Below are positions 1-64,000 of a stretch of DNA of 64,000 bases, in pieces (position 1 is the first letter of the stretch; each line of letters starts with the position of its first letter). The position numbers were made by a program, and so were the translations under genes. Where the stretch lies: the NCBI GenBank assembly GCA_001464575.1, contig LNFE01000244.1, positions 1 to 64,000 on the forward strand. Direction: 5' to 3'. The notes under the pieces were generated by a model that was given only the letters and a program-made list of their open reading frames with translations, was not told the DNA's origin and ran no database searches. The DNA is from Acidobacteria bacterium Ga0077553 (GTDB lineage Bacteria > Acidobacteriota > Terriglobia > Bryobacterales > Bryobacteraceae).

Positions 1-1
1 C

Positions 2-24
2 CGGCAGGGCTCGATGCCCTGCCG
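2..24. repeat. Perfect 9-bp stem-loop at window start
   Basis: CGGCAGGGC (2-10) pairs with GCCCTGCCG (16-24) around the loop TCGAT. No T-run follows on the plus strand, so it is not a typical intrinsic terminator. The core GGGC-TCGAT-GCCC recurs at 4639-4651, which suggests a small repeated palindrome. The rest of 25-224 shows no gene I can support. Confidence 0.45.
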
Positions 25-224
25 AGCCGCTGCGGAGTTGGCATGCGGCGGGTGCCGGTGAGGCAGTCGCGGGCGCCGGGGAAAGCGGCGAAAACTCTGT
101 GGACGCCGTATGTGTGCGTGGACATGTCGAACGAGAGCCGTGCGCTGATGGTGGTGCCGCACTTTGCTTTGAGGCCCGGCTGTTTTCTACATCTCGGTTG
201 AGAGTGTATGATCGGTCGACGACT

Positions 225-1918
225 ATGCGTGGATCAATTCTTTTGTCCGTTTTGATGGCCCTGCCGCTGGCGGCGCAGGGGCCGGAGATGTATCCGTTGG
301 GACCCGATTCGCAGGTGAAGCCGGGGGTGCCGCAGGGCACGATAACGAAGTACGAGTGGTCGAACTCGAAGATCTTTCCGGGGACGACGCGGGACTACTG
401 GACCTACGTGCCGGCGCAGTACAACTCAAGCAAGCCGGCAGCGACGGGCGCTGGCGCGTGCCGGTGGTGCTAGACAACCTGATCGCGAGCGGCGAACTGC
501 CCCCGATTGTCGGTATCTTCATCAACCCCGGGGTGATGCCGGCAGCGCATGCCAACGCCGAGGCCCGCTACAACCGGAGCTTTGAGTACGACGCGCTGGG
601 CGACCGCTACGCGCGGTTTCTGATCGAGGAGATTCTGCCCGAGGTGGGCAAGAAGCTGAACCTCACGACCGACCCAAATTTGCGCGGGTTGATGGGCTCG
701 TCGTCGGGCGCCATTGCGGCGTTTAACGCGGCGTGGGAGCGGCCGGACCATTTCCGGCGGGTGCTGAGCACGATCGGCACGTTCGTGAACATCCGCGGCG
801 CGCAGGATTTTCCGACGCGGATCCGGAAGTTTGAGCCGAAGCCGCTGCGCGTGTTTCTGCAGGACGGGCGGAACGACAACAACATCTACGCGGGCAGCTG
901 GTGGGTAGCGAACCAGGACATGGCGTCGGCGTTCGAGTGGGCCGGCTATGAGTACACCTTCGTGGTGGGCGAGGAGAAGCACAACAGCATCCACGGGTCG
1001 GCGATTCTGCCGGACGCGATGCGCTGGCTCTGGAAGGATCCGGCGAAGCCGATCAGCAACCGGCTGCGGCCGGGGGACCGGCAGTTTTCGCGGATGATTG
1101 CGGGGGATAGCAAATGGGAGCTGGTGAGCGAGGGCCATCAGTTCACCGAGGGACCGGCTGTGGACCGCGAGGGGAATCTATACTTTTCCGATCCGCGGGC
1201 GAGCAAGATCTTCCGGATGATCGACGGGAAAGTGAGCCTTTTCAAGGAGGACACGGGGAACGCGAACGGGCTGATGTTCGGGCCGGACGGGAAGCTGTAC
1301 GCCTGCGAGAACGGGCGGCGGCGCATTGTGGCCTACGACGTGAAGACGGGCGTGGCGACGCCGGTGGTGACGGATGTGACGTCGAACGACCTAGTCATCA
1401 ACGCCAAGGGGGAGATCTGGTTTACGGACCCGACGGCGAAGAAGGTTTGGTACGTGCGGCCGGGGAGCGAAAAGCGGATGGTGCATGAGGGTTTGGAGTT
1501 TCCGAACGGGATCATGCTGTCGCCGGACCAGACGTTGTTGACGGTGGCCGATAGCCGGAGCAAGTGGGTATGGTCGTTTCAGATTGGGCCGGACGGAGGA
1601 TTGCTGAACGGGCAGCCGTTTTACCGCCTGGAAACGAACGACATGAGCAGCGCGTCGAGCGCGGACGGGATGACGATGGACACCGAGGGGTACCTTTGGG
1701 TAACGACGAACATCGGGTTGCAGATTTGCGACCAGCCGGGGCGCGTGACGGCGATTTTGAATAAGCCGCAGCCGGGGAGTTTGTCGAACGTGGTGTTTGC
1801 CGGGAAGGAGTTGGATACGGTGTACGTGACGGCGGGGGACAAGGTGTTCCGGCGGAAGGTGAACCGGAAGGGGTTGACGCCGTGGTCGCCGGTGAAGCCG
1901 CCGAAGCCGGGGCTGTAA
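225..1918 (+). pseudogene. Esterase (enterochelin esterase-like) / SMP-30 gluconolactonase fusion, frameshifted by an internal deletion
   Basis: The ATG at 225 opens a signal peptide (MRGSILLSVLMALPLAAQG) and an esterase N-terminus reading VPAQYNSSKPAA. The frame then breaks at about 445-455. The homologous sequence resumes one frame over at SDGRWRVPVVLDN and stays open to the TAA at 1918. It includes the nucleophile motif GSSSGA, a conserved H in EEKHNSIHG, and then an SMP-30/gluconolactonase beta-propeller (EGPAVDREGNLYFSDP, NGLMFGPDGKLY, FPNGIMLSPDQ). Homologous esterases normally have about a dozen extra residues (an MVFQDG-type strand plus linker) at the break, so a short out-of-frame deletion fits better than a one-base error. 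The intact protein would be periplasmic or secreted and act on esters and sugar lactones. An assembly error remains possible. Confidence 0.7.
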
Positions 1919-1945
1919 GAAGACACCCTGCGAACAGGCGGGGGA

Positions 1946-1979
1946 TTCCTGGGGCCAGAGCGGCCCCAGGAACGATTTT
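1946..1979 (+). terminator. Intrinsic terminator between convergent genes
   Basis: TTCCTGGGGCC (1946-1956) and GGCCCCAGGAA (1962-1972) form a perfect 11-bp stem with the loop AGAGC, followed by CGATTTT. The T-run lies on the plus strand, after the esterase/SMP-30 pseudogene. It sits just beyond the terminase-like gene stop at 1980-1982. Confidence 0.7.
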
Positions 1980-3392
1980 CTAGCGCTTGGGCAGCAGTAC
2001 TTCCTTCCGGCTCTGGACGAGGAACCACATGGCCAGGGCGCTGGCGAAGACCAGGTCGTCGTGTTCCGGCTGGCGGCCGTCGGAGCGGAAGTGCACCAGT
2101 TCGTGCTCGAAGTCGCCGAAGCCGGGGGCGTCGAGCGGCAGATGGATCAGGTTTCGCTCAAAGGCCGACCGCAGGCGCGTCAGCAGGTCTGGGCGCGGAA
2201 TGCCGGTGTAGCTGTCTTTCAGATCGGACTTCGATAGGCCGCCCGTGATGGTGACCGGGTGGAAGTACACCTTGTCCAGAGCTTTTGAGGCGCGCATCAG
2301 TTCGATCAGCGTCCCTTCCCCGGTGGCATCCATGGCCAAAGTGACTTTGGGTGTGTAGGGTGCATGAGCTTCCTGGCAGCGGCTGAGGATGGTTTTCAGC
2401 CGGGCCGGCAGATCGAAATAGGCGCTGCCGAGCGGCAAGGATTCCGCGTGCAGCAAGTTGATGCGCGGATGCAGTTCGCGGCCCATATCGACGGGATTCT
2501 GCTGGCCTTCAAACCAGTTGAGGGCCAGGACGACGATGGCTGAATGGTCGATGCGCTTGCCGACGTCGACGCCGACGAAGAACTCGGTGGCCGACGGCAG
2601 CGGCTTGCCGCGAACCGGCGGCGGAACGGTGGCCGCGGCGATGAGTTCGCGGTCCAGAAACTGGGTCTTGCTGGCGATGAAGGCGCATTCGTACTCCTGC
2701 CGATAGAGGGCTTCGCCGAGGAACTCGCGTTCGAGGGCCAGGAACTCGGGGGAAATGCGCGGGCACTCCGTGGCCGGGGCGAACCAGACGCTCCAGGCGG
2801 GGGTGGGCTTGGTGCAGATATCGTGGAAGCGGCCGGTTTGGCCATCGGGCGTGGAGAGAACCCACATGGCTCCGTTCGACACGGCGAGCATGGGGGAGAT
2901 CGCCTGGAAGATCGCGTCGTCGACGAAGGCAGCTTCATCGACGATGATGACGGTGACGCTGGCATAGGAGCGGGCGGTGGCCGGTACATCCGAGAGGGCC
3001 ACGAAGCGCGAGCCGTTGGGCAGCACGAGGGAGCGCGGATTGTTGCCGTCGGTTCGATTGCGGATGCCGAGCATTTGCGTGAATTCGCGGATGCGGCCGA
3101 GCAGTTCGCCGGCCTGGCGGCCGACCGGGCAGAAGATGAGGATCAGCGACTTGGGGCGCGTGAGTGCGATATGGAGCGCCTTGGTGGCGGCGATCTGCGT
3201 CTTGCCGAGTTGGCGGCTGGTGCAGAGGGCGATGCGCAGGGCTTCGAGATCGAGCAGCTTGATCTGGAGCGGGTCTGGGGTGAAGCCGAGGGCCTCGGCG
3301 GCCCAGACGGACGCGGCAGGCAGGGGACCAAAGCCGGCGGCGCCGTCGAACGACACGCGACCGGGGGGTGAGTCCAGTTCGAAGAAGAGCAT
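1980..3392 (-). CDS. Orphan phage-terminase-large-subunit-like ATPase/nuclease
   Basis: This 470-residue protein has the two-domain layout of terminase large subunits. The N-terminal ATPase has a deviant Walker A, SRQLGKT (59-65), a Walker B VIIVDEAAF (148-156) and a coupling motif LSTPDG (179-184). The C-terminal RNase-H-fold nuclease shows three acidic clusters: VGVDVGKRIDHSA (273-285), LAMDATGEG (352-360) and HDDLVFA (444-450). In phage these proteins cut and package DNA. Here there is no portal, capsid, protease or small terminase, so packaging is unlikely; the role is unknown. The STGPRTPEGK-type gene lies 112 bp upstream on the same strand, probably co-transcribed. The start is ATG 3392 and the stop is TAG. 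Family assignment is firm; function is inferred only. Confidence 0.8.
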   Translation of the reverse strand: MLFFELDSPPGRVSFDGAAGFGPLPAASVWAAEALGFTPDPLQIKLLDLEALRIALCTSRQLGKTQIAATKALHIALTRPKSLILIFCPVGRQAGELLGRIREFTQMLGIRNRTDGNNPRSLVLPNGSRFVALSDVPATARSYASVTVIIVDEAAFVDDAIFQAISPMLAVSNGAMWVLSTPDGQTGRFHDICTKPTPAWSVWFAPATECPRISPEFLALEREFLGEALYRQEYECAFIASKTQFLDRELIAAATVPPPVRGKPLPSATEFFVGVDVGKRIDHSAIVVLALNWFEGQQNPVDMGRELHPRINLLHAESLPLGSAYFDLPARLKTILSRCQEAHAPYTPKVTLAMDATGEGTLIELMRASKALDKVYFHPVTITGGLSKSDLKDSYTGIPRPDLLTRLRSAFERNLIHLPLDAPGFGDFEHELVHFRSDGRQPEHDDLVFASALAMWFLVQSRKEVLLPKR

Positions 3393-3447
3393 GGGGGTTC
3401 TCTATGGGGTTCAGGTTGCGGTTCGCCAGAGTCCGGGACGCCGGATG

Positions 3448-3655
3448 GCTTCGGTTGGGTTCGTTTGTCGGGTTTCGGTGGGCGGGACCGCTGGTTGCGA
3501 TCGGTTAGGAGCCGCCGCCGGCGGTTCTGGTTTTCGGTTTGGGTTCGGTTTCGGTTTCGGGTTCGGCGCGGAATGGGGGCCGGCGGTTGGGGGCAGCGAT
3601 CGCGAAGCCGAATCCGGCGTGGGCGACGAGCGGCTTCGGTTGGGTTCGTTCGTCG
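3448..3655. repeat. 23-bp direct repeat and TTCGGTT-rich low-complexity tract
   Basis: GCTTCGGTTGGGTTCGTTTG at 3448 recurs at 3633 with one mismatch over 23 bp (3448-3470 and 3633-3655). Between the copies, 3533-3570 is a run of short TTCGGTT-like units that encode the Glu/Pro/Thr/Lys-rich tail of the adjacent protein. One repeat copy lies inside that gene and the other just past its stop at 3505, as expected if slippage or partial duplication remodelled its 3' end. Confidence 0.55.
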
Positions 3656-4362
3656 TGGTTTTGTGGGGTTTCGATGGGGGCCTCTTCTGTGTTTTGAACG
3701 GGTTCCGGGTTTGAGGCGGGTGGGATTTCATCGGGTTCCGGTTGGGGTTTCGGAGCGGTGGTGTAGACCTTCTGCGGGACGCTCCGTTCGGGGTCGAAGG
3801 CCATGGGCGGTCCGGCGATGGGATCGAGAATGCGCAGTTGGCGGAGTTCGCGGTAGGCCGCGGCGATGCTGCGTTCGGCGGCGGCCATGTCGTGGCGGAG
3901 CGGGGGGAATCCGCCGTCGGGGGCAGTGCAATTTTTGTAGGCGAAGCCGAGGGCGACGGCGCCGCTGCATTCGGGCAGGGCTTGGTGCTTGATTTTATGG
4001 CCGACGGTTTGGAACTGATCTTCGAGCAGGACGAGGCGGATGCAGCGGAGGCGGCGGATCTCCCATTGGGCCGCGGCGACGCGATGGACGATTTCGAGTT
4101 CGACTTCGTCGCGCGGGGCGAGTTTGGCGACGAGGGCTTCGACGGAGCGGACGTATTCGGCGACGGGTTCGCCGGGGAGGAGGACGGTGTTGACTTTGGC
4201 GGAGTAGTCGATGATTTGGGCGCGACGGCCGTGTTTAGTGGAGTTGTGGCGGGCGCGGGCTTTGCCTTCGGGGGTGCGGGGGCCGGTGCTTTTCTGGGCG
4301 TTGGCGCGATTGGTGGCGGCGCGTTTGGCCTTTTTCTCTTCGGGGGTGAGGGTGCTGGGCAT
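3505..4362 (-). CDS. STGPRTPEGK-motif protein, partner of terminase-like gene
   Basis: This 285-residue protein of unknown function has an Arg/Lys-rich N-terminus with the signature STGPRTPEGKARARHN (25-40) followed by STKHG. From memory, this signature defines a very abundant, uncharacterised family in Acidobacteriota and Planctomycetes. The middle (about 55-185) is predicted helical with many Arg and Glu residues. The last 90 residues are low-complexity Pro/Glu/Lys/Thr, encoded by short tandem repeats. ATG 4362 is preferred over an upstream TTG (4380) because GGAG lies 7 nt before it. The gene precedes the terminase-like gene on the same strand. The basic motif could bind nucleic acid, which would fit a small-terminase-like or adaptor role, but this is speculation. 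Confidence 0.65.
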   Translation of the reverse strand: MPSTLTPEEKKAKRAATNRANAQKSTGPRTPEGKARARHNSTKHGRRAQIIDYSAKVNTVLLPGEPVAEYVRSVEALVAKLAPRDEVELEIVHRVAAAQWEIRRLRCIRLVLLEDQFQTVGHKIKHQALPECSGAVALGFAYKNCTAPDGGFPPLRHDMAAAERSIAAAYRELRQLRILDPIAGPPMAFDPERSVPQKVYTTAPKPQPEPDEIPPASNPEPVQNTEEAPIETPQNHDERTQPKPLVAHAGFGFAIAAPNRRPPFRAEPETETEPKPKTRTAGGGS

Positions 4363-4391
4363 GGGGTGTCTCCTGGGCAAAATGAGGGCGT

Positions 4392-4429
4392 AAAAAGGCG
4401 AACGCCCCGCCGGGAAGACGGGGCGTTCG
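4392..4429 (-). terminator. Terminator-like hairpin in the leader of the STGPRTPEGK gene
   Basis: On the minus strand CGAACGCCCCG (4429-4419) pairs perfectly with CGGGGCGTTCG (4409-4399) over a 9-nt loop and is followed by CCTTTTT. It ends about 30 nt before the ATG at 4362. No minus-strand gene lies upstream that needs termination, so it may be an attenuator or the end of a small transcript. Confidence 0.5.
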
Positions 4430-4787
4430 AAAGGGCGCCAGACTCACTTTTGATTTGAACGTAGCAGGCTAGGAGGCGAAAAATGGATCGGCGGGGGGAG
4501 CAGAAACGGCTGCAAGCTATTGCAGGGATAGGGACTTAAAAATATTCGAATTGGTCGTCAACGACTTCGGCGGAGTGGGCAAGTTTGGGCAGTGCGGCAG
4601 TTAATTAATTGAAAGCAAATGAGTTGTTCGCCCGGGAGGGGCTCGATGCCCCGAATGGCCGGGCGGTGGCGACCCGAAGGGGCAATTGGCGGATTGACGA
4701 TGGCCGGACGTCCGTCTTACTAGGCGGTGTCGCTAGGTGCGGGACACGCTAGTTCTGTGCCGCCATCCTCTCGGCCACCATCCTTTG
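4430..4787. other. Intergenic region without a recognisable gene
   Basis: No open frame with coding character was found here. The only structure seen is a short stem-loop GGGGC-TCGAT-GCCCC (4638-4652), whose core matches the one at 8-18. The stretch around 4533-4625 is AT-richer than its surroundings and could hold promoters for the divergent neighbours, but no convincing -35/-10 pair was identified. Confidence 0.4.
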
Positions 4788-4809
4788 GTATCCTACCGCA
4801 GTAGGATAC
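4788..4809 (+). promoter_or_regulatory. Palindromic operator overlapping the antitoxin ribosome binding site
   Basis: GTATCCTAC (4788-4796) and GTAGGATAC (4801-4809) are perfect 9-bp inverted arms separated by CGCA, ending 4 nt before the antitoxin ATG (4814). The right arm contains AGGA (4803-4806), 7 nt from the ATG, so the ribosome binding site lies inside the palindrome. Toxin-antitoxin operons are commonly repressed by the antitoxin at such sites. In RNA the same sequence could also fold and hide the ribosome binding site. Confidence 0.65.
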
Positions 4810-4813
4810 TTTT

Positions 4814-5089
4814 ATGCCGCTTGGTAACCCATCGCCCAAACTCGCTATCACTGTAGACCCGGAGACGCACAAAGACGTGAAGGCCGCGGCGAACCGCGAA
4901 GGCTTGAGTGTTTCGGCGTGGATGACGATCGCGGCGCGGGAGGCGCTGCAGCGCCGGGCCGGATTGGCGGCGGTGGCGCAGTGGGAGAAGCAGCACGGGG
5001 CGTTTACGGAAGCGGAGATGGAAGAGGCCCGCCGGAGCGTGGGGGCGCAACTTCGCCGCGCTGCGCCGAGGACGCGCCGTTCCGCATGA
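4814..5089 (+). CDS. Type II antitoxin, RHH-like (VapB-type)
   Basis: This 91-residue protein begins with a predicted ribbon (KLAITVDPETHKDVKAAA) and helices (EGLSVSAWMTIAAREAL), as in ribbon-helix-helix antitoxins. A conserved-looking segment follows (WEKQHGAFTEAEMEEARR), probably the toxin-binding arm. The ATG at 4814 has AGGA 7 nt upstream. The stop TGA (5087-5089) overlaps the toxin start in an ATGA junction, so the pair is translationally coupled. It is expected to bind the PIN toxin and repress the operon at the palindrome directly upstream. Confidence 0.75.
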   Translation: MPLGNPSPKLAITVDPETHKDVKAAANREGLSVSAWMTIAAREALQRRAGLAAVAQWEKQHGAFTEAEMEEARRSVGAQLRRAAPRTRRSA

Positions 5090-5466
5090 GCGCCTTTGTT
5101 TACGACTCCGCCGTGCTGGTGGCGGCGGACCGCAACGAACGGAGGACGTGGGCCGAACACAAGGCCCGGTTGGAGTTCGGAGCGATTCCGGTGGTTCCTG
5201 CGCCGGTAGTCGCCCAAGTGAGCCGCTCCCCGCAGCAGGCCCAACTCCGCCGCTTTCTCGCCGGCTGCCGAGTGGTGGCGCTCGACGAGCGCGATGCGCA
5301 CACGGCCGGCCGCTTGCTGGGCAAGACGTCCACCACCGATGTGGTGGATGCGGTGGTGGTAACGGTTGCCTTGGCAGAGAAAGCGATCATCGTGACGGGC
5401 GACCCAGCCGATATCGAGCGACTGGTGAGCGCGTCCGGACAGCAGGCCGTGGTGGTGAGCGCTTAA
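5086..5466 (+). CDS. PIN-domain toxin (VapC-like ribonuclease)
   Basis: This 126-residue PIN-fold protein starts at ATG 5086 in a 4-nt overlap with the antitoxin. Acidic residues typical of the metal site are D7 (VYDSAV), D85 and D88 (TTDVVDAV) and D106 (TGDPAD). The usual PIN glutamate in the second motif is replaced by Q44 (VVAQVSR). I recall related actinobacterial PIN toxins with Q here, so it may be a subfamily trait rather than inactivation. VapC toxins usually cleave specific tRNA or rRNA sites; the target here is not known. Confidence 0.75.
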   Translation: MSAFVYDSAVLVAADRNERRTWAEHKARLEFGAIPVVPAPVVAQVSRSPQQAQLRRFLAGCRVVALDERDAHTAGRLLGKTSTTDVVDAVVVTVALAEKAIIVTGDPADIERLVSASGQQAVVVSA

Positions 5467-5541
5467 TCGTCCCGCCGCTGTGCGCTTGCGAGTTTGTTGG
5501 GGTCCGTACTGGACGGGACGAGCAGCGGCCGACAGGGGAGT

Positions 5542-5799
5542 GTGGTCCTGGACTTACCCAAAGGGCTAACGTCGGCATGCGGCGAACCGGGAGCCGATCT
5601 GTCGCAGACGCTGCTTGAGAAGTTAGCCGTTGCAGCTTACCGGGAGAATAAAGTGTCCACGCGTCAGCTTCGACGGATCCTGGGATTCGAGACCCAGTAC
5701 GAACTCGATGGTTTCTTGAAGGCCCAGCAGGTCTGGCTCGAGTATTGGGAGCAAGACCTTGCCCGCGATCGAAGGACCCATGAGCATTTCGGGATCTGA
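5542..5799 (+). CDS. Orphan UPF0175 family antitoxin
   Basis: The frame encodes VVLDLPKGL, then a helical region (LSQTLLEKLAVAAYRENKVS) and the family signature RRILGFETQYELDGFLKAQQ. UPF0175 proteins are antitoxins usually paired with a DUF3368 PIN toxin. Neither the region before nor after encodes one, so this copy looks orphaned. The start is uncertain: GTG 5542 gives a typical 85-residue protein but has a crowded ribosome site; TTG 5494 would add 16 residues. It lies 75 bp after the PIN toxin gene on the same strand. Confidence 0.6.
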   Translation: MVLDLPKGLTSACGEPGADLSQTLLEKLAVAAYRENKVSTRQLRRILGFETQYELDGFLKAQQVWLEYWEQDLARDRRTHEHFGI

Positions 5800-5902
5800 C
5801 GTGGCTGCTGGAGCGAAGAAGCCGGGCCTTCGCCGTTCCTTTGGGGCAGGATCCTGCCGGTAGGCGTTCGACGGCAGAGCGGGAGAGCTGACGAAATACG
5901 AA

Positions 5903-6097
5903 GTGATTCTTTACTGGAGCTGGGAAGACGATGCCTTCATCGCGGAGGTACCGGAGTTACCTGGTTTTGCCGCAGACGGGGCTACCCGGCAGGAGGCGCT
6001 TGCCAAGGTGGGTATGGTGATGGGCGAATGGATCGAAACGGCGAAAGAACGGGGCCGCGAGATTCCTGAGCCGAAGGGCCGTTTGTTCTTCGCATAG
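5903..6097 (+). CDS. HicB-like antitoxin, solitary
   Basis: The protein matches the HicB fold: a short strand (VILYWSWEDDAFIAEVPE), the LPGFAADG turn, a helix (ATRQEALAKVGMVMGEWIE) and the C-terminal IPEPKGRLFFA. Homologs start MKYEVI; here the equivalent codons read ACG AAA TAC GAA GTG (5891-5905). The expected ATG is therefore ACG, and GTG 5903 is the nearest usable start, trimming four residues. GGGAG (5881-5885) lies correctly spaced for the ACG position. No HicA toxin is adjacent. The stop is TAG. Confidence 0.6.
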   Translation: MILYWSWEDDAFIAEVPELPGFAADGATRQEALAKVGMVMGEWIETAKERGREIPEPKGRLFFA

Positions 6098-6123
6098 CGG
6101 GCGGCGGCGGCAGCGCGGCGGTG

Positions 6124-6999
6124 CTAGCTTCCTGGGGTTTTCGTTGCTCCCTCGGTGCGGGCATTCATGCCGAAATCGCGCTCGACGGAATCGTACCAGG
6201 CTGCATCCTCCTGGGCGCTCCAGTCGACCCATTGCTCGTCGCTCTGGCCGCTTCGCCAAGCGAGAAAGGGCTCGGCATCGGGACCGGAGGGATGGCGCAG
6301 TTTCCAAGTTCCGCTCTCGATAATGTGGCGGATCACCGCGGCGGTGACTTCGGGCGGGACCGGGTTGGCGAGCGCCGCGCGGAAGAGGCCGGACATCCGG
6401 GCGGTGTGCGGGTACAGGGACTCTTCGGGGTTGGTGATCGCCTGCGCCATGCGGGTGTTCTGAATCCCCGGTTCCACAATCGCGACCCGGATGCCGAAGG
6501 ATTTCACTTCGCCCGCCAACGCTTCGCTGATCGCTTCCACCGCGAACTTGGAGGCGCTGTAGGCACCCAGCGGCGAATTGGAGATGCGGCCAGCGACCGA
6601 GGAGATGTTGACGATACAGCCGCTGCGCCGCTCCCGCATTTGCGGCAGGACCGCCTGGATGCAGCGCACCGTACCGAGGTAGTTCGTATTCATGACCTGG
6701 GCGACGGCCTCGATCGGCAGTTCCTCCACCGAGCCATGCACCTCGATGCCGGCGTTGTTGACCAGCACATCGATGGGCGATTCGATGGCCGCGAAGCAGG
6801 CGCGGACGGACTCGTCGGAATCGACATCGAGGGTGCGGATTTCGATGGGAAGATTCTCCGCGGCGGCGGTCTCTGCGAGTCGGGGAGCGCCAGCCGGATT
6901 GCGCATGGTGGCGATGACGCGGTGTCCCGCGCGTGCGAGTTCGAGTGCGGTGGCCAGCCCGATGCCGGTGCTACAGCCGGTGATCAAAACGGTGCCCAT
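6124..6999 (-). CDS. Short-chain dehydrogenase/reductase (SDR)
   Basis: This 291-residue classical SDR has the nucleotide-binding motif TGCSTGIG (7-14), NNAG, the catalytic serine region IVNISSVAG and YSASK. It is an NAD(P)-dependent oxidoreductase of unknown substrate. The C-terminal 60 residues (ending in FGMNARTEGATKTPGS) extend beyond the core fold. ATG 6999 is chosen because the Rossmann motif starts at residue 5. It is divergent from the NTF2-like gene, with 94 bp between starts. Confidence 0.8.
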   Translation of the reverse strand: MGTVLITGCSTGIGLATALELARAGHRVIATMRNPAGAPRLAETAAAENLPIEIRTLDVDSDESVRACFAAIESPIDVLVNNAGIEVHGSVEELPIEAVAQVMNTNYLGTVRCIQAVLPQMRERRSGCIVNISSVAGRISNSPLGAYSASKFAVEAISEALAGEVKSFGIRVAIVEPGIQNTRMAQAITNPEESLYPHTARMSGLFRAALANPVPPEVTAAVIRHIIESGTWKLRHPSGPDAEPFLAWRSGQSDEQWVDWSAQEDAAWYDSVERDFGMNARTEGATKTPGS

Positions 7000-7093
7000 T
7001 GAGGAGGAAGAGTACAACACGCCAAACGCCTTGGCAAGGGGCGGCCGGAACGTTTCCCCTTCGCACAACCGGCGGCTGGTAGAATCAGCGGCG

Positions 7094-7501
7094 ATGTTGT
7101 CTAGTGTCTTGGAGTTGGAAGAGTTCGCCGCGCGGTACACCGCGGCATGGTGCAGCCAGAATCCCGAACGTGTCGCCGCGTTCTATGCGCCGCACGGCTC
7201 GCTGCAGGTCAACGATGGTCCTCCGGCCGTTGGGCGCGCGGCGATCGCGGAGGTGGTGCGCTCCTTTATGGTGGCGTTTCCGGACCTCTGCGTTGGGCTG
7301 AAGGAGATGCGAGGTGAGGCGGGAGCGCCGGAGTACCATTGGACGCTGTCCGGGACCAACACGGGGCCGGGCGGAACCGGGCGGCGGGTTCAGATCAGCG
7401 GCTTCGAACGGTGGTCGATGGGCAGCGACGGTCTGATTGCTTCGTCGCTTGGCTATTTCGACGCGACCGAGTATGGCCGGCAACTCGCAGACGGCAGCTG
7501 A
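7094..7501 (+). CDS. NTF2-like / SnoaL-type protein
   Basis: This 135-residue single-domain protein has the SnoaL/NTF2 pattern: an N-terminal helix ending YTAAWCSQNPERVAAFYAPHG, a VGRAAIAEVVRSFMVAFPDL helix-strand segment, and the closing strands HWTLSGTNTG and RVQISGFERW. The family includes small cone-shaped enzymes and ligand-binding proteins. No specific reaction can be assigned. Confidence 0.7.
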   Translation: MLSSVLELEEFAARYTAAWCSQNPERVAAFYAPHGSLQVNDGPPAVGRAAIAEVVRSFMVAFPDLCVGLKEMRGEAGAPEYHWTLSGTNTGPGGTGRRVQISGFERWSMGSDGLIASSLGYFDATEYGRQLADGS

Positions 7502-7518
7502 CGCCGGGCCGGCGCAGG

Positions 7519-7840
7519 TTACGCGAGGTACTGGCTGATGGCGCCCCGGATGGGCGACACCGGTTCGTGCACCTTCCGTTCCAGAAGCTCTTTTTCCGGC
7601 GTTCCGGCTCGCAAACGGACCAGCCACTCTTCCGGGTCGAACCCGACACCGATGGGGTTCTCCGCAAACAGCGAGGCCATGAACGCGCTGGCGTCTTCGC
7701 TGGAGCTCAGGTTGTCCACCTGGAACGGCATCTCGTTGCCATCCGGATCGGCATAGTGCAGCGCGGCGGTGATGCCGTGGTGGATGAACCAGCAGGCTTG
7801 ATGCCTTTGCCCCGCACGAAAGGCCCAGCGTCCGAGTGGC
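7519..7840 (-). pseudogene. C-terminal remnant of a VOC-family ring-cleaving dioxygenase-like gene
   Basis: The minus-strand frame reads HHGITAALHYADPDGNEMPF (about 7791-7720), then FAENPIGVGFDPEEWLVRL and PVSPIRGAISQYLA, ending in TAA at 7519. This is the C-terminal half of a vicinal-oxygen-chelate protein; HYADPDGNE holds the typical metal-ligand region. Upstream of about 7840 the frame continues without homology or a start codon, so the N-terminal half is missing. The loss point coincides with the truncated 5' end of the oppositely oriented membrane-protein remnant. Confidence 0.6.
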
Positions 7841-7841
7841 C

Positions 7842-8444
7842 ATTCCTGCCTTCGTCCTCTATGGCTATGTGGTGCCGGCGCTCCTCATGAATTGGCGCAC
7901 CAGCGTCATCACCCCGAACGGCCTCGCAGTCTACGTCTGGCCGTTGGTGGTCCGGCCGCCAGGCCGATTGCCTCGGCAGAAGATTCGCTGCTGTTACTAA
8001 CGCAACGTTTCCACCTATGACGAGGGGACTCTCCTCGAGAGCTATTTCTCGGCCGGGGTGGAATCGTGGGATGGCCGCCGGATTGAAATTTCCGCGCCTC
8101 ACGAAACGGCCGCGCAGGCGATGGAAGTGGCGCACCAGGCGGCTGCCGTGCTGAATTTCGCGCCAGGGCAAAACCCGATCCCGGTGGAGGAGATCGATCA
8201 ACTTCCCGGGATGGCAGAAATCCGTTTCGTGATTCTGCTGATGAGCTTCTGGCTAGCGCTGTTCCTCGCCGCCATTGGACTGGGGGTCGCATGGGAGTCG
8301 CGAAGCGCCGCCGCCAGGCACTCGGAGGCAGCCCGGAATTCGACCGACCAGTCCGCCAGAGCAGAAAACACGGAGACGGTTCCCTTCCCCGCAGAGTGTG
8401 TTTTTGCGAAACACCTGCTCGGGAATCGCCATCCTTCCGAATGA
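7842..8444 (+). pseudogene. Membrane protein remnant, 5'-truncated and interrupted by a TAA
   Basis: From 7842 one frame reads IPAFVLYGYVVPALLMNW (membrane segment), then VITPNGLAVYVWPL. It hits TAA at 7998-8000 and resumes without shift as NVSTYDEGTLLESYFSAG, then DGRRIEISAPHETAAQAM and a second membrane segment (FVILLMSFWLALFLAAIGLG). The 3' part alone could be translated from GTG 8058 as a 128-residue protein. No start codon precedes 7842. The sequence on both sides of the stop is continuous, so this is one decayed gene. I do not recognise the family. Confidence 0.5.
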
Positions 8445-8469
8445 ACGGTATTTAACCGGAGGAATCAAA

Positions 8470-9048
8470 ATGGAATCGTTAGAAGAACTACTGGTCGAGG
8501 AATTGCAGGACCTGTACAGCGCGGAAAAGCAGCTCGTCAAAGCCTTACCGTCTATGGTGAAAGGCGCCCAATCGGAGAGCCTGAAGACCGCCTTGACCGA
8601 ACATCTGGCAGTGACGAAAGCTCAGGTGACTCGCCTGGATGAAGTCTTCGCCTTGGTGGGCCAGAAGCCGAAAGCCAAGCACTGCAAAGGCATGGAGGGA
8701 CTCCTGGCCGAAGGCAGTGAAGGTCTTGAATCCCAGCAGCCGAGTGTGTTTCGCGATTTGGCCCTGATTGGCGCGGCCCAACGCGTCGAGCACTATGAGA
8801 TGGCAGCTTATGGCACGGCGCGCGCCATTGCGGAGCAGTGCGGGATGTCCGAAGCGGTGGAGCTTTTGGACCAAACCTTCGAAGAAGAGGAAGAGGCCGA
8901 TAGCAAGCTGACCGAAGTCGCCGAGGAGCTGTACGCCGAAGCCGGTTCGATGGAGGAAGGCGAGGACGACGAGGAAGCGCCCGAGAAGGGAAACATGAAG
9001 ATGGCGTCTGGAAAGAAGGGCGCCGCCAGCAAAGCGCCGATTCGCTAG
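8470..9048 (+). CDS. DUF892 / YciE-YciF family ferritin-like protein
   Basis: This 192-residue helical protein begins MESLEELLVEELQDLYSAEK, the standard start of the YciE/YciF (DUF892) four-helix ferritin-like family. Carboxylates and histidines are spaced as in that family (for example RVEHYEMAAYGTARA). The acidic linker EEGEDDEEAPEKG and basic tail (KKGAASKAPIR) extend past the core. GGAGG sits 7 nt before the ATG. Members are associated with stress responses; the biochemical role is not established. Confidence 0.8.
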   Translation: MESLEELLVEELQDLYSAEKQLVKALPSMVKGAQSESLKTALTEHLAVTKAQVTRLDEVFALVGQKPKAKHCKGMEGLLAEGSEGLESQQPSVFRDLALIGAAQRVEHYEMAAYGTARAIAEQCGMSEAVELLDQTFEEEEEADSKLTEVAEELYAEAGSMEEGEDDEEAPEKGNMKMASGKKGAASKAPIR

Positions 9049-9383
9049 TCCGCTTCCGCCAGTTCTCCAGGACGGGAAAGGAACGGCGCGTTGGCGAGCG
9101 TGGCAATCACAGGGCGGCTCTCGAACGTTGAGTAGTCCCCCCTGCGACGGACCCTGCCCGATTCGAGTTCCCTACTCGTCCACGTCCTGGAGAGACATCA
9201 GGGTGTCGACGGTGAGCGCCTCCGCCAACCGAAGCACCTTTTCGCTCTCCTTGGCGCCAAAGCGACGGCGCCACACCCCGGTCTGCTTTCGCTCCAAACC
9301 TTCGACCAACCGGGCGGGTCCGCCGCTCGCGTCGACCTGCTAAATTCCCTGCTCCCGGCCGGCCTTCTCCGCGAACCGGCGGC
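9049..9383. other. Gap with a possible decayed HTH C-terminus
   Basis: No intact gene is seen. On the minus strand, about 9340-9170, one frame reads LVEGLERKQTGVWRRRFG then ESEKVLRLAEALTVDTLMSL before a stop. This resembles the end of an XRE-type DNA-binding domain, but it follows a TAG at 9340-9342 and has no start. It may be a remnant or chance. The stretch 9049-9160 shows nothing. Confidence 0.25.
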
Positions 9384-10127
9384 TTATGGGGACGGGGGAT
9401 CGTATCTCTTCTGGAGTCTGGCGGCCAGTTCCCGCAGCAGGCCCGCACCGTCTCCGCGATAGGCGCTGCCGTGTTGACAGGCGAGCATCGCAGGATCGAG
9501 ATCCGCCAAGCCCGTCAAAATCGCAGACGTCCCGGTGGCGTGGGCGAAATACTCCAACATCCCGCGCATCTGCTCGCTTACCGAAAGCACCTCCGATTCG
9601 GTGACCGGCGGCATATCCCCGCCCGGCTGCGTAAAGAGATCCCCGCAGAACAAGGTTTTCGTCGAGACATCGAGCAGAACGCCGCAATCCCAGCCGTGGG
9701 GAATGTGCGGGGTGTACAGCCACTTCATCCGCCGGCTTCCGAGGGAAAACTCCTCGCCGGCTTGGAACCCCCGGGCGGGACGGTCGGCAAAGTCGTTGAG
9801 GCAGGTCATCACGCCGATCTCCGAGCCAAACGGCGTCGCCTCGGGCGCGGCGGCGAGGAAGTCGTTGAGCGCCCCAAACTCGTCGCTCTCAAAGTGCGAT
9901 CCACCCACCCAACGAAGCTTACTCGCGGGCAGCACCTTACCGACCGCTTCCAGGGTGACCGGGAACAGCTTGCGCAGCCCCGTGTGGAATAGCAGCGGTT
10001 CCTCATCATCAACCAGGTACGAATTGAAGGTGAATCCGCCGGGCATCACGTCAAGAGGCGTCGAGATTCGATAGATTCCGCGCGCGACTTCGTCCAGGCG
10101 CGTCCCAGTCTGTGTGTTGGTCGTCAT
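9384..10127 (-). CDS. Metallo-beta-lactamase-fold protein of the flavodiiron (ODP) type
   Basis: This 247-residue protein has the diiron ligand set of flavodiiron/oxygen-binding proteins, H78-x-E80-x-D82 (SHFESDE), H144 (HIPHGWD), D163 (FCGDLF) and H219 (ACQHGSAYRG), rather than the HxHxDH of hydrolytic lactamases. No flavodoxin domain follows, so it is a stand-alone ODP domain. O2 or NO sensing or reduction is suggested by family only. ATG 10127 was chosen by domain start. It is the last gene of the minus-strand cluster, 91 bp after the HEAT gene. Confidence 0.75.
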   Translation of the reverse strand: MTTNTQTGTRLDEVARGIYRISTPLDVMPGGFTFNSYLVDDEEPLLFHTGLRKLFPVTLEAVGKVLPASKLRWVGGSHFESDEFGALNDFLAAAPEATPFGSEIGVMTCLNDFADRPARGFQAGEEFSLGSRRMKWLYTPHIPHGWDCGVLLDVSTKTLFCGDLFTQPGGDMPPVTESEVLSVSEQMRGMLEYFAHATGTSAILTGLADLDPAMLACQHGSAYRGDGAGLLRELAARLQKRYDPPSP

Positions 10128-10218
10128 GCTTGCTTTTCCTCGCCCGGGGGGCTGGGCCGCTTCCGATGGCCCACACAGTTTACCGTCCCCTGCGAGGCTT
10201 GGTAAACATCCGCCAAGT

Positions 10219-11280
10219 TCACTTGGCGAGAAGTTGCTCCAGATACTGCAGGGCGCGCGGGTCTTTCGATTGGCCTAGCCAGAACATAGCCTGCTTCCGC
10301 ACCGCCGGGTTCCGGTTGTCTTTCGCTACCTGAATGAGCGGTGGAATGCCCTCGCCGTTGGGGATCTGGGTCAAGGCAAAAACCGCCTTCTTCTTCACCT
10401 CTGTCTCCGGATCGCGGTCGATGGCTTCTCCGATCGGCCCGATTGCCTGCTTGGCCGCTTTCTGCGCCAACCAGAACAGCCCTTTGCTCCGGACATGGGA
10501 GGACTTGTCCTCCTTCGCCGCCTTCAGGATCGCCGGGATGGCTCCCGGTTCGCTGCTCTGCGTCAACGCGAAAATCGCGTGCTCCCGTATTCGCTCGTCC
10601 TGGTCGTCGCGGAGGACCCGCTGCACAATCTCCGCCCCTCGCTTGCCTCTCGAATTTGCCAGCCAAAAGCTGGCTTTCTTTTTGATCTCGACCGTAGGGC
10701 CGGAGAGCGCGTACTGCTCCAGCGCCGCTTCCGCCTCGCCGCCCGCGTGCATCGCCAGAGCCTGCACCGCGGCATCGTTGAGGCGACGGCGGCCGTCCGT
10801 CGAAGCCTCCGGCTGCTCCGCGTACTGCCGCAGTAACGCCACGCTCTCCGCCGGGCGGACGTTGGTCAACCAGTGAACAGGCAGGCCGCCGGCGTCCAAA
10901 GGGCAATCGGCCGAGAAGCTTTGGAGCTTGCCAACCACTCCCCGCTCGACGCGGAGGAGGACGGTGATGTGCGTCGGACCTTCGAGCTTGATGGGCCCGG
11001 CCGGGGCGCTGGCAGGGCTGGCGGGACGGCCTTCGAGGCCGCAGCCGTAGCTGCTGCGCTGGCCTTCGTGGTACCAACAGCAGGATTGCCGGTCGCCGGG
11101 GATTTTGGCTACGGCGTAGCCGATCCAGGCGGGGGTGGTCTGCTTCGCCATCGCCGCGCGCAGGGCGGCCGGCAAGCCATTGGCGGCCGTCGCGGTTTGC
11201 AGGTTCGCGTTCGTGATAGTGGGTTGCTGAGCGGACAGGGCCGCGGTGGCGGCGAGGAGGAGGGAGAGGGTTCGGGTCAT
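10219..11280 (-). CDS. Secreted HEAT-repeat protein A
   Basis: This 353-residue protein has a signal peptide (MTRTLSLLLAATAALSAQ). A non-repeat region (40-150) contains two adjacent Cys (SCCWYHEG) and another Cys in SYGCG. From about residue 165 onward there are HEAT/PBS-lyase-type helical repeats of about 31-35 residues, for example IKKKASFWLANSRGKRG, IREHAIFALTQS, VRSKGLFWLAQK and VKKKAVFALTQI. It probably acts as an extracytoplasmic protein-binding scaffold. It lies 16 bp downstream of a second HEAT gene and is likely co-transcribed with it. Confidence 0.75.
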   Translation of the reverse strand: MTRTLSLLLAATAALSAQQPTITNANLQTATAANGLPAALRAAMAKQTTPAWIGYAVAKIPGDRQSCCWYHEGQRSSYGCGLEGRPASPASAPAGPIKLEGPTHITVLLRVERGVVGKLQSFSADCPLDAGGLPVHWLTNVRPAESVALLRQYAEQPEASTDGRRRLNDAAVQALAMHAGGEAEAALEQYALSGPTVEIKKKASFWLANSRGKRGAEIVQRVLRDDQDERIREHAIFALTQSSEPGAIPAILKAAKEDKSSHVRSKGLFWLAQKAAKQAIGPIGEAIDRDPETEVKKKAVFALTQIPNGEGIPPLIQVAKDNRNPAVRKQAMFWLGQSKDPRALQYLEQLLAK

Positions 11281-11296
11281 GATCAGTTTCCAGGGG

Positions 11297-12196
11297 CTAC
11301 TTCAGGAGGTCCATCAGGTAGGCGGTGGCTTCCGGGCTTTTCAGGTGGGTGAGGTGCTGGACGGCGGTGCGGCGGAGTTCGGGATCCTTCTCGGTGCGGG
11401 CAAGGTCGACGAGGGCTTTGGCGCTCTGGTGGCTGGCGAGCGAACGGAGGATGTCACGGCGGGTTTCCGAGTCCGGGGCGGAACGGTAGAGGGCAACCAG
11501 GCCGTCCGTGGCGGAGGGGCCGGGGCTGCCGCCGAGGTAGCGGATGGCTTGCTGGCGGAGGGTGGGGTCCTTTTCACTCTTGGCGATGGCGAGGAGTTGG
11601 GCGGAGTCGCCGGTGGCCACAAGGCCGCGGAGGATGGCCGTGCGGACCTCGGTGGATTGTTCGGTACGGTAAAGCTCGGTGAGTTGGGCGTGGGCGCCGA
11701 GGCCGCCGAGGGTGCGGACGGCTTCGCGGCGGAGTGTGGGATCGGGGTCGGATTTGGCGAGGGCGAGGACGCGGGCGCGGTCGCCGGCGGAGCGGTAAGC
11801 GCGGAGGATCTGTTTCTTCAAGCCGGTGTCTTTAGAGGGGCTATAGATTTGGGCGAGGACTTGGCGGTTTCCCGGGTTTCCGTGGGCGCCGAGGGAGCGG
11901 ACGGCTTGCGCCTGGAGGGTGGGGTTGGCGCTGGCCTTGGCGGCGCGGAGGACGGCTTCGCGGGCTTGGGGGGTGTCGCTTTGCGAGAGCAGGCGCAGCG
12001 CTTGCTGCTGCAGGCGGGGGGCAGAGGGGCCGGCGAGAAGCTCTTCGAGGACGGGGAGGGCGCGGGCGGGGTCGGCATGCAGGAGGCCGTTCATGGCCGC
12101 GAGCTTGAGGGCTTCGTCGCCGGTGGGGGCTGGCTCCTTCTGGGCGAGCAGGGCGCTGACGGCAAGAGCGGAGAGGAAGAGATGTTTCAGGGGCAC
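11297..12196 (-). CDS. Secreted HEAT-repeat protein B
   Basis: Start GTG 12196 places a signal peptide (PLKHLFLSALAVSALLAQ) at the N-terminus. A longer reading into the upstream gap has no homology. The remaining 280 residues are almost entirely HEAT-like repeats (ARVLALAKSDPDPTLRREAV, LRQQAIRYLGG, LRRTAVQHLTHLKSPEATAY). Repeats alternate a helix with (T/E)LRR(E/Q)A-type turns. It pairs with HEAT protein A, with only 16 bp between genes; tandem HEAT pairs like this are frequent in Acidobacteriota as far as I know. Function unknown. Confidence 0.75.
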   Translation of the reverse strand: MPLKHLFLSALAVSALLAQKEPAPTGDEALKLAAMNGLLHADPARALPVLEELLAGPSAPRLQQQALRLLSQSDTPQAREAVLRAAKASANPTLQAQAVRSLGAHGNPGNRQVLAQIYSPSKDTGLKKQILRAYRSAGDRARVLALAKSDPDPTLRREAVRTLGGLGAHAQLTELYRTEQSTEVRTAILRGLVATGDSAQLLAIAKSEKDPTLRQQAIRYLGGSPGPSATDGLVALYRSAPDSETRRDILRSLASHQSAKALVDLARTEKDPELRRTAVQHLTHLKSPEATAYLMDLLK

Positions 12197-12275
12197 AGTG
12201 TTTGACTCCAGGTCGCGGGCGGGGCCGCGGGGTTTCTGGCGACTTAGACTGGCGGGGGAGCGGGCGGTTAGTGGA

Positions 12276-13286
12276 TTATCTTCCGCGGGTGTTGGTGTGC
12301 TGCTCCAATTCCTTGAGGAGACTGATGGGTGAGGCGGCGGATTTGTTGGTGAGGACGGTTCGGCCCCAACCGGCGCGCATCGTTTCCGGTCCGCCGGCGA
12401 AGCTGATGGTGAGCCAGGGGGAGGGCATGGAGACGCTGATTTCGAGGCGGCGGAGGAGCACTTCGCCAGCGGCGTTTTGCAGCTCGATGGAGTCCGTTTT
12501 GGAGATTTGCGGAGTGAGGCCCCAGTATTTGGCGAACCGGTGGGCGGCGGTCTCCCGGCGATGACGGATGAGGATATCGTGTTGCTCGAGCGGGGCGGAG
12601 CGCTGGAGGCAGTGCTGCAGGGCGAGCTTGGCCTGCCATTCGGAGAGGAGGAAGAGGCCGTTGTGGCCTTGGAAGTCCGGACGGAGGCCGCCTTGGGGGC
12701 ATGCGGAGGGGGGAACGAGGCGGTAGGTTTGCGCTTCGCGATCGAAGGCGGGGGCGCCCTTTCGTCGCTGGGCAGGGAGCGAGGGGCTGGTTCGATTGAT
12801 GGTGACGCTTTCGACGCCGGGCGTGAAGAGAAGTGCGACGCAGAGGTTATCGCAGGCGAAGCCGCGCCGCTTGTTGGGGCCGCGCGGGTTGAGATTGTCC
12901 CAGCGCGGGGCGGGAACTTCGATGCGGATATCGCCGGACATGGGAATGCGAAAGGGAGGGGTGACGTCGGGCAGGAGAGTTTCGGCGTAGAGGGCCTGGC
13001 CGGCAGCACGGAAGGGTTGGGTGACGACGAAGAGGGTGAGCGCCGTGAGGGCGGCGGCGAGGAGGGCGGCAAGGGCCGTATCGCCGAGAAAGGATTTCGC
13101 CGCGAACCAGGCGGCGGCGAAAACGCAACCCCAAAGAAAGGCGGTGGGCACGAGGCTGAGGATGAGGCCGGGGACGATGAAGAGATAGAAGCCGAGAACG
13201 ACGAGGCCGGGGAAGAGCAGCACGACGGCGGAGACGGCGCCGGTGAGCAGGAGGTAGAGGGCGAAGAGTTTTTGCGAGGATCCCAT
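12276..13286 (-). CDS. Membrane protein of unknown function
   Basis: ATG 13286 gives 336 residues. Three or more hydrophobic segments fill residues 5-95 (LFALYLLLTGAVSAVVLLF, LVVLGFYLFIVPGLILSLV, AALLAAALTALTLFVV). About 230 periplasmic or cytosolic residues follow, with Cys in ACDNLC, SACPQ and HCLQ and an SVSMPSPWLTISFAGG strand-rich end. I do not recognise the family. It is in line with the HEAT genes, 79 bp ahead of HEAT protein B, which suggests co-transcription. Confidence 0.6.
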   Translation of the reverse strand: MGSSQKLFALYLLLTGAVSAVVLLFPGLVVLGFYLFIVPGLILSLVPTAFLWGCVFAAAWFAAKSFLGDTALAALLAAALTALTLFVVTQPFRAAGQALYAETLLPDVTPPFRIPMSGDIRIEVPAPRWDNLNPRGPNKRRGFACDNLCVALLFTPGVESVTINRTSPSLPAQRRKGAPAFDREAQTYRLVPPSACPQGGLRPDFQGHNGLFLLSEWQAKLALQHCLQRSAPLEQHDILIRHRRETAAHRFAKYWGLTPQISKTDSIELQNAAGEVLLRRLEISVSMPSPWLTISFAGGPETMRAGWGRTVLTNKSAASPISLLKELEQHTNTRGR

Positions 13287-13405
13287 GGCGACTGCCTGCG
13301 ACGGCGGCTCGCCGCGGGACAGCGGAACGGGATTCGACGGCCAAGCCTTGCGGGAAGGATAGCAGGCGAATTTGGGGAGGGGCAAGCGCGGCGCGGGGAG
13401 GCGGC

Positions 13406-13873
13406 TTAGGGGGCTTGGTAGATGAGGGAGTACTGGAAGCCTTTGCCCAGGCCGTAGCCGGCGGCGGCGCCCGCGGCGGCGGCGAGAACGACGGCTGAGG
13501 AGACGAGATCGAAGCGGGGGCGGCTGGCGAGCGTGGCTACGGCGGCAGCCCCGGCGGCGGCGCCGATGAGGGGCGCGTGGCGACGTTTCCCGCCGGTGGC
13601 GAGAAGCTGGCGGACGGTGGCTTGCGGGATGGTTTGGGTGGCGCCGTTGCGGAGCTGGACGGTGAGGGTGGAGCCGGTGACGGCGAGGAGCTTGCCTTTG
13701 AGCCGGGCCGGCTTCCCCGGCGTGGCCGGGGAGGCCACGCGGAGCTTGAGGGCGGTTCCGGGGGAGAGGGCGACAACGTTGGCCCAGTCGGTGCGGTCTG
13801 GAGGGGCGGCCGCGAGAAGGTGGCTCGAGACGAGGAGACCCAACGCGAGGGATGCGATCCGGAAGGTAACCAT
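13406..13873 (-). CDS. Small secreted/membrane protein of unknown function
   Basis: 155 residues. An N-terminal signal peptide (MVTFRIASLALGLLVSSHLLAA) is followed by a small beta-rich domain (ALKLRVASP, LKGKLLAVTGSTLTVQL) resembling a KOW/SH3-like barrel. The C-terminal half is Ala/Gly-rich and hydrophobic (LIGAAAGAAAVATLA, AVVLAAAAGAAAGYGLGKGF), like glycine-zipper segments of outer-membrane proteins. It lies 16 bp downstream of the DUF4198 gene, which suggests the same transcript. Confidence 0.6.
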   Translation of the reverse strand: MVTFRIASLALGLLVSSHLLAAAPPDRTDWANVVALSPGTALKLRVASPATPGKPARLKGKLLAVTGSTLTVQLRNGATQTIPQATVRQLLATGGKRRHAPLIGAAAGAAAVATLASRPRFDLVSSAVVLAAAAGAAAGYGLGKGFQYSLIYQAP

Positions 13874-13889
13874 ACCTGATTATGGCTGG

Positions 13890-14645
13890 TTAGCGGATTT
13901 GGGAGACGGTGGCGCCGGGGGCTTCAAAGGTGAGGCTGGCCCAGTAGGACTCCCAATCGTGGGTGGGCTGTTGCACGGCGAGCATGTGGATGACGTGAAG
14001 GCGCGTGGGGCCGGCGGCGGTGATGGGGACGTCGAGCTTGCCCTGGGCGTTGGTACGGCCGGCGATGCGGGAGGCGGGGCTGGCGATGAGAAGCTGGGCG
14101 TCGGCGAGGGGCTTGCCTTCGTAGAGAACCTGAACGGGAAGGTGGCCGCCGGGGGTGACGGACGCCGGATCAGCAAGGGGAACGATTTCGATCTTGAGGC
14201 CGAGGGGGCGGCGAAAAGCGTCCGTGGGGGTGCCGGCGACGACGTAGGTTTTGGCGAACTTCGCGTACTTCTCGCGGGATTTGACGGGGTTCGCGTCGAA
14301 CCGGGCGAGGGCTTGCGTCAGGCCTTCTTCGGCGAGGTAGGCGCGGAAGGGGATGGGCTGCATTTCGAGGTAGCGGGGTTGCGTGGAGGCGGCGAAGTAC
14401 TGGGAGCCGGGCTGGACGGTGACCGTGGAATGGGTGGCGCGGCCGAGGATGCGCCAATCGGCAGCAGGGAGAGAGGTGAGGCGGGTGGGGTCGACGGCCT
14501 GTTCGGAGTCGGGGAAGCTGTCGCCAGTGTGGGCGGAGAGGAGGATGGTGGAGCCGGGCGCGGGGCGGAACGGCTTGGCCATGAGATAGAGATCGTGGGC
14601 GTTAAGCGTGAGGACGCTGAGCAGGGGCAGGAGTAGGAGTCGCAT
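13890..14645 (-). CDS. DUF4198 family exported protein
   Basis: This 251-residue protein starts with a signal peptide (MRLLLLPLLSVLTLNA) directly followed by HDLYLMAKPFRP, the conserved His-rich start of DUF4198 proteins. The C-terminal part (VTPGGHLPVQVLYEGKPLADAQLLIAS) is a beta-sandwich typical of the family. DUF4198 proteins are often near metal or cobalamin uptake genes, but none are here. Its ATG lies inside the 3' end of the TPR gene (44-nt overlap), which indicates translational coupling. Confidence 0.7.
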   Translation of the reverse strand: MRLLLLPLLSVLTLNAHDLYLMAKPFRPAPGSTILLSAHTGDSFPDSEQAVDPTRLTSLPAADWRILGRATHSTVTVQPGSQYFAASTQPRYLEMQPIPFRAYLAEEGLTQALARFDANPVKSREKYAKFAKTYVVAGTPTDAFRRPLGLKIEIVPLADPASVTPGGHLPVQVLYEGKPLADAQLLIASPASRIAGRTNAQGKLDVPITAAGPTRLHVIHMLAVQQPTHDWESYWASLTFEAPGATVSQIR

Positions 14646-15138
14646 GGGATGGGTTCGCCTTTTGGAGTTTTTGGAGTTCTTGTTTCAGTTGGGCCGCGTC
14701 GGCGGGCAGGTTGAGTTTGGTGAAGACCCGGACGAGGTCTTCGAGCAGGGGGATGCGGAGTTCGGGGCGCGTCGACGGGGTGGCGCGGTAGACCTGGCTG
14801 AGAAGGTCGGCGGCACCGGGGAGGTCGGCGAACTGCTCGCGGAGCAGGGCGGCTTCCCAACGGCCGCCGGGGAGTTCGGGGCGAAGGTCGAGGAGCCATT
14901 GGGTTTGGGTTTCGGCTTCCGGGAGGCGGCCGAGGAGGCGGAGGGCCTTGGCGACGGTGTAGTTGAGTTCGTAGTCGTCGGGAGCCTGTTTGGCTAGGGG
15001 TTGGGCGAGTTTGAGGGCCTGTGCCGGTTGGCCCTGGTCGAGGGCGGTGCGGGCTTGGGCTTTGCGGGCGTTGAAGTCGCCCGGCTCCTGGGCGCCGAGT
15101 TGGGCGCCCAGAAGGAGGAGTAGGGGGAGGCAGCGCAT
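14602..15138 (-). CDS. Secreted TPR-like protein
   Basis: 178 residues. The signal peptide MRCLPLLLLLGAQLGAQ is followed by tetratricopeptide-like helices (ARTALDQGQPAQALKLAQPL, YELNYTVAKALRLLGRLPEA) and a Lys/Gln-rich tail. ATG 15138 was chosen because the signal peptide begins there. It sits 13 bp after the DUF4331 stop and overlaps the DUF4198 gene by 44 nt, so the three are probably one operon. It may bridge the two partner proteins outside the cytoplasm. Confidence 0.7.
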   Translation of the reverse strand: MRCLPLLLLLGAQLGAQEPGDFNARKAQARTALDQGQPAQALKLAQPLAKQAPDDYELNYTVAKALRLLGRLPEAETQTQWLLDLRPELPGGRWEAALLREQFADLPGAADLLSQVYRATPSTRPELRIPLLEDLVRVFTKLNLPADAAQLKQELQKLQKANPSHATPTPAPAQRPHA

Positions 15139-15151
15139 GGTGGGCGCTCCT

Positions 15152-16705
15152 TTACTGGACTGGTCCCCCGCCGGTTTCGCCCGGATCGATGTGGCGGCGG
15201 TTGCGGCCAGAGGGGCAATCGGCCAGGTAGGGGAACTCGTTGCGGTAGGCAGCGTCGTTGACGTTGACCCCATCGCCAAGTTTGTTGTTCGGGAACTTGT
15301 TGAAGGCCGGAATCAGGACGCCGCCGACGACAGCGCGGAGGGCGATGTCGGTGACGTCGTCGAAGAGGCGGCGACCGTTGGGATAGCCGGCGGGGTCTCC
15401 GGCGAGGAGGCCGAGGCGGCTGGCTTGGGCGGGCGGCGTGGCGGCGACGCCGGTATTGAGGCGCAGCAGATCGGCGACGGGACCCGAGGGGGTACCGGGG
15501 GCGGCGATGGGAGCGGCGTAGGTGACGAGCGGAAGCAGGTCCGTCCGGGGGGCCGCGGGGATTTCAACGGCGCCGGCGGTGGCGGCGTTGACGATGCGGG
15601 CGAGGGCGGGGTCGAGCGCGAAGCTGGCGAACTGGGCATCGTCTTTGGGCTGGGACATGGAGAACTTGTCCTTGAAACCGGTGCCGATGAGGAGTTCGTT
15701 GAACAGCGGCTGGCCCATGCGTTGCACCTGGCGAAGTTCGCCGAGGTTGGCGAGGGGGTTGGGCGAGCGGCGGACGGTGATGCGTTGGCGGCTGGTGGTG
15801 CCCCAAGCGCCGATGGTGGCGGCAGGGACCGTGGCGGCTTCGACGCGGCCGGAGGAGGTGAGCATCTCGATCGGCACTTCGATAGCGATGGCGTTAACCG
15901 CGAAGCCGGAGACCGTATCGGCGGCGAAGTTTTGCGCGGCGCGGTCTTCCATGTCGGTCAAGACAGCCGGGATGCCCGAGCCGAGGGTACGGAGGTTGAG
16001 GGTATCGAAGGCGCCACCGAGGTCGATCCAGAAAGCGTCGTCGACGGTGCCAGCGAACACGTTGACGCCGTTGGCCATGGAGTAGGTGCCGGCCTTGAAG
16101 AGGGCGGGATAGTCGATGGTGCGCGGGCCAGGATTGGCGGGGACGGCGTAGAAGGGTTTGCCGTCGATGTTGGCCATGGAGGTGGCGTTGCCGTTCCGGA
16201 TCATGTTGACGCGATAGGGCTGGCGGAGGCCAAGGCCGGGGCTATCGAAGTCGCGGATCTGCGGGGGAACGATGAGGGTGCCCGGGGGGACTGGCGCGGG
16301 GGAGTTGGCGGGGGTGCGGATACCTTCGCCGGCGCCGGCCATGGTCGTGAAGAGATTGGGGAGGCGCTGTTCGATGTCGAATTGGAACTGGAAGATGAGG
16401 TCTTCCTGGGCGTCGTGATTGTTATCGGCCTTGATTTCGTAGAGGATGCTGGGATCGAAGGGGAAGTAGTTGGGACCGTTGGCGGGTTCGAGCAGGGGGT
16501 CGACGCAGAGGATAAACGTGACCTTGGAGGGCCGTTGGTTGGGGGTTTGGTTGCCGGTATAGCTGACGAAGGCGAAGAAGTCAGTGATATCGGCTTTGTG
16601 GTCGAGCGCCGTAATGGGCGCTTCCCGGTGGTTGGCGGCGAAGCCCGGAGGCGCCGCGAGGATAAGGGCCAGCGTGGCGGCTAGCAAGGACTGTGGGGTT
16701 TTCAT
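15152..16705 (-). CDS. DUF4331 family exported protein
   Basis: 517 residues. The signal peptide (MKTPQSLLAATLALILAAPPGFA) is followed at once by ANHREAPITALDHKADITDF, the family hallmark (HREAP and the DxxD-F region). The body contains IEVPIEML and ASRLGLLAGDPAGYPNGRR, and it ends with FPYLADCPSGRN, all conserved positions of DUF4331. The family is predicted to be secreted or on the cell surface, with no proven activity. ATG 16705 lies at the signal peptide. It heads the DUF4331-TPR-DUF4198 operon. Confidence 0.8.
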   Translation of the reverse strand: MKTPQSLLAATLALILAAPPGFAANHREAPITALDHKADITDFFAFVSYTGNQTPNQRPSKVTFILCVDPLLEPANGPNYFPFDPSILYEIKADNNHDAQEDLIFQFQFDIEQRLPNLFTTMAGAGEGIRTPANSPAPVPPGTLIVPPQIRDFDSPGLGLRQPYRVNMIRNGNATSMANIDGKPFYAVPANPGPRTIDYPALFKAGTYSMANGVNVFAGTVDDAFWIDLGGAFDTLNLRTLGSGIPAVLTDMEDRAAQNFAADTVSGFAVNAIAIEVPIEMLTSSGRVEAATVPAATIGAWGTTSRQRITVRRSPNPLANLGELRQVQRMGQPLFNELLIGTGFKDKFSMSQPKDDAQFASFALDPALARIVNAATAGAVEIPAAPRTDLLPLVTYAAPIAAPGTPSGPVADLLRLNTGVAATPPAQASRLGLLAGDPAGYPNGRRLFDDVTDIALRAVVGGVLIPAFNKFPNNKLGDGVNVNDAAYRNEFPYLADCPSGRNRRHIDPGETGGGPVQ

Positions 16706-16821
16706 GTTTGGATGTAGTACTCCTTCAGGGGTGAGTACGAGGTGGATCGGGGATTGGATGTGGGGGCTGGGGAATTTTTGCATTCCTGGCGAGATCCGTC
16801 CGTGGGTGAGGGGCGGACATC

Positions 16822-17373
16822 ATGAACGGCAGTAAGTTGATAAGGTTGGGGTTGAAGAGGAGAGCGATTTTGCGGAAGTTTGGGATGGCGGTGATGACGT
16901 GGGCTCTATTGACCGCGGCGGGGTGTGGAACGGAGCCGTCGGCGGTGAAGGAGGGCAAGGGGCATAACGCATTGGCGCCGCTGACGGAGTCGGTGCGGCA
17001 GGGAGCGGAGCAGCGGGGCGTCATTTATGTGCCGGCGCATTCGAGCGTTTATTGGGGGTTTGACCGGGTGGAGAGTGAGCTGGCAATTGCGCTGTATATC
17101 CGGAATGTGAACCAAAAGCAGGGTATCGTGGTTCACTCGGCGCGGTACTTTGATTCCAAGGGAAAGCTGGTGCGGAACTATGTCGAGCAGCCGGGAGCAT
17201 TAGGCCCGATGGCAACAGCGGACTATGTAATTCAGCGCATGGCGAGCTTTTTGGTGGAGTGGTCCGGCCCGGCGGAAGGGGAAGCGCCGATGGTGGAGGC
17301 CGTGATGATGGGGCAGCACGGGAACCTGGGCATTTCGTTTTCGAGTGTGGGGCGGGCGTTGGGGAATCGGTAG
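16822..17373 (+). CDS. DUF3124 lipoprotein
   Basis: 183 residues. An unusually long basic N-region (MNGSKLIRLGLKRRAILRKF) precedes a hydrophobic core and the lipobox LLTAAGC, so the mature protein would be lipidated on Cys. The domain shows the DUF3124 pattern: VIYVPAHSSVYWG, LAIALYIRNVN, VHSARYFDSKGKLVRNYVE, and VEAVMMGQHGNLGISF. Function unknown. It is divergent from the DUF4331 operon, with 116 bp between starts. Confidence 0.75.
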   Translation: MNGSKLIRLGLKRRAILRKFGMAVMTWALLTAAGCGTEPSAVKEGKGHNALAPLTESVRQGAEQRGVIYVPAHSSVYWGFDRVESELAIALYIRNVNQKQGIVVHSARYFDSKGKLVRNYVEQPGALGPMATADYVIQRMASFLVEWSGPAEGEAPMVEAVMMGQHGNLGISFSSVGRALGNR

Positions 17374-17416
17374 ATGGGCTGACGTGGTTCCGGATGGGAA
17401 ATCGCAATAGGGGGGC

Positions 17417-19354
17417 ATGAAGCTCCTCTGCTCATTTCTCTTGCTTTCCTGGGTGGTGTTTGGACAGACGACGCCCTATACGAAGTTCGCGGGTGGTAAC
17501 CCAGGCCCCTACTCTGGCGACGGCGGACCGGCGGTGAACGCCGTCCTCTGGACGGTCGAGGGAATGGCGGCTGACCGGTTCGGCAACGTATACATCACGC
17601 AGCCCGTGGTTGGGGCCGGAGGCGGACTGGTGCGCCGGGTGGACTCGACGGGCCGTATTACCGTGTTCGCCAGCGGCTCGGAATTCTTTTACGTGAACGG
17701 ACTGGCTTTCGATACGGCGGGCAACCTGATCGTAGGCGACGCCAACGCCCGGCGGATCATCCGGGTCAATCCCAACGGGACCATAACCGTTCTGGTGGGC
17801 GGCGGAGGCGGTACCGGCGATGGCCTGGGAACCACGCTTTCTTCTGGACGTATCGGCCGGGTGGCGGTGGACCGGAACGATAACATTTACTTCACCGACA
17901 CCGAGCGCTGGCTGGTCCGGCGTTTGAGTCCGAACGGGATGGTGACCACCATCGCCGGCGGAGGTACCTCGTTCCCGGCCGGCCCGAACGCCCATTCGCC
18001 GGACGGAACGCCGGCGCTTCAGGCCCGGATCATCAATCCGAATGGGATTGTGGTCACGCCGGGAGGAAAGATTTACTTCACCGAAGGGCTGCAGGGGCGT
18101 GCCATCCGGACGATCGCTGACGACGGTACGCTGAGGACCGTGGCGGGCGTCCTGGACTCGAATTCGAATTGCACTGGCAACCCCACGTCCGGAGCGGCGA
18201 TCGGCGCGTTTTTTTGTGAGGTGAACGACATTGCCATGGAGCCATCCGGGAAGCTGTACCTGACGGGACGCCATTTCGTAGGATTCGCGACCCACACCTT
18301 CGTCACCCGCGTGGACCCCAACCTGAATCAGACACAGGGCTTGGTGTCGATAGCTGGCGAACGGGGCCGTGGCGTCACCGTTGACCCCGCGGGCAACGTC
18401 TACTTCAGTACTTGGATCAACAACAATACGGTCTACCGGATCGCCGGTCCGCCGACGCCGGTGTTGGGAACCCAGGAAACGATCCCGGTGCGCTACTCGG
18501 GCACGAATCCGACACTTGCCTTCACCTTCACCCATCCGAACGGGACCAATCAACTCGGCGTGCTCAACGCCCTCATCAACACGGCACTGGACGCCAACCG
18601 CGCCTGCTACATTGCCTATTCGCGGCCGATCAACGTCTTTTATCTGGTGAACGATGATGGCCCGGTGGCCGGCCTGAGCGCGCCGCTCACCCCGGGCGGC
18701 CCCGGCAGCGTCAGCAACAGCCAGTGCACGATCAACGCCGCCGACATCGCCGTGCTTGAGCAAGGCAACTCCCTGACGCTCACCTTTCGGCCCACCTTTA
18801 CCGGCACCTTCCGCGGCGCCCGGAACATCTACCTCGCCGCCCGCTCGGTTACCGAGGCAAACTCCGGCTGGTCGCTCAGCAGCACGCTCGAGGCCGGTCC
18901 AGAGCCGGTGCTGACCTACCCGCGCGCGGAATCGGTGACGCCAAATGCAACCGGCGCGGTCGCCGAGACCATTGTCACGACCTTTGACCATAGCGCCGAC
19001 GCCACTGGCATCCAAACGGCATGGCTGCTGATCAACTCGGCGTTGGACGCCCGGCAGGCTTGCTATGTCGCCTACTTCCGTCCGGGGAACTTACTGTTAC
19101 TGATTCCGGACAACGGCGATGCCGGGGCGGCCACCGCGATGCCCCTGAGCGGCGGGGGCACGCTCGAGAATAGCCAATGCCGGATCGAGTCCACCGGCTC
19201 CCAAGCCACGGTCAGCGGCAACCGGCTGACGTTGCAATTGAACATGACCATGAAAGCGCCATTCGCCGGCCCCCGGGGCATGTGGGGGGCCGCCCAGTCG
19301 CTGGCCGGCGTCACGGCGGGCTGGCGGTCGTTGGGGGTCTGGCGGGTACCCTAG
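17417..19354 (+). CDS. Secreted NHL-propeller protein with two C-terminal Cys-pair repeats
   Basis: 645 residues with signal peptide MKLLCSFLLLSWVVFGQ. Residues 20-345 form NHL-type propeller blades (GLAFDTAGNLIVGDANARRI, IINPNGIVVTPGGKIYFTEG, RGVTVDPAGNVYFST). The C-terminal 290 residues are two copies of a domain of about 135 residues, each with an ACYxAY motif and an NSQC motif (VLNALINTALDANRACYIAY and AWLLINSALDARQACYVAY). The same two-domain tail occurs in the protein at 49946-51904. It is probably a surface or secreted carbohydrate or protein binder. The 3' end overlaps the convergent TPR gene by 4 nt. Confidence 0.8.
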   Translation: MKLLCSFLLLSWVVFGQTTPYTKFAGGNPGPYSGDGGPAVNAVLWTVEGMAADRFGNVYITQPVVGAGGGLVRRVDSTGRITVFASGSEFFYVNGLAFDTAGNLIVGDANARRIIRVNPNGTITVLVGGGGGTGDGLGTTLSSGRIGRVAVDRNDNIYFTDTERWLVRRLSPNGMVTTIAGGGTSFPAGPNAHSPDGTPALQARIINPNGIVVTPGGKIYFTEGLQGRAIRTIADDGTLRTVAGVLDSNSNCTGNPTSGAAIGAFFCEVNDIAMEPSGKLYLTGRHFVGFATHTFVTRVDPNLNQTQGLVSIAGERGRGVTVDPAGNVYFSTWINNNTVYRIAGPPTPVLGTQETIPVRYSGTNPTLAFTFTHPNGTNQLGVLNALINTALDANRACYIAYSRPINVFYLVNDDGPVAGLSAPLTPGGPGSVSNSQCTINAADIAVLEQGNSLTLTFRPTFTGTFRGARNIYLAARSVTEANSGWSLSSTLEAGPEPVLTYPRAESVTPNATGAVAETIVTTFDHSADATGIQTAWLLINSALDARQACYVAYFRPGNLLLLIPDNGDAGAATAMPLSGGGTLENSQCRIESTGSQATVSGNRLTLQLNMTMKAPFAGPRGMWGAAQSLAGVTAGWRSLGVWRVP

Positions 19355-20217
19355 CGGGTACGCCGCCGGGCGAGGTCCGCCACGTCAATCGAGTGTCCCG
19401 TGAACGCGGAGACTCCGGCATTGCGGACGCGGGACTCCGCCGCCCGGGCCTCGGTTTTGCGGCCGAGCTTGCGAAGCACGGCCGCATGGGCGTTCAGAAC
19501 GGAGACGGTGCGGGGACTGGCGGGGCCGTAAAGGACCTCGACAATTGCGAGGCAGTGAGCCAAGTGTCTCTCGGCGGCGGCATACCGCTTGGTGCTCTGA
19601 TACGTGTGACCGAGATTGGCGTGGGTATAGGCGAGAGCGAGCGTGCCGGCGAAGCCACCTTGCTCCCCGATGGCGAGGGCGCGGAGGAGGGTGTCCTCCG
19701 CGTCCTGGTAGCGTTTGGCTTCCCGGTAAGCGATGGCTAGATTATTCAGAGCCGCCATGGCGGAGGCGGTTTGCGTTTCGCCCCGCTTTTCAAGGATGGC
19801 CCAGGCTTCGTGGTTCCGGGCGATGGACTGGCCGTGCTGGCCGCGGACGAGAGCCAAGGCGGCCACGGTGCCGAGAAGGTCGACGCGGTCCGTAGAGAGG
19901 GGCGCTTCCGCGGTGAGACGAGCGAGCCACTTTTCAAGGGGGAGGCGTTCGGCTTGGGCTGGCTGGCGGAGTTCGAGGTAGACCCCGGCGAGGCGATTGA
20001 CGACGCGATTGAGGCTGAGTTCGTGGGGACCGAGCAAGTCGCCCGAGAGCCGGAGCAGACGACGGAGACAGGGCTCGGCTTGCTGGGCCTGTCCGGTGTC
20101 CTGATATTCGGCGCAGGCTAGATCGAGTTGGCGAACGACATCGGCGGGATCGGCTTTGGGAGCCTCGGCCGCCCGGGTGGCGGAGACGCAGAGAACGAAC
20201 AGGAACGTGCGAAACAT
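19351..20217 (-). CDS. Secreted TPR-repeat protein
   Basis: 288 residues with signal peptide MFRTFLFVLCVSATRAAEA. At least four tetratricopeptide repeats follow, including AALNNLAIAYREAKRYQDAE, AYTHANLGHTYQSTKRYAAA and VLNAHAAVLRKLGRKTEARA, which match the kinesin-light-chain TPR subtype. There is no enzymatic domain. It is predicted to act in extracytoplasmic protein-protein contacts. It is convergent with the NHL gene. Confidence 0.75.
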   Translation of the reverse strand: MFRTFLFVLCVSATRAAEAPKADPADVVRQLDLACAEYQDTGQAQQAEPCLRRLLRLSGDLLGPHELSLNRVVNRLAGVYLELRQPAQAERLPLEKWLARLTAEAPLSTDRVDLLGTVAALALVRGQHGQSIARNHEAWAILEKRGETQTASAMAALNNLAIAYREAKRYQDAEDTLLRALAIGEQGGFAGTLALAYTHANLGHTYQSTKRYAAAERHLAHCLAIVEVLYGPASPRTVSVLNAHAAVLRKLGRKTEARAAESRVRNAGVSAFTGHSIDVADLARRRTR

Positions 20218-20392
20218 GTGGGGATCTCCCTGAGGATGAATCCCAACGACAGTTGACCCGGTCTAGAGACTCCTTACGAGTTAAATGGTGTCTAAGATCC
20301 GGAAATTTTTTGCGCGTTTCGATTCCGGCGAAGCAGAGTATGATGTCCGGGACCCCTATTCCATTTCTTGCTGAGACCGTGAGGTGATTTCG

Positions 20393-21790
20393 ATGAACTG
20401 CGCCAATTGTGGCTACCCCCTGACGGCTGGCTCGCCCGGTTGCGGGCGATGCGGGCAGGCGGCCGTTGCGGCGGCCAATGCTTGCCGCGGTTGTGGGATG
20501 GCGATTCCGCCAGGATACTCACACTGTCACCAATGTGCGAATCCGCAACCGCAGCAGCCGCAGTATCCGCAGCCCGCCCAGTTCCAGCCGCCGGCGGCGG
20601 GGACGGTTCCCTGCCCCCGTTGCCGCGGCCAGGTGGTCATCGGATCGACATCCTGCCCAACCTGCGGATATGTGCCTGGCGTGGATCCGGCGCCGCAGGC
20701 GCAGTGGCCTCCGCAGCAGCCGGCGGGTCCCAAGGCCAGCGTGGCCGCGAACTTCTGGATGCAGGTGGACAAACATGCCAGCCTGGACAAGCTCGAAGGG
20801 TTCAGCCTGAAGGAGATGTTCTCCGAGGTATTCCGCAAGCGGACTCAGGACGAGGTGGACGACTACTTCCAGGTGGGGACGCGGCTCACGACGCCGGAGA
20901 TTACCGAAGTGCCGACCGGTTGGCCGAAGCCCTGGTTCTTCGGGCGGATGCTGATGTTCGTGGGGCTGCTGTACTTTGTGCAGTATCTGGCGTTTCAGCA
21001 GTTTCAGAACTCGCTGATGTTACCCGGCATGATGATCACCGGGGCGCTGGCGATGCCCTTTGCGACAGCGATTCTGTTCTTTGAGTTGAACGCGCCACGG
21101 AACGTCTCGTTTCCGCGGGTGCTGACGCTGCTGTGCGCCGGCGGTGTGCTTTCCATCTTTGTTTCGCTCATCGGGTTCGAATTGACGTCGCTGCACCGCT
21201 ACCTGGGCGCGCCGGCGGCCGGCATTGTCGAGGAGACTGGAAAGCTGATCGCGGTGGTGCTGATGGTGCGGAAGGGCGATAAAAAGTACATCCTGAACGG
21301 CTGCTTGTTCGGAGCGGCGGTGGGGGCGGGGTTTGCGGCGTTCGAGAGCGCGGGGTATGCCTTCAATGCGTTCCTGTCCGGGTTGCCGGATAAGTCACAG
21401 GCCGGCATTCTGTTTGCGGCCCAGGGGATGGTGAAATCAATTATGCTGCGCGGGATGTTGGCTCCGTTCGGGCATGTGGCGTGGACAGGCATCACGGCGG
21501 GAGTGCTGTGGCGGGCCCGGGCGCATAAGAGTTCGCTGGCGGACGCCCTGATGGACGGGAAGTTCCTGCGGGCATTCTTCCTCGTGGTTCTGCTGCACGC
21601 GACGTGGAACTTCACGGCCGGATTCGGGCTGCTCATCGCGTTACCGTTTATGGCGTTCGTGGGAGTGGTGAGCTGGTATCTCGTCTTCGGCATTGTGCAG
21701 CAAGGCTTGCGGCAGGTGAGCGGGGCGCAGACGATGACGAAGACCGGGGTGCTGCGCGCGTTTGACCTAAGCACTATGAAGCAGGGGTGA
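20393..21790 (+). CDS. PrsW-family intramembrane metalloprotease with N-terminal zinc ribbons
   Basis: 465 residues. Three CxxC...CxxC ribbons fill residues 1-100 (CANC/CGRC, CRGC/CHQC, CPRC/CPTC), separated by a Pro/Gln linker. A cytoplasmic segment and 7-8 membrane helices follow. PrsW hallmarks are EETGK (E280, E281), FESAGYAF, PFGHVAWTG and HATWNF. PrsW proteases cleave anti-sigma factors such as RsiW in Bacillus; the substrate here is unknown. ATG 20393 is preferred over GTG 20384 because GAGGTG lies 6 nt upstream. The 3' end overlaps the convergent methyltransferase gene by 17 nt. Confidence 0.8.
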   Translation: MNCANCGYPLTAGSPGCGRCGQAAVAAANACRGCGMAIPPGYSHCHQCANPQPQQPQYPQPAQFQPPAAGTVPCPRCRGQVVIGSTSCPTCGYVPGVDPAPQAQWPPQQPAGPKASVAANFWMQVDKHASLDKLEGFSLKEMFSEVFRKRTQDEVDDYFQVGTRLTTPEITEVPTGWPKPWFFGRMLMFVGLLYFVQYLAFQQFQNSLMLPGMMITGALAMPFATAILFFELNAPRNVSFPRVLTLLCAGGVLSIFVSLIGFELTSLHRYLGAPAAGIVEETGKLIAVVLMVRKGDKKYILNGCLFGAAVGAGFAAFESAGYAFNAFLSGLPDKSQAGILFAAQGMVKSIMLRGMLAPFGHVAWTGITAGVLWRARAHKSSLADALMDGKFLRAFFLVVLLHATWNFTAGFGLLIALPFMAFVGVVSWYLVFGIVQQGLRQVSGAQTMTKTGVLRAFDLSTMKQG

Positions 21791-22556
21791 GGGGGCGGCC
21801 GATGAGATAGGGCACCGTCAGGGGATTCCCGGGAATGGCGAGTTCACCGCTCTCCCAGCGGTAGTCCGCTGGCGGCAGTTGCCGGGTGAAGGCCTCGAGT
21901 TCGCTGGCGTGATAAGTCCTAAGGTTCGAGACGAGCCCATCCCAAAAGATGAGCAACGGGAGGATGGGGACGACGTAAGTGAAAATCAGTTGGAAACCCG
22001 TGAGCGGCCGGACCTTGGGGGTGAGGACAAGCACGAGCACGGGAATCAGAAGCGTGAGCAAGATAGCCAGCGGCCTGCGAGCGGTCGCTTCGAAAATGCA
22101 GATGGGCTGCCGTTGCTCGGCGGCGTGGCGAAGAATCTGCAGGACGGCGGCGGGCCGGCAATGGTGGAGGGAGGCGAACATCGTGCGGACGCCGCATAGA
22201 GTTGCGGGCACTTGGGTGGCCTCGACCGACTCCGGCCAGTAGCGGATGTCCGTCCCGCCGCCGTGGGGAAAGTCGCGCTCGCGACCGTTGGGGTAGAGAT
22301 CCGTGAGGGTGATGCTGACGGGGTAGCCGAGGGCGGTGAGCTCGCTGGCGACGGCGCGGATGGGTCCGCCGGAGCCGGAGCCGAGATCGACGATTGCATT
22401 GGGCTGGCCCGGGATCAGCACGGTGCTCAGCCGTTCGGCCCAGAGCTTGGGGAACGGGGTGATGCTGTAGGCCGCGACGAGATAGGCTGTCATCGCGACC
22501 CGGAGAGGAGCGGGAAACCAGGATTGATCTTCAAATTCAAACCAGTGCACGCGCAT
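21774..22556 (-). CDS. SAM-dependent methyltransferase with C-terminal membrane segments
   Basis: 260 residues. Motif I VDLGSGSGGP (56-65) and the acidic motif II region (ITLTDLYP) identify a class I methyltransferase Rossmann fold. ASLHHCRPA lies at the active-site strand. Residues 163-210 hold two hydrophobic segments (LAILLTLLIPVLVLVLT and LIFTYVVPILPLLIFWDGLV), so the enzyme is probably membrane-attached and may act on a lipid. The substrate is unknown. It lies 23 bp downstream of the membrane propeller gene and is likely co-transcribed. Confidence 0.65.
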   Translation of the reverse strand: MRVHWFEFEDQSWFPAPLRVAMTAYLVAAYSITPFPKLWAERLSTVLIPGQPNAIVDLGSGSGGPIRAVASELTALGYPVSITLTDLYPNGRERDFPHGGGTDIRYWPESVEATQVPATLCGVRTMFASLHHCRPAAVLQILRHAAEQRQPICIFEATARRPLAILLTLLIPVLVLVLTPKVRPLTGFQLIFTYVVPILPLLIFWDGLVSNLRTYHASELEAFTRQLPPADYRWESGELAIPGNPLTVPYLIGRPLTPAS

Positions 22557-22579
22557 CTGCTTGATTCTATCCGCGGACT

Positions 22580-24619
22580 TCAGGGCAGAGCGAGGGGGTG
22601 GAACTGGGTTCCCGTCTTCAGGTCGACGGGGAAGACACGGCCGGCCTGTTTATCGGCAATCCAGAGGCGTTGCTGGTGGATGGCGAGAGCGACCGGGTCC
22701 CCGAAATTGTAGTCGCGCAGGAAGGAGTGGTTGCGTCCGACGAATTGGGTCCAGCGAGTGGTGAGCGGCTTCTTTGGCGAGGCAGGGGCCTTCACGGTGA
22801 AGACACTGTCGCGGTGTTCGTCAGCCAGGAAGAGCCGGCCGGAGGGGGCGTCGTAGACAAGGGACCAGGGGTCGGCAAGAGGGGCGTCGTCGGCGAAGGC
22901 GACCAGGCCATTGGCAGTGGCGTTGAGATCGAGGAGGAAGACGCGGCCGCGGCGGGTGTCGGTGGCGAAGAGGCGGCGGCCGGATTCGTCCAGAGCGAAC
23001 GAGGAGATACGGGCGGGACTGGTGGTGAGGCGCTGGGGGGCGCCGGTGCGGGAGAAGGCCCAGATGCTGCCGCCGGGGCTGGCGACGTAGAGGCGCTGTG
23101 TCGAAGCGTCCCAAGCCATGGCGGTGGGAGCGCCGGTAAAGTCGAGGCCCGGTTGGCGAAGGTCAAAGGTACGGTTTTCCTGCTGGGTGCCGTCCGGGCG
23201 GTATTCATCAATCACAAGGGCTCCGCCGCGAAGAAGGAACGAGAGGAACAGAACGTCGCGGGAGCCGCCGGGGAAATGGACCCTGCCCGCGGCTGCTGCG
23301 CCGCCAATGGAGCCCTTGGCGAAGGTGATCACCGGCTCCAGTACGGACTGGCGCTGCCGCACGGCCTCGAGGACGGACTGGGAAGGATCAAGGCGGTGGA
23401 CGCCCTGCTCGGTAAGCAGAAAGATCTGGTTCGAGGCGACCAGCAACTGGCGGGGGGCGGCGGAGAGAGATCCGGTGACCAGGAGTAGCGCCCCGGCAAT
23501 TTTGGAGGCGTTCGGGGTGAGGAGCTTTTCCACCCAGTCGATGATGAAGGCGAGGCCGCGAAAGCCGATCAGGAGGCCGAAGAGCAGCACAGGAACGGCT
23601 TGATTCAGACGGAGTTCGGTCTGCAGGAAGCCGACGCGGCTCTGCGTGAGGTAGAGCAGCAGCCAGGCGGCGATCCCGTAAACGGCCACCGCGATGGTAG
23701 TGCGCTTCCAGGCGGAAAGCTTAACGGGTTGCTTGCGGGCGTACACGGCAGCCAGCGGCAAGGCGGAGCCCAGAAGGGTGCCGCACAGCAGGCAACCGAG
23801 TAAGAGGTACCACGGCAGCGCGATCTGGTAGGGGACGGCGAATTCCTGCGAGGATACGGGGCCGCCTTCGAGAAGGCGGAAGAAGATTTTGAGGCGCACG
23901 GATTGGGGCTGTTCCGACAGAGGAACGGCGAAGGCCTGGGTCCATTGGGACCAGGGGATGTGAGCAGCCAGGGTGAGTTCGGCGCTTTTCGACTTCGAGA
24001 GGTTAGTCCACGAGTCGGCCGTTGCAGCAACCGCGGCGCAACCCTCGACGTGGGACAGGGTGTGCGATTCGTCGGACCACGCGCAGCCCACAATGCTACC
24101 GCCGTGAGCCGGGTGCTTCCAGTTCAGGGTGAGATTGCAGGCACGGGAAGCGCCAAGGCCGATCGGCCAGGCGGAGCAGAACTGGGCGAGCGCCAGGACC
24201 GGGGCGGAGCCCGGAACGTAAACGGGCAGGTCGCCCGATTCCTTGGCGGCGCCCCGCTTGATGACATAGGAGGCGGACCCGACCGAGGAGTAGTCGTTGG
24301 TTTCAATCGTCGTGAGGTCGGCGCCCCAGCATTGCATCGCGCCGGGCTGTCCCAAGGGAAGAACGTAGAAGCGGCGTAGATCGTTCCCCGTGGGGCCGTG
24401 GCTGGGCGTGGCGATGCGGAAGGTGGCCGTTTGCCGGCAATCGAAGTCGCGAGGACAGCTAGTGGCAAATCGTTCCGGCGCTTCGACGCAGGAAGCCGGG
24501 CCGAAGTTTGTGAACGGATGGCGATTCAGACCGAAGCGAGCGTCTTTTAGCTCGAGTTCAATGGGGGGCTGGGCCATGAGGGCGCAGGTGAGCCCGAGGA
24601 GGAGAGAGACCTTCCGCAT
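22580..24619 (-). CDS. Membrane-embedded propeller protein of unknown function
   Basis: 679 residues in three parts. After a signal peptide (MRKVSLLLGLTCALMAQ) comes an extracytoplasmic region (20-275) with several Cys (PASCVEAPE, TSCPRDFDCR, AQFCSAWP). The middle (about 279-395) has four hydrophobic segments, including LLLGCLLCGTLLGSALPL and VPVLLFGLLIGFRGLAF. The C-terminal 280 residues form propeller-like repeats (ALDESGRRLFATDTRRGRVF, LVYDAPSGRLFLADEHRDSV, ALAIHQQRLWIADKQAGRVF). I do not recognise the full architecture. The gene is next to the membrane methyltransferase, possibly as an operon. Confidence 0.6.
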   Translation of the reverse strand: MRKVSLLLGLTCALMAQPPIELELKDARFGLNRHPFTNFGPASCVEAPERFATSCPRDFDCRQTATFRIATPSHGPTGNDLRRFYVLPLGQPGAMQCWGADLTTIETNDYSSVGSASYVIKRGAAKESGDLPVYVPGSAPVLALAQFCSAWPIGLGASRACNLTLNWKHPAHGGSIVGCAWSDESHTLSHVEGCAAVAATADSWTNLSKSKSAELTLAAHIPWSQWTQAFAVPLSEQPQSVRLKIFFRLLEGGPVSSQEFAVPYQIALPWYLLLGCLLCGTLLGSALPLAAVYARKQPVKLSAWKRTTIAVAVYGIAAWLLLYLTQSRVGFLQTELRLNQAVPVLLFGLLIGFRGLAFIIDWVEKLLTPNASKIAGALLLVTGSLSAAPRQLLVASNQIFLLTEQGVHRLDPSQSVLEAVRQRQSVLEPVITFAKGSIGGAAAAGRVHFPGGSRDVLFLSFLLRGGALVIDEYRPDGTQQENRTFDLRQPGLDFTGAPTAMAWDASTQRLYVASPGGSIWAFSRTGAPQRLTTSPARISSFALDESGRRLFATDTRRGRVFLLDLNATANGLVAFADDAPLADPWSLVYDAPSGRLFLADEHRDSVFTVKAPASPKKPLTTRWTQFVGRNHSFLRDYNFGDPVALAIHQQRLWIADKQAGRVFPVDLKTGTQFHPLALP

Positions 24620-24738
24620 TGCGGTATGTTGACGCGGAGTGAGGCCGGGGTCAATCGCCTGTTTGGGGCGGGGTCGATTTGAGCTTTCGGCAGGAGCCAG
24701 TGGCCACCGCGTTCCGTGACCGAGACGACTTGCAGGTG

Positions 24739-26037
24739 CTACTGGAACAGGTGCATCAGTGCATCGGCGAACAGACGCATTCCGCGGGAGTCAGGGTGAT
24801 TGATGGCATTCAACAGGAGCGTGTTGTACGGGATCCCTTGCCGCCATAGCCGGCCATAACGAAGCGAGGCGTCGGCCAGCGGAACATTATGCCGGGCGGT
24901 GAATTGACGGAGTGCCTCGACGTACGGCCGGGGGTCCTGGTCGATCTCGCGTTCGCGTGTGAAAGCCATCCGTTCGGGCTGAACGTAGTGGGGCGTCAGG
25001 ATGATCCACTCCGCACCGATGGATTGAAAGTCGGCAAGCAGCTTGGCGTACCGCTCCTCCACCCGCTGCGGGGTCAAGCCGGAGTCATTGACGAACTCAG
25101 AGATCACGAGATCCGGCTTGACGTCCAGCACGGTCTCCTTGTAGTTGTGGGGACTCCCCGGTGGCTCCGCCAAGTAGCTGCCGGTGTTGCGGCCTCCCCA
25201 GGCTTGAGTGAGCATTTCGATGCGGGCTTTAGGGAACTGCTGCCGGAGGCGGGCGACGAACTGCTCCTGCCAGCGTTGTGTTTCTCTTTCGGGGAGATAG
25301 GAGGCGTCGGTGACGCTATCGCCCCAGGCGAGAATCCGGAGCGGCTGACCGGATTCGAGGCGCCGAACCAATTTTTGAATAACGGGGTGGCGCTGCCCGC
25401 GGGGCGGTTCCGGGTAAGTGGACTCGAGGATTGGGAACAGATGATCGGGCGTAAGCTTCGGGATGCCGCGGGGGATGTAGATATTCCCAAGGTGCCGGTC
25501 GCCGGGCGCCAACGCGGGGAGCGGCGGGGCCGCGGCGCGCGGCTCTCCGGGCCGGAGGGCAATCTGGCCGGCAGCGGTGAGGACAACCGAATCAAGTCGC
25601 ATTTGGGCATGCCGGTAGCTGGCGTACACCGGTTGATCGGCGGCGATGCGGCTGCCGGGGAGGCGGCCGAAGGTGCCCCAAACCGGATCGAGCTCGTAGT
25701 CGGTACCGGGGCTGAAAGCGAGAGACTCGGGACCAGGCCCGGCGCGGAGGACGAAGCTAGCCGGTTCGAGGAGGTAGGGGCTGGTGGTCTCCTGCGCGCG
25801 CAGCCCTTCGGGACGGGCGCCTCGGGCCCAGCCACCGGCTTGCGGATTGAACAGCGGCAGTGAGGCGTGCTTTTCCGCGGTTACGCTTCGGATGATGGGG
25901 GTACCGACGTCAAGAACTCGGGGTTCGGCGCCCGCGACGGAAACTCGCACGGCCCAATCGCCGGTCACAGTGAAGGACGCGGGTGGCTGCGCGCAGGCGG
26001 CAATCGTAAGGAGGAGGCAGGCGGAATAGCGCAGCAT
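24739..26037 (-). CDS. Secreted SGNH/GDSL hydrolase
   Basis: 432 residues with signal peptide MLRYSACLLLTIAACAQ. An N-terminal beta-sandwich-like region of about 220 residues precedes the SGNH core: block I LAWGDSVTD with nucleophile S241, a Gly in QAWGGRNTG, the Asn block EFVNDSG, and the catalytic NHPD (H414, D416) near the end. Such enzymes are esterases or lipases acting on acyl groups, often on carbohydrates. The accessory N-terminal domain suggests polysaccharide or glycoside substrates. Divergent from the small protein at 26112. Confidence 0.75.
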   Translation of the reverse strand: MLRYSACLLLTIAACAQPPASFTVTGDWAVRVSVAGAEPRVLDVGTPIIRSVTAEKHASLPLFNPQAGGWARGARPEGLRAQETTSPYLLEPASFVLRAGPGPESLAFSPGTDYELDPVWGTFGRLPGSRIAADQPVYASYRHAQMRLDSVVLTAAGQIALRPGEPRAAAPPLPALAPGDRHLGNIYIPRGIPKLTPDHLFPILESTYPEPPRGQRHPVIQKLVRRLESGQPLRILAWGDSVTDASYLPERETQRWQEQFVARLRQQFPKARIEMLTQAWGGRNTGSYLAEPPGSPHNYKETVLDVKPDLVISEFVNDSGLTPQRVEERYAKLLADFQSIGAEWIILTPHYVQPERMAFTREREIDQDPRPYVEALRQFTARHNVPLADASLRYGRLWRQGIPYNTLLLNAINHPDSRGMRLFADALMHLFQ

Positions 26038-26111
26038 ACCCGCAGTGTAAACCTTGAGCGCGGATCAGGATTGATGAATCGCACGGCCAAGTGCCCACGT
26101 CTTATCGGAAA

Positions 26112-26669
26112 ATGAAAATCACGATCGCTCTGTTGCTTTTCACCGCGAGCCTCCGCGGCGAGCAGTCCGGACGCTGGCACAACTACAGCCGCGACGCATT
26201 CCTGTCTCCTGGCGCATTCTTTGCCAGCGTGCTTCCCGCCGCCAATGAACAATGGACGAATCGACCGCCCGAGTACGGTCAGGGTTGGGACGCATTCGGC
26301 GAACGGGTGGGGCGCCGGGCCGCCCAATATCAGTTACAGATGGCTCTGTTCCATGGGTCGGCGGCGGCGCTGCGGACGGAGACAAAGTACCGGGAATGTG
26401 GCTGCGCTGGTGCATGGCGGCGCTTGGGCTACGCCCTTTCGAGAACGGCGCTAACCCGGACGGATGCCGGGCAAACGGTCCTGAACACGCCCTTGCTGGG
26501 CGGATACCTGGGCGGCGGCATGATCGCCACCAGCTGGTACCCCGATCGGTATAGCCCTTGGCGGGAAGGACTGCGGACCGGTGGGACGCAGCTGGGCGGA
26601 CGGGCCGCTCTTAATCTGGTCCGGGAGTTTGCACCTGAGCTGAAGCGAATGCTGCGGATCAGGCGCTAG
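26112..26669 (+). CDS. Small exported protein of unknown function
   Basis: 185 residues. Start ATG 26112 gives a signal peptide (MKITIALLLFTASLRGEQ). The mature part is Gly- and Arg-rich, with WGDAFGERVGRR-like and LLGGYLGGGMIATSWYP segments that could form amphipathic helices, and two adjacent Cys in RECGCAG. The pattern resembles small helical periplasmic proteins common in Acidobacteriota, but I cannot name a family. The stop overlaps the convergent lyase-like gene by 4 nt. Confidence 0.55.
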   Translation: MKITIALLLFTASLRGEQSGRWHNYSRDAFLSPGAFFASVLPAANEQWTNRPPEYGQGWDAFGERVGRRAAQYQLQMALFHGSAAALRTETKYRECGCAGAWRRLGYALSRTALTRTDAGQTVLNTPLLGGYLGGGMIATSWYPDRYSPWREGLRTGGTQLGGRAALNLVREFAPELKRMLRIRR

Positions 26670-27391
26670 GGTTGAACCTCGGCGAGCGTGTCCGCCAGGA
26701 TGAAATTATCGAAGTAAATGGTATCGACCGAAGGCCGGTGGGGGCTGCGATGGATGCCCGGCTGACAGAAGTACACCGCCTCCGGCCCCTTGGTCTTCAC
26801 CTGCTTATCAAGCACCAACTGACCATCGAACCAAAGTCGCGCCTTGCCCTTGGCTTCGTCCTCGGACCAGTGGATATGCATGGTGAGGCGGTGCCATTTG
26901 CCGGGTACAAACTCCGCTTCCCAATGGGTGCCATTGCGGCCCAGGTTGCCGGTGCCGTACTTGATCAGCGCGCCGCCCCCGACTTTCGGCTCCACCCACC
27001 AAGTCATCACGTTGTTGTACCGGGGCGGCGGGTTGCCCTCCCAATAGAAGAAGTTGTCCCGGTCCTTCGGAGCCTCGGGCATGTAGAGCGAGAAGGCCAT
27101 ATAGGTGTCCGACCCTTCTTCGACGGTGACGCGGGGGCCGCCAAGCTGCACCCGCAGCTGGCGGTCGTTGAAGACATCGTCCTCATGAATTGTCATCTTC
27201 ACGGCATGCTTGCCTTCGTGGACGACATCGGACACCACCTGAACATTCCGCGGCGTCGCGTTTTGGCTCCGGGTACCGGTCCCAGCCCACTGGCTAAGGT
27301 CGCCGGTTTCAAAGTCGGCCCGGAAAAGAATTTTGGCCGGCGCGGTGCTGGCGGCACAAAGCAGGAGGAAAAGCAAAACGGGAAGCGGCAT
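26666..27391 (-). CDS. Polysaccharide-lyase-like jelly-roll protein (heparin lyase I fold)
   Basis: 241 residues with signal peptide MPLPVLLFLLLCAASTAPA. The body follows the LamG/jelly-roll plan of PL20-type and heparin-lyase-I-like proteins: ILFRADFETGDLSQW at the start, KHAVKMTIHEDD, MAFSLYMPE, EFVPGKWHRLTMHIHWSED, KARLWFDGQLVLD, and the closing YFDNFILAD. It may degrade or bind uronic-acid polysaccharides, but catalytic residues cannot be fixed from sequence alone. ATG 27391 is preferred over TTG 27412. Confidence 0.6.
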   Translation of the reverse strand: MPLPVLLFLLLCAASTAPAKILFRADFETGDLSQWAGTGTRSQNATPRNVQVVSDVVHEGKHAVKMTIHEDDVFNDRQLRVQLGGPRVTVEEGSDTYMAFSLYMPEAPKDRDNFFYWEGNPPPRYNNVMTWWVEPKVGGGALIKYGTGNLGRNGTHWEAEFVPGKWHRLTMHIHWSEDEAKGKARLWFDGQLVLDKQVKTKGPEAVYFCQPGIHRSPHRPSVDTIYFDNFILADTLAEVQP

Positions 27392-27419
27392 GGGAGTGAA
27401 AGGGATCAGCAACAGTCTG

Positions 27420-27941
27420 TCACGAATTGGGCGTGGCGTCCGAGTGCGGCCGCATCAGGGCCACGAGTTGATCGAGAGCGGCGCCCCAGCCATGATAGAA
27501 GCCCATGTCCTCATGCATCTTGGCCCCCGCGGCGTCGCTGTGCAAGACGAGAGCCGTGTACCGCGTACCCGTGCCGAACGGTTCCAGCGTGATGACTCCC
27601 GTGAAGGCAAAGCCACCCGCTTCGACAGGCGGGGCCGGCCGGAAGCCGGGCAACAGAGCGTTGGTCCAGACCAGTTTCCGCTGCGGAACCACCTCCAGAT
27701 AGCACCCCACCCCAGGCATGGGCGGCCCGTCCGGACCCTGCATGACGGTGCGGAAGATCCCGCCCGGCCGCAGATCGATCTCGCATTCGATGGTTCTCCA
27801 GGGTGCCGGGGTGAACCATTTCTTGAGATGTTCGGGATCTGTCCAGGCAAGCCAGACAAGGTCCGGGGAGACATCAACGATGCGCTCAAACGACAAATCG
27901 AGAGCAGGATCGGGTTGATAGCGATGGGGAATGGAACTCAT
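27420..27941 (-). CDS. SRPBCC/AHSA1-family protein
   Basis: 173 residues of START/SRPBCC fold with the AHSA1 signature: [61 protein letters not shown] and the closing helix [13 protein letters not shown]. These proteins bind hydrophobic ligands; many are encoded with an ArsR regulator. Here the ATG overlaps the stop of an ArsR remnant (ATGA, 27938-27941), so translation was probably coupled to that gene. The 3' end lies 28 bp from the lyase-like gene start. Confidence 0.75.
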
Positions 27942-28060
27942 GAGTTTTGATCCTTCAGGGTAAGTAGGTAATGGTCGAGCTGGTCCAGCCGGTTTTCCCA
28001 GGTGGCTCGCTGCGCGCCCAGCCACCGCTCCAGAAAGATGGAGTCGAGCACACTCGCTTG
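27938..28060 (-). pseudogene. ArsR-family regulator remnant (C-terminal about 38 residues)
   Basis: The minus-strand frame reads [20 protein letters not shown] then [11 protein letters not shown], the typical last helix of ArsR regulators that precede SRPBCC genes. Upstream of about 28060 the winged-helix DNA-binding part is absent. The frame instead runs straight into a promoter at 28072-28099. The nearest start is GTG 28051, which would make a 37-residue leader peptide. The overlap with the SRPBCC gene (ATGA) is the normal arrangement of this operon type, so the loss is an internal deletion. Confidence 0.65.
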
Positions 28061-28071
28061 GCACTTCCCTG

Positions 28072-28099
28072 AATATAGGGACGCGGAATGAGGAGTCAA
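28072..28099 (-). promoter_or_regulatory. Sigma-70-like promoter upstream of the ArsR remnant/SRPBCC gene
   Basis: On the minus strand TTGACT (28099-28094) and TATATT (28077-28072) are separated by 16 nt, a close match to the -35 and -10 consensus. It would transcribe the ArsR remnant and the SRPBCC gene. Confidence 0.65.
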
Positions 28100-28103
28100 G
28101 TAC

Positions 28104-28472
28104 CTAAGTGATTTCCGCCCCCCGTGCCTCCTCCGCGCGAAAGCGGGCGAGCCGTTCGATGAGATCCTCCGGCACCGGTTCGGCGAGGGGAAAGCGAATG
28201 GTTCCTTTGCTAGTCCCGTAGCGGGAGAGTTCGGGAAACGCCCCGAGGAGTGCCTCACTAGCGGGGTACAGGGAGAAATGCTTCTTCCAGCCGGCGAAAT
28301 ATAGAACGGCTCGGCCGTTCAGCTTGTAGGTTGGGATCTGATAGGAGATCGACTCCTGCGCGTCGGGCAGCGCCCGGCGAACCGCTTGCCGAACGAGCCC
28401 GAGAGCGGCTCCGGCGGAGTCGGGCTGGGCGGCGATGTAGGCATCAACAGAAGAGAACGCTGTGGTGGCCAT
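28104..28472 (-). CDS. DUF1801 protein (frataxin-like / YdhG)
   Basis: 122 residues. The DUF1801 pattern is clear: VDAYIAAQP at the start, a helix (GLVRQAVRRALPDAQESISY), IPTYKLNGRAVLYFAGWKKH, FSLYP, and GTIRFPLAEPVPEDLIERLA at the end. Bacillus YdhG of this fold binds iron, but most members are uncharacterised. It is upstream of the ArsR remnant on the same strand. Genes of this family often sit with ArsR-SRPBCC pairs. Confidence 0.75.
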   Translation of the reverse strand: MATTAFSSVDAYIAAQPDSAGAALGLVRQAVRRALPDAQESISYQIPTYKLNGRAVLYFAGWKKHFSLYPASEALLGAFPELSRYGTSKGTIRFPLAEPVPEDLIERLARFRAEEARGAEIT

Positions 28473-28522
28473 GAGACTTCTTCGAGGGTACTCAGTTTTG
28501 ATAGCCTGCGGACAGACTGGCT

Positions 28523-29134
28523 ATGAATCGAAGGCAGCTCCTGCTGGGCGCGGGTCCTCTGGCGCTCTGCGCCGAGAGCGGAGACTCGCCCGTAGAGGTG
28601 CCAGTGGTCTGCCTGACCAATGCCTTTGCCGCCACCAAGCCAGAAGCGGTGCGCGCCTTCCAAGCCGGGGTGTGGCGCGAGGCCGTGCGAACGTTTGCCG
28701 ACTGCGGGGTGCACCTGCGCGTAACGGAGCGGGCCGGAGAGATCTTGAAATACCCGAGTTGGCGGCCGCGCTTCGTGGGACTGGAGCGGGGCCAAGTGAA
28801 CGTCGTGCTCACGGACACCATTCCGATGGACTGGGACCATGGCCGCCAGTTGGCGGGAGGGTCAACCGTCTACGAGGGCTACGTGGTCTGCGTGATTTCG
28901 ATGAAGCTAGCCCGCGGGTTCGGCCTTCCGCTGCTGGCGATGAACACGGTCGTCCACGAACTGCTGCATGTTTTTCTGGGCGACGTCTTCGAACCGCGGG
29001 GCGGCAGGGTGCGACGCTATGGCCGGGAGGCGCGTGTGGACTGGGAGGCAACGCGGATGTGGTTGGGGGCCGATGCGGCGGCCGTGCGGGCGGCGGCCCG
29101 AGCGCACCTGCTGCGGATGCAGAAGCTGCGCTGA
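28523..29134 (+). CDS. Exported HExxH-containing protein, putative metallopeptidase
   Basis: 203 residues. The N-terminus MNRRQLLLGAGPLALCA is Tat- or lipoprotein-like (RR followed by a hydrophobic stretch and Cys16). The key feature is VVHELLHVFLGD (143-154), a HExxH zinc motif with D154 as a possible third ligand. The context fits a small extracytoplasmic metallopeptidase. I do not recognise a named family. The preceding region contains three other Cys (VVCLTN, ADCGVH, VVCVIS). Confidence 0.6.
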   Translation: MNRRQLLLGAGPLALCAESGDSPVEVPVVCLTNAFAATKPEAVRAFQAGVWREAVRTFADCGVHLRVTERAGEILKYPSWRPRFVGLERGQVNVVLTDTIPMDWDHGRQLAGGSTVYEGYVVCVISMKLARGFGLPLLAMNTVVHELLHVFLGDVFEPRGGRVRRYGREARVDWEATRMWLGADAAAVRAAARAHLLRMQKLR

Positions 29135-29147
29135 GCCGCCCCCTCGC

Positions 29148-32100
29148 CTAAAAGATGTACTTCAGTGCGAACTGCACGCGGCGCGGGTCGGCGGCGCTAG
29201 TAATGCGGCCGGCGGCGGGGGTGCCGATGGCTGTCGAGGGGACCCCGAAATTCGCCGTATTCGTCGCGTTGAATGCTTCGGCCCGGAACTGCAGTGAGTG
29301 GTTCTCCCAGGGCATGGCGAATGAACGGCTCACCATCAGGTCGAGGTTCTTCGTGCCGGGGCCGTAGATCAGATTACGCCCGGCATTGCCAATGGTGCCA
29401 GGGGCGTTGGTGGCGAAGGCGCCCAGGTCAAACCAGCGATCGATGGTCCGTTCGCTCGCCGGCAGATTCGGATTGCGTACCCAGTCGCCCCGCACGGCGC
29501 CGCCCAGATTCTGATTATTGACGTTGATCGAATGGGTGATGGGCAAGCCCGAGTAGAGCGAGACAATCGCGCCGATCTGCCAGCCGCCCAGCAGCCAGTT
29601 GCCAGGCCCGGACTCAAACCGCCCCTTGCCCTTGCCAAACGGCAGTTCATAGACGGTGGACAGGTTGTAGGCCAGACGCCGGTCGAGCGTAGAGTTGCCA
29701 CGCTCGCGCCGCATGTCATAGGGAGTCACGACGCCGGTGGAGCCATCGAGCAGGTCTTCGTTCGCGTAGTCGATGTTGTGGCTCCAGGTGAAGGCACTCA
29801 GGAACGTAAATCCTTTGGCAAAGCGCTTTTCGAGTTTGACGGCCAGCGAGTTGTAGCTCGAGTTCTGGCCCGTTTGGGCATAGCCCACACCATTGAACTC
29901 AGGCCGGATCAGGCGCTGGTTGGCCGCCACGGTCGCCGAAGGCGTCCGGGGCAAGTTGATGTTCTGGTTCCAGGCCAGGAAACTGCCTTTGGTGCCGTTG
30001 TACCCCACGGTCAGCAGGATATCGAGCGGCAGGGTGCGTTGAATGTCAAAGAACCATTGGTAGGCCAACAGGTTCTCCCGGAAATCCGGGAAGATGGTGA
30101 TGCCGGAACCGCGCGGGATCGTGTTACCAAACGTGATCGTCGGAAACCCCTGCTGCACAAAGACGCTCGTAGTTTCAAAGGCGTTCTGAATCGCGATTTC
30201 CGTGGCGCGAGGGGCGCCCGGGACAAAATTGGCATTGTCTGTGCCGAGGTTGTTCGGCTCCCCGTAGAAGAACCCGGCGCCGGAGCGGATCACGGTCTTC
30301 GGCGTGACGCTCCACGCAAAGCCCAGCCGCGGAGCGTAGTTATTCAAGTCATTCTTGCAGTCGCAAGAGCCGGCAGTGGGGAACGTGATTCTCTCGTCCG
30401 CGATGGTGGGGACGTTCACGCCCGCGAACAGATAGCGGGACACGCCTTGCTTATCGGGATCCGGGAAGGTTGCTTTGTAAATGACTTCATAGCGCAGGCC
30501 AACGTTGATGGTGAGCGTGCGCGAGACCTTCCAATCGTCCTGCACGTAAATCCCCCAATACTTATTGTTGATATCTTCGCCCTGGTTGGTCCCGTAGTTG
30601 CCGCCGGAAACCCAGCCCAGAACCATGTCCGCGAAGCCATTGCCACTGTTGGCGCGGCTGGTGCCGACATTCGGATTCTGCGAGGTGAAACGGCCATCGA
30701 AGGCAAACTGGCCGCGGCGGAAACGGGAGGCATTCCGGAACTGATTCGTGTGCCGATACTCTCCGCCGAACTTGATGCTGTGCTTGCCGCGCTGGATCAC
30801 CGTGCCGTTGTTGAACAGGTAGGTGTTGATATTGTTCACATTGGGCCAGAAGCTGCGCGGCCCCATCTCGGCAAAGCCCGAGGGCGAAAACCGGGTCCAG
30901 CCATTGTTCTTGAAACCGTCGTTGAGGTAGTCGGCGGGAGCGTTCTTGATGCCGAGGGTAGGATTATCCCAAGTGTCGTAGGGGATATCGAGGATGGTGT
31001 TGAATTGCGTCCAGCCGAAGCGAAGATCGTTGAAGATGCTGGGGCTCAGGGTGGAAGTCAGCGAACTGGCGAGATTGTTGCCGCGGAGGACCACTGACTG
31101 CCCCTGGCCGCCGGCGGCCGGATAGGGCAGAACGCCGTTCTCCAGCCGGTCCTGATTCCTCCGGCTGAAGCGGGCAAAAAACCGATGGTTTTCATTGATG
31201 TTGTGATCGCCACGGAAGTCATACTGGTCGGCGTCGTCGGAGTCCGAAGGGCTGAAGAAGTAGTTGTTGGGAGCATTGTCCAGTCCCGGAATATTAGAGG
31301 CGGGATATTGAGAGAGCACTCGGCCAACCACCGGATCGAGCCGCGAGCGCGGGATCACATTGTTCGGGAACTGCAACCGCGTGGCCGCGGCCCCGGTGCC
31401 CGAAAGAGTCAGCGGATCAAAGATATTGCGGCGGACAGCAGGTTGCTGGTTGAAGTCGAAACGTTCCACCAGATCACGGCTGGGCACGGAGGAGATGAAC
31501 GAGCGTCCGGTGCGGATGCGGGTGCCCTGATAGGAGCCAAAGAAGAAGGTCTTGTTCTTGATGGCGGGTCCACCGAAGGTGGCGCCGAACTGGTTCTGGC
31601 GGTAGGTGGGCTTTTTGGCGCCGGAGGCGTTGGCAAAGAAGTTGGCGCCGTCGAGCTTCTCATTGCGAAGGAACTCATACAATGAACCGTGAAAGTTGTT
31701 GGTGCCGGACTTCGTCGAAACCAGCACCTTGGCGCCCGCGCGGTAGCCGTACTCCGCGCTCATATTGTTCGTGACGACTTTGAACTCCGTCACCGCATCG
31801 ACGGGGGGCTTAACGGCCTGTGCTTCGAAACCAAGTTGGCCGCCCGAGGTGCGCGAGGAGTTGTCGTTGCCGTCGAGCAGCACATTGTTCTGCGCGATCT
31901 GCATGCCCACGGCGGCAAACGCGCCTTCGGTACGAGCCCGGGACCCCGCCGACAGGTTCCCGCCCGGTAGCACTCCGGTAGTAAACAGCGCCAATTGGAG
32001 ATAGTTGCGGCCATTCAGCGGCATTTCGAGAATTCGCTTCGAGTCGATCACTTGGCCGACTTCACTGGTCTCGGAGTTGATGAGAACGGCCGAAGCCGAA

Positions 32101-32444
32101 ACGTCAATGGACTCGACCACCGAACCAGGCTTGAGTTCAAAATCGAGACGGGCGGTTTGCCCGGTTTCGAGCCGGAGCTCGTTCAGCTTCTGCGGCGCAA
32201 ATCCGGCGCTCGAAGCTTCCACGCGATAAGCACCAGGCGGCAGTAACGGGACGGTATAGAAGCCCTCAGCGTTCGAGGTGGCAGTACGAGCAGTCAGCGT
32301 GGCGGTGTTGGTTATGGTGACCGTTGCACCAGATATCGAGGCCTTTGATGCGTCGGTAACGACGCCCTGAATGGCTGCGTTCTGCCCGTGAGCCAACGAG
32401 GCGAGCAGAAACAAAAAGGGAACTCTGAAGCGAGACATACTCAT
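29148..32444 (-). CDS. TonB-dependent receptor, Oar-like, with carboxypeptidase-regulatory N-terminus
   Basis: About 1098 residues. After the signal peptide comes a CarboxypepD_reg-like beta-sandwich (IQGVVTDASKASISGATVTI, GFYTVPLLPPGAYRVEASS). A plug-like region follows (ILEMPLNGRNYLQLALFTTG, VTEFKVVTNNMSAEYGYRAG, KSGTNNFHGSLYEFLRN), then a long barrel that ends in the outer-membrane C-terminal aromatic (ALKYIF). Proteins of this type probably import oligosaccharides or other large ligands. ATG 32444 has AGGTG 8 nt upstream. A 12-bp palindrome lies in its leader. The gene is divergent from a second, degraded receptor. Confidence 0.85.
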   Translation of the reverse strand: MSMSRFRVPFLFLLASLAHGQNAAIQGVVTDASKASISGATVTITNTATLTARTATSNAEGFYTVPLLPPGAYRVEASSAGFAPQKLNELRLETGQTARLDFELKPGSVVESIDVSASAVLINSETSEVGQVIDSKRILEMPLNGRNYLQLALFTTGVLPGGNLSAGSRARTEGAFAAVGMQIAQNNVLLDGNDNSSRTSGGQLGFEAQAVKPPVDAVTEFKVVTNNMSAEYGYRAGAKVLVSTKSGTNNFHGSLYEFLRNEKLDGANFFANASGAKKPTYRQNQFGATFGGPAIKNKTFFFGSYQGTRIRTGRSFISSVPSRDLVERFDFNQQPAVRRNIFDPLTLSGTGAAATRLQFPNNVIPRSRLDPVVGRVLSQYPASNIPGLDNAPNNYFFSPSDSDDADQYDFRGDHNINENHRFFARFSRRNQDRLENGVLPYPAAGGQGQSVVLRGNNLASSLTSTLSPSIFNDLRFGWTQFNTILDIPYDTWDNPTLGIKNAPADYLNDGFKNNGWTRFSPSGFAEMGPRSFWPNVNNINTYLFNNGTVIQRGKHSIKFGGEYRHTNQFRNASRFRRGQFAFDGRFTSQNPNVGTSRANSGNGFADMVLGWVSGGNYGTNQGEDINNKYWGIYVQDDWKVSRTLTINVGLRYEVIYKATFPDPDKQGVSRYLFAGVNVPTIADERITFPTAGSCDCKNDLNNYAPRLGFAWSVTPKTVIRSGAGFFYGEPNNLGTDNANFVPGAPRATEIAIQNAFETTSVFVQQGFPTITFGNTIPRGSGITIFPDFRENLLAYQWFFDIQRTLPLDILLTVGYNGTKGSFLAWNQNINLPRTPSATVAANQRLIRPEFNGVGYAQTGQNSSYNSLAVKLEKRFAKGFTFLSAFTWSHNIDYANEDLLDGSTGVVTPYDMRRERGNSTLDRRLAYNLSTVYELPFGKGKGRFESGPGNWLLGGWQIGAIVSLYSGLPITHSINVNNQNLGGAVRGDWVRNPNLPASERTIDRWFDLGAFATNAPGTIGNAGRNLIYGPGTKNLDLMVSRSFAMPWENHSLQFRAEAFNATNTANFGVPSTAIGTPAAGRITSAADPRRVQFALKYIF

Positions 32445-32468
32445 GATGCTAACACCTGTAGCCAATTA

Positions 32469-32480
32469 AGTCGATCGACT
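32469..32480. promoter_or_regulatory. 12-bp perfect palindrome upstream of the receptor gene
   Basis: AGTCGATCGACT (32469-32480) is fully self-complementary and lies 25 nt upstream of the TonB-dependent receptor start. A related GCGATCGATC follows at about 32500. It could be an operator for a dimeric repressor; this is an inference from symmetry and position only. Confidence 0.35.
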
Positions 32481-32624
32481 ATTGGAGATTTCACGCGATC
32501 GATCTCGAAGCGAAGGAAGCATATCACGGCATCGTGAAGGGAAACACGTTGGCAGCCTTTTGACTTTGCGGCGCTCCGGGCATAGCATACGCCCTGCAGT
32601 AACTTCCCTCTCGAGGTCCGGACC

Positions 32625-35488
32625 ATGTTTCGTATCGTCCTTGTCTGCCTGCTCTTTGCTGTAGAACTCACCGCCCTATCCACCGGCGCGGCCACCGTCG
32701 TCGGCACGGTCACCGATTCCACCGGCGCCGTCGTGCCCGGCGTCAAAGTCACCGTTCGCAACCTGGGAACTCAGTTTGTCTCCGCCGGACAAACGAACTC
32801 CGCCGGCGCGTACTACATCCCCAACCTGGCATCGGGATCCTAGGAGATCATCATCGAAGCCGCCGGTTTTAAGAGATTCGTCCAGACGGGACTCATCCTG
32901 CGCATCAACGAATCCCCCCGCATCGACGTGCAACTGGAGATCGGCAACGTCACCGAGTCCGTGAAGGTCGACGGCACCCCGCCCTTGCTGTGGTCGAGAA
33001 ACTGCCAGTGATGTAGAAGTTTGTCCACCGGGTCCTGCTGTACATGCCGGGAATGACGAACATCAATGGGCAGCATGCGGTGGGGCAGTTGGGCGACTAC
33101 CAAAGGACAATGATCGCCTCCCTCGATTCCGTGCGGGAGTTCAAGATGTGGACGACCGGTTCCCCCGCCGAGTTCGGCCACTCCGCAGGCGGACAGTTGA
33201 GCCTGGTCTTCAAGGGCGGGACGAACCAGTTTCATGGCTCGCTCGAGGACCGGTACACGAACGGAAAGTTGATTCACCGGGCGTTTCTCGAGCAGTTGCC
33301 GCGCACCGGCGCGTTCACCTATCACGAGTAGGGCGCCACGGCTTCGGGCAAAATCATCAAGGACAAGACGTTCTTCTTCGGCGGCTTTCAGCAGCACTAC
33401 GAGAAGGTGAGCGAGACCGCGATTGTCACAGTGCCCAGCCCGGAAATGCTCGCAGGCGACTTCAGCTTCGGCGGACGCGACCTGAAAGCCTGGCGGCCCC
33501 CAAGCGACCCCGGCACGATTCAACCCACGGGACCGGTGAACAACCTGACCTACAACGCAGGCGGCGCTAACATTTTTCGCGCTACGACGCCAAGATCGAC
33601 CACCGGTTCACTCAAAACCACAAGATCTTTGGCCGCTATTCCCTCGTGCGACACCGCAGTGAAGAGCGGCCCGTGCGGGAGCTGACCGAAGTGACCTACG
33701 GCAGTGGATACGTCAAGCCGCTCGATCAATCGAACATCGTACTCTCCGCCACGTACACGATGAATCCCACCACCATCAACGAGATGCGTCTCGGCCAGCA
33801 TTGGGCCGGCAAACTGGGCATCCCGAACGTGTCGGCCGAGACGTTCCCGGACTTCCAGAATTCGGGCGGCGGCGGTGTTTCGGCCTCGGCCCGGGCGGCC
33901 GATCTAAGGACGTTGCCGAGGACTTCGCTTTCCAGGAGAACCTCACAAAAGTCACCGGCAAGCATACGCTGAAGTTCGGCTATGAGTTGATGCGCACCCG
34001 CTACCACTCGCTGCAAGCGACCCTCCCTTCCGGCCAGTACCGCAGGACCGGTACGGAGCTGCTCTTTACGCCCAACACCGGCAACGCGTTCGCCAATCTG
34101 CTGTTGGGCACGGTGGGCCAAGGCATCTTCCAACAGAACCAAGCCACCTGGCTGCCGCGCTGGTGGTCCCACGACTGGTACGCCCAAACCACATGGCGGC
34201 CGGTGCAGAGTGTGACCGTAGAAATGGGGCTCCGGTGGAGCTACGAGTCGCCGTTCTCCACCAAGTACGAACAACAGGCGCAGTTCGACCCCGAAGCGAC
34301 CGATCCGTTGACCGGTCCCCGGGGAGCGATTCTTCATGGCAAGGGGAACCTGGCGAAGTGGAATCTCCATCCGCGCGTGGTCTTCCGGTCGAGCTTCGGC
34401 ATGCACACCGCGGGACAAAACTTTGCAGAGTACATTGCCTCCGCCAACGTACAGCAGGTTCCCGGCGACCCGCGCCATGCCTTCCTGCTCTCGCAGGGGC
34501 CGGACCAGATCCGTTTCAACACGGCGGCCGACGGTAGCGTGCCGCTCCAAGGGACCAACTACGGCGGGCAGAACGCGTCCTACTTTGACCCCCAAATGCG
34601 GATGCCCTATGTCAACATGTGGCCGGGCGGATTCCAGAGGCAGCTCTCGAAGACATGGGTCGGCGAGGTGCTCTATCAAAGCTCCTCCGGCGTGGGCCTG
34701 TTGAAAACCTGGGACATGAACGTGGTGCCGCTGAACATCTCGACCGATCCGGCGGTGTTGAACCCGGTGTTCAACGCGGTGCAGAACTATAAACCGTACA
34801 CGCAGGCGCCATTCAGCACTTTTCAAACTACGGCCACAACTCCCACCATTCGAGCACCTTCCGCATGGAGCGGCGATATGCCCAAGGCATGACGCTGAAC
34901 GATGGAGACGACGATGGCGGACGGGCATCACGTTCTACAACCGGAACCTCGAGAGAGGCCGGGCGAGCTACAACATCCGCCACCGGTTTGTCAGTGTGAT
35001 GGTCTATGAGCTGCCCGTGGGCAAGGGACGGCGCTTCATGAACGGCGGCGGGAAGCCCCAATCGATATCTGCCGGGCATGGTCCGGCCAAATGCTGTTCA
35101 GCCGGCCGAACAAATGGTGGTGGAACTACACCGTCCGAAACCGGTTCCCCTGGCGGCGCAGAACTCGTACTTCAACGTCGGAGCATTTGCCTATCCGGCC
35201 GCCTTCACGGCCGGCACGCTGGGCCGCAACGTCGTCGAATCGCCCGGCCTGCAACGGACACAGCTTTCACTTTCAAAAACCATCGCCGTGAAGGAGCGGC
35301 TGCGGTTCACCGTGCGTTGGGACTGCAACAACCCGACGAAGCAGCCGCAGTTGGCCGATGCGGGCGGCAGCTATAACCTGCAAGCTTTGGCGCAATTCGG
35401 CCGCTTCAACGGGATTGGCCGCGGCAGCTTTTCCGACATCGGAACCGCCCGGATGCACCACGTAATTGTGGGACGATTTGAGTGGTGA
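32625..35488 (+). pseudogene. Degraded TonB-dependent receptor
   Basis: All parts of an Oar-like receptor remain but the frame is broken many times. The regulatory domain (VVGTVTDSTGAVVPGVKVTV) runs to TAG 32841, where homologs continue YEI. The same frame continues to TGA 33009. Frame 2 gives VVEKLPVM, then TAG 33014 and MPGMTNINGQHAVGQL to TAG 33329 (a Trp site), then GATASGKIIKDKTFFFGGFQ. Frameshifts near 33580, 33885, 34825, 34930 and 35070 lead to FSDIGTARMHHVIVGRFEW at the end. About 850 residues of receptor sequence are still recognisable, so decay is recent relative to size. The stop overlaps the next gene's GTG. Confidence 0.85.
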
Positions 35489-37113
35489 AACTCTTACTGG
35501 CAGCAGTTACAACGATTAGCTTGTTCGGACAAGTGCCGTCGACGGATACGAAGTTTACGGCGCCATCGTTTAGTTCGCTCGAGGAATGGAAAGCCCGGCG
35601 GGCCGGCCTGCAGAAGCAGGTGATGTCAGCCGCCGGGCTGCTTCCCTTCCCGGAGCGGAATCCGCTCAACGCGCAGGTGTTCGGCCGGATTGCCTACGCG
35701 GACTACTCGATTGAGAAGGTCTACATCGAAACGCTGCCCGGCTTTTACCTCGCGGGCAACCTCTACCGTCCCGTAGGCAAGAAGGGACCGTTCCCCGGCA
35801 TGCTCGCGCCGCACGGGCACGCCCAGTACGGGCGGCTGGCCGATGACGAGCTCTTCTCCGTGCCGTCACGCGGCATCAACCACGCCCGGCAGGGCTACGT
35901 CGTGTTCGCCTACGACATGATCGGCTACAACGACACGATGCAGTTGCCGCACGTCTTCGGCACGACGCCCCGGGAACAGTTATGGAGTTTCGGGCCGCTG
36001 GGGTTGCAGACGTGGAACTCGGTTCGGGCGCTGGACTTCCTGCAGACGCTGCCGGATGTGGATAAAGAAAAGCTGCTGGTAACGGGCGAGTCCGGCGGGG
36101 GAACGCAAACGTTTATGCTCTGCGCCGTGGATGAGCGGCCGAAGTGGTCTGCGCCGGTGAACATGATTTCGCTGATTATGCAGGGAGGCTCGCCGTGCGA
36201 GAACGCGCCTAGCCTGCGCGTGGGAACCAACAACGTGGAGATCGCGGCACTGATGGCCCCCAAGCCCATGCTGATGGTTTCCGCCACCGGAGACTGGACA
36301 CAGAACACGCTCAAGGAAGAGCACCCGGCCATGAAGAAGATCTACGATCTTTACGACGCAGGGTCGCAGGTGGAGACGGTGCAGATTGATGCGCCGCACA
36401 ACTACAACAAGGCGAGCCGGGAGCAGGTCTATCGCTTTTTTGCCAAACACGTCTTGGGAGACAGTGACCTGACCAAGTACAGCGAAAAACGAATCCGGCA
36501 GGAGAAGCTGCAGGACATGCTGGTCTTCATGGGCCGGCCACTGCCCGCGAACGCCTTGGACCTGAAGGGGCTCTTCGCTCTATGGATCGCGGCGGCGGAG
36601 AAGCAAAACGCGACCGAGCGGGATGTCAAGGCGATGCGGGAGAAGTTGGCGGTGGCGTTGGGCGTGGCCTGGCCTGCGCAGGTAGCCACCGCGCCGGGGC
36701 AGTTTAAGAAAGGCAAGGGTGGGGCGGTGATCGCCATCGGCAACGCGGGCCCAGGCGATGGCCGTTCCGAACTACGGATCGACTTGCGTCCCAATACTCC
36801 GGCGGCGGACATGGAGACTCGCTACTATCTGACCTTCAACCGCAGCGACGATGCCAAGCGGGTGCAGGACATTGTCACTGCCGTGGCCTGGCTGCGGCAG
36901 CAGGGCGAGACGGAGATCACGATCCAGGCGCAAGGCAAGGCGGCAGTGCTGGCGACGTTTGCCGCGGCGGCGATGGAGCAGCCTGTGAAGCTGGACGCCC
37001 CGTTGGGTTCGTTTCGCGGTACCGACGACGAGATGATCGCGAACTGCTTTGTGCCGGGCTTGCAGAAGGCGGGCGGAATTCAGACGGCGTTGCGCGTCTT
37101 GGGCGCAAAATAG
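35485..37113 (+). CDS. Acetylxylan-esterase-like alpha/beta hydrolase, secreted
   Basis: 542 residues from GTG 35485, which overlaps the stop of the receptor pseudogene in a GTGA junction; GTG 35482 is an alternative. A short signal peptide (VKLLLAAVTTISLFGQ) is followed by an AXE1-type hydrolase core: GMLAPHGHAQYG, nucleophile GESGGG (S203), D270 in SATGDWTQ and H305 in DAPHNYN. The C-terminal 200 residues are less conserved. It probably deacylates a plant-derived polysaccharide or related ester after or during uptake. The coupling implies that it once shared an operon with the now broken receptor. Confidence 0.8.
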   Translation: MKLLLAAVTTISLFGQVPSTDTKFTAPSFSSLEEWKARRAGLQKQVMSAAGLLPFPERNPLNAQVFGRIAYADYSIEKVYIETLPGFYLAGNLYRPVGKKGPFPGMLAPHGHAQYGRLADDELFSVPSRGINHARQGYVVFAYDMIGYNDTMQLPHVFGTTPREQLWSFGPLGLQTWNSVRALDFLQTLPDVDKEKLLVTGESGGGTQTFMLCAVDERPKWSAPVNMISLIMQGGSPCENAPSLRVGTNNVEIAALMAPKPMLMVSATGDWTQNTLKEEHPAMKKIYDLYDAGSQVETVQIDAPHNYNKASREQVYRFFAKHVLGDSDLTKYSEKRIRQEKLQDMLVFMGRPLPANALDLKGLFALWIAAAEKQNATERDVKAMREKLAVALGVAWPAQVATAPGQFKKGKGGAVIAIGNAGPGDGRSELRIDLRPNTPAADMETRYYLTFNRSDDAKRVQDIVTAVAWLRQQGETEITIQAQGKAAVLATFAAAAMEQPVKLDAPLGSFRGTDDEMIANCFVPGLQKAGGIQTALRVLGAK

Positions 37114-37119
37114 CCTCGG

Positions 37120-37460
37120 CAGAGAACTTGATTGGTATTCGTCATCACGTGGTCGGCATAGGCGACGCCCGTGTAGGGAAGAGACAGGACGAAAGGCTCG
37201 CCCAGATCCGGGAATTCGATGCGGCCACCGGGACTGGGGTAGCGGTGGCGCAGCGCGCTTTTCCAATGAGTGGCAGCGGTTGAATCCACGAACTCGACGC
37301 CGGCGGACTTCGGCCAAGGCGACCGGGAGATCGATGCAGCAATTGAGCGTTCCGGCGGCGGTGACGAGGTCAAGTGCCGCATCGGCGAAGGGAAGGCACT
37401 CGGCGCGCCCGGCAAACGCGAAAGGCCAGCACTGCAGCCCACCGCAAGCGCACACTCAAA
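37120..37460 (-). pseudogene. SAM-dependent methyltransferase remnant
   Basis: The minus strand carries fragments of a type-11 methyltransferase in two frames: FAGRAECLPFADAALDLVTA and VALAEVRR in one, then THWKSALRHRYPSPGGRIEF and GEPFVLSLPYTGVAYADHVM in the other. The first is the motif II-III region with the LPFADxxxDLV pattern. The second is the C-terminal end. The motif I glycine loop is not found upstream. It therefore looks frameshifted and truncated, and it fills the 467-bp gap between the hydrolase and the SDR. Confidence 0.5.
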
Positions 37461-37580
37461 CGGGCCAGGGAGTTGGGAGGCCACCCACCGATGACCAGGC
37501 GGCGACAACGGGCGTAGCCTTCGGCCATCGCAGCCGAGGCGAGAAAGCTGCCGCGAGAGACATGCTAGCATCGGGCGGTG

Positions 37581-38306
37581 ATGCAGAAGGTAGCGGTGAT
37601 TACGGGGGCTTCGGCGGGCCTCGGCGCGGAGTTTGCCCGGCAGCTTCACGGAATGGGATACGCTCTGCTCGTCGTGGCGCGGCGGGCGGAGCGGCTGGCG
37701 GAGATCGACGCTGAACACTGGGTGGCCGACTTAAGCGTGGAGCAGGAAGTGGAACGCCTGGCCGCACACTTAGAGAGCCGGGATGACGTGAGGATGCTCG
37801 TAAACAACGCGGGCTTCGGGACCCAGGGACATTTGGCCGAGACAGCGCTTGAGCCGCAAATGGCCATGCACCGGCTGCATGTTCTGGCCACGGTGCGGCT
37901 GACGAGGGCGGTGCTGCCGCAAATGATCCGCCGGGGCGCGGGCGCCATTGTAAACGTCAGTTCGGTGGCCGGGTTTGCCCGGTCGGCGAACAACGTCAGT
38001 TACTGCGCGACGAAGGCGTGGACGAACGCGTTCAGCGAAGGGTTGTGGCTTGAGTTACAGCGGACCGGGGTGACGGTGCAGGCGCTCTGCCCGGGGTTCA
38101 CCTACACGGAGTTCCACGATGTGATGGGCAGCGACCGGGCCAAGCACCCGCGGTGGCTGTGGCTCGACGCCGGATTCGTCGTGAGGGAATCGCTGCAGAA
38201 CCTCGAGAAACTCTATGTCATCCCGGGTTGGAAGTACAAAGCGTTCCTGGCCTTGTGGACGAAGCTACCGGCGTGGTTGCGGCTGCGGATGGAGGCCCGT
38301 CGTTAA
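37581..38306 (+). CDS. Short-chain dehydrogenase/reductase (SDR)
   Basis: 241 residues. Cofactor motif TGASAGLG (8-15), NNAGFG, catalytic Ser in IVNVSSVAGFA and YCATK identify a classical SDR of the DltE/YqjQ-like type. The C-terminal part (ALWTKLPAWLRLRMEARR) is basic and hydrophobic and may touch the membrane. ATG 37581 follows a GTG at 37578. Its 3' end overlaps the dead VapC gene on the other strand by 89 bp. Substrate unknown. Confidence 0.8.
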   Translation: MQKVAVITGASAGLGAEFARQLHGMGYALLVVARRAERLAEIDAEHWVADLSVEQEVERLAAHLESRDDVRMLVNNAGFGTQGHLAETALEPQMAMHRLHVLATVRLTRAVLPQMIRRGAGAIVNVSSVAGFARSANNVSYCATKAWTNAFSEGLWLELQRTGVTVQALCPGFTYTEFHDVMGSDRAKHPRWLWLDAGFVVRESLQNLEKLYVIPGWKYKAFLALWTKLPAWLRLRMEARR

Positions 38307-38550
38307 GCCTCCGGCAGGCCACGCCAAGATCCGCGGCAAGCGCGTCCAGCCGGGAATCGGCACTCCATAGTTGCAAACCCGCAACGCGGGCCGAAGCGAG
38401 AAGGTGGGCATCCATCCAGCCGACGCCCCGCCCAAACAGTCCGCAATCCTGAACAACCTCATCCCGTGCCAGGAGCCGATCCAGGCCAGTGGAGAAAGGC
38501 TCGCGACCGGAGAGAAACCGCAACTAGACCGACGTGTCAACCAACACCAT
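38218..38550 (-). pseudogene. VapC-type PIN toxin, inactivated
   Basis: ATG 38550 opens MVLVDTSV, then TAG (38526-38524) where VapC proteins have Trp. The frame continues LRFLSGREPFSTGLDRLLAR, then GLFGRGVGWMDAHLLASARV and LQLWSADSRLDALAADLGV. Compared with this PIN subfamily, about 40-45 residues between LARDEV and GLFGRG are missing, including the conserved Glu helix. So there are two lesions, an amber codon at position 9 and an in-frame deletion. It overlaps the antitoxin stop by 1 nt (TGATG). Confidence 0.75.
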
Positions 38551-38756
38551 CACCCAGCCTTGCGCTTAGCCGTTGCCGATTCGCGGCGTCTCGGCACTTC
38601 GAGGACATCCGGTTCGCTCCCCCGCAAAGCCCTCAGGCGCTGGTAGGCAGCATGCCGTACGAGAGCCTCCAAACCCAGCCGCAGAGTCTAGCTATCGGTT
38701 GCCGCGCCACAGGCCTGTTGAAGCAGCTCCAGGTCAACGGGAAACGTCTTTTTCAT
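38550..38756 (-). pseudogene. VapB-type antitoxin with an amber stop
   Basis: ATG 38756 (GAGG 8 nt upstream) starts MKKTFPVDLELLQQACGAAT. TAG follows at codon 23 (38690-38688), where homologs have Glu. The same frame then continues TLRLGLEALVRHAAYQRLRA and LRGSEPDVLEVPRRR to TGA. The sequence is otherwise typical of VapB antitoxins with an RLGLEALVRHAAYQRLRALRG block. It is likely a young pseudogene together with its toxin. Confidence 0.75.
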
Positions 38757-38766
38757 CTTCATCACC

Positions 38767-39672
38767 TCACGCCGTCGCCCCGAAAGCAAGTGCCGGGTTG
38801 TCCACCAGCAGCCGCTGCGCCCAACCCTCCGGGAGCATCGGCAGGAAGTCCGTATACAGATACGTATAGCCGCGGAAGTTGCCGCCATTCGGCTCACCGA
38901 CGTGATACCAGCCCGAGTCCTGAGAGATCAGCGTCCTGCCCAACAGGTCCCGCTCCGCCATCGCCTTCACGCAACGCAAATGATACTCCGCCGAGCGCGG
39001 CCCAATGCCATCGAACTCCACCCACGCCCCCGCCCGCGCAGCCTTGGCGTGCACCTCCGGGTCCCGTTCGTTCTGCGCATGCACCCACACAAATCGCGTC
39101 AACGGACACTTCGCCTTGCTGAGAATTTCGAGCTGCTCCAGCGCTGCCACGCCGTCTCCCGTATGCGACGCCAGCGGCAGCCCGGTCTCCCGGCTCGTGA
39201 TCGCGGCCGCCTCCACTAACTTGCGGCTGAGCGGCGGAAGCGGACCGCGGTCAACCCCGATCTTGATAAACCGGGGCTTCGTCCCTTCGACGCCCCGCTG
39301 ATGCTCCCGGATGAACCGGCGCGCCAGCTTCGTAGCCGATTCCGTCTTGGCGTAGACGGGCAGAAAGATAAACTCGCGGGCGGCGTAGAGGCCGGTATTC
39401 GTCCAGAGTTCCACCCCGGATGCCTCCGCCAGGCGGCGGAGCAGCCCAGGGTCGCGGCCAAGAAAGTTTGGCGTGCACTCAAGCATCCGCCGGCATCCCA
39501 AGCGGGCCACGGCCTGCAGATGCGGCAGCGCCAAGCGAAAAACTTCTTCAGGATCATAGCGCGACCGGCTCACCTGATTCGCGCCAATGAAGTCGACCAG
39601 AACATGCTCGTGCACCAGCGTGGAAGCGGGCGGTGGAGCCAGCAGAGAGGCAAGAAAATCCCGGCGTCGCAT
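38767..39672 (-). CDS. Phosphotriesterase-family amidohydrolase
   Basis: 301 residues. The binuclear metal ligands of the PTE family are all in place: H21-x-H23 (VHEHVLVD), the bridging Lys K137 (FIKIGVD), H170 (ASHTGDG), H198 (WVHAQNE) and D252 (SQDSGWYH). The start [12 protein letters not shown] looks like a Tat-type signal, so it may be exported. PTE homologs are mostly lactonases or phosphotriesterases; substrate undetermined. It is divergent from the PQQ gene, whose start is only 18 nt away. Confidence 0.8.
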
Positions 39673-39689
39673 TTCCTTATGATATGGGG

Positions 39690-41726
39690 ATGCGTATTGT
39701 TTTGTGGCTGCTGCCCTCTCTCCTGTTCGCCCAAGCCGACTGGCGAACCTACCGGGGAGGCCCAGCGCAGACCGGGTTCTCCACCCTCAAACAGATCACG
39801 AAAGCGAATGTCGCCAAGCTCCAGCCGGCTTGGACCTACGACACCGGAGACGCCGAGAAGGGCACCGAAATTCAATGCAATCCGCTCGTGATTGACGGGG
39901 TGCTCTACGGCAGTTCGGCCAAACAGAAAATCTTCGCGCTGAACGCAGCCACCGGAAAGTTGTTGTGGCAGTTTGACCCCAGCGGCGGCAAGCCCGCGCG
40001 GGGCCGGAACCGCGGTCTGGTGATGTGGCAGGAGGGCAAGGAACGCCGCCTGCTCTTCACTTGGCGGAACTGGCTATTCGCGCTGGACCCCGCCAACGGC
40101 GCCGTCATCGAGAGCTTCGGAAAACAAGGCCGCGTCGACCTGCGCGAGGGGCTCGGCCGCGATCCGGAACGGGTCTCCATTTCCGCGCCAACGCCCGGCA
40201 TTCTCTACAAGGACATGCTGATTCAAGGGTCGCTGGTGCCCGAGGGACTCCCCTCGGCGCCCGGCGACATTCGCGCCTATGACGTCCGGACGAGCGCGAT
40301 CCGCTGGACCTTCCACACCCTGCCCCGGCCCGGCGAACCGGGCTACGAGACCTGGCCCAAGGACGCCTGGACCTACGCGGGCGGCACGAACTCCTGGCCC
40401 GGCCTCGCGCTCGATGAAAAACGCGGCACCGTGTTCGCCCCCACCGGCTCGGCCTCGTTCGACTTCTACGGCTCAAACCGGCATGGCAACAATCTCTACG
40501 CCAATTGCCTGCTGGCGCTCGATGCGGCGACCGGTAAGCTGAAGTGGCATTTTCAGTTCGTCAAGCATGATGTCTGGGACCGCGACCTCCCCGCGCCCCC
40601 CACCCTCGTCACCGTCAAACGCGACGGCAAAACGGTGGATGCCGTCGCGCAAATCACCAAGTCCGGACACGTCTTCGTCTTCAACCGGGAGACCGGCGAA
40701 AGCCTGTTCCCACTAACGACGGTGGATACCCCGGACAGCGATGTCGAAGGCGAAAAGCTGGCCCGGCAGCAGGTGCTGCCGCTGAAGCCCGCTCCCTTCG
40801 CGCGCCAGGAGCTCACCGAAGACATGATCCCGAACCCCGTCGCCAAGGCTCGCTTCCGCCAAGTACGCAGCGGACCGCAGTTCACCCCGCCAAGCAAGGA
40901 GGGCACCGTTATCTTCCCCGGCTTTGATGGCGGCGGCGAATGGGGCGGCGCGGCCTTCGACGCCTCCACCGGACTCCTCTACGTCAACGCCAACGAGATG
41001 CCCTGGATTCTCCGCCTGGTGCCCCGTCCGGCGGCGAAAGGTGCCACTTCGGCCAAGATGCTCTACGTGCAGAACTGCGCGGGCTGCCACCGGGAAGACC
41101 GCGGCGGCAGCCCGCCCGAATTCCCGCAACTGGTGAAGCTCGACCCGGCCAAACGCGCCGACCACGCGCGGATCATCGCCAAGGGACAGGGCCGGATGCC
41201 GGGCTTCGGTCATCTACCCGCAGCCCAGCAGGACGCCATCCTCGACTACCTGCTCACGGGCAAGGACGCGGCGGCGGCGGCAGTGGCCGGCAACTCGCTC
41301 ATCGAACAGGCCTATCAGACCGACGGCTACAATAAATTTCTCGACCCCGACGGCTACCCCGCGGTCAAACCGCCCTGGGGCACGCTGAACGCGATCAACC
41401 TGAACACGGGCGAGTACGCCTGGCGGCAGCCGTTTGGCGAGTTCCCGGCCCTGGCCGACAAGACGACGGGCACCGAAAACTATGGGGGGCCGTTGGTTAC
41501 CGCGGGCGGGGTACTCTTCATCGGCGCAACGAACCACGACCGTCAGTTCCGCGCGTTCGATAAACAGACGGGGAAGCTCCTGTGGCAGACCACGCTCTCA
41601 GCGGGCGGCAACGCCACGCCGGCGACTTACATGGTCAATGGCAAGCAATACGTCGTCATCGCGGCCGGCGGCGGCAAGAGCGGCGCCCCCAGCGGCGGCA
41701 GCTATCACGCTTTTGCGCTGCCTTAG
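39690..41726 (+). CDS. PQQ-dependent dehydrogenase with inserted cytochrome c domain
   Basis: 678 residues with signal peptide [15 protein letters not shown]. The body is an eight-bladed PQQ propeller ([66 protein letters not shown]). A c-type cytochrome is inserted near the C-terminal third: CAGCH (C463, C466, H467) with axial Met in GRMPGFGHL. It should oxidise an alcohol or sugar in the periplasm and pass electrons to the inserted heme. No cognate electron-transfer partners lie nearby. The stop overlaps the convergent glycosyltransferase by 4 nt. Confidence 0.85.
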
Positions 41727-42469
41727 CGCGTAAAGTACAACCGGCAAAGCTGGACGAAGGTGGTCGCCAGGGATTTCATCCGAAAGAACTGGGACCGCCC
41801 GTGCCGGCGGGGGTAATGCCCCACTGGGAGTTCCACCACTTCCATGCCCGAGCGTTCGAGAAGCTTAACGAGTTCCACGCAAATCGTGCCACTCGAAGAG
41901 CGCAGCGGTTTTTCTTCAAGCAGAGCGCGCCGGAAAAGACGAAAGTCGCAATCGATATCCCGCAGGCGAACGCGGAATAGGAAGCGGGCGAACTGGTTGT
42001 AAACCGCGCCTATGGCCTTGCGGTGCCAGGGGTCCTGCCGCGCGATCTTGTACCCGTTCACGAGTCCGACTTGCGGCTGCATCGCCTCGAGCAGTGGCGG
42101 AAGGTCCCCTACGTCATACTGACCGTCGCCGTCGGTATAAAAGATAAAGTCCTTGGTCGCCGTGGCGAAGCCGGTCCGGAGGGCGCCCCCGTATCCCCGG
42201 TTCTCCGGATGGGTAACCACCCGTAACCGCGGCCCGAACTGCAACTGCAGTTCGCCGAGAACCTTCCCCGTATCGTCCGCACTGCCATCATTGACGACGA
42301 TCACTTCAAAATCGTCAACGAACTCTTCGAGAACAACAAAGGTTTTGGTGATTAGCGCCGGAAGTGAGGGGGCGTCGTTGTACGCCGGGAAAAAGACGCT
42401 CACGCTATGTGCAAACCGCTGAACAGGCGCAACGGTCGCGAGCGGGCGGACTGAGGCGGTCTTCTGCAT
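41723..42469 (-). CDS. Family 2 glycosyltransferase (dolichyl-phosphate-mannose-synthase-like)
   Basis: 248 residues. The GT-A features are [33 protein letters not shown] and the metal-binding DGDGQYD. The shape matches polyprenyl-phosphate glycosyltransferases that lack a membrane domain of their own, with a basic C-terminal segment ([20 protein letters not shown]) that may dock on the membrane. Sugar and acceptor are unknown. The upstream region (42470-42544) separates it from the response regulator. Confidence 0.75.
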
Positions 42470-42544
42470 GGGGAGTGAAACATAACGATAGCGAAGATAA
42501 AGTTGCGCCGTCTATACTAGATCTACTGTAAAGAAGTATTAAAT

Positions 42545-43180
42545 TTACGACACAATTCCGCGGCGGACTGCGCTCAGTACGAGTTCAGCGGCGCTATGGA
42601 GGCCCAGTTTTTCCATGATCCGCGCCCGATGCGTTTCGATGGTGTGGAGACTGAGGCTCAATTGATGCGCAATCTCTTTGTTGCTATTGCCTTCGGCGAG
42701 CAATTGGTAGATGTGGCGCTCCCGGTCGGTCAAACGCTCGTAGCGATCGTCGAGAGACTCGTTCGGATTGCGCAGCCGGAGGAACCGGTCGACCTCGGGG
42801 CTGAAAAAGCGGCGGCCCCGGCGCACGGCGAGGATTGCGGCGATGAGCTCTTCCTCGACGCAGTCTTTCAGCACGTATCCGTTGGCGCCCTCCCGCACCG
42901 CCCGGAGAACGTAGCGTTCGTCGGCGTGCATGCTCAGCATCAGCACGGCAACATTCGGCGAATTGCGCCGGAGCTGGGTTAGGGCCTCGAGTCCATTCAA
43001 GCCTTTCATACCCACGTCGAGCAGCGCGAGATCGGGCCCGTGCTCCAGGGCCAGATTCACGGCTTCCACGCCCGTGCTGGCTTCGGCCACTACCTGCAGG
43101 CCCGGTTGGGTCTCCAGGATGCGACGGAGGCCTTGGCGCACCAACGTATGGTCATCGGCAAGCAAAATACGGAAAGGCAT
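42545..43180 (-). CDS. NarL/LuxR-family response regulator
   Basis: 211 residues. The receiver domain has acidic pocket D9-D10, phosphorylation site D55 (LLDVGMKG) and K105 (YVLKD). The LuxR HTH (residues about 148-210) reads LTDRERHIYQLLAEGNSNKE, LSLSLHTIETHRARIMEKLG. Its ATG overlaps the kinase stop by 1 nt (TGATG), so the two are one operon. It probably regulates unknown targets in response to the adjacent kinase. Confidence 0.85.
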   Translation of the reverse strand: MPFRILLADDHTLVRQGLRRILETQPGLQVVAEASTGVEAVNLALEHGPDLALLDVGMKGLNGLEALTQLRRNSPNVAVLMLSMHADERYVLRAVREGANGYVLKDCVEEELIAAILAVRRGRRFFSPEVDRFLRLRNPNESLDDRYERLTDRERHIYQLLAEGNSNKEIAHQLSLSLHTIETHRARIMEKLGLHSAAELVLSAVRRGIVS

Positions 43181-44490
43181 CAGGTAGCAACCTCCAGGGC
43201 AGGGGCGGTTTCAATGGGTAAACGGACCACAATCCGGGTCCCCACTTGCGGGCGGGATTCCAATAAGAGCGTTCCGCCCAGTTTTTGGGCCCTCTCTTTG
43301 ATGCCCAGGATGCCGGTCCCATTCTGAGGCAGCCCCCGGTCGCTCAGCGAGAAACCCACGCCATCGTCCTGCACTTCGAGAACGAGCGAGTGTTCATCTT
43401 GCGCAAGGACGACCCGCACCAGCGACGCCCGCGAGTATTTCTCGCAGTTGTGAAGCGCCTCCTGGGCGATGCGGAAGATACAGGTCTTGGCGGAATCGGA
43501 GAGGTGCTCCCCCAGTTCAGCGCCGTCGAACTCCGTTCGAATCCCCGATCTGCGGCCAAAGTCCTCCAACTGCCATTGGAGAGCGGCCCCCAGTCCCAGG
43601 TCGTCAAGCAGACTGGGCCGCAGCAGGAGAGAGATATCCCGGACCATCCGGACGGTGCGTTCGGCGAGTTCGCGGCCCCGGGCCAACCGGGTGCGGGCGT
43701 CGCCGTCGGGCAGCATGGACATGGCATGCGAGATCTCCATCCGCAGGGCCGTCAAGGATTGGCCGACCTCATCGTGGAGTTCCCGCGACAGGGAACGCCG
43801 CTCTTCCTCTTGAATTTCGAGCAAACGCGCGGAAAGCTTTTCCAGTTCAAGCGAATGAATCTGGCGCTCCCGCTCGACGCGGGTGGCGATGCGCAGGCTA
43901 AAAAAGGCGACGGCCAGGCCAACGGCCAGCGATGCGGCTAACAGAAATACCAGCGTGCGCGTGGCCGCCGCCCGCTCGGCCAGGTAGCGGGTCTGCGCCT
44001 GTACGAGTTCCTGCCGGCCATCGTTTCGCAGCTCTTCAATCAGGGCAAAGGCCGAAAGCCGCCGCGGAACCAAAACAAGTTCAATATAGGAGTTGCCAGA
44101 ACCAGGTGCCGCGCGAAGTTCCGCCAGAAATACACTGAATTCGGCTCCCAGGCCTAGGGACTCAACACGCTTGGGCACAAGTTCCCGGAGCTCGGCTAGC
44201 GCCTGCTCCCCCTGCGCCTGCAACCCGTTGACCCGGGTGAAAAATCGGGCCTTCCCGGCGGCGGTGGGAGTAAGAAAATAGTCGCGAGAGTAGATGCCGC
44301 CCAGCCACACCGCCCGGCGGAACGACGCGATCGCTTCGTCCTTTTCGAGAAACCGGCTGTACGCCGCCGCCTGTTCGGGGCCGCCCACCGTCTGCAGGCG
44401 ATACGCTTCAAATGCGGACGCCGCCAAAAGCAGAAGAATCGCGGCGAAGCCTCCGCGCAGAACAACCAGGCTGTTGGACGACCTCTTCAT
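43180..44490 (-). CDS. Sensor histidine kinase (HisKA_3 type)
   Basis: 436 residues. The N-terminal membrane helix (LVVLRGGFAAILLLLAASAF), an extracytoplasmic region of about 145 residues resembling a CHASE3-like helical sensor, and a second helix (TLVFLLAASLAVGLAVAFFS) precede the dimerisation box EEERRSLSRELHDEVGQS with H239. The HATPase ends with the G-box region (GTGILGIKERAQKLGG, GTRIVVRLP). ATG 44490 was chosen because it leads directly into the membrane helix. It forms a NarL-type pair with the response regulator. The signal is unknown. Confidence 0.85.
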   Translation of the reverse strand: MKRSSNSLVVLRGGFAAILLLLAASAFEAYRLQTVGGPEQAAAYSRFLEKDEAIASFRRAVWLGGIYSRDYFLTPTAAGKARFFTRVNGLQAQGEQALAELRELVPKRVESLGLGAEFSVFLAELRAAPGSGNSYIELVLVPRRLSAFALIEELRNDGRQELVQAQTRYLAERAAATRTLVFLLAASLAVGLAVAFFSLRIATRVERERQIHSLELEKLSARLLEIQEEERRSLSRELHDEVGQSLTALRMEISHAMSMLPDGDARTRLARGRELAERTVRMVRDISLLLRPSLLDDLGLGAALQWQLEDFGRRSGIRTEFDGAELGEHLSDSAKTCIFRIAQEALHNCEKYSRASLVRVVLAQDEHSLVLEVQDDGVGFSLSDRGLPQNGTGILGIKERAQKLGGTLLLESRPQVGTRIVVRLPIETAPALEVAT

Positions 44491-44604
44491 CGGAAAAACT
44501 CCTCTCCAGAGTATCCCGTTCCGCTCTCGCAATCTGCTTCGCATACAGGGTTTGCAGTATTGCGGTAATCCGGCGGAGGGAATGTACTATGTGTTTCCCT
44601 CTCC

Positions 44605-45993
44605 ATGAAAATCGCTGCGCAGTCGGCGTCCGTGAAGCGCGCCCAAATCGAATTTCACAATTTCGCCTCCCTGGGGGAACCCGAGCGGGCTCTGCCCATT
44701 TACGCCGAAGAGAACGCCCGGCGAGGAGCCTTCCTGCGGAACCATTTGGCCTATGCGGGCTCGCTGACGCCCTTCCTCGAGATTGGCGCCAACGCCGGGC
44801 ACTCCTCCTACATGCTGGTCAATGAGTTCGGCGCGGAAGGGTTCGCCTCGGACCTCTCCGCCGATTCCCTGCGGCATGGTGTAGCCCTCGTCGAGGCTTG
44901 GAACCTGGAGCGGTCGCCCATCCGCCTCGCCGCCGATGCGCTGCATCTGCCCTTCGCCGATGGCTCCCTGCAATGCGTCGTCGCGTTTCAAATGTTGAGC
45001 CAGTTTCTGAACCTCGATAGCGTATTCGAGGAAGTGGAGCGAGTCTTGCGGCCGGGCGGAGTCTTTATTTTCGCCGAAGAACCCGTACGGCGGCGGATGA
45101 CCTTGGGCTGGTACCGGTGTCCTTATCCGGACACCATGAAGTCCTGGGAACGACGGCTGCACCGCTGGGGTCTCCTTGGGTATCTGGTGCGCGATGTGAT
45201 CGGCGCACATCAGGAGGAAAGCTTTGGCATCCGCCAGAATCACACGATGGTCCTTGAAGACTGGCGCAGCTTAGCCGAGCGGCACTTCGCCAGTTGGGAG
45301 TATGAACTCTATATCCCGGAGCGCGGCTGGGGCGAGCGCTGGGGCAAACGGCTCTTTGGCGCCGGACTCGGCGGAACGCTGGCCGCGGTCTGTAAGAAAG
45401 CGGGTTCGGCGCCGGCCGATCCGCGATCGCCGTGGGAACGGTTGCGCTGTCCGGACTGCCAAGGGGCTTTGGCACGGAAAGCCAATGGCGCGTTATGGTG
45501 CGCCTGCGGCTACACGGCGCCTCTCGAAGACGGGATTTACAACCTATTGGGCTCGGCCGAAAAACAGGAGTTCTATCCCGGCGACCGGGCCGACATCATC
45601 GACTTTTCCCGCGAGAGCCACGAGGCGCACCTGGGCTCCGGCTGGTACGAGTTGGAAGGGGTTTACGGCAACAAGTTTCGCTGGATGGGAGACCGGGCGG
45701 AGGCCCGGCTGAAGAACCTCCGCACCGGGCCCCAACGGCTGCGTATCCGAGGGCACGCGCACAGCAATCTCTTCGCTCAGGGGGTGGCTCCCTGGGTGCG
45801 GGTAACCGTCAATGGCCAGCCTTCGCGGCAGTGGACCCTCGAACGCACCGGCCTCTTCATCCTCGAAACTGACCTGCCGCCGGAGGCCCGCTACACCGTC
45901 GCCATCGAGGCCGGACCCGCCTGGAGGGTGCCCGAAGACGACCGGACCTTTACCGTCAATCTGTCCATGATCCGGCTGGACCCTCCCGATTAA
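44605..45993 (+). CDS. Multidomain SAM-dependent methyltransferase with zinc ribbon and C-terminal beta domain
   Basis: 462 residues. Residues 40-200 form a class I methyltransferase (motif I FLEIGANAGHS, 58-68; LPFADGSLQCVVAFQM; VLRPGGVFIFAEE). A Trm112-like zinc ribbon follows (CPDC at 282-285, CAC at 299-301, then YTAPLEDGIYNLL). The last 120 residues look like a beta-sandwich (RLRIRGHAHSNLF, VRVTVNGQPSRQWTLERTG). Trm112-type ribbons usually serve as methyltransferase partners, so here the partner is fused. The target is unknown, possibly a glycan or tRNA. Start ATG 44605 is divergent from the kinase. Confidence 0.7.
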   Translation: MKIAAQSASVKRAQIEFHNFASLGEPERALPIYAEENARRGAFLRNHLAYAGSLTPFLEIGANAGHSSYMLVNEFGAEGFASDLSADSLRHGVALVEAWNLERSPIRLAADALHLPFADGSLQCVVAFQMLSQFLNLDSVFEEVERVLRPGGVFIFAEEPVRRRMTLGWYRCPYPDTMKSWERRLHRWGLLGYLVRDVIGAHQEESFGIRQNHTMVLEDWRSLAERHFASWEYELYIPERGWGERWGKRLFGAGLGGTLAAVCKKAGSAPADPRSPWERLRCPDCQGALARKANGALWCACGYTAPLEDGIYNLLGSAEKQEFYPGDRADIIDFSRESHEAHLGSGWYELEGVYGNKFRWMGDRAEARLKNLRTGPQRLRIRGHAHSNLFAQGVAPWVRVTVNGQPSRQWTLERTGLFILETDLPPEARYTVAIEAGPAWRVPEDDRTFTVNLSMIRLDPPD

Positions 45994-47092
45994 ACGCAAC
46001 GCCCAGCCCCGGCCGCTCGGGTACAACATACTCGGGTCCATCCAACAGAATGGGTTCGGCCAGAAACTGGTTGGCGACCTCGAGCACGCGCGGGTTGTAT
46101 TCGCAAAGGCGGCTGTTGGGCAACGCGGCGGCCAGATGGACCGCCGCCAGAATCTGCGGCGCCAACGCAATGCTGACGTGGGGAACCAGCCGTTTCGCCA
46201 CCTTGCCGATCGCCATCGACTCCGTGATACCGCAGCGCCCCAGATCGGGCTGCAGCACCTTCGTAAAGGCGAGAAACGGCTGCAGCTCATAGCGGGTCCG
46301 ATAGCTTTCGCCCAGCGCCAAGGGGGAACGGGCGCGGCGCACCCAGCGATGATGTTCGTCGGTGTCTTCCGGTGGAAAGGGGCATTCCATCCATTCGAGA
46401 TCCAGGTCCAGCCCCGCGCCCGAAGGAAGATGCCACAAAGCATCCACGGCGAACCGGACCCGCGGGAATGCGGACTGGTACAGCCGGACCCGCCGGTCCA
46501 GTTCTGACCACGACTCTTCGAGATACACCTTGAAGAGACGAAATCCGCGGTCAACGTACTGCCGGATGAACGCCAAGCGCTCCTCGTCGGTAGCGCCGGC
46601 CACCCCGGAGACGTAAGCCGGAACCCGGTTCGCGGTGCCGCCCAACAGGCGCGAAACCGGCTGCCCGGCCAGTTGCCCCGCCAGATCCCAGAGCGCGATG
46701 TCCAGTCCCGCCATGGCGTCTAACTGATAGCCGCCGGTTTGGCCGCGCACCCGCATCGTGCTGTAAAGCAACTCCCGAATCTCACTGATCTCGGCCGGTT
46801 TCCCCGTAAACGGACGGCCCCGGAGCAGCGGCGCGAACAGCAGGTCGATAATCGTGCAGGCCACCTCGGGCACCAGGGGCGCCTGGGCCTCCCCCCAGCC
46901 GGTCATGCCGTTTGATAGATCGATGCGGACCAGAGCCGTCTCAAAATCGACGGGGTAGAGCACCGGATAGGCGGTCGACCACCGATAGCGGCCCTCTCCA
47001 CTGACTGCGGTGGGAGAGCCGGCGAGTCCACGCGCGGCCTGCGTATCGCGGGGAACGCGAACGGGGATAGCGGTTACTTTTTCAATGCGCAT
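45956..47092 (-). CDS. Enolase-superfamily dehydratase (mandelate racemase/muconate lactonizing type)
   Basis: 378 residues. N-terminal capping domain and barrel are typical. The metal ligands are D (FAVDALW), E (WMECPFPPED) and E (LALGES), with the barrel residues LQPDLGRCGITES and VPHVSIALAP. The expected KxK acid/base motif reads FRLFKVY, so the second Lys is Tyr. ATG 47092 has GGAG 5 nt upstream. It is transcribed away from the GntR gene 37 bp upstream and sits in a sugar-acid-type catabolic cluster. Substrate not predictable. Confidence 0.75.
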   Translation of the reverse strand: MRIEKVTAIPVRVPRDTQAARGLAGSPTAVSGEGRYRWSTAYPVLYPVDFETALVRIDLSNGMTGWGEAQAPLVPEVACTIIDLLFAPLLRGRPFTGKPAEISEIRELLYSTMRVRGQTGGYQLDAMAGLDIALWDLAGQLAGQPVSRLLGGTANRVPAYVSGVAGATDEERLAFIRQYVDRGFRLFKVYLEESWSELDRRVRLYQSAFPRVRFAVDALWHLPSGAGLDLDLEWMECPFPPEDTDEHHRWVRRARSPLALGESYRTRYELQPFLAFTKVLQPDLGRCGITESMAIGKVAKRLVPHVSIALAPQILAAVHLAAALPNSRLCEYNPRVLEVANQFLAEPILLDGPEYVVPERPGLGVAFNREGPAGSWTD

Positions 47093-47129
47093 GAGATCTC
47101 CGAATGTTGATAATTGAAACTGGAACCGA

Positions 47130-47903
47130 ATGAAACTTCGCCGACTGACCCGGAAACGCGCTACCGATGAAGTGTACGAAGCTCTGCGAGATGCCATTCT
47201 GACCCGCGGATTCAAGCCCGGCGAGCGCTTGCAAGTCGAGGAAATCGCCAATAAGTTGGGGGTGTCGTTGACTCCCGTGCGCCACTCCGTCCAGCGCCTG
47301 TGTACGGAGGGTTTGATCGAGATCCGGCCGCGCTCCGGCACTTTCGTCGCCACCTTGACCGTTGAGGATATCCAGTCGACCTTCGAGGTGCGGTGCGCCC
47401 TCGAATGCCTGGCCGCGGAGTTGGCCATCTCGCGCCTGACTCGGGCCGTCGAAAAGGAGTTTGACGAGCTGCTTGAGTTGCTGCGCAGGCCGGTGGACAA
47501 CGAAGAGGCGCTGCGGAAGCATGAAGAAGCCAACAGCGACCTCCACCAAACCTTGTTGCAAGCTTCGGGCAACAAACGCCTGGAAGAGGTTTACGCGGGG
47601 TTGAATGCGCATCTGACCATAGCACGGATCCACGCATCGGAGAGTCGAAAGGCGGAGACAGCGTTTCAAAGTAAAGAGTGGTTGGCGAGATTTCAGCAGG
47701 AACAGGCCGAACACGAGGAGATTGTGGCGGCGCTGAAGGCAAAGGACTTGCAGCGGGCGCGGGAGTCACTACGGAAGCACATCTATCGGGCTAAGGATGC
47801 GATGATTGCGTCGTTTGCAGCGGTGTCCGCACCAGCCAGCGGACGAGCAGGAAAGAAATCGGATGGAGCAGCCCCATCAGCACGAAAACGCTCGCATAAC
47901 TGA
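47130..47903 (+). CDS. GntR/FadR-family transcriptional regulator
   Basis: 257 residues. The N-terminal winged helix (DEVYEALRDAILTRGFKPGE, VEEIANKLGVSLTPVRHSVQ, RLCTEGLIEIRPRSGTFVA) is followed by an all-helical FCD effector domain (FEVRCALECLAAELAISRL, HEEANSDLHQTLLQASGN, EHEEIVAALKAKDLQRARES). It probably represses the surrounding catabolic genes in the absence of the sugar-acid inducer. The operator should lie in the 37-bp divergent gap. Its 3' end overlaps the convergent MFS gene by 113 nt. Confidence 0.8.
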   Translation: MKLRRLTRKRATDEVYEALRDAILTRGFKPGERLQVEEIANKLGVSLTPVRHSVQRLCTEGLIEIRPRSGTFVATLTVEDIQSTFEVRCALECLAAELAISRLTRAVEKEFDELLELLRRPVDNEEALRKHEEANSDLHQTLLQASGNKRLEEVYAGLNAHLTIARIHASESRKAETAFQSKEWLARFQQEQAEHEEIVAALKAKDLQRARESLRKHIYRAKDAMIASFAAVSAPASGRAGKKSDGAAPSARKRSHN

Positions 47904-48996
47904 ATTGGACCACCATCCAGCCCGTTAGCGCCGTAAACAATGTTCCGCCAAGTCCGTTGCCAAAGGCAAGCAGGCCGGCAACTGTGCCCACCACCTCCCG
48001 GGGGTAGATGTCATTCGTCAGCGTGGCTTGGTTCGTTTTCCATCCCATATGGGCAAACGTGACAACACAAATCAGCGCCAGGGAAACCGTACGGCTTTCA
48101 ACAAAGCCGACGGCCATCGAAAGCGGCATGAGGCAGGCAAAGGGCAACATCCACGCCAGCCTGGCATCCACCGGGCTCCAGCCGCGGCGGATCAGTTGTC
48201 CGGACAGCCAACCGCCCGCCAGACTGCCGGCATCGGCGGTCAGGTACGGCATCCATGCCAGCATCCCCATCTCGGCCACCGTGAATCCGCGTTGGTCGAC
48301 CAGATACTTGGGCAGCCAGAACAGGTAAAACCACCAAACGGGATCAGAGAGAAATCGCGCCGCCAACAGGCCCCACGTTTGGCGGTATCGGAGCATCTCG
48401 GTCCAATGCCGCTGGGGACCCGCCGCGACGGGCAGCGCCTCGGCGTGCCGGGTAACCAGCAGCCAGGGCACCAGCCAGACCAGTCCGAGCGCGCCGGTGG
48501 CAACGAAGGCGAATCGCCATCCATAGTGCAGTGCCAGCACCGTGATCACCGGCGGAGCGATCACCGCGCCCACACTGGCTCCCGCCTGGATCAGTCCATT
48601 GATGAACGCTCGATCCTTCGGCGCGTACCACTCCGAGACGCCTTTAAAGGCAGCCATGAAGTTGCCGCTCTCCCCGGCGCCAAGGAGGAACCGGAACGCT
48701 CCCAGCGACCACGGCCCCCGGACAAACGCATGGAGCATATTCGCCGTGCTCCACCAGACCATGAAAAGGCTCAGCGAGCGGCGCGTTCCCCAGCGGTCCA
48801 CAATGAAACCCGACCCGACGTACATCACCGTATAGGCGCCAAGAAACGCCGTCAAAACATTCGAGTACTGTTGGTCAGAGATGCCCAGCTCTTTTGTCAG
48901 GGTGGGCGCCAGAACGGAAAGCGTCTGCCGGTCGATGTAGTTGATCACCGTCGACAGAAATAAGAGGACGGCAATCCCCCAGCGCCATGGGGACAT
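47791..48996 (-). CDS. MFS transporter, anion:cation symporter (sugar acid) type
   Basis: 401 residues, twelve predicted membrane helices. The MFS loop 2-3 motif region (GSGFIVDRWGTRRSLSLFMV) and FLLGAGESGNFMAAFKGVSEW match the ACS subfamily that imports hexuronates and other sugar acids. Its start is 2 nt after the stop of the DHDPS-family gene, so they are one operon. It should import the substrate of the dehydratase and aldolase in this cluster. Confidence 0.8.
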   Translation of the reverse strand: MSPWRWGIAVLLFLSTVINYIDRQTLSVLAPTLTKELGISDQQYSNVLTAFLGAYTVMYVGSGFIVDRWGTRRSLSLFMVWWSTANMLHAFVRGPWSLGAFRFLLGAGESGNFMAAFKGVSEWYAPKDRAFINGLIQAGASVGAVIAPPVITVLALHYGWRFAFVATGALGLVWLVPWLLVTRHAEALPVAAGPQRHWTEMLRYRQTWGLLAARFLSDPVWWFYLFWLPKYLVDQRGFTVAEMGMLAWMPYLTADAGSLAGGWLSGQLIRRGWSPVDARLAWMLPFACLMPLSMAVGFVESRTVSLALICVVTFAHMGWKTNQATLTNDIYPREVVGTVAGLLAFGNGLGGTLFTALTGWMVVQFSYASVFVLMGLLHPISFLLVRWLVRTPLQTTQSSHP

Positions 48997-48998
48997 AT

Positions 48999-49901
48999 TT
49001 AGACAGCCACGCCGGCGCGAATGCGCTCCCGCAGAAAGCGCAGCTCCGCCAGGGAGGTCGCATCCAGGGACGCGGTCGGATGCCGAACCCTCGCCGAAGC
49101 AATGATCCCCTCGGCCACCAGGTTGTGTTTCATGGCCGATACACCCAGACCCGGTTGCAGTTCGAAACGGAGCAGCGGAAGAATTCTCTCGAACTCATCC
49201 CAGGCCGCCGCCAGGTTGTTGGACTCGAGGGCATTCCAGATGGCGACCAGTTCGCGGGTCAGGTCGCTGCCGGGCATCTGGCCGCGGGCGCCGCGCTGAT
49301 ATTCCTCGATAAAAAACTGACAGTTCAGGCCCCCAAATAGGGTTAGCGAGTCGCCGGTGGCCGCATGGAGGGCAGACGTCTTCGGAGCAGTCGGCGGCGC
49401 TTCCACCTTGACCAATCGAACGTGTTCGATCTCGCGGGCCATCCGCGCCAGCAGCGGAACCGGCAGGGGAACTTGGGTCAGCAGGGGAGCGTCCTGCACC
49501 ATGATGGGGATCGAGACAGCCTTGGAGATCTCACTGAAATAGTGCAGCAGGCCATCGCCATCGGTCTTCAGGTAATACGGCGGCAGGATCATCAGCCCGT
49601 CGGCGCCTAAATCCTCCATCTCTTTCGAGAGCGCCACCGCGGCGTCCGTCCCGGTGTGGCCGGAAGAAGCAATCAGCGGGACCTGCGGCCCGGCTTCGCG
49701 CCGGATCAGCTTCATCAGGGCAATGCGCTCTTCGGTGGAGAGGGTGTACCCCTCACTGGCGTTGCCGAATAGCCCAAGCCCATGTGCACCCTGCTCAAGC
49801 AGGTAATGGATCAGACGGGCCTGACTAGAGTAGTCAACTTGGCCCGTCTCGTCGAAGGTCGTGCAAAGAATCGGGAAGACCCCGCGAAGATGCTTGTGCA
49901 T
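48999..49901 (-). CDS. DHDPS/NAL-family aldolase or lyase
   Basis: 300 residues, TIM barrel of the dihydrodipicolinate synthase superfamily. The carboxylate-binding loop is GNASEGY, the catalytic Tyr lies in ILPPYYLK and the Schiff-base Lys in VRLVKVEAPP. In this operon with an MFS carrier and an enolase-type dehydratase, it most likely cleaves or dehydrates a 2-keto-3-deoxy sugar acid rather than acting in lysine synthesis. Start ATG 49901. Confidence 0.8.
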   Translation of the reverse strand: MHKHLRGVFPILCTTFDETGQVDYSSQARLIHYLLEQGAHGLGLFGNASEGYTLSTEERIALMKLIRREAGPQVPLIASSGHTGTDAAVALSKEMEDLGADGLMILPPYYLKTDGDGLLHYFSEISKAVSIPIMVQDAPLLTQVPLPVPLLARMAREIEHVRLVKVEAPPTAPKTSALHAATGDSLTLFGGLNCQFFIEEYQRGARGQMPGSDLTRELVAIWNALESNNLAAAWDEFERILPLLRFELQPGLGVSAMKHNLVAEGIIASARVRHPTASLDATSLAELRFLRERIRAGVAV

Positions 49902-49945
49902 TCTGAAATTTTATATCACAGACTGACGATCCGCGCTCCGGAGGA

Positions 49946-51904
49946 CTACGGCACCCGCCGCACCCCAACAATCTTCCACTGGCTCGTCAGACCCGCCAGC
50001 GTATTGGCCGCGGTCCACATGCCTACCGACGGGCCGAAGCCGGGCTTAAAGAACATGTTCAAGGTCAATGTCAGCGTGTTGCCCACCGAAATAGCGCTCG
50101 ATCCCTCGGTCGAAATCCGGCATTGCGAGTTCTCGATCGAATTGACGCCGCTGAGCAGAACCGATTGCGCGGCATTGCCATCACCGTTGTCCGGAATCAA
50201 GAACAGCAAATTGCCCGGCTTGTAGTAGGCAACGTAACAAGCCCGGCCCCCATCCACCGCCGTGTTCGTCAACGCCCAAACGGTCTGCAGGTTGTCCGTC
50301 GAAGCGACGTCCTGATAGCTGAACGAGATCAGCGCGGTGTTGCTTTCTCCCGCGCCGGGATTCGCGTCCACCGATCGGGGGAAGGCGACAAGCGACTCCG
50401 GAATAATCGACACCCCGGCCGTACGCCACCCCGAAGAGGCGTTGTTCACCGACCGGCCGGCCAGATAGACTACTTTGTTGCCCATGAAGTTGGGGGTGAA
50501 GGTGACGTTCAACGTCAAGGTCAAGGTGTTGCCGGAAACCGTCGCCGCCGACCCGCCGCCAAGGATCGTGCACTGACTATTGCTGACCGACCCCGCCCCG
50601 CCCAGCACGAGCGGACTGGAAAGGCCGCTCTCGGTACCCCCATCATTGACGAGATAGAGCACTCCCTGCGGGTACGAATACGCAATGTAGCAGGCGTTGT
50701 TCCCCACCAGCGCCGTGTTGATCAGGGCGTTTACGACGCCAATCTGCGAGACGGAGTCCTGATGGGTAAAGGTAAAGGTGAAAATCTGGGACATGCCCGT
50801 GCTCACGAAAGGGGCGGTACTCGTTGTCGAGGGCGCGATCGGCCCGACCCGGCGTACCCGGTGGCCGAGAGATTCGGCGATGACGAAAGCCCCGGACGGA
50901 TCGACGGCAACATCGGCCGGCGCGTTGAGCTGCGCGAAGGTCGCGTTCGTACCGTCGCCCGATGATCCCGGCGTGCCGTTGCCCGCTTCCGTCGAGATGA
51001 GCCCGCCTGGAGTGACTTTACGGATCCGATGGTTCGTCGTATCGGCAATCAGCAGATTGCCGGACGGATCGATAGCGATACCCTGCACGTTGCCGAGCCG
51101 TGCGGACGTGGCCGGGCCGCCATCGCCGGCGTAACCCAAACTGTTCGAGCCGGCGACCGTCGAGATGATCCCCGCCGGGGTGACTCTCCGCACCTTGCCC
51201 TGGAACTCTCCAATGTAGAGATTGCCCGCCGCGTCCATCGCCAAACTAGTGGGGCCCGCCAGCCCCGCGGCGGTGGCTTGACCGCCGTCCCCGGTCGAGA
51301 TAATGTTGCCGTTGCCCGCGTAGGTACTGATGATCCCGCCCGGAGTCACCCGCCGGACGCGCAGGTTGCCCAGTTCGGCGATGTAGAGATTGCCGGCGGC
51401 GTCCAGCGCCACATCGCTTGGTCCGTCCAAACGGGCGGTGATGGCGGTTCCGCCGTCACCGGAATAGCCCTGCTGGCCATTCCCAGCGTAGGTACTGATG
51501 ATGCCGCCCGGGCTGACCCGTCGAACGCGGTGATCCTCGGAGTCCGCAATGAAGAGGGTGCCATCGGGAGCGGCAACCACGCGCCGCGGGGAGCGCAGTT
51601 GGGCATTCACCGCGCTGACTCCGTCGCCGGAGTACCCCGATATCCCACTGCCGGCGTAGGTCGTGATGACTCCAGCCGGGGTTATCCGGCGGATACGGAA
51701 GTTGTTGGTATCGGCAATGAAAATGTTACCCGCGGCGTCGAAGGCCACGCCCGCCGGACCGGCGAGCAATGCCGACACCGCCGGACCGGTGTCGCCCCCG
51801 AAGCCGGACAATCCGGTCCCGGCGGCGGTCGAAATCGTCCCCTGCGCCCAAATCGCCCCGGATGATGTTAGCAGCAGGCTGGCGACGAAAGAAAGAATTT
51901 TCAT
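49946..51904 (-). CDS. Secreted NHL-propeller protein with two C-terminal Cys-pair repeats, paralog
   Basis: 652 residues with signal peptide MKILSFVASLLLTSSGAIWA. Six NHL-like blades are each delimited by the periodic motif (R)xVTPxGIIST(Y)AGxG, for example RRVTPGGIISTYAGNG. The C-terminal 290 residues are two copies of the ACYxAY/NSQC domain (VVNALINTALVGNNACYIAY and VWALTNTAVDGGRACYVAY). It shares full architecture with the protein at 17417-19354. The two genes are not adjacent, so this is a dispersed paralog pair. ATG 51904 was chosen at the signal peptide. Confidence 0.8.
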   Translation of the reverse strand: MKILSFVASLLLTSSGAIWAQGTISTAAGTGLSGFGGDTGPAVSALLAGPAGVAFDAAGNIFIADTNNFRIRRITPAGVITTYAGSGISGYSGDGVSAVNAQLRSPRRVVAAPDGTLFIADSEDHRVRRVSPGGIISTYAGNGQQGYSGDGGTAITARLDGPSDVALDAAGNLYIAELGNLRVRRVTPGGIISTYAGNGNIISTGDGGQATAAGLAGPTSLAMDAAGNLYIGEFQGKVRRVTPAGIISTVAGSNSLGYAGDGGPATSARLGNVQGIAIDPSGNLLIADTTNHRIRKVTPGGLISTEAGNGTPGSSGDGTNATFAQLNAPADVAVDPSGAFVIAESLGHRVRRVGPIAPSTTSTAPFVSTGMSQIFTFTFTHQDSVSQIGVVNALINTALVGNNACYIAYSYPQGVLYLVNDGGTESGLSSPLVLGGAGSVSNSQCTILGGGSAATVSGNTLTLTLNVTFTPNFMGNKVVYLAGRSVNNASSGWRTAGVSIIPESLVAFPRSVDANPGAGESNTALISFSYQDVASTDNLQTVWALTNTAVDGGRACYVAYYKPGNLLFLIPDNGDGNAAQSVLLSGVNSIENSQCRISTEGSSAISVGNTLTLTLNMFFKPGFGPSVGMWTAANTLAGLTSQWKIVGVRRVP

Positions 51905-51948
51905 GACTAAGTACCCTCCCTGCAGCATAACACTGCTCGAAAAAATAC

Positions 51949-53574
51949 TTAGGCTTTCCTGCCGAGAAGGGAATCCAACTGCTCCACCACCATGGTCATC
52001 ATCACGATCTCGCCGCGCAGTTGGTGTGTCGCCATCGAAGCCTCCTGATTCGCCTCTGCATTCTTCTGCACAACCGCCGAGACGCCTTGAAGCGCAGCAG
52101 CGATCTGGTCCATGGAACTCGTCCGGTCAATGGCGCCCTGACTGAGGAGCGCGGCGGAGTTATCAATGGCGGCCGACCCCTGCAGAATATCGCGAAAGAC
52201 CTGAGCGACCTGACCGGTGCGAGCCGCGCCCTCCGTCGCGCTGGCCTTCGCCTCCATCATCATGGAGTCGGTGTCCTCGGCCGCTGAGGCGCAACGTCGC
52301 GCCAAAACCCGCACCTCGTCCGCTACGACGGCGAAACCCTGTCCGTGTTCGCCCGCACGCGCGGCCTCAATGGCTGCATTTAAAGCCAGCAGGTTGGTCT
52401 GAAACGCAATTTGACCAATGATACCCACCACTCCCCGCACGCGTTCGGATGCGCCTTGAATCTGCTGCATCGCCGCGTGGAGCTCCGCAATGGCGTTGTT
52501 ACCCTGGGTAATCTCCCCCGTTAACCCGGCGATGCTGCGGGCAATGCTCGTCGTCTCCTCGCGCTCGCGATGAGCGCGATCCCTAGTTTCCTGCATCATG
52601 GCGGCAATCTCCTCGACAGACGCCGCCTGTTCCGAGGCGCCTGCGGATATCCCCGCGCTCACGCTCGCTACCGAGTTCGCGGTGGACTGCATCTGGTGCG
52701 CACCCGCATGCAGCGTCTCGGCGGCCGCGCGGATCTCCGTCGTAAGGGTGATCGGAACCTGAATCGCGATAAAAATACCTAAGAAATAGAAAGCCGCCGT
52801 CGTCAGCGAGGCGAGGAGCATCCGCCGCTCGAAGGCCATTTGGCGCATCGCCAGCAGAGTATCCAACTCCGCGAGGGCCACCTCGGCGAAGCGGCTCAGT
52901 TTGGCCATGACCACTCGGGGATCTCGGGCCGGACCCGACAGGGCCGACTCTAACTCCCGGATCACCAAAGGCAGGCGCGCCTGCAACGACGGACTGGAGT
53001 CGAAGAAGTTTTCATCCTCCTTCACCGCGGCCCGGGCTGACCGCAGCAGTTGCGCCAACAGTTCCGGCGAGTCCGGCTGCGCAGCGAGCAGCGGCAGGAC
53101 CAACCCCACGGCATCCATCAGGTTGTACGCATCCAGGCTTGGATCGAGAATCAAGTAGCTGTCATCCAGCAACTGGCGCAAGGCGCGCTGAGCCTCCGCG
53201 GCTTCTGCCGATCGGGCGATAATCTTCGCAAGCAGCGGACGCGCCGCCTCAACCCCGGCCCGCTCCCGGGCCGCGAAGCGAACATCTTGGTTGAGCGAAG
53301 AGACGACAAAGTAAAGGGCAGCCACAACGGGCAGCGTTAAGAGGGCGACGGCAACCCACATCCGGCTATGTAGGGGTAGCTTTGAGAGAACGAGGCGAGT
53401 GCGATTAGCAAGGTCAAGGGACCAGGAGTGAGATCTTCGAGCTTTCACTTTGTTCTTATCGTTCCAACCTGCCGCCAAGTTGAGGGAAATGTCGAACCAG
53501 TAATTTACTTGCCTCCGGACGGAGGCAGTGATACTTTCAAGAAGAACGTGGATTGATTTAGGGCTGGGGATCAT
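51949..53574 (-). CDS. Methyl-accepting chemotaxis protein
   Basis: About 541 residues. One membrane segment near residue 75 ([20 protein letters not shown]) and a second near 265 ([18 protein letters not shown]) flank a helical extracytoplasmic sensor of about 170 residues. The cytoplasmic signalling tip has the MCP core [20 protein letters not shown] followed by [18 protein letters not shown], and a C-terminal heptad region. ATG 53574 is used; GTG 53448 would give a shorter N-terminus. No chemotaxis kinase or CheW genes lie in the window. Confidence 0.8.
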
Positions 53575-53631
53575 TTTTGCCCGCCTTGCTAATTGCAACC
53601 ACGCTAAAAAGTGCTAAAGGAGTAATGACTC

Positions 53632-53892
53632 ATGCGACCAAACGAAGCCCTATGCGGCTCGGGTGGAGAGCTTGTTATGGTGCGGTTGACCGTAACGGCG
53701 AAGGACCTGGAAGAGACTCTGGAGACCCTGGCGGAGCTCGACTTCCCCGTTAATCCGGAGCTGTTTCACCGTGGTGCCGAGACCACTATCGAATTTCCCG
53801 CCTACACCGGGAAACTGAATAGAATCTTCGAGGTTCTCCAGGATAAGGGGGCACTCGAAACCGTCTCCATGCTGGCCGAGATCGGTCTGTAG
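53632..53892 (+). CDS. Small conserved-looking protein of unknown function
   Basis: 86 residues, with AAAGGAG upstream of the ATG. The sequence VRLTVTAKDLEETLETLAEL then FPVNPELFHRGAETTIEFPA reads like an alpha/beta protein with an acidic helix; the end LNRIFEVLQDKGALETVSML forms another helix. It resembles ACT-like or small alpha-beta regulatory proteins, but no family can be named. It is divergent from the chemoreceptor and convergent with the anti-sigma gene. Confidence 0.5.
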   Translation: MRPNEALCGSGGELVMVRLTVTAKDLEETLETLAELDFPVNPELFHRGAETTIEFPAYTGKLNRIFEVLQDKGALETVSMLAEIGL

Positions 53893-53898
53893 CGCCGG

Positions 53899-54150
53899 TC
53901 AGGCCTCGCCACAGCGCCGAGCGGCCATCTTTCGCCGGAGGGCCTCCATCAAGCGGCCCTCCACCTCACTCGGTATCGCTTGTGGCTCCATCCCCTTGAA
54001 CACCTTCATGGTTTTCTTGCAGGTATCCACCACCACCCAGCAATTCGGGCACTCGTTAATGTGCTTTTCGAGTTGCACGCGGAGCAGCGAATCCGTCTCC
54101 TCATCAAGGAAGGAGTTCAACTCGGTCAGAAACTCTTTACATGTAAGCAA
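53899..54150 (-). CDS. Zinc-finger anti-sigma factor (zf-HC2)
   Basis: 83 residues. H30-x3-C34-x2-C37 in KHINECPNCW is the anti-sigma zinc motif, within a helical ASD-like domain. There is no membrane segment after it, so it is a soluble anti-sigma factor. The ATG overlaps the sigma factor 3' end by 14 nt, so it is co-translated with its partner. Confidence 0.8.
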   Translation of the reverse strand: MLTCKEFLTELNSFLDEETDSLLRVQLEKHINECPNCWVVVDTCKKTMKVFKGMEPQAIPSEVEGRLMEALRRKMAARRCGEA

Positions 54151-54760
54151 GCGCGTCGTCTCCCTTTCGCTTGAATACCCTTGTGAGGCGTTCTCGTAAC
54201 TGCAGCCGGGCTCGGAGCAACCGGCTCTTCACCGCCGGAACCGAGAGGTCGAGTGCTTCGGCCGTCTCCTCCGTCGACAACTCTTCCACATCGCGCAACT
54301 GGAACACCGTACGAAACGCGGGTTTCAAATTTTGGATGGCCTCATCCAGAATCTGCCGCAGCTCCGTCTGGCCGTATTTCTGCTCAGGATCGCCGTCCCA
54401 CACCGCAATCTCGCGGGTCACCTGCTCTTCACCCGTATCAATCTCCTCATCCAGCGACACCGTCTTGTCACTGCGGCGCTTGCGCAGCTTCATCAATGCC
54501 TCGTTCACGGCAATGCGAACCACCCAGGTGTAAAACTTGGAGTCGCCATGAAAACTGTCGAGATGCGTGTAGGCCTTTAAAAAGGCGTCCTGCAAGACAT
54601 CTTCGGCGTCCTCGTCGTTTTGGGTAATGTTCTTGGCGAGGCGGAAAATCTTTCGGTTGTAACGATTGACCAAAGTGGAAAACGCAGCGTCGTCACCCTG
54701 ACGAGCGAGTTCCACCAGAGCTGATTCGTCGATGAGTTCCTGCCCGTTGGCGGTATCCAT
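54137..54760 (-). CDS. ECF RNA polymerase sigma factor
   Basis: 207 residues. Region 2 (ALVELARQGDDAAFSTLVNR, RKIFRLAKNITQNDEDAEDV, LQDAFLKAYTHLDSF) and region 4 (LKPAFRTVFQLRDVEELSTE, AEALDLSVPAVKSRLLRARL) are typical of RpoE-like ECF sigma factors. ATG 54760 is used; an upstream start at 54829 would add 23 residues without clear homology. It is paired with the zf-HC2 anti-sigma. Target genes are unknown. Confidence 0.85.
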   Translation of the reverse strand: MDTANGQELIDESALVELARQGDDAAFSTLVNRYNRKIFRLAKNITQNDEDAEDVLQDAFLKAYTHLDSFHGDSKFYTWVVRIAVNEALMKLRKRRSDKTVSLDEEIDTGEEQVTREIAVWDGDPEQKYGQTELRQILDEAIQNLKPAFRTVFQLRDVEELSTEETAEALDLSVPAVKSRLLRARLQLRERLTRVFKRKGDDALAYM

Positions 54761-54903
54761 GCGCGGTTTCTTATCATACCAGCCGGGCCGGAATTCAGGG
54801 AGTGCCGTTGGGAGGGCCAAACCGGTCATATGCTACTCTGATGTTTACTCTCCTCCTTTGGATTCAGCCCTTTGAGGGTGGAATCCGCCGAAGTAAACAC
54901 CTC

Positions 54904-56838
54904 ATGTCCAGTATTGTGATCACGCTGCCGGATGGCAGCCAGAAGAGCGTTCCCGCCGGATCGCGTCCGCTTGATGTCGCCAAGTCCATCAGTCAGCGGC
55001 TCGCCGATGATGCCATCGCCGCCAAGGTGAACGGGGAGATGTTCGACCTCACCCGTCCGCTCGATGGCGACGTCAATCTCCAGATCCTGACGACGCGCGA
55101 CCCGGAGGCCCTCGAAGTCTACCGGCACTCCACCGCCCATCTCCTGGCCGCCGCCGTGCTCGAAATCTGGCCCGGCACCCAACTCGGCATCGGCCCCCCC
55201 ATCGAAAACGGCTTCTACTACGACTTCGACAAGGAGGTGCCCTTCACCCCGGACGACCTCGAAAAGATCGAGGCCAAGATGTGGGAGATCCAGGCCCGCG
55301 ATCTCACCTACGACCGCGTCATGACCGAAAAAGAGGAGGGCCTCAAAAAGTACGCCAACCTCTGGATGAAGAGCGAACTCATCGCCGAGCGCGCGGGCGA
55401 AATCTTCAGCGAGTACACCCTTGGACCGCAGTTCATCGACTTCTGCCGCGGCCCCCACGTCCCTTCCACCAAGAAGATTAAAGCCTTCAAACTGCTCCAC
55501 CTCGCCGGCGCCTACTGGAAGGGCGACGAGCACAACAAGCAGCTGCAGCGCATCTACGGCACGGCCTTCTTCACCAAAAAGGAGCTCGACGAGTTCATCG
55601 CCCGCCAGGAAGAAGCCAAGCGCCGCGACCACCGCAAGCTCGGCACCGAACTCGACCTGTTCAGCATCCAGGAACTCGCCGGCCCCGGCCTCATCTTCTT
55701 CCACCCCAAGGGCGGCATCATCCGCAAGACCCTCGAAGACTGGATGCGCGAAGCCTATCTCGCCCGCGGCTACTCGCTCGTCTATACCCCCCACGTCGCC
55801 CGCCGCGACCTCTGGAAGGTCTCTGGTCACGCCAATTTCTACAGCGAGAACATGTTCAAACCGATGGAGCTGGACGACGCCGAATACCAGCTCAAGCCGA
55901 TGAACTGTCCTTGCCACATCCTGATCTTCGCCAACTCCCCTCACAGCTACCGCGATCTCCCCGTGCGGCTCGGCGAGCTCGGCACGGTCTATCGCTATGA
56001 ACGCAGCGGCACCATGCACGGCCTCCTCCGCGTCCGCGGCTTCACCCAGGACGACGCCCACATCTTCTGCACCCCCGAGCAGATTGAAAGCGAAGTGGTC
56101 GGCTGTCTTGAATTCGCCATCCACACCCTGCACACCTTCGGCTTCACCGAGTACGAAGCCGAACTGTCCACCTGGGACGACGGCGCCAGCGGCAAGTACG
56201 ATGGCACGCCCGAACTCTGGGCCCTCGCCGAAAAAGCCCTCTTCGCCGCCACCGAAAAGGTCGGCATGAAGGCTAAACTGATGAAGGACGAAGCCGCCTT
56301 CTACGGCCCCAAAATTGACGTCAAACTCGTCGACGCCATCGGCCGCAAGTGGCAGCTTTCAACCGTTCAGTTCGACTTCACCCTCCCGCAGCGGTTCAAG
56401 CTCGAATACACCGCCGAAGACGGCAAGAAGCATCAGCCGCTCATGGTCCACCGCGCCCTGTTCGGCAGCGTCGAACGGTTCTTCGGCATTCTGGTCGAAC
56501 ACTACGCCGGCGCCTTCCCCGTCTGGCTGTCTCCGGTCCAGGTCGCCGTCCTCCCCATCACCGACAAGCAGAACGACTACGCCCGCGAAGTGGTCGCCAA
56601 GCTCGAATCCGACGGCGTCCGGGTTACCCTCGACGAACGCAACGACAAGGTGAACGCCAAAATTCGGGATGCCCAGATGCAGAAGATTCCCTACATGCTC
56701 GTCATCGGCGGGCGCGAAGCGGAAAACGGCAACGTCTCCGTCCGGCACCGGAAGCAGGGCGACCTCGGCGTCAAGCCGGTCGAAGAGTTCCGGGCTCACA
56801 TCAAGCAACTGATCGCGTCGCGAGCGACGTCGGAATAA
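54904..56838 (+). CDS. thrS: Threonyl-tRNA synthetase
   Basis: 644 residues, full-length class II ThrRS. The order is: TGS domain (1-65), editing domain with HxxxH (HSTAHLLAA), catalytic core with zinc Cys in KPMNCPCHILIFA, motif 2 region (YRYERSGTMHGLLRVRGFTQ) and motif 3 region (HRALFGSVERFFGILVEHY), then the anticodon domain (VLPITDKQNDYAREV). It charges tRNA-Thr. ATG 54904 is used; an in-frame extension to 54802 has no homology. The usual partner infC is not downstream; the next gene is hpnI, 7 nt away. Confidence 0.9.
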   Translation: MSSIVITLPDGSQKSVPAGSRPLDVAKSISQRLADDAIAAKVNGEMFDLTRPLDGDVNLQILTTRDPEALEVYRHSTAHLLAAAVLEIWPGTQLGIGPPIENGFYYDFDKEVPFTPDDLEKIEAKMWEIQARDLTYDRVMTEKEEGLKKYANLWMKSELIAERAGEIFSEYTLGPQFIDFCRGPHVPSTKKIKAFKLLHLAGAYWKGDEHNKQLQRIYGTAFFTKKELDEFIARQEEAKRRDHRKLGTELDLFSIQELAGPGLIFFHPKGGIIRKTLEDWMREAYLARGYSLVYTPHVARRDLWKVSGHANFYSENMFKPMELDDAEYQLKPMNCPCHILIFANSPHSYRDLPVRLGELGTVYRYERSGTMHGLLRVRGFTQDDAHIFCTPEQIESEVVGCLEFAIHTLHTFGFTEYEAELSTWDDGASGKYDGTPELWALAEKALFAATEKVGMKAKLMKDEAAFYGPKIDVKLVDAIGRKWQLSTVQFDFTLPQRFKLEYTAEDGKKHQPLMVHRALFGSVERFFGILVEHYAGAFPVWLSPVQVAVLPITDKQNDYAREVVAKLESDGVRVTLDERNDKVNAKIRDAQMQKIPYMLVIGGREAENGNVSVRHRKQGDLGVKPVEEFRAHIKQLIASRATSE

Positions 56839-56845
56839 GCCCTTG

Positions 56846-57967
56846 GTGGCGTGGGTTCTGGCGGCTCTGCTGACTGGTTCGCTCGTGTATTGCGTGCTGA
56901 TTGTGGTGGCGGTCCAGAGATACCGGACCGCCCGGCGCGCGGGAACCGGCACGGAACCCGTCAGCATTCTCAAGCCACTAGCCGGGCTCGACGAGGGACT
57001 CGAAGCCAACCTGCGCAGCTTCTTTGAACAGAACTATGATGATTTCGAGATATTGTTCGCCGTCCGCACGAAGTACGATCCCGCCTATGCCCTCGTCGAA
57101 TCGCTGCGCCGCGAATATCCCGCCGTGGCCTCCCGCACCATCCTGACCGGGGAGCCGCCATGGCCGAACGCCAAAGTCTGGAGTTTGTCCCTCATGATGG
57201 AGCAGGCCAAATTCGACCTGCTCATCATGAGTGACTCCGATATCCGCGTGACTCCCGCGATGGCCCGCACCATCGCCGGTGAGTTTGCCGCGGACCGTGG
57301 ACTGGCCGTGACCACCTGCCCTTACCGGGCGGTGGCCGGCCGGTCGATCTGGTCCCAACTCGAAGCCATGGGGATGAATACCGAGTTCTGGGGCGGCGTG
57401 ATGGTCGCCCGCCTGCTCGAAGGCATGCGCTTCGCCGTCGGCCCCACCATTGCCGCGCGAAAATCAGCCATCCGCACCGTCGGCGGTTGGGAACTGCTCC
57501 AGCAATACCTGGCCGAAGATTTCGTCCTCGGGAGCTTTGCCGCCGAACGCGGTCTCGGGGTGGAACTGTCTCACTACGTCATCGAACACCGCATCGGCAA
57601 CGAGAGCTTTCGCCAGAACGCCGCCCACCGCATCCGCTGGAACCGGTCCACGCGCCGTTCCCGCCCGGCCGGCTACGTCGGCCAGATCTTCACGAACCCG
57701 ATTCCCATCGCTCTGGCCCTGGTCGCCGCCCGGCCGGAGTGGTGGCCCGTCCTCATCCTAGTGGCTTCGTTTCGTAGTTTCGCTGGTCGGGCCACTGCCG
57801 AAACGGTTCTCGCCGACCCCGTCTGCCGCCGGCAGTGGCTCTGGATCCCCGCCCAGGACCTACTGAGCTTCGCCTTCTGGGTAGCCGGATTCTTTGGCAA
57901 CACTATCAAATGGCGCGGGGTACGCTATCGACTCCTCCCGGACGGGAAGTTTCAGCGGGCGGAATAA
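56846..57967 (+). CDS. hpnI: Hopanoid glycosyltransferase HpnI (GT21-like)
   Basis: 373 residues. N-terminal membrane helix, then the GT21 ceramide-glucosyltransferase-like core: EPVSILKPLAGLDEGLEANL, the metal-binding DSD at about 130-132 (LLIMSDSDIRV), EFWGGVMVARLLEGMRFAVG and an RxxRW-type motif (AHRIRWNRSTR), then C-terminal membrane helices. It matches HpnI, which adds N-acetylglucosamine to bacteriohopanetetrol. GTG 56846 or TTG 56843 starts just after thrS. No hpnJ or hpnK lies in the window. The 3' end overlaps the next gene on the other strand by 62 bp. Confidence 0.75.
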   Translation: MAWVLAALLTGSLVYCVLIVVAVQRYRTARRAGTGTEPVSILKPLAGLDEGLEANLRSFFEQNYDDFEILFAVRTKYDPAYALVESLRREYPAVASRTILTGEPPWPNAKVWSLSLMMEQAKFDLLIMSDSDIRVTPAMARTIAGEFAADRGLAVTTCPYRAVAGRSIWSQLEAMGMNTEFWGGVMVARLLEGMRFAVGPTIAARKSAIRTVGGWELLQQYLAEDFVLGSFAAERGLGVELSHYVIEHRIGNESFRQNAAHRIRWNRSTRRSRPAGYVGQIFTNPIPIALALVAARPEWWPVLILVASFRSFAGRATAETVLADPVCRRQWLWIPAQDLLSFAFWVAGFFGNTIKWRGVRYRLLPDGKFQRAE

Positions 57968-58493
57968 CGGACCGCAAGAACGAGCGAAGGGCTTCAACCG
58001 ACGCGCTCGCCGATTCGGCCTCCACCGCCGGCGGCGGCAACTCCTCCCGCCACGCTGCCCCGCGCGAAAAGATCCGGACCTGCGGCGCGCCCACCTTGGC
58101 CGACACCACATGGCCCTTGTCCCAATACTGCTTGGCGCGGGTATCCCAGATGCGCGCCATCACCTCCGTCGCCGGCGGCGCCCAATCGCTGTCCGCCTGC
58201 GGCTCCCAAATCACCTGCACCAGAATCGGCGCACCCTCAAACTCCAACAGTAAAGACTGCAGCGCCGTTGCGGCCGCCAGCGACTCCGGCCGAGTGGGAG
58301 ACAGAACCGCAACTACCCGGATGCGGTCCGAAGCTTGGTTGAAATCGGTCTGAAGGCGCGCGACGGTCGACGCGTCCACACTCAACAATGGCGGCTGCCC
58401 CTCCGGCACGGTGCCGGGGCCGTAAAGATACCAGAGGGAGGCGCCAAGGATGGCGGACATGGTGAGCCCCCAAAGGGCGAGAAGCTTTTTCAT
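57906..58493 (-). CDS. Thioredoxin-fold-like protein lacking the catalytic cysteines
   Basis: 195 residues. A membrane anchor (LLALWGLTMSAILGASLWYLY) is followed by a thioredoxin-like domain. The active-site segment reads VAVLSPTRPESL, where I recall homologs with SPTCPxC, so both cysteines are replaced by Arg and Ser. The downstream strand (PILVQVIWEPQADSDWAPPA) is intact. It is therefore likely a non-redox binding protein if expressed. No cysteine is present in the whole protein. Antisense overlap with the hpnI 3' end is 62 bp. Confidence 0.55.
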   Translation of the reverse strand: MKKLLALWGLTMSAILGASLWYLYGPGTVPEGQPPLLSVDASTVARLQTDFNQASDRIRVVAVLSPTRPESLAAATALQSLLLEFEGAPILVQVIWEPQADSDWAPPATEVMARIWDTRAKQYWDKGHVVSAKVGAPQVRIFSRGAAWREELPPPAVEAESASASVEALRSFLRSVIPPAETSRPGGVDSVPRAI

Positions 58494-58535
58494 GGCAATG
58501 CTTTTACATAGAGTATCGGCAGGTCGAAGAAGTTT

Positions 58536-60674
58536 CTATGGAGCGGGCTGCAAAGTGAGTGTCGCAGCGGGCGAAGAGTAGAGCGGAAACCCCTCCGCGC
58601 TCTGATAAGCCCGCCACTGATCGGTATAGTGACCGGAAAAGGGGTGCCCCGACACCCCAGTCGGCAGATTGTAGAGCCCGCCGGCCGGATCGCCGAAATC
58701 GACCACAAACCGCATGGAGGGCAACATCCGGGCCGACGTCTGTTTTACCGTAGTGCTCGATCCGTTCGCCTCGTAGGGCCCCAGGTTAAAGTAGCGCCCG
58801 ATCCACGGCAGCCGGTCCAGCACCGGGTGTCGCACGGTCAGTTGGTTGTACACCCCGTAGCGCCACTTTCGCAGATCCGAACCTTGGGCGCGCTGCCCCT
58901 CTTCAACGCCCTCCTGCAGAGCGCGCAGAAGCACGGCGTCCCAATCGCCAAACCAGCCCGGAGTCTGCCGGTCCAGTAGCGCTTCGATATGCGCCGAGCC
59001 GATCTGGGTATCATAATCGGCCCCAGGCTGGCCCGCGGCCTTTTCGACAATCATGCGGCGCAGATGCTGATAGGTATAGGTAATGATGAGCGGCGCCGGC
59101 AACTCCGGCATCATGAGCCAGGTTGGGGTTGGTGGCCTTCCGGCGCTCCCACGCCTTCACCACATGCTGAGCCAGGTGATGCGATAGTCCGGAATAGACG
59201 TCCGCCTGCAACTGAATCGTCGCCGCCGCGGACCACTTCGGCTCGGCGGCAATTCGATCCGCAATCTGCCGGGCGCGATACGGTGCCGTGAAGTTGCCGG
59301 ACACCGTATACGGATAGTTCGCCGGAAACGGATTCTGATTCGCCGTCAAGACGCGGCCCGATGGCGGATTATAAAAGCTGGGGAGTTCGGCAAAGGGGAT
59401 ATAACCGTCCCAATCGAACTCGCCGGTCGAGCCCTCCACCGGCACGTCCCCGGCGTGCTTGCGGCGGATCGGCATCCGGCCCATCGTCTGCAAGCCGATG
59501 TTTCCATCCACATACTCTCGAGCGCCGCGCGGAACTCCGTCCAGTTCTGGGCGCGGTTCAACGGCAGAATGGCGAATACAAACGGCTCCTTCAAAGCGGC
59601 CGTCCATTGCAGCGCCGCCTGCCGGTTGCCCACCGTCGCGTTCACCGGCCCGTGCGCCGTCACCCACTGCTTGAACTCGACCGGAGCCTGTCCCCGCACC
59701 GGAATCAACTCCCGATCCAGCTCCGCCTGCAGAACCTGCCCCTTATAAAGGTAACGGCCGGTCGCCGGGTCCAACTGTTCAAGAAAGTAGTCCTGAACAT
59801 CAAATGCCAGATTCGTGATCCCCCAAGCGATCCGCGCATTCCGCCCGATCACCACCCCGGGAACTCCCGGAATAGTCACGCCCATCACATCCAGGCCCCC
59901 GCCGCGCAGTTGCACCGGATACCAAATGCCCGGAATACCATGTTGCAGATGCGGATCATTCGCCAGCAAAGCCTTGCCGGAGTGCGTCCGCGCCGGCGCC
60001 AGCGCCCAGGCGTTGGATCCTGGCTGGACGTCCTCGCCACCCCGGGTGGAAAACAGATAGTCTAGCTTTTCCTTGTCCCCCTTCTGCAGCAACAGAGCCT
60101 TTTGCAACTCAATCCGCGCCGTGCTCGAAAGGGTCCGGAACATCAACAGACCAATGCCGAGCGTATCTTCAATGCGCCACGGCCTTGGATCAAAACCGAG
60201 CATCCGGAACTCCACCGGATAGTTCCCCCGCTGTTGCCGGATCGAATGGTTCACGCCCCGGGCGAAGGCGGCCAGCGCCGCATAGTCAGCCGCGGATAAG
60301 GTGGTCAACTGTTGCTCGGCAATCCGCGCCATCCGGTGGCTGCGGGTTTCGCGATCTGTCTCGAGCGCCGCCGGCCCCACCACCTCCGACAGCGTCCCGC
60401 TGGCGGCTCGCCGCAGCGACTCCATCTGCCAAAGGCGGTCTTGGGCCGCAACGTAGCCTTGCGCGAAAAGAAGGTCTTCGAGTGAGCCCGCTTCAATGCG
60501 GGGCAGCCCCCGCTCGTCGCGATGAATCGTTACAGCGGCGGTAACCGGCGCGGCCACCGAGCCGCTGGTCTGCGGCAACGGCCGCCAACCATACCACCAA
60601 ACCGCGAACGCCACGGCTAGGGCTACGAGGCCGATGAACGAGTTGATAAACTTGAGAAGCCGATTCGAGCGCAC
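58536..60674 (-). pseudogene. Penicillin acylase-family Ntn hydrolase, broken by two short deletions
   Basis: From GTG 60674 one frame gives the membrane anchor and the N-terminal chain, including the autocatalytic Ser site PGSNAWAL and HGIPGIWYPVQLRG. The frame breaks near 59515, between EFRAALES and YVDGNIGLQTMGRMP. It resumes one frame over as DWDGYIPFAELPSFYNPPSG. Near 59120 it breaks again, between RKATNPNL and MPELPAPLIITYTYQHLRRM, and stays open to TAG 58536 with the C-terminal SMRFVVDFGDPAG. At both breaks about 10-20 residues normally present are missing. All parts remain recognisable, so the lesions are recent or assembly errors. Confidence 0.75.
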
Positions 60675-60713
60675 TCCCTGTATTGTATCGGTCCCGGGAG
60701 AGCGCAGCCCTTC

Positions 60714-62057
60714 ATGTCAGAAGCCAACTACGGATATCGTTTTCTCTTACTTGCGTTTATCGTCGCGCTAAACGGATTCTTCGCGGCCTCGGAAGCGGCC
60801 ATGCTGTCCGTACGTAAGTCTCGCTTGCAATCGCTGGCCGACGAAGGGGAGGCCGGCGCGAAGATGGCTCTCAATCTCCTCGAAAATCCGGAGCGGATGC
60901 TGAGCGTCACGCAGGTCGGCGTCACTCTCACCAGCCTCGGCCTCGGCTGGGCCGGCGAGGACACGTTGTTTGAAATGTTGATCGGTTGGCTGCAGCCCGT
61001 AATGACTCCCGCCACCACCGCCCTTTTCCACGGCATCGCCATCACAGCGGCCTTCACCGTGATGACCTATTTTCACGTGGTCCTCGGCGAGGTAGTGCCG
61101 AAGAACGTCGCCCTCGCGTCGGCGGATAAGCTAGCCGTTCTGGTAGCACCGATTCTGTTAGTCTTCTCCCGCATTGCCGGGCCACTCGTCACCACCATCG
61201 AGCGCTCCGCGAACTTCATCTCGGCCCGCCTCGGCGTCAACGGCGAGGCCCAAAGCAGTGGGCACTCGGTGGAAGAGTTGAAATTTATCGTTGCCTCCAG
61301 CCGCACCGAAGGTCACCTCGAAGGCTTTGAAGAAGATGCGATTCGCCGGCTCCTCGAACTGTCGAACTTTGCCGCCCGAGAGATCATGGTGCCGCGCAAG
61401 CAAATGGTCTCCGTGAGTGTCTCCTCCTCGCTCGACCATGTGCTGCTGCAGTTAAACGAGCACCAGTACTCCCGGCTCCCCGTTTACGAAAAAGAGCCGG
61501 ACCAGATTGTCGGCATCGTCCACTTGAAGGATCTGGTTCAGGTCTGGATGCGCCGCCGCGCCGCGCAGGACGCCCGCCGGATCACCATTCCCGGCTTCGA
61601 CTTGCGAAAGGTGATGCGGCAGCCCCTCTTTGTCCCCGAAACAAAATCGCTGCACGAACTGGTCGACGAGTTCCGCGAGCATCACTCCCACATGGCCTTG
61701 GTAGTCGACGAACATGGCTCCGTGGCCGGACTGGTAACTCTCGAAGACGTGCTGGAGCAGGTGTTCGGCGAGATTGAGGACGAACACGATATCTCCCGCC
61801 CGCGCGCCGCTGCTGACGCCCGTAGCTTCGAAGTGGATGGCATGATCAACATTCCGGACCTCGACAATCAGTATGGTGTCGAGTTGCCCTCCGACGATGG
61901 ATACGAAACGCTCGCCGGCTTCCTGCTCTTCCAACTTGGAGACCTGCCGCAGGTAGGCACCGTGGTCGAGCATGAGAAGCTGCGCTTCACCGTGATGGAA
62001 ATGGAGCGAAACCGGATCGCCCGGGTGAAGGTCGAGCGGCTCGGGACCGATGCTTGA
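60714..62057 (+). CDS. CNNM/CorC-family transporter (hemolysin C-like)
   Basis: 447 residues. The DUF21/CNNM membrane domain (LLAFIVALNGFFAASEAAML, LSVTQVGVTLTSLGLGWAGE, VLGEVVPKNVALASADK) is followed by a CBS pair (REIMVPRKQMVSVSVSSS, ALVVDEHGSVAGLVTLEDVL) and the CorC_HlyC domain (FEVDGMINIPDLDNQYGVEL, LRFTVMEMERNRIARVKVER). Such proteins transport or regulate divalent metal ions, chiefly Mg2+. It is divergent from the acylase pseudogene (39 bp between starts). Confidence 0.85.
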   Translation: MSEANYGYRFLLLAFIVALNGFFAASEAAMLSVRKSRLQSLADEGEAGAKMALNLLENPERMLSVTQVGVTLTSLGLGWAGEDTLFEMLIGWLQPVMTPATTALFHGIAITAAFTVMTYFHVVLGEVVPKNVALASADKLAVLVAPILLVFSRIAGPLVTTIERSANFISARLGVNGEAQSSGHSVEELKFIVASSRTEGHLEGFEEDAIRRLLELSNFAAREIMVPRKQMVSVSVSSSLDHVLLQLNEHQYSRLPVYEKEPDQIVGIVHLKDLVQVWMRRRAAQDARRITIPGFDLRKVMRQPLFVPETKSLHELVDEFREHHSHMALVVDEHGSVAGLVTLEDVLEQVFGEIEDEHDISRPRAAADARSFEVDGMINIPDLDNQYGVELPSDDGYETLAGFLLFQLGDLPQVGTVVEHEKLRFTVMEMERNRIARVKVERLGTDA

Positions 62058-62535
62058 GCGGCTGCCAGCGGAACTTCGCAATCTGCCGGTCACCAAGGAT
62101 ACGCAGCACTTGTTTGCCGAACCGGTGCAGGCACAAGGGGCAGCCATCGCGGCGCTTCTCCAGTTCGCGGCATCGCCGGCAGAGCAGCGAACGGTTATCG
62201 CCGAAGAGCCTTGGAAGAGCGGCGTCATCAAAGGCCGGAACTTAGATGACTGGGACATAGCCATCCTGCTTAACGCGCGGTCGCTAGATGCTGGCGCGCC
62301 GGACCAGGTCCCGAGGGTTCGCGGCGGGTTGCGGCAGCCGGTCACAACGGCCGCACCCGCGGCTGCTCTCGGCATGGTACAGCTCGGTCCGGCGCTCCAG
62401 GACGATCCCGACTGGGCCGCGGTGCTTTTAGGTTGCGCCGGCGCTCCGCCGCCTTGGGTCCGGCACGGAATGCCGGCCGCACAGGGAAGGGCCGCTGGGG
62501 AAGGACGGTGGCTGGAGCGGCCGCAATGCCGGTGA
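62050..62535 (+). CDS. Possible small protein, low support
   Basis: 161-residue frame from ATG 62050, overlapping the CNNM gene end by 8 nt and the ClC gene start by 10 nt. The first 80 residues (LPAELRNLPVTKDTQHLFAE, VIAEEPWKSGVIKGRNLDDW) look plausibly coding. The later part, rich in Ala/Gly/Pro, looks less so. On the opposite strand a frame without a start codon reads LLCRRCRELEKRRDGCPLCL, which also looks cysteine-ribbon-like. I cannot decide between them, nor exclude that neither is real. Confidence 0.3.
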   Translation: MLERLPAELRNLPVTKDTQHLFAEPVQAQGAAIAALLQFAASPAEQRTVIAEEPWKSGVIKGRNLDDWDIAILLNARSLDAGAPDQVPRVRGGLRQPVTTAAPAAALGMVQLGPALQDDPDWAAVLLGCAGAPPPWVRHGMPAAQGRAAGEGRWLERPQCR

Positions 62536-63626
62536 TCGTCAGGGCGCTGGTGACCGCCGTTCTCGCCGGCACCGCCTCCGCCTTTCTCCTGTGGTCGCTC
62601 GACCTGGCCGGCGTCTGGTTTGCCACGCATCGCTGGATGGTTTGGCTGCTCCCGGCGGCGGGTTGGTTGACCCAATGGTTCTACCGGCAGACCGGTGCCG
62701 GCGGGGTGGTAGAGGTCCTGGCCGACATCCGGGATCCGCGCGGACGGGTGAACTGGCGCATGGCCCCCGCGGTGCTCACGGGAACCATCCTCACCCACCT
62801 CTGCGGCGGCTCGGCGGGGCGCGAGGGAACCGCCGTGCAGGCCGGTGCGGCTTTGGCCGGGCGCGCCGGAGCGGATCTGCGCGTCGGCATCGCCGCCGGC
62901 TTCGGCAGCGTCTTCGGCACCCCGTGGGCCGGGTTTCTTTACGCATTCGAAATCGCGGGAATCCGCACCGCCGCGCCCCGGCTGATTGGCCCCTGCCTCA
63001 TCGGCGCCTTCGCCGGCGATTGGGTGGCACAAGCCTGGGGAGCTCACCACACGCTCTACCGAATCTCCCTCTGGCCGGAGTGGTGGGCTGTCGGCTGGGC
63101 GGCAGCCACGGGCCTGCTCTTCGGCTTGGCCGCCTGGACCTACCATCTCCTCACGGACGTGGCCAAAAGGTACGTGCCCGTGCTCGCCGGCGGCGCGGTG
63201 GTGGCGCTGGTGCTCTATAGCACTCAGGCGTGGCAGTTCGCGGGGCTGGGCGTGCCGGGGATCTCGGCGGCGTTTGTAGAGCCCGCCGGTCCCGGCGACT
63301 GGCTGGCCAAGCTGAGTCTCACGGCCATCACCGTAGGCAGCGGATTTCGGGGCGGCGAGGCCACCCCGCTGTTCTTCGTGGGAGCCACCTTGGGAAACGT
63401 CATCAGCGGGCCTATCGGCATGCCGATGGCCTGGCTGGCCGGGCTCGGCTTCGTCGCCGTCTTCGCCGCCGCCACCCGAACCCCGCTCGCGAGCGCCGTC
63501 ATGGCGGTGGAGCTGTTCGGCCCGCAGGTCATCCCGTTTGCGCTCGCCGCCTGCTTCAGCGCGGACTGGGCGGCGCAAACGGCCCAGCGGCTGTGGCATC
63601 GAGCCGCTGGACCTGCTGCCCGCTAA
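62526..63626 (+). CDS. Voltage-gated chloride channel (ClC) family protein
   Basis: 366 residues with about ten membrane helices. The selectivity motif GGSAGREGTAVQAG carries the gating Glu (GREG), and the C-terminal GSGFRGGEATPLFFVGATLG corresponds to the conserved GGxFxP region. The GSGIP motif common in longer ClC proteins is not seen, as in short bacterial members. It may be a chloride or fluoride transporter. ATG 62526 was chosen because the N-terminal membrane helix begins there. The 3' end overlaps folK by 71 bp. Confidence 0.75.
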   Translation: MPVIVRALVTAVLAGTASAFLLWSLDLAGVWFATHRWMVWLLPAAGWLTQWFYRQTGAGGVVEVLADIRDPRGRVNWRMAPAVLTGTILTHLCGGSAGREGTAVQAGAALAGRAGADLRVGIAAGFGSVFGTPWAGFLYAFEIAGIRTAAPRLIGPCLIGAFAGDWVAQAWGAHHTLYRISLWPEWWAVGWAAATGLLFGLAAWTYHLLTDVAKRYVPVLAGGAVVALVLYSTQAWQFAGLGVPGISAAFVEPAGPGDWLAKLSLTAITVGSGFRGGEATPLFFVGATLGNVISGPIGMPMAWLAGLGFVAVFAAATRTPLASAVMAVELFGPQVIPFALAACFSADWAAQTAQRLWHRAAGPAAR

Positions 63627-64000
63627 GCCGGTCGAGCAGCGGGCGGTACGCCGGAACCAGATCGGCCAACGGCGCCAAGACAAACGCCCGCTCGGCCAGC
63701 CGCGGATGCGGAATCGTCAGCCGGGGCGAGCGGATCACGGTATTGCTATAGAGCAATATGTCGAGGTCCAGCGTCCGCGGTGCGTTAGGAAACGGCCGCT
63801 GCCGCTCGCGCAGATTCTCGAGTCGATGCAGCTCCCGGAGCAGTGCCCAAGGCGAAAGCGCCGTCTCGATCTCGCAGACGCAATTCAGGAACGCATCTTG
63901 GTCAAGAAAGCCAACCGGCGCGGTTTCATAGAACGGCGAAACACGCCGCGGCTGCAACGCTTCCAACGCAAAGTGGAGATGGGCAGCGCGGTCGCCCAGG
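63556..64000 (-). CDS. folK: HPPK, folate pathway (partial, runs off the window)
   Basis: 2-amino-4-hydroxy-6-hydroxymethyldihydropteridine pyrophosphokinase. Seen are LGDRAAHLHFALEALQ at the window edge, then RRVSPFYETAPVGFLDQDAF, LHRLENLRERQRPFPNAPRT, the catalytic LDLDILLYSN and IPHPRLAERAFVLAPL. The start codon and first residues lie beyond 64000. It catalyses pyrophosphate transfer to 6-hydroxymethyl-dihydropterin before FolP. The C-terminal tail (PAYRPLLDRLSGQQVQRLD) is longer than the minimal fold and overlaps the ClC gene. Confidence 0.85.
   Translation of the reverse strand, partial: LGDRAAHLHFALEALQPRRVSPFYETAPVGFLDQDAFLNCVCEIETALSPWALLRELHRLENLRERQRPFPNAPRTLDLDILLYSNTVIRSPRLTIPHPRLAERAFVLAPLADLVPAYRPLLDRLSGQQVQRLDATAAGPFAPPSPR

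Follow-up and report, generated by a model that had tools for sequence, protein, structure and literature searches.

The terminase-like gene pair near the start of the window (the whole 64,000-nucleotide stretch analyzed here, from Acidobacteria bacterium Ga0077553) is one copy of a high-copy family dispersed in one genus, not a stray phage leftover. Terminases are the packaging motors of tailed phages. Here, we observe a gene for a large-subunit-like protein (TerL) directly preceded by a gene for a basic protein with the motif STGPRTPEGK (SG), with a terminator-like hairpin in the leader and, farther upstream, an oriented palindrome that is new relative to the first-pass annotation of this DNA, which missed it. 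These features suggest a selfish or domesticated DNA-cutting element that has not been described previously. We give roughly even chances to a dispersed chromosomal terminase-based element with the order palindrome, promoter, leader terminator hairpin, SG, and TerL, which would be selfish or semi-domesticated and not a prophage remnant. The coordinates of its parts are collected in Table 1.

Table 1. Features of the SG-TerL module and its borders (window positions)
Feature	Position	Strand	Remarks
Second palindrome, truncated by contig end	1..33	-	downstream of module, same orientation
Terminator-like hairpin	1946..1972		between convergent esterase gene and TerL; from sequence
TerL-like gene	1980..3392	-	470 aa; ATPase domain plus RNase-H-fold nuclease domain
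TerL RNase-H-fold nuclease domain	2007-2585	-	HMM match
TerL ATPase domain	2640-3311	-	HMM match
SG protein	3505..4362	-	285 aa, basic, mostly helical; carries KSTGPRTPEGK; small-terminase-subunit position
Leader hairpin CGAACGCCCCG-TCTTCCCGG-CGGGGCGTTCG then CCTTTTTA	4399..4429	-	attenuator-like, between promoter and SG start
Extended -10-like element TGCTACGTT	4458..4466	-	upstream of hairpin; alignment inspection
39-nt oriented palindrome, loop ATCGA	4627..4665	-	265 bp upstream of SG start codon; 5' boundary of duplicated unit

By sequence and predicted fold, the window protein is a large terminase subunit, as had been claimed from its ATPase and nuclease motifs. It matches Pfam Terminase_6N and PHROG 2 (terminase large subunit, 1.2e-37), and its PDB matches are T4 gp17 and P74-26 TerL. 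Among 14 aligned TerL paralogs, the Walker A (SRQLGKT) and Walker B (DEA) motifs of the terminase-type ATPase, as well as the acidic residues of the RNase-H-fold nuclease (aspartates in GVDVGK, AMDATG, and HDD), are invariant at catalytic positions. In its predicted fold, one paralog matches large terminases, among them T4 gp17. TM-scores over the whole chain are modest, presumably reflecting a different packing of the two domains; taken on its own, the ATPase domain superposes on P74-26 TerL at about 3 Å.

The upstream partner had been described as a basic protein with an uncharacterized signature, and this description stands: KSTGPRTPEGK is present, searches of Pfam, PHROG, NCBIfam, and PADLOC returned no significant family, and no paper on the STGPRTPEGK motif was found in the literature collection searched. 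The fold search gave no match and no recognizable DNA-binding fold, and neither family nor structure searches found similarity to small terminase subunits (TerS) in sequence or fold. In several outgroup loci, by inspection, an HTH or zinc-ribbon TerS-like ORF is found where SG would be, and SG therefore occupies the small-terminase position. This gene position and the fusion of SG and ATPase into a single ORF at three loci (L101, L117, and L119) are the two observations that support the earlier label of SG as an adaptor. No conclusion draws on one alignment in which the L119 row was out of frame.

The module had also been called an orphan, which fails, since its own genome contains 11 TerL matches at nine loci and 23 to 24 SG matches, i.e., 23 SG genes. 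The genus, placed near “Ca. Sulfopaludibacter” (Bryobacterales, Acidobacteriota), displays TerL matches in all 19 genomes searched (3 to 28 per genome) and 14 to 60 SG matches in each of nine further genomes searched, and one genome of the same family but outside the genus has 3 SG matches. TerL relatives are sparse outside the family. Wherever a genus locus extends 1.3 kb or more upstream of the ATPase domain (42/42), the gene immediately before TerL, on the same strand, is SG. Among named genomes, SG was found at 35 of 50 strong TerL matches, with most of the others apparently belonging to different genera, and the ATPase tree contains several deep SG-bearing lineages. TerL is a single ORF in some subfamilies and is split into two ORFs in others, and in many places SG occurs alone, without TerL. 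The proposed three-part unit of hairpin, SG, and TerL is thus upheld by constant adjacency, fusions, and a hairpin in many divergent paralogs, but as a high-copy family rather than a single unit, with solo SG common and the hairpin missing in some subfamilies.

Several individual loci depart from the usual architecture. SG lies on the strand opposite to the ATPase gene at L203 (Verrucomicrobiales SJ352) and L192. Four loci from other Acidobacteriota families (L123, L124, L126, and L140) carry, after the ATPase domain, a tandem series of two or three divergent genes for nuclease domains, and at L110, L109, L114, and L115 the ATPase and nuclease genes are separated by gaps of about 0.3 to 2 kb, perhaps representing inserted sequence.

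The reported 11-bp hairpin with a U-run in the SG leader is indeed present; its stem pairs perfectly and leads into CCTTTTTA, and the distance to the SG ATG is 37 nt. Alignment inspection shows that the TGCTA core of the -10-like element recurs in many paralogs, and the usual leader order is a TGCTA-type extended -10, about 30 nt, a hairpin with a T-run, a ribosome site, and the ATG. Counting those within 110 nt of the start codon, which misses a few longer hairpins seen by eye, terminator-like hairpins occur in 17/43 SG leaders versus 43/422 control ORFs (p = 2.8e-6) and 36/860 shuffled sequences. The C195, C130, C125, and C50 subfamilies have no leader hairpin. An Rfam search returned nothing above threshold.

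Both significant palindrome sites in the window flank the SG-TerL module. The 13-mer GGGCATCGAGCCC occurs 11 times in 6.45 Mb (reversed control, 0), with seven of these sites at SG/TerL loci. A covariance model matched 17 sites in the window genome, 34 in G008, and 37 in G017, including some sites counted on both strands. Palindrome clusters were located within 2 kb of a module gene in 9/14 cases in the window genome (0.24 expected; p 2e-13), 3/11 in G008 (p 1e-3), and 11/18 in G017 (p 1e-13). The orientation of the palindrome equaled the direction of the gene at all 41 nearby sites found with this model. As some of the sites used to build the model were themselves module-associated, we also used the exact 13-mer in G005 and G011, where 7/10 and 5/15 clusters, respectively, were near module genes and 12/12 sites were in gene orientation (one G005 site had gone into the model). 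For the five genomes together, 53/53 nearby sites are oriented as the gene, representing fewer than 53 independent events since sites inside one tandem array are not independent. Upstream palindromes mostly lie 171 to 351 bp before the SG domain. The loop ATCGA is invariant while the stem varies, which is partly by construction, as sites were found by their core. Some palindromes are not near any present SG/TerL gene, and the palindrome is nearly absent in several SG-rich members of the genus (e.g., G003, G014, and G018). We consider it a candidate DNA site for SG.

In G017, window-type SG is present in several copies, mostly 88 to 97% identical, with homology extending from the palindrome to the SG stop codon and with unrelated flanks. 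These near-identical units of palindrome, leader, and SG have therefore been duplicated recently. Other SG subfamilies display a similar unit, from the promoter region to the SG 3' end or within it. The unit has sharp 5' and 3' borders, as far as copies cut by contig ends permit them to be read. Neither a target-site duplication nor a clean empty site was found (L343 and L344), flanks being conserved on one side only. In G002, SG and ATPase appear to have moved together. At contig ends in G000 and G017, paired TerL copies share about 95% identity in the visible C-terminal portion, up to about the stop codon, beyond which they diverge; with their different flanks, this suggests gene conversion or recent duplication. 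The module is present beside the orthologous esterase gene in G008 and G017 and absent beside it in G005, G009, G011, G015, and G016. This esterase ORF (window 356-1918), which combines esterase and SMP-30/gluconolactonase domains, is kept across the genus. Two further arrangements were seen. At L085 (G017:C19), positions 4890-5700 hold a unit of about 162 bp repeated five times in tandem, in which the final portion of the TerL gene is joined to the palindrome, and at L329 (G000:C242), positions 5700-6200 hold two tandem SG 3' ends lacking the remainder of the gene, with a palindrome after them; the orthologous place in G017 holds a full SG.

Many TerL loci are old and lie at conserved sites in several species, and movement must therefore be rare for TerL copies. 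Orthologous sites are shared over 11 kb at 85 to 90% DNA identity, as at C130, G008:C33, and G017:C5. The dN/dS values of orthologs range from 0.03 to 0.36 and are mostly <0.25, and by this sequence measure the orthologs are under purifying selection.

The neighborhood is that of host genes. At 11 scanned loci the flanks are mostly ordinary metabolic genes, and PHROG scans of neighboring proteins listed no capsid, portal, or tail families, either in the full lists of six loci (E <= 1e-8) or among the 25 commonest of the 90 families matched by a set of 117 neighbor proteins. Ten window genes, checked singly against phage families, likewise yielded no structural family up to 24 kb on a contig that starts at window base 1, in line with the earlier claim that no other phage gene is nearby. 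A surrounding prophage module (capsid, portal, tail, integrase) was not found at these loci, with one integrase-like match only. We reject an orphan prophage remnant, given the host genes around the pair and its recurrence at many sites. Adjoining the module, window positions 4814-5466 and 5903-6094 hold a ribbon-helix-helix gene, next a PIN-like ORF that has no match in Pfam, and a HicB-like gene; in G017, a solo SG (L343) is flanked by comparable sequence (72% DNA identity).

Under the element reading, SG would bind the oriented palindrome close to the SG gene, in the way that small terminases recognize pac/cos, and would load the TerL motor-nuclease, whose intact catalytic residues and terminase fold would allow DNA to be cut at the palindrome. 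Repair against other copies, or re-insertion, might then spread the palindrome-leader-SG unit with or without TerL, and the same step might convert existing copies. The duplications with sharp borders are observed; the element's own cutting is the cause that we infer for them. Since solo SG units encode no nuclease, TerL would have to act on them in trans. The leader terminator, conserved in position, may hold expression low. More tentatively, and with the balance somewhat against it, the family could represent a class of mobile elements in which a terminase and a TerS-like adaptor act on their own oriented palindrome and copy within the chromosome, with SG-only and palindrome-only units as nonautonomous derivatives. 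Counting against the element model are the missing target-site duplication, the old TerL loci, the lack of a recognizable DNA-binding fold in SG, the subfamilies without hairpin, the palindromes away from genes, and the SG-rich genomes poor in palindromes.

Strong purifying selection, together with persistence at orthologous positions across several species, would also be expected if the pairs were kept by the host as cellular DNA-processing or anti-phage nucleases, with SG sensing a feature or packaging site of incoming DNA, TerL degrading or jamming that DNA, and the palindrome serving as a regulatory or self-marking site. The many divergent paralogs per genome, resembling immune repertoires, and the leader terminators, which suggest tight expression control, point the same way. 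We nevertheless consider host domestication unlikely, given that no PADLOC model was matched, no recurrent defense partner was listed among the mostly metabolic flanks of the 11 scanned loci, SG units multiply without TerL, and an oriented palindrome at unit borders better fits a mobile unit.

That the palindrome and hairpin are passive, i.e., a terminator or mRNA-end structure copied by ordinary recombination with SG-TerL uninvolved in the spread, would account for the tandem palindromes that follow TerL together with copies of its 3' end, and for new copies in rearrangement-prone regions. It appears improbable in view of the strict orientation of the sites, an unpaired loop that is invariant while the stem varies (partly by construction), and a fixed place ahead of the promoter, where it would be useless as a terminator for the same gene. 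We find it equally hard to credit that the pairs are decayed prophages or leftovers of integrated plasmid-type satellites with a split terminase, even though the closest relatives outside the genus include satellite-like plasmids with a primase or integrase and a split terminase, and some genus copies are split likewise. Remnants would not hold dN/dS of 0.03 to 0.36 at several loci or keep a constant SG-TerL pair at 42/42 loci. The genus copies sit among host genes, with no named capsid, portal, or tail family listed, and for SG a tblastn search of 50,697 phage records returned nothing, while plasmids gave a single weak match, to a plasmid without terminase. On that plasmid (L312, Picosynechococcus PCC 8807), the SG-motif protein follows a primase gene.

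A high-copy, selected, virus-free chromosomal terminase family with a dedicated partner and an oriented DNA signal would mean that the packaging nuclease has been turned to another use, either in mobile elements of a new class or in DNA processing. In addition, when “terminase” genes serve as prophage markers, as surveys of Acidobacteria have used them (e.g., PMC5900883), phage numbers in this group can come out too high. The Solibacter genome paper leaves terminases unmentioned (PMC3174227).

Among known systems, related TerL proteins, split into ATPase and nuclease genes, are found on Salinibacter ruber pSR11 and pSR14 and on 16-kb plasmids of Streptomyces virginiae. Unlike the modules described here, these plasmids carry replication genes (primase) and in some cases partition or integrase genes, those of Salinibacter also have tape-measure-like genes, and SG was not detected in these satellite-like plasmids. 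Both Salinibacter plasmids (L308, pSR14; L309, pSR11) are small, combine a primase, a split terminase, and a tape-measure-like protein, and resemble phage satellites. The module shares with the phage TerS/TerL system (T4 gp17/P74-26 type) the ATPase and nuclease motifs and fold, two adjacent genes with the small partner first, and a possible cognate site near the genes. However, the genus family is chromosomal, with many copies per genome and no named head or tail genes found nearby, and SG is often solo and has no similarity to any TerS family or searched structure. REP/RAYT systems resemble it in that a protein gene family is tied to short palindromes that form arrays, are dispersed, and vary between species. 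In contrast to these, SG-TerL units contain only the SG and TerL ORFs without an HUH tyrosine transposase, and searches of Pfam, PHROG, and NCBIfam gave no transposase match for either protein. The REPs on either side of a RAYT gene are inverted (PMC2817692), whereas the SG-TerL palindromes are always direct with the gene, and while REPs reach more than a hundred copies, SG-TerL palindromes number in the tens.
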